Below, one piece after another: positions 1 through 15,515 of a stretch of DNA of 15,515 nt; position 1 is the stretch's first letter, and each line of letters starts with the position of its first letter. The notes beneath the pieces were generated by a model. The model did no database searches. It worked only from the letters and a program-made list of their open reading frames with translations, and had not been told where the DNA came from. This DNA comes from a bacterium (lineage in GTDB: Bacteria > CSSED10-310 > JAJRTK01): positions 1-15,515 of the forward strand of contig JAJRTK010000549.1 in assembly GCA_024278345.1 (NCBI GenBank), written 5' to 3'. The translations under genes and the position numbers were made by a program.

Positions 1-91
1 GGGAGCTGGCTCCCTGGCGTGGGTCTGGGAGCGGCGCTCCCAGCGGAGGTCCGGAGGCGGAGCCTCCGCCGGGTTCCAGGGCTGGAAGCCC
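1..91. repeat. Array of four short perfect hairpins (cut by window edge)
   Basis: Four adjacent inverted repeats are visible: GGGAG/CTCCC at 1-14 (4-nt loop), CTGGGAGC/GCTCCCAG at 25-43 (loop GGC), CGGAGGC/GCCTCCG at 52-68 (loop GGA) and TTCCAG/CTGGAA at 74-87 inside an outer GGG/CCC pair. The first 17 bases match the reverse complement of the hairpin at 13377-13396. The array therefore looks like an inverted relative of the larger array near 13.3 kb. It lies downstream of the leftward two-component operon and could act as a transcript 3' structure; that role is inferred. Confidence 0.8.
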
Positions 92-120
92 CGGGGCGGC
101 GTCTGAAATCTGAACCGTGG

Positions 121-376
121 CCGGTACCATGACCGAGGCCATCCGCCAGGCCCAGGGCGATGAGATCGCGACCGGCGCCCACCGGGTAGTGGAAGATCTT
201 GCCTCTTCCACAATTCACGAAGACGCAGGAGAATGGCAACTTTGGAGATTTTCCCGCCGCGGGCATTGCTTGGAGCGGCTTTCCAGCAGTTTGCCCGTCT
301 GCGTTGCGATGACCCAGCCCTCCACGCCAGCGGCGGACATCAAGAATGTCGAGAGATTAGGGAAAACCTCGCTCAT
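121..376 (-). pseudogene. Possible degenerate Roadblock/LC7-like gene fragment
   Basis: An ATG at 376 lies 9 bases after the response-regulator stop codon and opens a 53-codon frame ending at TGA 215-217. Its start (MSEVFPNLSTF, then AAGVEGWVIATQTGKLLES) resembles the first strands of Roadblock/LC7 proteins, where a hydrophobic strand is followed by a G-K/G-x-L turn. A second frame over about 130-230 reads FVNCGRGKIFHYPVGAGRDL followed by IALGLADG, which resembles the C-terminal half of such a domain. The two parts are in different frames, and the helical middle expected between them (about 45-50 residues) is mostly missing. I read this as a frameshifted, internally deleted third gene of the operon. 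The family resemblance is weak, and the region could instead be a short unrelated ORF. Confidence 0.33.
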
Positions 377-385
377 GGCTGGGTT

Positions 386-1231
386 TCATTCTGCTTCAGT
401 GGGCGACTTGGAAAGAGGGTGGGGTGCGGGCATTTTCCGGGTCGGAGACTCCAAAGGTGCGTCTGGAAGCTCCGGAGTTTCCTGTTCCGCGTCGGATGCC
501 GTCAAAAACTCGCCTGGCGGTCCCGCCGCTGTCTCATCCAATGCCTCGGTCTTTTTTTGCGCGCCCTGCTCGTCGCGGCGGCGGGCTCCTTCCATCAGGA
601 GGTATTGGAGGTTCTGCGAGATGCTCCTTTCCCTATACTTGCATCCCGAATGGATCTCAATCTCCGACTCGCCCCAAGACAACAAATCGTAGGCGGCCTC
701 GACACCGGTTTTGTCGCCGCAAGTCGCATTGATGAGTTGCCCCTCCAGCAGATAGAGGAGGCCTGTTCGCCCCTCTGAGCTGAGCTCAAGCGTGCAGGTT
801 TTCTGCTCCATCTCCACAATCTGCAGAAAACTCGCTACGGTGACACCCTCCAGATGGCCGGCAGCCTTTCGTTCCAGAATCCTTGAAATACGCGCTGCCA
901 ACTCCGACAGTTTGAGGGGCTTCTCCAGAAGCACCGAGTATCCGATTTCCTTGAGCTGAGACTCCGTGGAGTTGGTGCTGAAGGCTGTCATCACCAGCGC
1001 TGGGATCGTGGGATAGAGCCGGTTCAGCGTGGACAACAGCTCGAAACCGTCCATGATGGGCATGTTCAGATCCGTCACCACGACATCGATATGGGTTGAG
1101 CGAAGAATCTCCAGGGCCTTCACGCCACTGGACGCCTTGAACACCTTGACATTTTCAAGATAAAGGCCGAGCCCTTCAGCCAAGGCAACCAGGGCAGCTT
1201 CCTCGTCATCGACAATCAAGACGTTTTTCAA
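386..1231 (-). CDS. Response regulator: receiver domain plus DUF4388
   Basis: This 281-residue cytoplasmic protein is the likely phosphoacceptor partner of the kinase encoded 41 bp upstream. The receiver domain (about 1-120) has the acidic pair D8-D9, phospho-acceptor D54 (VVTDLNMP), the MTA switch threonine T82 and K104 (EKPLK). A DUF4388/PATAN-type domain follows (about 125-195), with LEGVTVASFLQIVE, a G-x-L strand, LLEGQLINA and GVEAAYDLLSW. The last roughly 60 residues are acidic, proline-rich and probably disordered. There is no DNA-binding domain, so output is probably by protein contact. The start is TTG at 1231, chosen because GAGGGAG lies 6 bases upstream and the receiver begins immediately after it (MKNVLIVDDE). 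Domain calls are firm; the partner and output are unknown. Confidence 0.93.
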   Translation of the reverse strand: MKNVLIVDDEEAALVALAEGLGLYLENVKVFKASSGVKALEILRSTHIDVVVTDLNMPIMDGFELLSTLNRLYPTIPALVMTAFSTNSTESQLKEIGYSVLLEKPLKLSELAARISRILERKAAGHLEGVTVASFLQIVEMEQKTCTLELSSEGRTGLLYLLEGQLINATCGDKTGVEAAYDLLSWGESEIEIHSGCKYRERSISQNLQYLLMEGARRRDEQGAQKKTEALDETAAGPPGEFLTASDAEQETPELPDAPLESPTRKMPAPHPLSKSPTEAE

Positions 1232-1272
1232 GAGGGGCTCCCTCGAACAGTTTTTGGTGATTCAGAGAAGCG

Positions 1273-2379
1273 TCACTGGGGTGGCTCCAACCGCTCCGTT
1301 GGAAAAAGCAGGCGTACCGTCGTTCCAACACCCTCCTTGCTCGATATTTGGATGTCGCCCTGCATCGCGGTGAGCATCTTCTTGCAGATGACGAGCCCGA
1401 GGCCTGTTCCCCCTGCTTTGGAGGTGATAAAGGGATGGAACAGGTTCTGCAATTTTTCTTCGGAAATGCCGCAGCCGTTGTCCACGATATCAAGGATGAC
1501 CATATCGTCAGATCTGGAGACCTCCAGGGCAATGGCTTTTTCCTTCCGCGATACCAGGGCGTCTTCCGCATTGGCCAGTACATTGAGGAGCACCTGATAG
1601 AGCATGCGCGGATCGGCAACGATGGTGTGCGTCACATCGGCGGTTGGTTCTGTCAGGCGGATACCCCGCCTCTTCAGATCGGTTCCGGCCACTGCCAGAA
1701 AGTTCTTGAGAAACACCCCCAGCACCAATTCCTCAAGAGCGGGTTTGTCAAACATGCTGAAGCTCTTCAGCGACTTGAAGAGAAACTCGATTCTGGCCAT
1801 TTCCGCCAGGGCACGCTCCAGGTAGCTCTGCACCCTCAGGGCATCGAACCGTTGGAAATTGCCCATGAGGACTTCGAGGGTCAGCTTGATGGAGTTCAGG
1901 GGATTGCCCATCTCGTGGCGAATGCCACTGAAAACGTAACCGATGTTTTCCATGGTGTTCACGGCTTCGGCAATGGCCTCCAGCCTTTTCGCCTGTGTGA
2001 CATCCTTGACGAGGATGCAGCAGCCGTCGCCGAAAGGGTAGACCGTGTAACCTAGAATCCTGTCGTCCAATTCCAGAATTCGCCGCAGGCCCTGTTCGGG
2101 AATCTTCTCCTTTTCCGGCACCGACGAAAGCAAGAGTTGACACAGACCCTCGTAGTCGAAGGGAGCGCCTTTAGGGGAAAGAAGTTCAAAAACTCCAGGC
2201 GTATTGAGGATGACGGCCTTTCCCCGAAGATCGAGCAGGATGACACCGATCCCCGTATGGTCAAGGATCTGGAGAAGGAGGCACTGGGGATTGTCAGAGA
2301 GAACCCGGGACGGACAAGGGGAGGAAGCCGGCTCGAAGAACTCCAGTCCAGAGTGTCCGAAGCCTTTTGAATCCGCCAC
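1273..2379 (-). CDS. PAS-type sensor histidine kinase
   Basis: This 368-residue kinase should autophosphorylate and pass phosphate to the receiver protein encoded next downstream. Residues 35-130 look like a PAS sensor (LQILDHTGIGVILLDLRGKA onward, ending VKDVTQAKRLEAIAEA). The dimerisation/phosphoacceptor region carries H155 in RHEMGNPLNSIKL. The ATPase domain has an N box (NVLANAEDAL, about 266-275), a G1 box (DIVDNGCGI, about 297-305), an F-box-like LFHPF and a G2 box (GGTGLGL, 323-329). No membrane segment or signal peptide is visible, so sensing is probably cytoplasmic. The start is GTG at 2379: an in-frame TGA lies about 50 bases upstream with no ATG between, and a G-rich stretch (AAGGGGG) precedes it. 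The H-box (RHEMGNPLNSIK) is typical of NtrB/HisKA-type kinases. Confidence 0.95.
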   Translation of the reverse strand: MADSKGFGHSGLEFFEPASSPCPSRVLSDNPQCLLLQILDHTGIGVILLDLRGKAVILNTPGVFELLSPKGAPFDYEGLCQLLLSSVPEKEKIPEQGLRRILELDDRILGYTVYPFGDGCCILVKDVTQAKRLEAIAEAVNTMENIGYVFSGIRHEMGNPLNSIKLTLEVLMGNFQRFDALRVQSYLERALAEMARIEFLFKSLKSFSMFDKPALEELVLGVFLKNFLAVAGTDLKRRGIRLTEPTADVTHTIVADPRMLYQVLLNVLANAEDALVSRKEKAIALEVSRSDDMVILDIVDNGCGISEEKLQNLFHPFITSKAGGTGLGLVICKKMLTAMQGDIQISSKEGVGTTVRLLFPTERLEPPQ

Positions 2380-2928
2380 TTTGCGCCCCCTTTCTCCCCC
2401 TGGCTTGCTCCAGCCATCACCGTGAGGTCATTCACGAATCAGAAATGGCGATGTTTAGGTTGCCGACCCATCGCTCCGCAATCTAGCGGAAACCGTGCCA
2501 ATTCAAAGCCGGTCTCTGCCTCAACGGGCCCACGGTGGCGACAAAAGGCAGCCATTCCGCGAACGTCATGGGCCCATGACCCTCCGCGGCAGCGGAGAAT
2601 CAGGGGGAAGATCGCGTCCGTTCCGTCTTGCTCCGGGATGACCGAGGAGATTTCAAGGATTCGGGACAGAGATACTGACAAATCGTCATGGTTTTGCAGG
2701 TTAGAGCGGAAAGGCAATGATTACCTGAAATTGGCCCACAGACTTCCCACGTGAAAGAGACTTTCCATTGCCAGATTGACACATGGCTCATGCCTGCCCT
2801 CACCGGGTGAACGGCTCCTTTTGGCCGGCCATGCACCCAATTTCGGCTGGCGCCTTCCACTGGGTTCAGCGACAATTTGTCAACGAAACTTCTGAAGCCA
2901 GGCATGTCCAGTGTCAGGGCGGAATGTC
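2380..2928. other. Intergenic region without a convincing gene
   Basis: This region separates the start of the histidine kinase from the end of the DUF58 gene, both leftward. Short open frames exist on both strands, but none has a recognisable protein pattern together with a ribosome-binding site. It must hold the promoter of the kinase operon and perhaps a terminator for the ilvE-DUF58 pair, but I found no clear -35/-10 pair or T-tailed hairpin. The only clear structure is the 16-bp palindrome at 2565-2580. Confidence 0.6.
2565..2580. promoter_or_regulatory. Perfect 16-bp palindrome, possible operator
   Basis: GTCATGGGCCCATGAC is a perfect inverted repeat with no spacer. It lies about 185 bp upstream of the histidine-kinase start in a gene-free region. 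Perfect twofold symmetry suits a dimeric regulator site, but no regulator gene is adjacent and a chance occurrence is possible. Confidence 0.3.
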
Positions 2929-4242
2929 TCACACCAGCGGGCGCAGGTTTTGGTTTCGCCTTTGACGTGTCATCCCGAAGGTGCGGCCAGTCAGCCGATC
3001 GAGAACCAGGGCCTGGATCTTTTCCGAAGAGAGTCGCCTCAACACCTCTTTCAGGTCGCGCCTCCACTTTTCCCGGGAGTCAAAAGTTCCCGAAGCCCTT
3101 CCAGTTTTCCGCACGCCCGTTGCCGCATCTGGTCCGTCGAATCCAACGATGACCGCCAAGTCGCCACTCCACCTGCCCTTGACGCGGATGAGGGACTCGA
3201 TCCAACAGCCTGGCCGGGCGGGTACAAAGAGGACACATTTCCTGGCCCCGGCACGATAAACTCGGTCCAGAAAGTGAAGAAGATCGCCTTCGCCCCGGTT
3301 GATCGAAGGTGCGGTTTGCGGTATTCCGCCGGAGCCGGACCGGGCGATGGCGATGAGAGCTGCGTCTTTGACATGCACCGGGTCGGGTGACCCGCTGGTC
3401 CCGAAGCTCCATCGGATCCCCAGAGCACCCTCCTCGATGGCAGCCCGTGCCGCCGCCGCCGCGGCCTCATCTCCCCTGCCGGTGATCAGGAATGCCACGG
3501 TACGCGTAGAAACCTGAAGAGAGCTTTCCGGCACCCGTGCATTGAGCTCCCGAGTGCGGGCAAAGCTCTTCCACAAGATATTCCTTACCGAATCTCCAGG
3601 AATGTAGCGGCGGATGTCCAGGCGCTCCCCCAGTGGGCTGCCGGCCCAGTGGGCTTCCCGTCCTCCCCCGGCTCGTGCCAATAGAGTGGGTAGCTTCCGA
3701 AGCCCGCCCAAAAAGGGTAGAATCGTCAGGGTACGGCTTTCCGGGATCCGCCAAGTGACTTGGCACAGGCCAAACCGATCCGCCGCGGTGAACTCCCGGA
3801 CGATTTCCGAAACGTGGCAGCGGATCCCAGGTCTAATTTTTTCCGCGAGGAGGCCTGAGCCCTCGCGGATTCGAACCTGGACGCCGAGAGGTTTTGCCCA
3901 CTGCCACTCAAGATCCACAAGCCCCATCCACCATTTCAATGGAAGCCCAAAGCCCGTTGTCCGAAAAAAGCCCGCTTCTACGGTCAGTGGCTGTTTCCGA
4001 CCGGGTCTGGCCACCGGGCGCCGCAGCCGGGCGGCAACCCCCAGCACCAGACTGGCAGCTACGCAAAGAACCATTCCACCAAAAATGCCGAAGACGAACA
4101 GGATGAGATCCTGCTGGCGTTGCCCGTACCAGAAAGCGGCGGCGGACAAGAGAGCCACCACGGAGCCTCTTCCGGTCAAGGGAAACAGGCTCCACCGCCA
4201 TTCCCCGGAAAACACCGAACGATGACGTCGTGGCCGAATCAT
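2929..4242 (-). CDS. DUF58 domain membrane protein
   Basis: This 437-residue protein has two hydrophobic segments near the N-terminus (about 20-35 and 40-65: VVALLSAAAFWYG and LILFVFGIFGGMVLCVAAS) and a large soluble part. The DUF58 signature is clear in the middle: GERLDIRRYIPGDSVRNILW followed by KSFARTRELNARVPE. DUF58 proteins usually sit beside MoxR AAA ATPases and von Willebrand-A proteins; none is present here. The later region where many relatives keep a DxSxS metal-binding motif reads VAFLITGRGDEAA, so metal binding by that motif is doubtful. The start is set at ATG 4242, 2 bases after the ilvE stop; an upstream ATG at 4287 would overlap ilvE by 43 bases. Termination-reinitiation coupling with ilvE is likely. 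The family call is good; function is unknown. Confidence 0.85.
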   Translation of the reverse strand: MIRPRRHRSVFSGEWRWSLFPLTGRGSVVALLSAAAFWYGQRQQDLILFVFGIFGGMVLCVAASLVLGVAARLRRPVARPGRKQPLTVEAGFFRTTGFGLPLKWWMGLVDLEWQWAKPLGVQVRIREGSGLLAEKIRPGIRCHVSEIVREFTAADRFGLCQVTWRIPESRTLTILPFLGGLRKLPTLLARAGGGREAHWAGSPLGERLDIRRYIPGDSVRNILWKSFARTRELNARVPESSLQVSTRTVAFLITGRGDEAAAAAARAAIEEGALGIRWSFGTSGSPDPVHVKDAALIAIARSGSGGIPQTAPSINRGEGDLLHFLDRVYRAGARKCVLFVPARPGCWIESLIRVKGRWSGDLAVIVGFDGPDAATGVRKTGRASGTFDSREKWRRDLKEVLRRLSSEKIQALVLDRLTGRTFGMTRQRRNQNLRPLV

Positions 4243-4244
4243 TT

Positions 4245-5339
4245 CTAGTTTGGTGCGAATTCCGGGGCCAGAACCTGCTCCCTCCACCCATAGGGATCGG
4301 ATGTCTCACCGCGCTGCAATGTCAACAGCCGTTCCCGGAGCTTCATCGCGGTGGGTCCCGGACTCCCGTTGCCCACGGTAATGCAGTGGCCCTTGTGGGA
4401 CAAAGAACCCACGGGAGCGATAGCGACGGCCGTGCCAGCCCCGAAAATCTCTTCCATCTTGCCCGATTCAAGGGTTTCCATCACTTCATCGATAGAGATG
4501 AGCCGTTCTTCCACCGGGAGCCCCAATTCAGCGGAGAGCTCCAAAACTGATGCCCTGGTAACGCCCGGGAGAATCGTCCCTGAGAGCGGTGGTGTGATGA
4601 TCGTTCCGTCGAGCTTGAAGAAGATGTTCATCGAGCCGACCTCTTCCACATATTTCCGTTCCTGAGCGTCGAGCCACAGCACCTGGTCGAAACCCTTCGC
4701 CTTCGCTTCCGCCAGCGCTCGAAGGCTGCCGGAGTAGTTCCCGGCGCATTTCACGTCGCCGGTGCCGCCTTGGACCGCCCTCACATCTTCCTCGCTGACA
4801 CGGATGCTTACGGAATAGAATCCCTTGGGGAAGTACGAAGCCGTGGGGGAACAGATGACGAAGAAGAGGTAGTTATTGGAGGCATGCATGCCAATCGCCT
4901 TGTCCGTAGCCATGATCACCGGCCGAATGTAGAGCGATGAGCCGAGGGCCGTGGGCACCCAGTCGCGATCAAGCCAGACCAGACGCCGGATCGCTTCTCC
5001 GAAAAGCGACATTTCTACGGGCGGAATCCTCAGTCGTTCCGCCGACCGCCGAAACCGGGCGGCATTCTCCCGCCAGCGGAACAAGTAGACCTCCCCGGCC
5101 TCATTTCGGTAGGCTTTCATCCCCTCGAAAATCATTTGGGCATAGTGGAGGGCGATGGTGGAAGGCGGCAGGGACAGCTCTCCATAGGGCTCGATTCTTG
5201 CCGAGTGCCAACCCTGCTCAGGGGTGAACTCGGCAAGGAACATGTGGTCACTGAAGGTGTGGCCAAAAAGCAGTTTGTCAGGATCGGGTTTGGGTCGGCG
5301 GGCGGCTTCGGGGACTTGTGTGACACGAATAGGGAGCAT
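4245..5339 (-). CDS. ilvE: Branched-chain amino acid aminotransferase (class IV PLP)
   Basis: This 364-residue cytoplasmic enzyme transfers the amino group between glutamate and the branched-chain 2-oxoacids, the last step of leucine, isoleucine and valine synthesis. Its length and motifs fit the longer BCAT group shared by eukaryotes and many bacteria. The PLP-binding lysine is K197 in GTGDVKCAGNYSGSL. The cofactor-binding glutamate lies in VEEVGSMNIFF (about 232-242), and the phosphate-contact loops are GTILPGVTRAS and IFGAGTAVAIAPV. FEGMKAYR near residue 72 is also typical. ATG 5339 is chosen over an in-frame upstream ATG at 5390 because GGAGG lies 9 bases before it and homologues begin near this point. 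No other ilv or leu gene is nearby; the pairing with DUF58 is unusual. Confidence 0.96.
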   Translation of the reverse strand: MLPIRVTQVPEAARRPKPDPDKLLFGHTFSDHMFLAEFTPEQGWHSARIEPYGELSLPPSTIALHYAQMIFEGMKAYRNEAGEVYLFRWRENAARFRRSAERLRIPPVEMSLFGEAIRRLVWLDRDWVPTALGSSLYIRPVIMATDKAIGMHASNNYLFFVICSPTASYFPKGFYSVSIRVSEEDVRAVQGGTGDVKCAGNYSGSLRALAEAKAKGFDQVLWLDAQERKYVEEVGSMNIFFKLDGTIITPPLSGTILPGVTRASVLELSAELGLPVEERLISIDEVMETLESGKMEEIFGAGTAVAIAPVGSLSHKGHCITVGNGSPGPTAMKLRERLLTLQRGETSDPYGWREQVLAPEFAPN

Positions 5340-5860
5340 GGTTTTCGGTCCTCCGTGGCTGTGTTGAATGGAGCCAGCCGCCCAGCCCACCGCTGCCCTG
5401 GGCTCGTGCCGACGGGCGGGCTCGGCTACCTCCTGGAGCTGCCAGGCTCGGAGCCAAAAAAAGTCCGGCGTGGCTCACCCTACTGGCGTTTCGGTTCCAG
5501 CACAACCGTGGGATGATCTTGCCCGTTCCATTTTCCGATCATGCTCTTCGTCTTGGGCTCAATTTCCGGTAAATCCATTACGTTCTATGTGTTACGTTCC
5601 GCTCCCCGCGGCGGCAATCCGTCCGCCGCTGCTCGCCATTGTTGCCGCTCTCGCTATCCACCCAAGCACCACCCATTTTCCCCCCCCCATAAGATTGTGG
5701 TACCGGTAGAGGCATATTTATTGCCCACTGGAGCTCCCCGTGGTTGCTTCCGTCGGGCTTCGCGGAGTGTCGTTACGCCGTCTGACTGTTCTGTCTCCCC
5801 GGCATTGCCATGACTGGGCTTGGGTCGGCCGCAGCGGCCCGGATCTAGAGGGAAGATCTC
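5340..5860. other. Divergent intergenic region between ilvE and the DsbA-like gene
   Basis: This gene-free stretch separates leftward ilvE from the rightward exported thioredoxin-fold gene, so it should hold both promoters. I see no -35/-10 pair good enough to name. It contains dispersed repeat copy A (5589-5653) and a run of nine C at 5680-5688. No leader-peptide attenuator rich in Leu/Ile/Val codons is apparent before ilvE. Confidence 0.6.
5589..5653 (+). repeat. Dispersed intergenic repeat, copy A
   Basis: The copy reads GTTACGTTCCGCTCCCC, then the hairpin CGGCGGCAATCCGTCCGCCG, then CTGCTCGCCATTGTTGCCG. The hairpin sequence is identical to that in copy E, and the tail matches copies C and D with one or two differences. 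It points towards the DsbA-like gene at 5861. Confidence 0.8.
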
Positions 5861-6937
5861 ATGAAGCGCCTGTTTCTGCCTGTTCTATTCATACTCTTGC
5901 TCACGGCCGCGAAGATCGGAGCCGCCCCCCCCCCCCGGGAGGCCTTCGATGGCAAATTGGCGGATCTCACCGGAGGGCTGGCAGCGGAGCGTGTCGCCGC
6001 CGCCAACTGGTTCCAGGGGCTTGGCCCTGACGCAGCTGGTGCCGTCCAGGCATTGGCGGAGTCTCTAAAAAGTGATGACCCGAAGCTGGTGGAGGCTTCG
6101 GCGAAGGCACTGGGCTCCATCGGAGCTGCCGCTTCTTCATCGATCCAACCCCTTCTATCCGCACTTGAGAACCACCCCGAACTAGCCACGATGATCTCCG
6201 GTTCCCTGGATAGAATAGCTCCTGGCGATCCGGAAATCTCTCGCAAAAAAGGTGAAACCCTCCTTCGCCACGTCGTGACTCTCCAGAAACAGCTGGCGGA
6301 TCTGGAAGCCATCCTGGACGACCCCAAGCGGCTCCAGGACCTTCTGAACACCAGGGCGCTCGCCAAATTTCAAGCGGCGGAGGCCCAGTCCCTGGATACG
6401 GAAGGACTCCCCTGGAAGGGGAAAGAGGATGCCAAGATTGTCGTCGTTGAGTTTTCCGATTTTCTCTGCCCCTGGTGCAAGCGCCTCTCACTGGCCTTCG
6501 AGCAATTCCTCAAGCAATCGCCGCTTCCTCTGAAGATCTATCACAAGAATTATCCCCTGGAGCAGTCATGCAATCCCAACCTGAGCCGGGATGTCCACGC
6601 CGGTTCGTGCGCCCTGGCATTGGGAGGTATCTGTGCCAACGAGCAAGACCTCTTCTGGCCGTACCACGACAAGGTTTTCGCCTTGCAGCCCAAGGATGCC
6701 GACGTGGAGAAGGTCGCGGAAATCGCCAAGGATGCAGGGCTTGATGTCGCCACGCTAAGGAGTTGCATGGATTCGGAGTCCGCGAAACGGAAACTCTCTT
6801 CACAAATCTCCGAAGCCGCCAGCCTCGACATCCACGGAACGCCAACACTCTTCATCAACGGAAAAAGGCTGGAGAACCTCAACAACTTCCTCCAGGTCAT
6901 CCAAATGGAGGCCAAAAGACTGGGTGTGCAGCCCTGA
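5861..6937 (+). CDS. Exported HEAT-like repeat plus DsbA-family thioredoxin-fold protein
   Basis: This 358-residue protein has a signal peptide (KR followed by LFLPVLFILLLTAA, likely cleaved near AKIGAA), so it acts in the periplasm. Residues about 30-120 form alanine/leucine-rich helical repeats of HEAT type (VQALAESLKSDDPKLVEASA then KALGSIGAAA). A helical, coiled-coil-like linker follows (about 128-175). Residues 190-355 are a DsbA/DSBA-like domain: strand IVVVEFSDFLCPWCKR with active site CPWC at 203-206, an all-helical insertion, and the cis-proline loop HGTPTLFING (about 325-334). Further cysteines lie at 237, 250, 258 and 302. A thiol oxidase or disulfide isomerase role is likely; the HEAT part probably binds a partner. 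The start at 5861 has GAGGGAAG upstream. A run of 12 C lies just after the signal peptide. Confidence 0.9.
   Translation: MKRLFLPVLFILLLTAAKIGAAPPPREAFDGKLADLTGGLAAERVAAANWFQGLGPDAAGAVQALAESLKSDDPKLVEASAKALGSIGAAASSSIQPLLSALENHPELATMISGSLDRIAPGDPEISRKKGETLLRHVVTLQKQLADLEAILDDPKRLQDLLNTRALAKFQAAEAQSLDTEGLPWKGKEDAKIVVVEFSDFLCPWCKRLSLAFEQFLKQSPLPLKIYHKNYPLEQSCNPNLSRDVHAGSCALALGGICANEQDLFWPYHDKVFALQPKDADVEKVAEIAKDAGLDVATLRSCMDSESAKRKLSSQISEAASLDIHGTPTLFINGKRLENLNNFLQVIQMEAKRLGVQP
5925..5936 (+). repeat. C12 homopolymer inside the coding sequence
   Basis: Twelve consecutive C encode the Ala-Pro-Pro-Pro-Arg stretch after the signal peptide of the DsbA-like protein. Adding one C would move translation into a frame that stops at 6028-6030, giving about 56 residues. 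Tracts of this length are prone to slippage in replication and to sequencing error. The 12-C reading is supported because it keeps the signal peptide and the DsbA domain in one frame. Confidence 0.85.
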
Positions 6938-7049
6938 ACGAGGGGGCAGGTGTGAACAGACTGGCGTTTTCCAACCGATGACATGTTTCTGGGAAAGGGC
7001 GAAGACAAGTTTGGGTCGTGGGACACCTACAGGGCAAGATTCCTGAAAA

Positions 7050-7147
7050 CTTCTTTCTTTTCTCCTGGTTGGCTTCCGCTCCCGGCGGCACCGACCCGCG
7101 GCTGCGGCACGAGTTCCCCGCGTCCGCCGCCACTCGCCCCTCATCAC
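7050..7147 (+). repeat. Dispersed intergenic repeat, copy B
   Basis: The copy lies in the 323-bp gap between the DsbA-like gene and the thioesterase gene. I see nothing else there except the thioesterase ribosome-binding site. It has a pyrimidine-rich head (CTTTCTTTTCTCCTGGTTGG), the core TTCCGCTCCCGGCGGCACC and then GACCCG...CACGAGTTCCCCGCG, as in copies C and F. Its hairpin arms are partly mismatched compared with those copies. It points towards the thioesterase. Confidence 0.78.
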
Positions 7148-7260
7148 CCCAGGAGCGGGCTTACTGCCCTAGAAGCGTTTCGCGGTCGAAGTTTGGGACG
7201 CCGCCCTTTTTCTGGGCCTGGGATTCCGCGGCGGGGAAGAGGGAAACAGTGGAGAAGAAG

Positions 7261-7716
7261 ATGGCCTTTCGGGCGAAAATGAAGGTGCGCTTCGGAGATA
7301 TCGACCATGCCGGGATAGTCTATTATCCAAGGTTCGCCAAGTTCTTTCACGAATCCCTGGAAGATTTCTTCGACGACGAGCTCCAGCTCCCGTACGCGAA
7401 GTTCCTAGATATTGATCGCCTTGGGTTTCCCACGGTTCATCTTGATTTGCAGTTTTTCAGTCCCGTTCGTTTCGGGGATCGCCTTGAAGTGGAGGTGCGG
7501 ATCGAAAAGATCGGCCGAACCTCCGTCCGATGGCGCCACGACATCTTCGTCGTGGGCAGGGACGGCCCCGTGGTGACCGGCTTTATCACCACGGTTCTGG
7601 TGGACATGGACAGCTTGCAAAAGAGGGAAATCCCCTCGTGGCTTCGGGAAACCTTTATCCGCTATCAGGAAAGGTGCCTGGAGAACTTCGCCTCGCGAGA
7701 CGCCCTCAGCTCATGA
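7261..7716 (+). CDS. Hotdog-fold acyl-CoA thioesterase (4HBT/YbgC-like)
   Basis: This 151-residue single-domain protein hydrolyses an acyl-CoA or related thioester in the cytoplasm. The N-terminal active-site signature of the 4-hydroxybenzoyl-CoA thioesterase family is clear: VRFGDIDHAGIVYYPRFAKF, with D15 at the catalytic position before the hydrophobic helix (FFHESLEDFF). The hotdog strands follow (VHLDLQFFSPVRFGDRLEVE, then TGFITTVLVDMD). The substrate cannot be read from sequence; YbgC-type short acyl-CoA or 4-hydroxybenzoyl-CoA are possibilities. ATG 7261 is chosen because the domain begins there and GGAG lies 6 bases upstream. The 81 codons open upstream in the same frame run through repeat copy B and look non-coding. 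No tol-pal or aromatic-degradation genes are adjacent to narrow the role. Confidence 0.92.
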   Translation: MAFRAKMKVRFGDIDHAGIVYYPRFAKFFHESLEDFFDDELQLPYAKFLDIDRLGFPTVHLDLQFFSPVRFGDRLEVEVRIEKIGRTSVRWRHDIFVVGRDGPVVTGFITTVLVDMDSLQKREIPSWLRETFIRYQERCLENFASRDALSS

Positions 7717-7867
7717 TTTCCAACTGAAGCGCGTTTCCTTCTTTTGGTCGTGGTACCCCTGCTCTGTGGCCTAAAGGTGTGCCGCCCCTGAGCTTCGGTA
7801 CATCCGGGGGAAATGGGCATCCCCCAAACGCCACTCCCGTGATCGGCGTCCTATCCTTCACGTGGGC

Positions 7868-8467
7868 TCAAAGCCAGATGGTCACCCCGGGGCGAAGGCT
7901 CCAAAATCGGAAACTGCTTCCGGACACATTGCTATCCACGCGCCGGATTTCCAGGTCGAAGCTGACCTTGGAGAGCTTGATGCCAAAGCCGCTCAGGAAG
8001 ATGAGCCCCTGATTCCACCCATCACCGCTGCCAGAGCCATCGAAGAGAGAGCCACTTTTTCGGAGCTCGAAGCCCAGTCCTACGTAGGGTCGAAATGGCA
8101 ACGCGGGGCGGGCCTTGACGTACGCAAATCCCGCGTTCTTGTCTACGACTCCGATCTTGCCTTCCTCCAGGATTGCCTCCCCGCCGACCCCCACGGACAA
8201 GGGCCCAAAGAATCGCCACTCCACTGCAAGATCCGCCACTCCCGTGGTCCAAGTCGAATCGACGCCCTCCGAGTCCTCCGTGAGCACGGCCCCGCCCAGA
8301 TGGCCCACGAGCCGCAGGCTTCCAGCTTGCACCGGCGCGCCCGTGAAGAATTGCAGGCAGACCACCAGCAGCCCGGCCAGCCCAAGCTCTACGGTCGGGA
8401 TTCTTGCCGCGGATTGGTGGGAGGATCTCAATTCCTGACAAGATACCGGAGCTTGAATCGAATTCAC
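7868..8467 (-). CDS. Predicted outer-membrane beta-barrel protein
   Basis: This 199-residue protein belongs to no family I recognise. An N-terminal hydrophobic segment (LGLAGLLVVCLQFF, about 28-41) followed by TGAPVQAG looks like a signal peptide, though the preceding 25-residue n-region is long. The rest alternates polar and hydrophobic residues with glycine and aromatics, as in small barrels: LRLVGHLGGAVL, ADLAVEWRFFGPLSVGVGGE, ARPALPFRPYVGLGFEL and a final strand RFWSLRPGVTIWL. The size suggests about eight strands. The start is GTG 8467 with AAGGAGG five bases upstream, a strong ribosome-binding site. It lies 154 bp downstream of HtrA on the same strand, a plausible though unproven link, since Deg-type proteases handle misfolded outer-membrane proteins. 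It faces the thioesterase gene tail to tail. Confidence 0.75.
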   Translation of the reverse strand: MNSIQAPVSCQELRSSHQSAARIPTVELGLAGLLVVCLQFFTGAPVQAGSLRLVGHLGGAVLTEDSEGVDSTWTTGVADLAVEWRFFGPLSVGVGGEAILEEGKIGVVDKNAGFAYVKARPALPFRPYVGLGFELRKSGSLFDGSGSGDGWNQGLIFLSGFGIKLSKVSFDLEIRRVDSNVSGSSFRFWSLRPGVTIWL

Positions 8468-8621
8468 AGTGGCCTCCTTATGAATTGCCCGCTTTTTCTC
8501 CTGCGCCGGGACGCAGAGGTAACTCTCGCAACTTAGACGCCATGGGAACTCCGTTTCAAACAGGCCATCGCTTCCTTGAAGGAATCCCGGGTGAACCCCG
8601 GGGATGGAGAACCAAGAATCT

Positions 8622-10019
8622 TCAGAGCTTTCCCTTCAGAGAGACAAACAGGCTTTCTCCCTTTCGCTTCACCAGAAGCAGCAGCCGCTTCGAGTCTTGG
8701 AGTGCGCTCAGAAGCTCCGCGGCCGTCTCGATCCGCTTGCGGTTGACTTCGATGATCAGGTCTCCAGTTTTTAGGCCAGCATCCGCCGCGGTGGATTCTT
8801 TTTCGATCTCCGTGATCACGAAACCGGAGTCCCCCCCAATTTCGTATCTTTTTCTGAGCTCACCAGATATCGGCTCCAGAGTGATTCCAAGCCCCTCGGG
8901 GCGAAGGATGCTCTCGGGGCGGCCGCTCCGGGCCGTGATGGCGATTTCACCGGGACGCTCCAAAATGACGATAGTCATCTTCCGGGGCGCAGTCTCGCCC
9001 TCCCGGAGAACCGAGATCGATAGAGTGGCCCCTATTTTGGCCCTTGATATGGCGAACAAAAGTTGCTTCGTGTTATGGACGTCCTTCCCATCGAAAGAGA
9101 TCACGATGTCGCTCTTGAGCAGGCCTGCATCCGCGGCTGGCGAGTGTTTCCAGACCTCCGTGACCATCGCTCCCTGGCGAGAGTCGAGGTTCCGTTCCTT
9201 CAGGTCCTCCCGCTCTAGGTCCCGAAGGGTCAAACCGGCCCAGCCACGGATAATTTTCCCCTTCTCCCGTAATTCCTGAAGAATATCCTTGATCCGGTTG
9301 ATGGGGATGGCGAATCCAATCCCGTTGGACCCGCCGGAGGAGCTGATAATCGCCGTGTTGATGCCGATGACGCGGCCTTGCACATCGAAGAGGGGGCCGC
9401 CGCTGTTGCCCCGATTGATGGCTGCGTCGGTCTGGATGTAACTGTCGAAAACACCGGTGTTGATGTCTCTGCCCAGGGCGCTGACGATTCCGGCGCTCAC
9501 GGAATGAGACAGGCCGTATGGACTGCCGATGGCCAAGACCCAATCACCGATCTCGATGCCTGCCGAATCCCCCAATTGACCGGCCTGAAGCGGGTGCTCG
9601 GCCGCAACTTTCAAAAGCGCGATATCAAGGAGTGAATCGCTGGCCAGGAGGCTGGCATCGAAAACAGTCCCATCGGTGAGCGTGACTTCGATGGAGTCCG
9701 CACCGGCCACGACGTGGTGGTTCGTGACGATAGTGCCGTCGGAATCGATGATGAGGCCGCTGCCCATACCCTGACGGTGTTGCTCGGGGTGATTGGGCAC
9801 GCGGCGGTAAAACCGGAAGAGCGGTGCTTCCTGCTTGGCCTCTTCAACGACATCTATCGTGATGTTGACAACACAGGGCATTTGCGCTCGGGCGATGTCC
9901 CGGAAGGTGTTCAACGTCAGAGGCGCATCGATGTCGTCAGGCGGGGCGCCGTGGGTAGGTGCCACGAAAGGCGGCAGGAGAAGCAACGTTGCCACGAGGG
10001 GCAGGAAAATAGCGAACAT
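8622..10019 (-). CDS. htrA: HtrA/Deg-type periplasmic serine protease with two PDZ domains
   Basis: This 465-residue ATP-independent protease/chaperone acts on unfolded envelope proteins. A signal peptide begins at the chosen ATG (MFAIFLPLVATLLLLPPFV, then APTHG). The trypsin-like domain has the full triad: H102 in VTNHHVV, D132 in DSLLDIALLK and S206 in GNSGGPL, plus the LA-loop region PLFRFYRRVP. PDZ1 (about 258-351, GWAGLTLRDLERED and SPAADAGLLKSDIVISFDGK) and PDZ2 (about 371-461, LGITLEPIS and STAADAGLKTGDLIIEVNRK) follow, the DegP/DegQ layout. Start 10019 is preferred because it creates the signal peptide and has GGAG seven bases upstream. The frame stays open for 71 codons upstream, but that part is a remnant of another protein (separate entry). 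Regulation is not visible. Confidence 0.96.
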   Translation of the reverse strand: MFAIFLPLVATLLLLPPFVAPTHGAPPDDIDAPLTLNTFRDIARAQMPCVVNITIDVVEEAKQEAPLFRFYRRVPNHPEQHRQGMGSGLIIDSDGTIVTNHHVVAGADSIEVTLTDGTVFDASLLASDSLLDIALLKVAAEHPLQAGQLGDSAGIEIGDWVLAIGSPYGLSHSVSAGIVSALGRDINTGVFDSYIQTDAAINRGNSGGPLFDVQGRVIGINTAIISSSGGSNGIGFAIPINRIKDILQELREKGKIIRGWAGLTLRDLEREDLKERNLDSRQGAMVTEVWKHSPAADAGLLKSDIVISFDGKDVHNTKQLLFAISRAKIGATLSISVLREGETAPRKMTIVILERPGEIAITARSGRPESILRPEGLGITLEPISGELRKRYEIGGDSGFVITEIEKESTAADAGLKTGDLIIEVNRKRIETAAELLSALQDSKRLLLLVKRKGESLFVSLKGKL

Positions 10020-10232
10020 CGGTTTCTCCGTCGAGGCGGCTTCATCTGTCTGAAAACCGTCGGTGACCATCACGCGGACGCCCAGTCCTTCACCACCCTT
10101 CAGCAGCTTCTTGTCAAGGGTGAGGCTCGTCCCGTTGAGATACTCCGCGACCGGCTCCCAAGTCTCTCCCTGGCCCACGAATACCGCGAAGGACAAACTT
10201 TGTGAGCCACTGTCCTCGGCCGTCCAGGATAC
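10020..10232 (-). pseudogene. Remnant of an Ig-like C-terminal domain from an exported protein
   Basis: Immediately after an in-frame TAG (10233-10235), the frame leading into HtrA reads VSWTAEDSGSQSLSFAVFVG, followed by GETWEPVAEYL, NGTSLTLDKKLLKGGEG and VRVMVTDGFQTDEAAS. This matches the pattern of Ig/fibronectin-like domains at the ends of large exported proteins (x-V-x-W-T-A-x-D, then G-x-T-W, then R-V-x-x-x-D-G). Upstream of the TAG I cannot follow the domain. There is no good start codon and ribosome-binding site for this piece alone. I take it as the tail of a decayed gene joined in frame to HtrA. It could be annotated wrongly as an N-terminal extension of HtrA, but the signal peptide at 10019 argues against that. 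Confidence 0.65.
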
Positions 10233-10235
10233 CTA

Positions 10236-10734
10236 GATGGTGTCGCCTAGGGCGCCAGCGGGACGCCGCCAACGGTCACAAACCCCTGGCGCTCCGGCGA
10301 GGCTCTTGGACATCCGCTCTGGCACGGCAGGCCAAATCGCGAGCAACTTCCCGGGGGAGAGCCTTCACTCAAGAGGCCTGGGGAGGTTGACCAAGAAAAA
10401 GCCTAACACAGAATTGGCCTGTCGGGAAGATAGCTGCGCTCCGGTTTCGGGTGGTGCTCCGGCCTTCGGGCAATGGATCGAGAGCGGCGACAATGGCGAG
10501 CAGCGGGTGCCGCGGGGAACTCGTGCCAAAGGCACGGGTCGATGCCGATGGGAGCGGAACGTAACGCAAGGAAATTACCGAGATCCGCGCCCTAGGCAAA
10601 GAGCACGATCCAAAACCAGCGCCAAGCCCTGCTTGCCGAGACTCCTCCAAGACCACCCACAACCTCTTCCAACGTATGGCGTTTCATGATGAGTTCAGAG
10701 GAACTGCACCCAAAATCGGTAGAGTCAGAAATAA
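10236..10734. other. Intergenic region with repeat copy C, otherwise no gene seen
   Basis: This 499-bp stretch lies between the Ig-like remnant and the glycosidase tail, both leftward. It may contain further decayed coding sequence next to the remnant, but no recognisable domain can be read in any frame. The only definite structure is dispersed repeat copy C at 10473-10575. No T-tailed terminator for the glycosidase gene is evident. Confidence 0.55.
10473..10575 (-). repeat. Dispersed intergenic repeat, copy C
   Basis: Read on the minus strand, it has TTGCGTTACGTTCCGCTCCC, ATCGGCATCGACC, the hairpin CGTGCC-TTT-GGCACG, AGTTCCCCGCG and then CCGCTGCTCGCCATTGTCG followed by CCGCTCTCG. It is the most complete copy, combining the B/F-type middle with the A/D-type tail. 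It points towards HtrA. Confidence 0.82.
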
Positions 10735-10904
10735 CTACGCTTCTGGATCCGAACGGCGCCGCTTTCTACGTTCGAGACACATGGAAAGAAGCAATACGAT
10801 CATAAGAGTCGGGATGGCGTAGCTGTAAGCAGGAACGTTCGTCACACACCCTCGGAAGTCTCTCAAGTTGGGACGCAACTGATCGAAGTCTGAAGCCACA
10901 CTTT
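10735..10904 (-). pseudogene. Out-of-frame C-terminal anchor of the glycosidase
   Basis: In the frame one base away from the glycosidase, the minus strand reads SVASDFDQLRPNLRDF, then NVPAYSYAIPTLMIVLLLSM and CLERRKRRRSDPEA, ending at TAG 10735-10737. This looks like the natural end of the enzyme: a last barrel segment, a proline-rich link, one hydrophobic helix and a basic cluster, as in C-terminal sorting/anchor tails such as IPTL-CTERM. Restoring one A in the AAA run at 10902-10904 would join it to the enzyme as YRSKSVASDFD. It is not translated as the sequence stands. Confidence 0.75.
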
Positions 10905-13073
10905 GGAGCGGTAGCTCCAGTACAGCAAGCCTTCGTACCCACCTTGACAGGCAGCATCCAGAAAATCTCCCGGTGGGTGAACCGTGTCTTTTGTCGGAAC
11001 CTCGCCGATGAACACTGGCTTGTCCAACCCCAAAGTGCAAGCTGGAGGCCACGGCAATGGCTCCTCAGATGCAAAGGGATCGTACCAGTGAAACTGGTAG
11101 ATATCCATGTTTCTGTTTTGCCACTCCCGAAGCCACTTGAGCCGGGCACTGCCTACTGTCACGCTTTGACTGGGACACACCTCATGGATGACCAACGCGC
11201 AAGCTTCTACGAAGTCCTTCATTTGGACGCTAGTAACGGGATCACTCGCTTGGCGGCGGCCCGATCTCGGTTCAACATAGCTGGTAGGCAGGTCGGTAAT
11301 CGCCCACTCAGGCTCATTGATGATGTCCCAAGCCCAGAATACGTCCGTTCGACCGCAGTACCGTTGGATCAGTGGGCGCAGGGCATTGTCCAGGAAAGTT
11401 TGGCGCTTGGCGGGATCCCGAATAACATCAGAATGGCCACCCACCCGCACATCTCCAACCAGTTCTGCCTCGTTGAGCCAGCCGTAGTCCAATAAAACGG
11501 GCACAAGGAGCAATCCGTATTGCTCGGCCGTTTGCACTAAAACGTCGAAGTCCTCGAAGAAACTCTCCTCAAGCCCTGCCACTGAACCGTCAGGGGCGAA
11601 TTCTGGCGATGCGGCGCCGTTCCCAAAAATGAAGACCCGCACCCCTTTCCTGTCCCAGTTGGAGATGGTATCACTGATGTCTTCAAAGTCTCTATCTATC
11701 TCTAGGCGTTCAAAATCGAAGGTCACTGCTGGTTGGGTGTCAATGACGTAGTTGTCTAGGAAGACAGTTCCAACCACATCATTAGAGTTCGGGTTGATGC
11801 CCATTTTAAAGCCCACAGCGATGATCTTGGAAGGATCGAAGCACGGATCCGCCCATCCGGCAGGGCCAGATAGGTTGGCCGTAAGTTGACACCAGTCAGT
11901 CTCACACACCGGATTGATGTTGTTCAAGACGGAATAGAACGAACACCATCCTTCGCTCTTGGCGAACAACTGGACGCCGTTTCGCGCTGCCTGGTTTCCA
12001 GCGCTGCCGGGAGGTAGGTGGTACCGAGCGCCCAAAGTGACTCCCGTCAGGTCCCAAGGTATAATCACTCCTTTTGTTCCATGATTCTGAAGATCGATGT
12101 ACACCTCACCATTCTTTTTCTCGGAGTTGCCAACGAGGTCAGCTTGGATGCAGAGCGATTGCTGGCCACCATACGCTGCGTCACTGCAAGGGCGGGCGTC
12201 AGTGAACCCGAGGCTGCCTGAATAGATCTGGTAAGTCCATCCGCCCGTCGATAGACCATCATGTCCCCACTTATTCTCGCCGTAGTCGTGACTATGGGCG
12301 ATCCAGGGGTAGTTGATCCCAACGGTGAAAGTGTTCCGATCCGGAGCGTACTTCGGGGGCAGTCCTGGTATTGGTGTTAGCGTAGGAGTTGATGTGGGGG
12401 TTGATGGTGATAGGGGGCCGGCGAGCCCGAGGGTCTGGGTGCTGATAAACGCGACATAGGGTCTACCCTGACTATCGAGAGTCAATGCGGACCCGCGACT
12501 CATGTCGTTCGATGGGAACGTCCTGTAGACGGTCCAAGAACCGTCCTTGACAGCATAATTCAGAGTTTGGGTAGCGCTATGGTTGACGTATGTGACCTGT
12601 AGGGCTCCGTCTTCCGCAGCGACAAGAGACGTAAGGAGTGTCGAGGAAATCGGTAGATCCTCTATCCCGTATATCTCACCACGGCTCCACTGCGGCGGCC
12701 GACCATCCTCAACGTAGCGCGGGACTACGCCTCCGGTGTCCGGCTCTCCTCGTCCTTGGTGGAAACGCGCCTCAGACCGCCTCGTCACGATCCTTGATGA
12801 GATATCCGGACTTGAAGGGTCGTTGGGATCGACTTTGGAGTAGATGGCATCAAACTCGTCGAGGGTTGAATTGTAGACCATCTGGACAGCATCATCCGCG
12901 GTCAACCCATCATCGATCTTCGTGACAGGTTGAGAATACGTCGTGATGGCAAGGAGTAGAGATCCGAGTGCAACTCCCGCTTGGACGAAATGGAATTGAA
13001 ACGGGCATGTCGATGGTGAAATGGAACGGTGGCCGTAGAACAGATAGCTTCGCTGCTTGGTCGAATCGGACAT
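10863..13073 (-). CDS. Exported glycosidase, cellulase-like (GH5/clan A) barrel, frameshifted at its end
   Basis: As read, this is a 736-residue enzyme. It starts at ATG 13073, with AGGAGG seven bases upstream. A membrane/signal segment (VQAGVALGSLLLAITTYSQ, about 30-48) marks export. Residues 55-215 resemble a short beta-propeller-like region (GSALTLDSQGRPYVAFIS). A Pro/Thr linker follows (about 221-240). The barrel begins with TFTVGINYPWIAHSHDYG (about 248-265). A Cys- and Asn-rich beta-sandwich of about 165 residues, probably a carbohydrate-binding module, interrupts it. The barrel then resumes (KGVRVFIFGNG), with acid/base glutamate E587 in WDIINEPEW and nucleophile E691 in VFIGEVPT. The gene ends early at 10863 because of a one-base shift near 10902. 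Substrate is probably a beta-mannan or beta-glucan, which I infer only from the fold. Confidence 0.85.
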   Translation of the reverse strand: MSDSTKQRSYLFYGHRSISPSTCPFQFHFVQAGVALGSLLLAITTYSQPVTKIDDGLTADDAVQMVYNSTLDEFDAIYSKVDPNDPSSPDISSRIVTRRSEARFHQGRGEPDTGGVVPRYVEDGRPPQWSRGEIYGIEDLPISSTLLTSLVAAEDGALQVTYVNHSATQTLNYAVKDGSWTVYRTFPSNDMSRGSALTLDSQGRPYVAFISTQTLGLAGPLSPSTPTSTPTLTPIPGLPPKYAPDRNTFTVGINYPWIAHSHDYGENKWGHDGLSTGGWTYQIYSGSLGFTDARPCSDAAYGGQQSLCIQADLVGNSEKKNGEVYIDLQNHGTKGVIIPWDLTGVTLGARYHLPPGSAGNQAARNGVQLFAKSEGWCSFYSVLNNINPVCETDWCQLTANLSGPAGWADPCFDPSKIIAVGFKMGINPNSNDVVGTVFLDNYVIDTQPAVTFDFERLEIDRDFEDISDTISNWDRKGVRVFIFGNGAASPEFAPDGSVAGLEESFFEDFDVLVQTAEQYGLLLVPVLLDYGWLNEAELVGDVRVGGHSDVIRDPAKRQTFLDNALRPLIQRYCGRTDVFWAWDIINEPEWAITDLPTSYVEPRSGRRQASDPVTSVQMKDFVEACALVIHEVCPSQSVTVGSARLKWLREWQNRNMDIYQFHWYDPFASEEPLPWPPACTLGLDKPVFIGEVPTKDTVHPPGDFLDAACQGGYEGLLYWSYRSKVWLQTSISCVPT

Positions 13074-13128
13074 GTATGAGCCTCCTAATCTTGCCACGAT
13101 CAGAAACAAAACGGCTAGATCTGACAGC

Positions 13129-13150
13129 GAGGGAACTTCACCATTCCCTC
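13129..13150. promoter_or_regulatory. Inverted repeat upstream of the glycosidase
   Basis: GAGGGAA and TTCCCTC form a perfect 7-bp inverted repeat with an 8-nt spacer, centred about 66 bp upstream of the glycosidase start codon. The position suits an operator or a 5' untranslated hairpin. No promoter elements could be placed with confidence, so the role is open. Confidence 0.3.
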
Positions 13151-13409
13151 AACGAAGGATCACCTGATCATTACGCGTCGGTGGCGCTTGCTCTCCGCGG
13201 GGTATCCAAGCAAAGCGGGACAACGGGTCGCCGGGGAAAAAACTTGGCCTCGGGCAACGCCGCGCTCCGCTCGGCGGGTCACGTTTGCGTGACTCGAAGG
13301 GTCACGCCTCGCGTTACCCGGCGGTTGTCCGGGGACTCTGTCCCCGGTCCCCAGGCAGGGCTTCGCCCTGCACCCACCAGGGAGCCAGCTCCCTGGACGT
13401 ACGTGGATG

Positions 13410-13428
13410 GACGCTGCGCGTCTTTTTT
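13410..13428 (+). terminator. Intrinsic terminator 1 of a tandem pair
   Basis: The stem GACGC/GCGTC has loop TGC and is followed directly by six T. No rightward gene lies upstream in this window, so it may belong to the hairpin-array element or insulate the membrane-protein gene at 13970. Confidence 0.6.
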
Positions 13429-13430
13429 CT

Positions 13431-13450
13431 ACGCTGCGCGTCTTTTTTTT
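13431..13450 (+). terminator. Intrinsic terminator 2 of a tandem pair
   Basis: The stem ACGC/GCGT has loop TGC and is followed by C and eight T. Its first 18 bases are identical to 13411-13428, so the terminator has been duplicated in tandem. Confidence 0.6.
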
Positions 13451-13523
13451 CATTCTTCGGGGTGGTCCGATTGGTCTCCATGAGTGTCAAGTAGATACCC
13501 CAGAAACACGGCGATTTGATAGG

Positions 13524-13969
13524 TTTCGGAGTTTTCAACTTCCTTCCATCATGCTCGGCGTCTCGCTCTGCTCGGCACCGCGTTTTCCCTTTTCTTTTCC
13601 TGCTCTGTGCCGCCTACGCGGATATCCGGATGTTCGGGTCCATGGAGAGGCAGCCCTGCTCGGTGGCACTTCCGGGGCAACCGCCGGAAAAAGCGGCGAC
13701 AATGGCGAGCAGCGGTCGGCCGGATGGCCGCCGATGGGAGCGGACCGCAACACAGAAAAAAGGGTTCCGAGAACAGTCCAAACCAAGAGCAGGATTCCCC
13801 TGGCCTCAAACTTGATTTTCAGCTTGGCGTTCACATTCCCTTTGCGGGATGATAAAAGATCTGATGCCTGGAAGATCCGGGTCCATCACTGGCCGACCGG
13901 TCCGTTGCCGCTTTCCAAGCGGGATTCACCAAAAAGAGGGCCGGCCATGTTCCGTAGGAAGGTGCGACT
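13524..13969. other. Intergenic region before the membrane-protein gene
   Basis: This 446-bp stretch follows the composite element and contains repeat copy D. Open frames cross it on both strands, but they run through repeats and hairpins and show no domain. The ribosome-binding site of the next gene (AGGAAGG, seven bases before 13970) is the only other feature I can support. Confidence 0.6.
13690..13763 (-). repeat. Dispersed intergenic repeat, copy D
   Basis: Read on the minus strand, it has a T-rich head (TTTTTTCTGTGTTGCGG), the core TCCGCTCCCATCGGCGGCC, the hairpin GGCC-ATCC-GGCC and the tail CCGCTGCTCGCCATTGTCG followed by CCGC. The tail is identical to copy C over this stretch. It points towards the glycosidase, although the composite element lies between. 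Confidence 0.8.
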
Positions 13970-15016
13970 ATGCTGAAGTTTGCGAAGACGCCGCGCCATC
14001 GCGTCGAAGTCCGCATTTACGGTCCCCCTTTCATGAGGTTCCTGAGCATTTCCGCCACTGTGCTCATGCTCACCAATTTGGGGTTGGGGCTGGGGCTTCA
14101 CAATACTATCTACTATTTGCTGGCTGGCTCTCTATTGATCGTCGCCGTCGTGGCCAGGGTCGTTTATCGGGGCCACACGATGTACGTGGAAAAGAAGGGC
14201 CGGAGAATTTTTTTCGTTTCCGGCGTCAAGAACGAAGAGCGAAAAAAAATCCAGTGGCCAGAGAAAGAGCTCACCGAGGCCCGCCTCTATTCTCGAGTCG
14301 TGTATGTGGGAAAGGAACCGATCACCAAGTACATCGTCGGGATCACTCGCCGCGCCCTCCGCCCAACGCGCCTGGTGGAGGTGGAATCTCTGGAGGACGC
14401 GGTAAATTTCGCCATTCGCCTGGTTCGCGCCCTTCGTTGCAGTCTGGTGGATGCCCGCGCTTCCAAGCGGGAACGGTACGACTGGTCCGAAATCTCAGCT
14501 CTACGCAGAAAACTCTATGTGACCGAGCGCCAAGAGGGGGAGAGAGTTGCGAGACCGCCCGCCATCAAGCGCCTCCGGAAGTCCGGGGGATACGGCTATG
14601 AGTGGGCGAAAAAAAACAGCGCGCGGGCTGTGCCCTATTTCGTTTTGAGCATCTTGATGTTGCTTGCGCCAATCTACGTCATGCAACAGTCGGTCTACCC
14701 GATTCTTTGGCCGATGCTCCTCTGGCTGCCGTCAGGCGGTTTTGGTTATCTGGCCTTCCGCCAGTGGGCGACATGTTATATTCTGGAGCTCGATGGCGAG
14801 CACCTGAAGTTCCGGATTGAATCGCAGGATGGGAGCCACCGGAAGATCAAGTGGGAGCAGATCCGGGGTCTCCGAAGGGTTGGGAGCAAGCTCAAGGCAA
14901 AGGAGTTAGACGTACGAACCCCCAGGCCGCTGAAAATCAACTGCTGCACTCCGGAGAATCTTGCCTATCTGGAAGAGCAGATCGAGCGTTTCCGAGAGCG
15001 CCATTCGAGTGGATAG
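13970..15016 (+). CDS. Membrane protein with duplicated [2 TM + PH-like] unit
   Basis: I do not recognise this 348-residue protein as a named family. Two hydrophobic hairpins are visible: residues about 22-42 and 46-66 (FLSISATVLMLTNLGLGLGL; YYLLAGSLLIVAVVARVV), and about 221-238 and 243-263 (VPYFVLSILMLLAPIYV; YPILWPMLLWLPSGGFGYLA). Each is followed by a mixed alpha/beta soluble part that looks like a bacterial PH domain: TMYVEKKGRRIFFV, then KKIQWPEKELTEARLY in the first; CYILELDGEHLKFRI, then RKIKWEQIRGLRRV in the second. Each soluble part ends in an amphipathic helix (SLEDAVNFAIRLVRAL; NLAYLEEQIERF). This points to an internal duplication. The start at 13970 has AGGAAGG seven bases upstream. 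A membrane-associated scaffold or sensor is possible; no function can be given. Confidence 0.85.
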   Translation: MLKFAKTPRHRVEVRIYGPPFMRFLSISATVLMLTNLGLGLGLHNTIYYLLAGSLLIVAVVARVVYRGHTMYVEKKGRRIFFVSGVKNEERKKIQWPEKELTEARLYSRVVYVGKEPITKYIVGITRRALRPTRLVEVESLEDAVNFAIRLVRALRCSLVDARASKRERYDWSEISALRRKLYVTERQEGERVARPPAIKRLRKSGGYGYEWAKKNSARAVPYFVLSILMLLAPIYVMQQSVYPILWPMLLWLPSGGFGYLAFRQWATCYILELDGEHLKFRIESQDGSHRKIKWEQIRGLRRVGSKLKAKELDVRTPRPLKINCCTPENLAYLEEQIERFRERHSSG

Positions 15017-15105
15017 AAATTCTTGCGCTGATCTGGCCTTTGGGCTGAGCCATCCCCTCATTTTTTGCTTGGGGGACGCATCCAGGTCAAAGACTCCGAC
15101 AACTG

Positions 15106-15180
15106 CTTTTTTTCTGCTGGTTGGGGTCCGGTCGGGTCGGCGGCAATCCGTCCGCCGCCCCTCCCCTCTCATCGCCCTTC
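15106..15180 (+). repeat. Dispersed intergenic repeat, copy E
   Basis: The T-rich head CTTTTTTTCTGCTGGTTGG is followed by a diverged core (GGTCCGGTCGGGTCGG), and then the hairpin CGGCGGCAATCCGTCCGCCG, identical to copy A. The tail (CCCCTCCCCTCTCATCGCCC) is closer to copy B than to A, C or D. It lies downstream of the membrane-protein gene. Confidence 0.75.
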
Positions 15181-15261
15181 AACCGGTCAACGATCCCCCA
15201 AACCCTCTTTCCGCCTGGAAATGAGAGGATGTTTCAGGCCTTTGGGAGCAAGTTTTACGAA

Positions 15262-15352
15262 AAAAGCGTTCTTTTCTTTGGGTTGTGCTCCGCTCCCGTC
15301 GGCACCGACCCGCGCCTTCGGCGCGAGGGGTATCCACGCAAGGCGGGACAGA
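15262..15352 (+). repeat. Dispersed intergenic repeat, copy F
   Basis: The copy has the head CGTTCTTTTCTTTGGGTTG, the core CTCCGCTCCCGTCGGCACC and then GACC with the hairpin CGCGCC-TTC-GGCGCG at 15311-15325. Instead of the usual tail it runs straight into the left motif of the second composite element at 15327. The hairpin differs from copy C by a T-A to C-G pair change, which keeps pairing. Confidence 0.78.
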
Positions 15353-15510
15353 ACAGAAAAGGGACCTATCAGATCCGGTTGACAACATCACCGCTGGGGC
15401 CGGTCTCCTTCCCGGCTCCGTGTAGCCCGGAGGGCGCTACACCGGCAAGATGCCGGTGCCACCGTTTCGGCGAAGAAAATTATAAAGCAAAAACACGACA
15501 ATTTGATAGG
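15327..15510 (+). repeat. Composite hairpin-array element, copy 2
   Basis: The left motif GGGGTATCCACGCAAGGCGG continues to 15350 and differs from copy 1 at 2 of 24 positions. Two hairpins follow: TGTAGCCC/GGGC..TACA at 15421-15441 (loop GGA) and CACCGGCA/TGCCGGTG at 15440-15458 (loop AGA). The right motif AAACACGACAATTTGATAGG (15491-15510) differs from copy 1 at 2 of 20 positions. An inverted partial copy of the right motif (CCTATCAGATC) lies at 15364-15374. The interior is shorter than in copy 1 and shares no stem sequence with it. No gene is seen from 15017 to the window end. Confidence 0.7.
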
Positions 15511-15515
15511 CCCCA

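Follow-up and report, generated by a model that had tools for sequence, protein, structure and literature searches.

Organisation of the repeats in the window

The window, i.e. the whole 15,515-nucleotide stretch analysed here, corresponds to contig C497 in an assembly of 6.06 Mb and 550 contigs from a bacterium of a sparsely sampled phylum. Two motifs occur twice each in its distal part, all on the plus strand: a 24-bp left motif at 13199-13222 and 15327-15350, and a 20-bp right motif at 13504-13523 and 15491-15510, each pair differing by 2 mismatches. The expected number of such repeats in 200 dinucleotide shuffles was 0.00 for each motif. A preliminary description had reported these motifs, together with an 8-bp inverted repeat (GGGGTATC at 13199 and GATACCCC at 13494-13501) and unrelated stem sequences between the motifs of the two copies, and all of this was confirmed. 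The 8-bp inverted repeat is the outer edge of the terminal inverted repeats (TIRs) of a repeat named here element A, and the stems are unrelated because the interior of the first copy is element A while that of the second copy is a different repeat, element B (Table 1). The ORF between the two sites (13970-15016) had no Pfam match, and scanning the window for Rfam families and tRNAs likewise gave nothing.

Table 1. Positions of the repeats in the window and of element C at other loci
Feature	Position	Strand	Details
Element A, complete but old, ~303 bp	13199..13501	+	Left TIR 13200-13222, hairpin modules, variant (worn) right end ...GTGTCAAGTAGATACCCC
Element B remnant, right TIR only, up to ~26 bp, adjoining A	13504..13523	+	Comparison with complete B copies
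Second, degenerate A right-end fragment	13542..13627	+	Ends TGTGCCGCCTACGCGGATATCC; identity of 83-98% with the A right-end regions of L003, L008, L030 and L047
Left end of a second A copy, interrupted ~34 bp in by the B insertion	15327..15360	+	Exact 23-bp TIR
Element B, complete, 154 bp	15361..15514	+	GGGACCTATCAGATCCGG ... CAATTTGATAGGCCCC; 40 best matches 94-100%, ~154 bp each
GCGGCGACAATGGCGAGCAGCGG ... GATGGGAGCGGAACGCAACAC repeat, at least partly common to six window sites	5530-5687, 7010-7179, 10438-10614, 13670-13795, 15045-15240, 15246-15327
Element C at other loci	L002 1304; L099 1472; L147 5742	minus
Element C at other loci	L012 381; L105 2716; L169 3100; L181 1860 and 1965

The sequence of the complete A copy matches up to 93 other loci, and the repeat coverage from other loci ends exactly at 13501; one locus (L153) matches 13401-13500 continuously with 89% identity. 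In sequence, the interrupted A left end agrees with the A subfamily GGGACAGAACAG. Since the contig stops at 15515, only the first base of the right target duplication of the complete B copy can be read, and it matches the left one. B has inserted into the A end at 15360/15361, and a B end adjoins the A copy at 13199-13501.

Elements A and B have the features of MITEs

Element A is 168-381 bp long with the TIR GGGTATCCACGCAAGGCGGGACA. Its TIRs measure 23-24 bp (GGGGTATCCACGCAAGGCGGGACA), and each end has its own inverted partner. There were 443 A ends in the assembly at no more than 3 mismatches, while a reversed control pattern gave 0, and many of these matches are face-to-face pairs 190-360 bp apart; the left motif is therefore a terminal inverted repeat. 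Target duplications (TSDs) of 8 bp, matching at 7/8 or better, flank 19 of 35 copies, as compared to 0.4% for left flanks paired with the right flanks of other copies; a good TSD is absent in the other 16, which are old, nested or recombined copies. The genome holds about 200 A copies and over 150 B copies, and the A end pattern gave no match in 59 other genomes, including 7 of the same phylum. Of 172 distinct A ends, 54 have the exact TIR and 22 more have one common variant, and these counts suggest that some members of the family are rather young. Element A has no coding capacity, the interior being too short and too variable in length for a conserved transposase gene. In sum of its anatomy, element A is short and without a gene, has TIRs and TSDs, and shares its ends with an autonomous element, the DUF6399 insertion sequences described below, as is expected of a MITE.

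Element B is 152-155 bp long with the TIR GGGACCTATCA; the 154-bp form reads GGGACCTATCAGATCCGG ... CAATTTGATAGGTCCC, and its TIR of about 11-14 bp also has its own inverted partner. B-type end patterns matched 341 times in the assembly, whereas in 7 other genomes of the phylum they matched at chance (control) level only. TSDs of 8 bp were found at 7/8 or better in 40 of 45 copies (0.14% with mismatched flanks). Element B, too, is thus short, without a gene and bounded by TIRs and TSDs. No gene-bearing partner with B ends was found. A candidate parent at contig C377 was rejected, since it proved to be a B remnant; the neighbouring ORF resembles, by eye, an adenylate-cyclase-like gene. At another locus (L181 from 2702, contig C390), a RAYT-like gene (REP-associated tyrosine transposase, by eye) lies directly beside a diverged B copy.

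The preliminary description had read the two sites as a single composite element, its ends conserved and its structured core exchangeable, or as a structured RNA cassette. A single mobile unit with an A-type left and a B-type right end would account for the same order and orientation of the motifs twice in the window, but a B right end follows within 100-400 bp in only 6 of 102 A ends. The ends occur independently, and the motifs come from two families whose separate copies have their own inverted ends and their own TSDs; the composite is refuted, and we give it practically no weight. What did hold of the earlier reading is the small non-autonomous element, since each motif is the TIR of a MITE that makes 8-bp target duplications. 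An alternative is that A and B have been preserved for a function, as structured RNAs or as regulatory or terminator repeats of the REP/ERIC type; it could be argued from the GC-rich hairpins and from the strong foldback of the A single strand (z -7.1). However, it is mainly the TIRs that pair, Rfam gave no match, and the TSDs show transposition. The hairpin interior was compared in 18 A copies that can be aligned end to end and form a collinear family; what varies among them is the set of whole hairpin modules, which have been gained, lost or duplicated. Examples are CCCGTTGCAACGAAGGGCAACGGG and the unit GGGTCACGTTTGCGTGACTCGAA, which can be absent, single, or present two or more times. The covariation term across these 18 copies was -0.01. 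Nothing in the interior of A calls for a selected RNA, and a functional RNA or regulatory repeat is very improbable.

DUF6399 insertion sequences carry A-type ends

At the start of contig C188 lies the 3' portion of a gene whose stop comes shortly ahead of the TIR GGGGTATTCACTTAAGGCGGGACA; most other A-type ends lead into the MITE interior. The encoded partial product belongs to Pfam DUF6399 (PF19936), a 'family of unknown function', with an E value of 1e-46, and other DUF6399 remnants in the same genome bear the same A-type TIR end. In this assembly, which is 87.9% complete, DUF6399 is represented by fragments, one of them at a contig edge, and an intact gene was not found. Therefore, A may be moved by an unassembled DUF6399 copy or may now be inactive.

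DUF6399 is annotated only as a domain of unknown function in cyanobacterial and proteobacterial plasmids. On a plasmid of Candidatus Thiodictyon syntrophicum, the DUF6399 gene lies between inverted repeats with a perfect 8-bp duplication. A scan of a sequence collection yielded 80 DUF6399 loci, and TIRs with an 8-bp duplication were found at more than two dozen of them, mostly spanning 1.74-1.78 kb. In Leptolyngbya sp. PCC 7375 alone, over a dozen almost identical copies occupy different sites. The TIRs of these ~1.75-kb elements resemble GG(G/C)TA(T/C/A)C(A/C)ACTTAAG(C/G)CGGGACA. Just downstream of the gene, an end with at least 16/24 identity to the A TIR was present at 46 of 61 testable loci, as compared to 0 of 48 control windows and 2 of 305 shuffled motifs. 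The closest end, on a groundwater contig (L187), is identical at 22/24 positions, and the hosts with A-like ends include cyanobacteria, Methylococcales and Desulfobacteraceae. In most loci, the insertion sequences (in Leptolyngbya sp. PCC 7375, Desulfobacter latus, Crinalium and others) thus share with A a TIR identical at 16-22 of 24 positions and the same TSD length of 8 bp, while they differ from the gene-less A by their size of ~1.75 kb and their ~530-aa gene. A literature search found no mention of DUF6399, and a search with the TIR string returned unrelated papers only.

Since the A TIR matches the ends of DUF6399 insertion sequences, a DUF6399 transposase is the most likely agent of its movement in trans, and A is best read as a MITE mobilised in this way. 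One may ask whether another resident transposase (ISL3, IS1595 or ISAs1-like) mobilises A instead. ISL3 and IS1595 families make 8-bp duplications, both genes are present in the genome, and their resident copies likewise have GG... ends. Their TIR sequences, however, are neither those of A nor those of B (ISL3 copy, GGCTCTTCGCCATC; IS1595 copies, GGCTCTATATGCGATCC), and the IS256 family was not found in the genome. Searches of the A-bearing genome for ISL3, IS1595, IS256 and DDE_Tnp_1 as the source of A found them absent or with other ends. The A-type TIR is carried by DUF6399 insertion sequences, and mobilisation by one of the other transposases is accordingly very unlikely.

Features of the DUF6399 protein

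Among 22 DUF6399 proteins, which have an N-terminal HTH-like region, D139, D193, D213xxH216 and E449 are invariant. The order D, D, C/DxxH and E is the pattern of Mutator-like DDE enzymes, so that DUF6399 resembles Mutator-like transposases in the order of these residues, with DxxH as the third motif, and in the 8-bp duplications; the invariant residues are putatively catalytic. The IS256_Zn_var HMM gave weak, sub-threshold matches in 5 of the 22 proteins and was the commonest of the sub-threshold matches among NCBIfam models. The predicted order of strands and helices is beta-beta-beta-alpha-beta-alpha. The differences from Mutator-like transposases are a large helical stretch between D2/H and E and the lack of a full-length match to any NCBIfam transposase model. 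Structure searches of the PDB with the full DUF6399 model (pLDDT 77) and a core model (pLDDT 62), which are of moderate or low confidence, returned no convincing RNase H-like match, and a PDB sequence search gave coiled-coil/helical and winged-helix matches only. The prokaryotic Mutator-like transposase families include IS256, ISH6, ISLre2/TnGBS and ISKra4 (Guerillot et al. 2014, PMC3942029). The assignment of DUF6399 proteins as transposases is due to the anatomy of the elements and not to the fold, and a transposase family is a strong lead.

Further repeats and their effect on the assembly

A third repeat, element C (~104 bp, ACCATGAAAGTACATGGTTAAATC ... ATCATGCTCGTT), has a hairpin near its left end and no visible target duplication. 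It occurs in several subfamilies, always at the same position inside an A or DUF6399-type TIR (CCAC(G/T)T^AAGGCGGGACA), and once in tandem in its own end. Element C resembles a parasite that targets a specific site in transposon ends.

The contig start (window 1-147) is a hairpin-rich repeat that matches 49 other loci and has the module CCAGGGAGCCAGCTCCCTGG in common with element A. A further dispersed intergenic repeat with the core GCGGCGACAATGGCGAGCAGCGG ... GATGGGAGCGGAACGCAACAC matches up to ~50 other loci. Elsewhere (L091 1-836, contig C5), an ISL3 transposase gene, with the ISL3 end GGCTCTTCGCCATC, is interrupted by a GC-hairpin repeat, and the gene itself lies inside A-like sequence. 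In a 608-kb sample of stretches from the genome, repeats made up 34% of contig-end bases and 2.1% of those in contig interiors. This enrichment indicates that the assembly is broken at the repeats, and the numbers of copies given above are therefore probably too low.

Discussion

We consider it highly probable that the locus consists of two unrelated MITE families inserted into or beside each other, of which A was moved in trans by a DUF6399 transposase, as its ends make most likely, and B by another transposase. In the proposed mechanism, the N-terminal HTH domain of the DUF6399 protein would bind the A TIR, while cleavage and joining would fall to its Mutator-like D-D-(DxxH)-E core; the same protein would have carried out transposition of A in the present host. 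Element B would work in the same way with a separate transposase.

The kind of element is already known. Bacterial MITEs such as Correia, Chunjie, QMITE and MITEAba12 (reviewed in PMC10969869) resemble A and B in their short length without a gene, TIRs, target duplications, variable interior and dispersed copies. A and B differ from these in their TIRs, high copy number, strong nesting and turnover of hairpin modules, although for copy number ERIC reaches 711 in Photorhabdus (PMC10969869).

A broader proposal, whose chances we regard as evenly balanced, is that DUF6399 constitutes a widespread, so far unnamed Mutator-like insertion-sequence family (TIR ~GGSTAYCAACTTAAGSCGGGACA, 8-bp duplications, ~1.75 kb), with A as its MITE and the 104-bp element C homing specifically into those TIRs. 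The family may already be in ISfinder under another name.

A puzzling composite is thus replaced by two ordinary MITE families, and the A and B repeats help explain the fragmentation of the assembly. A Pfam family of unknown function, DUF6399, is thereby given a testable function, that of a transposase.
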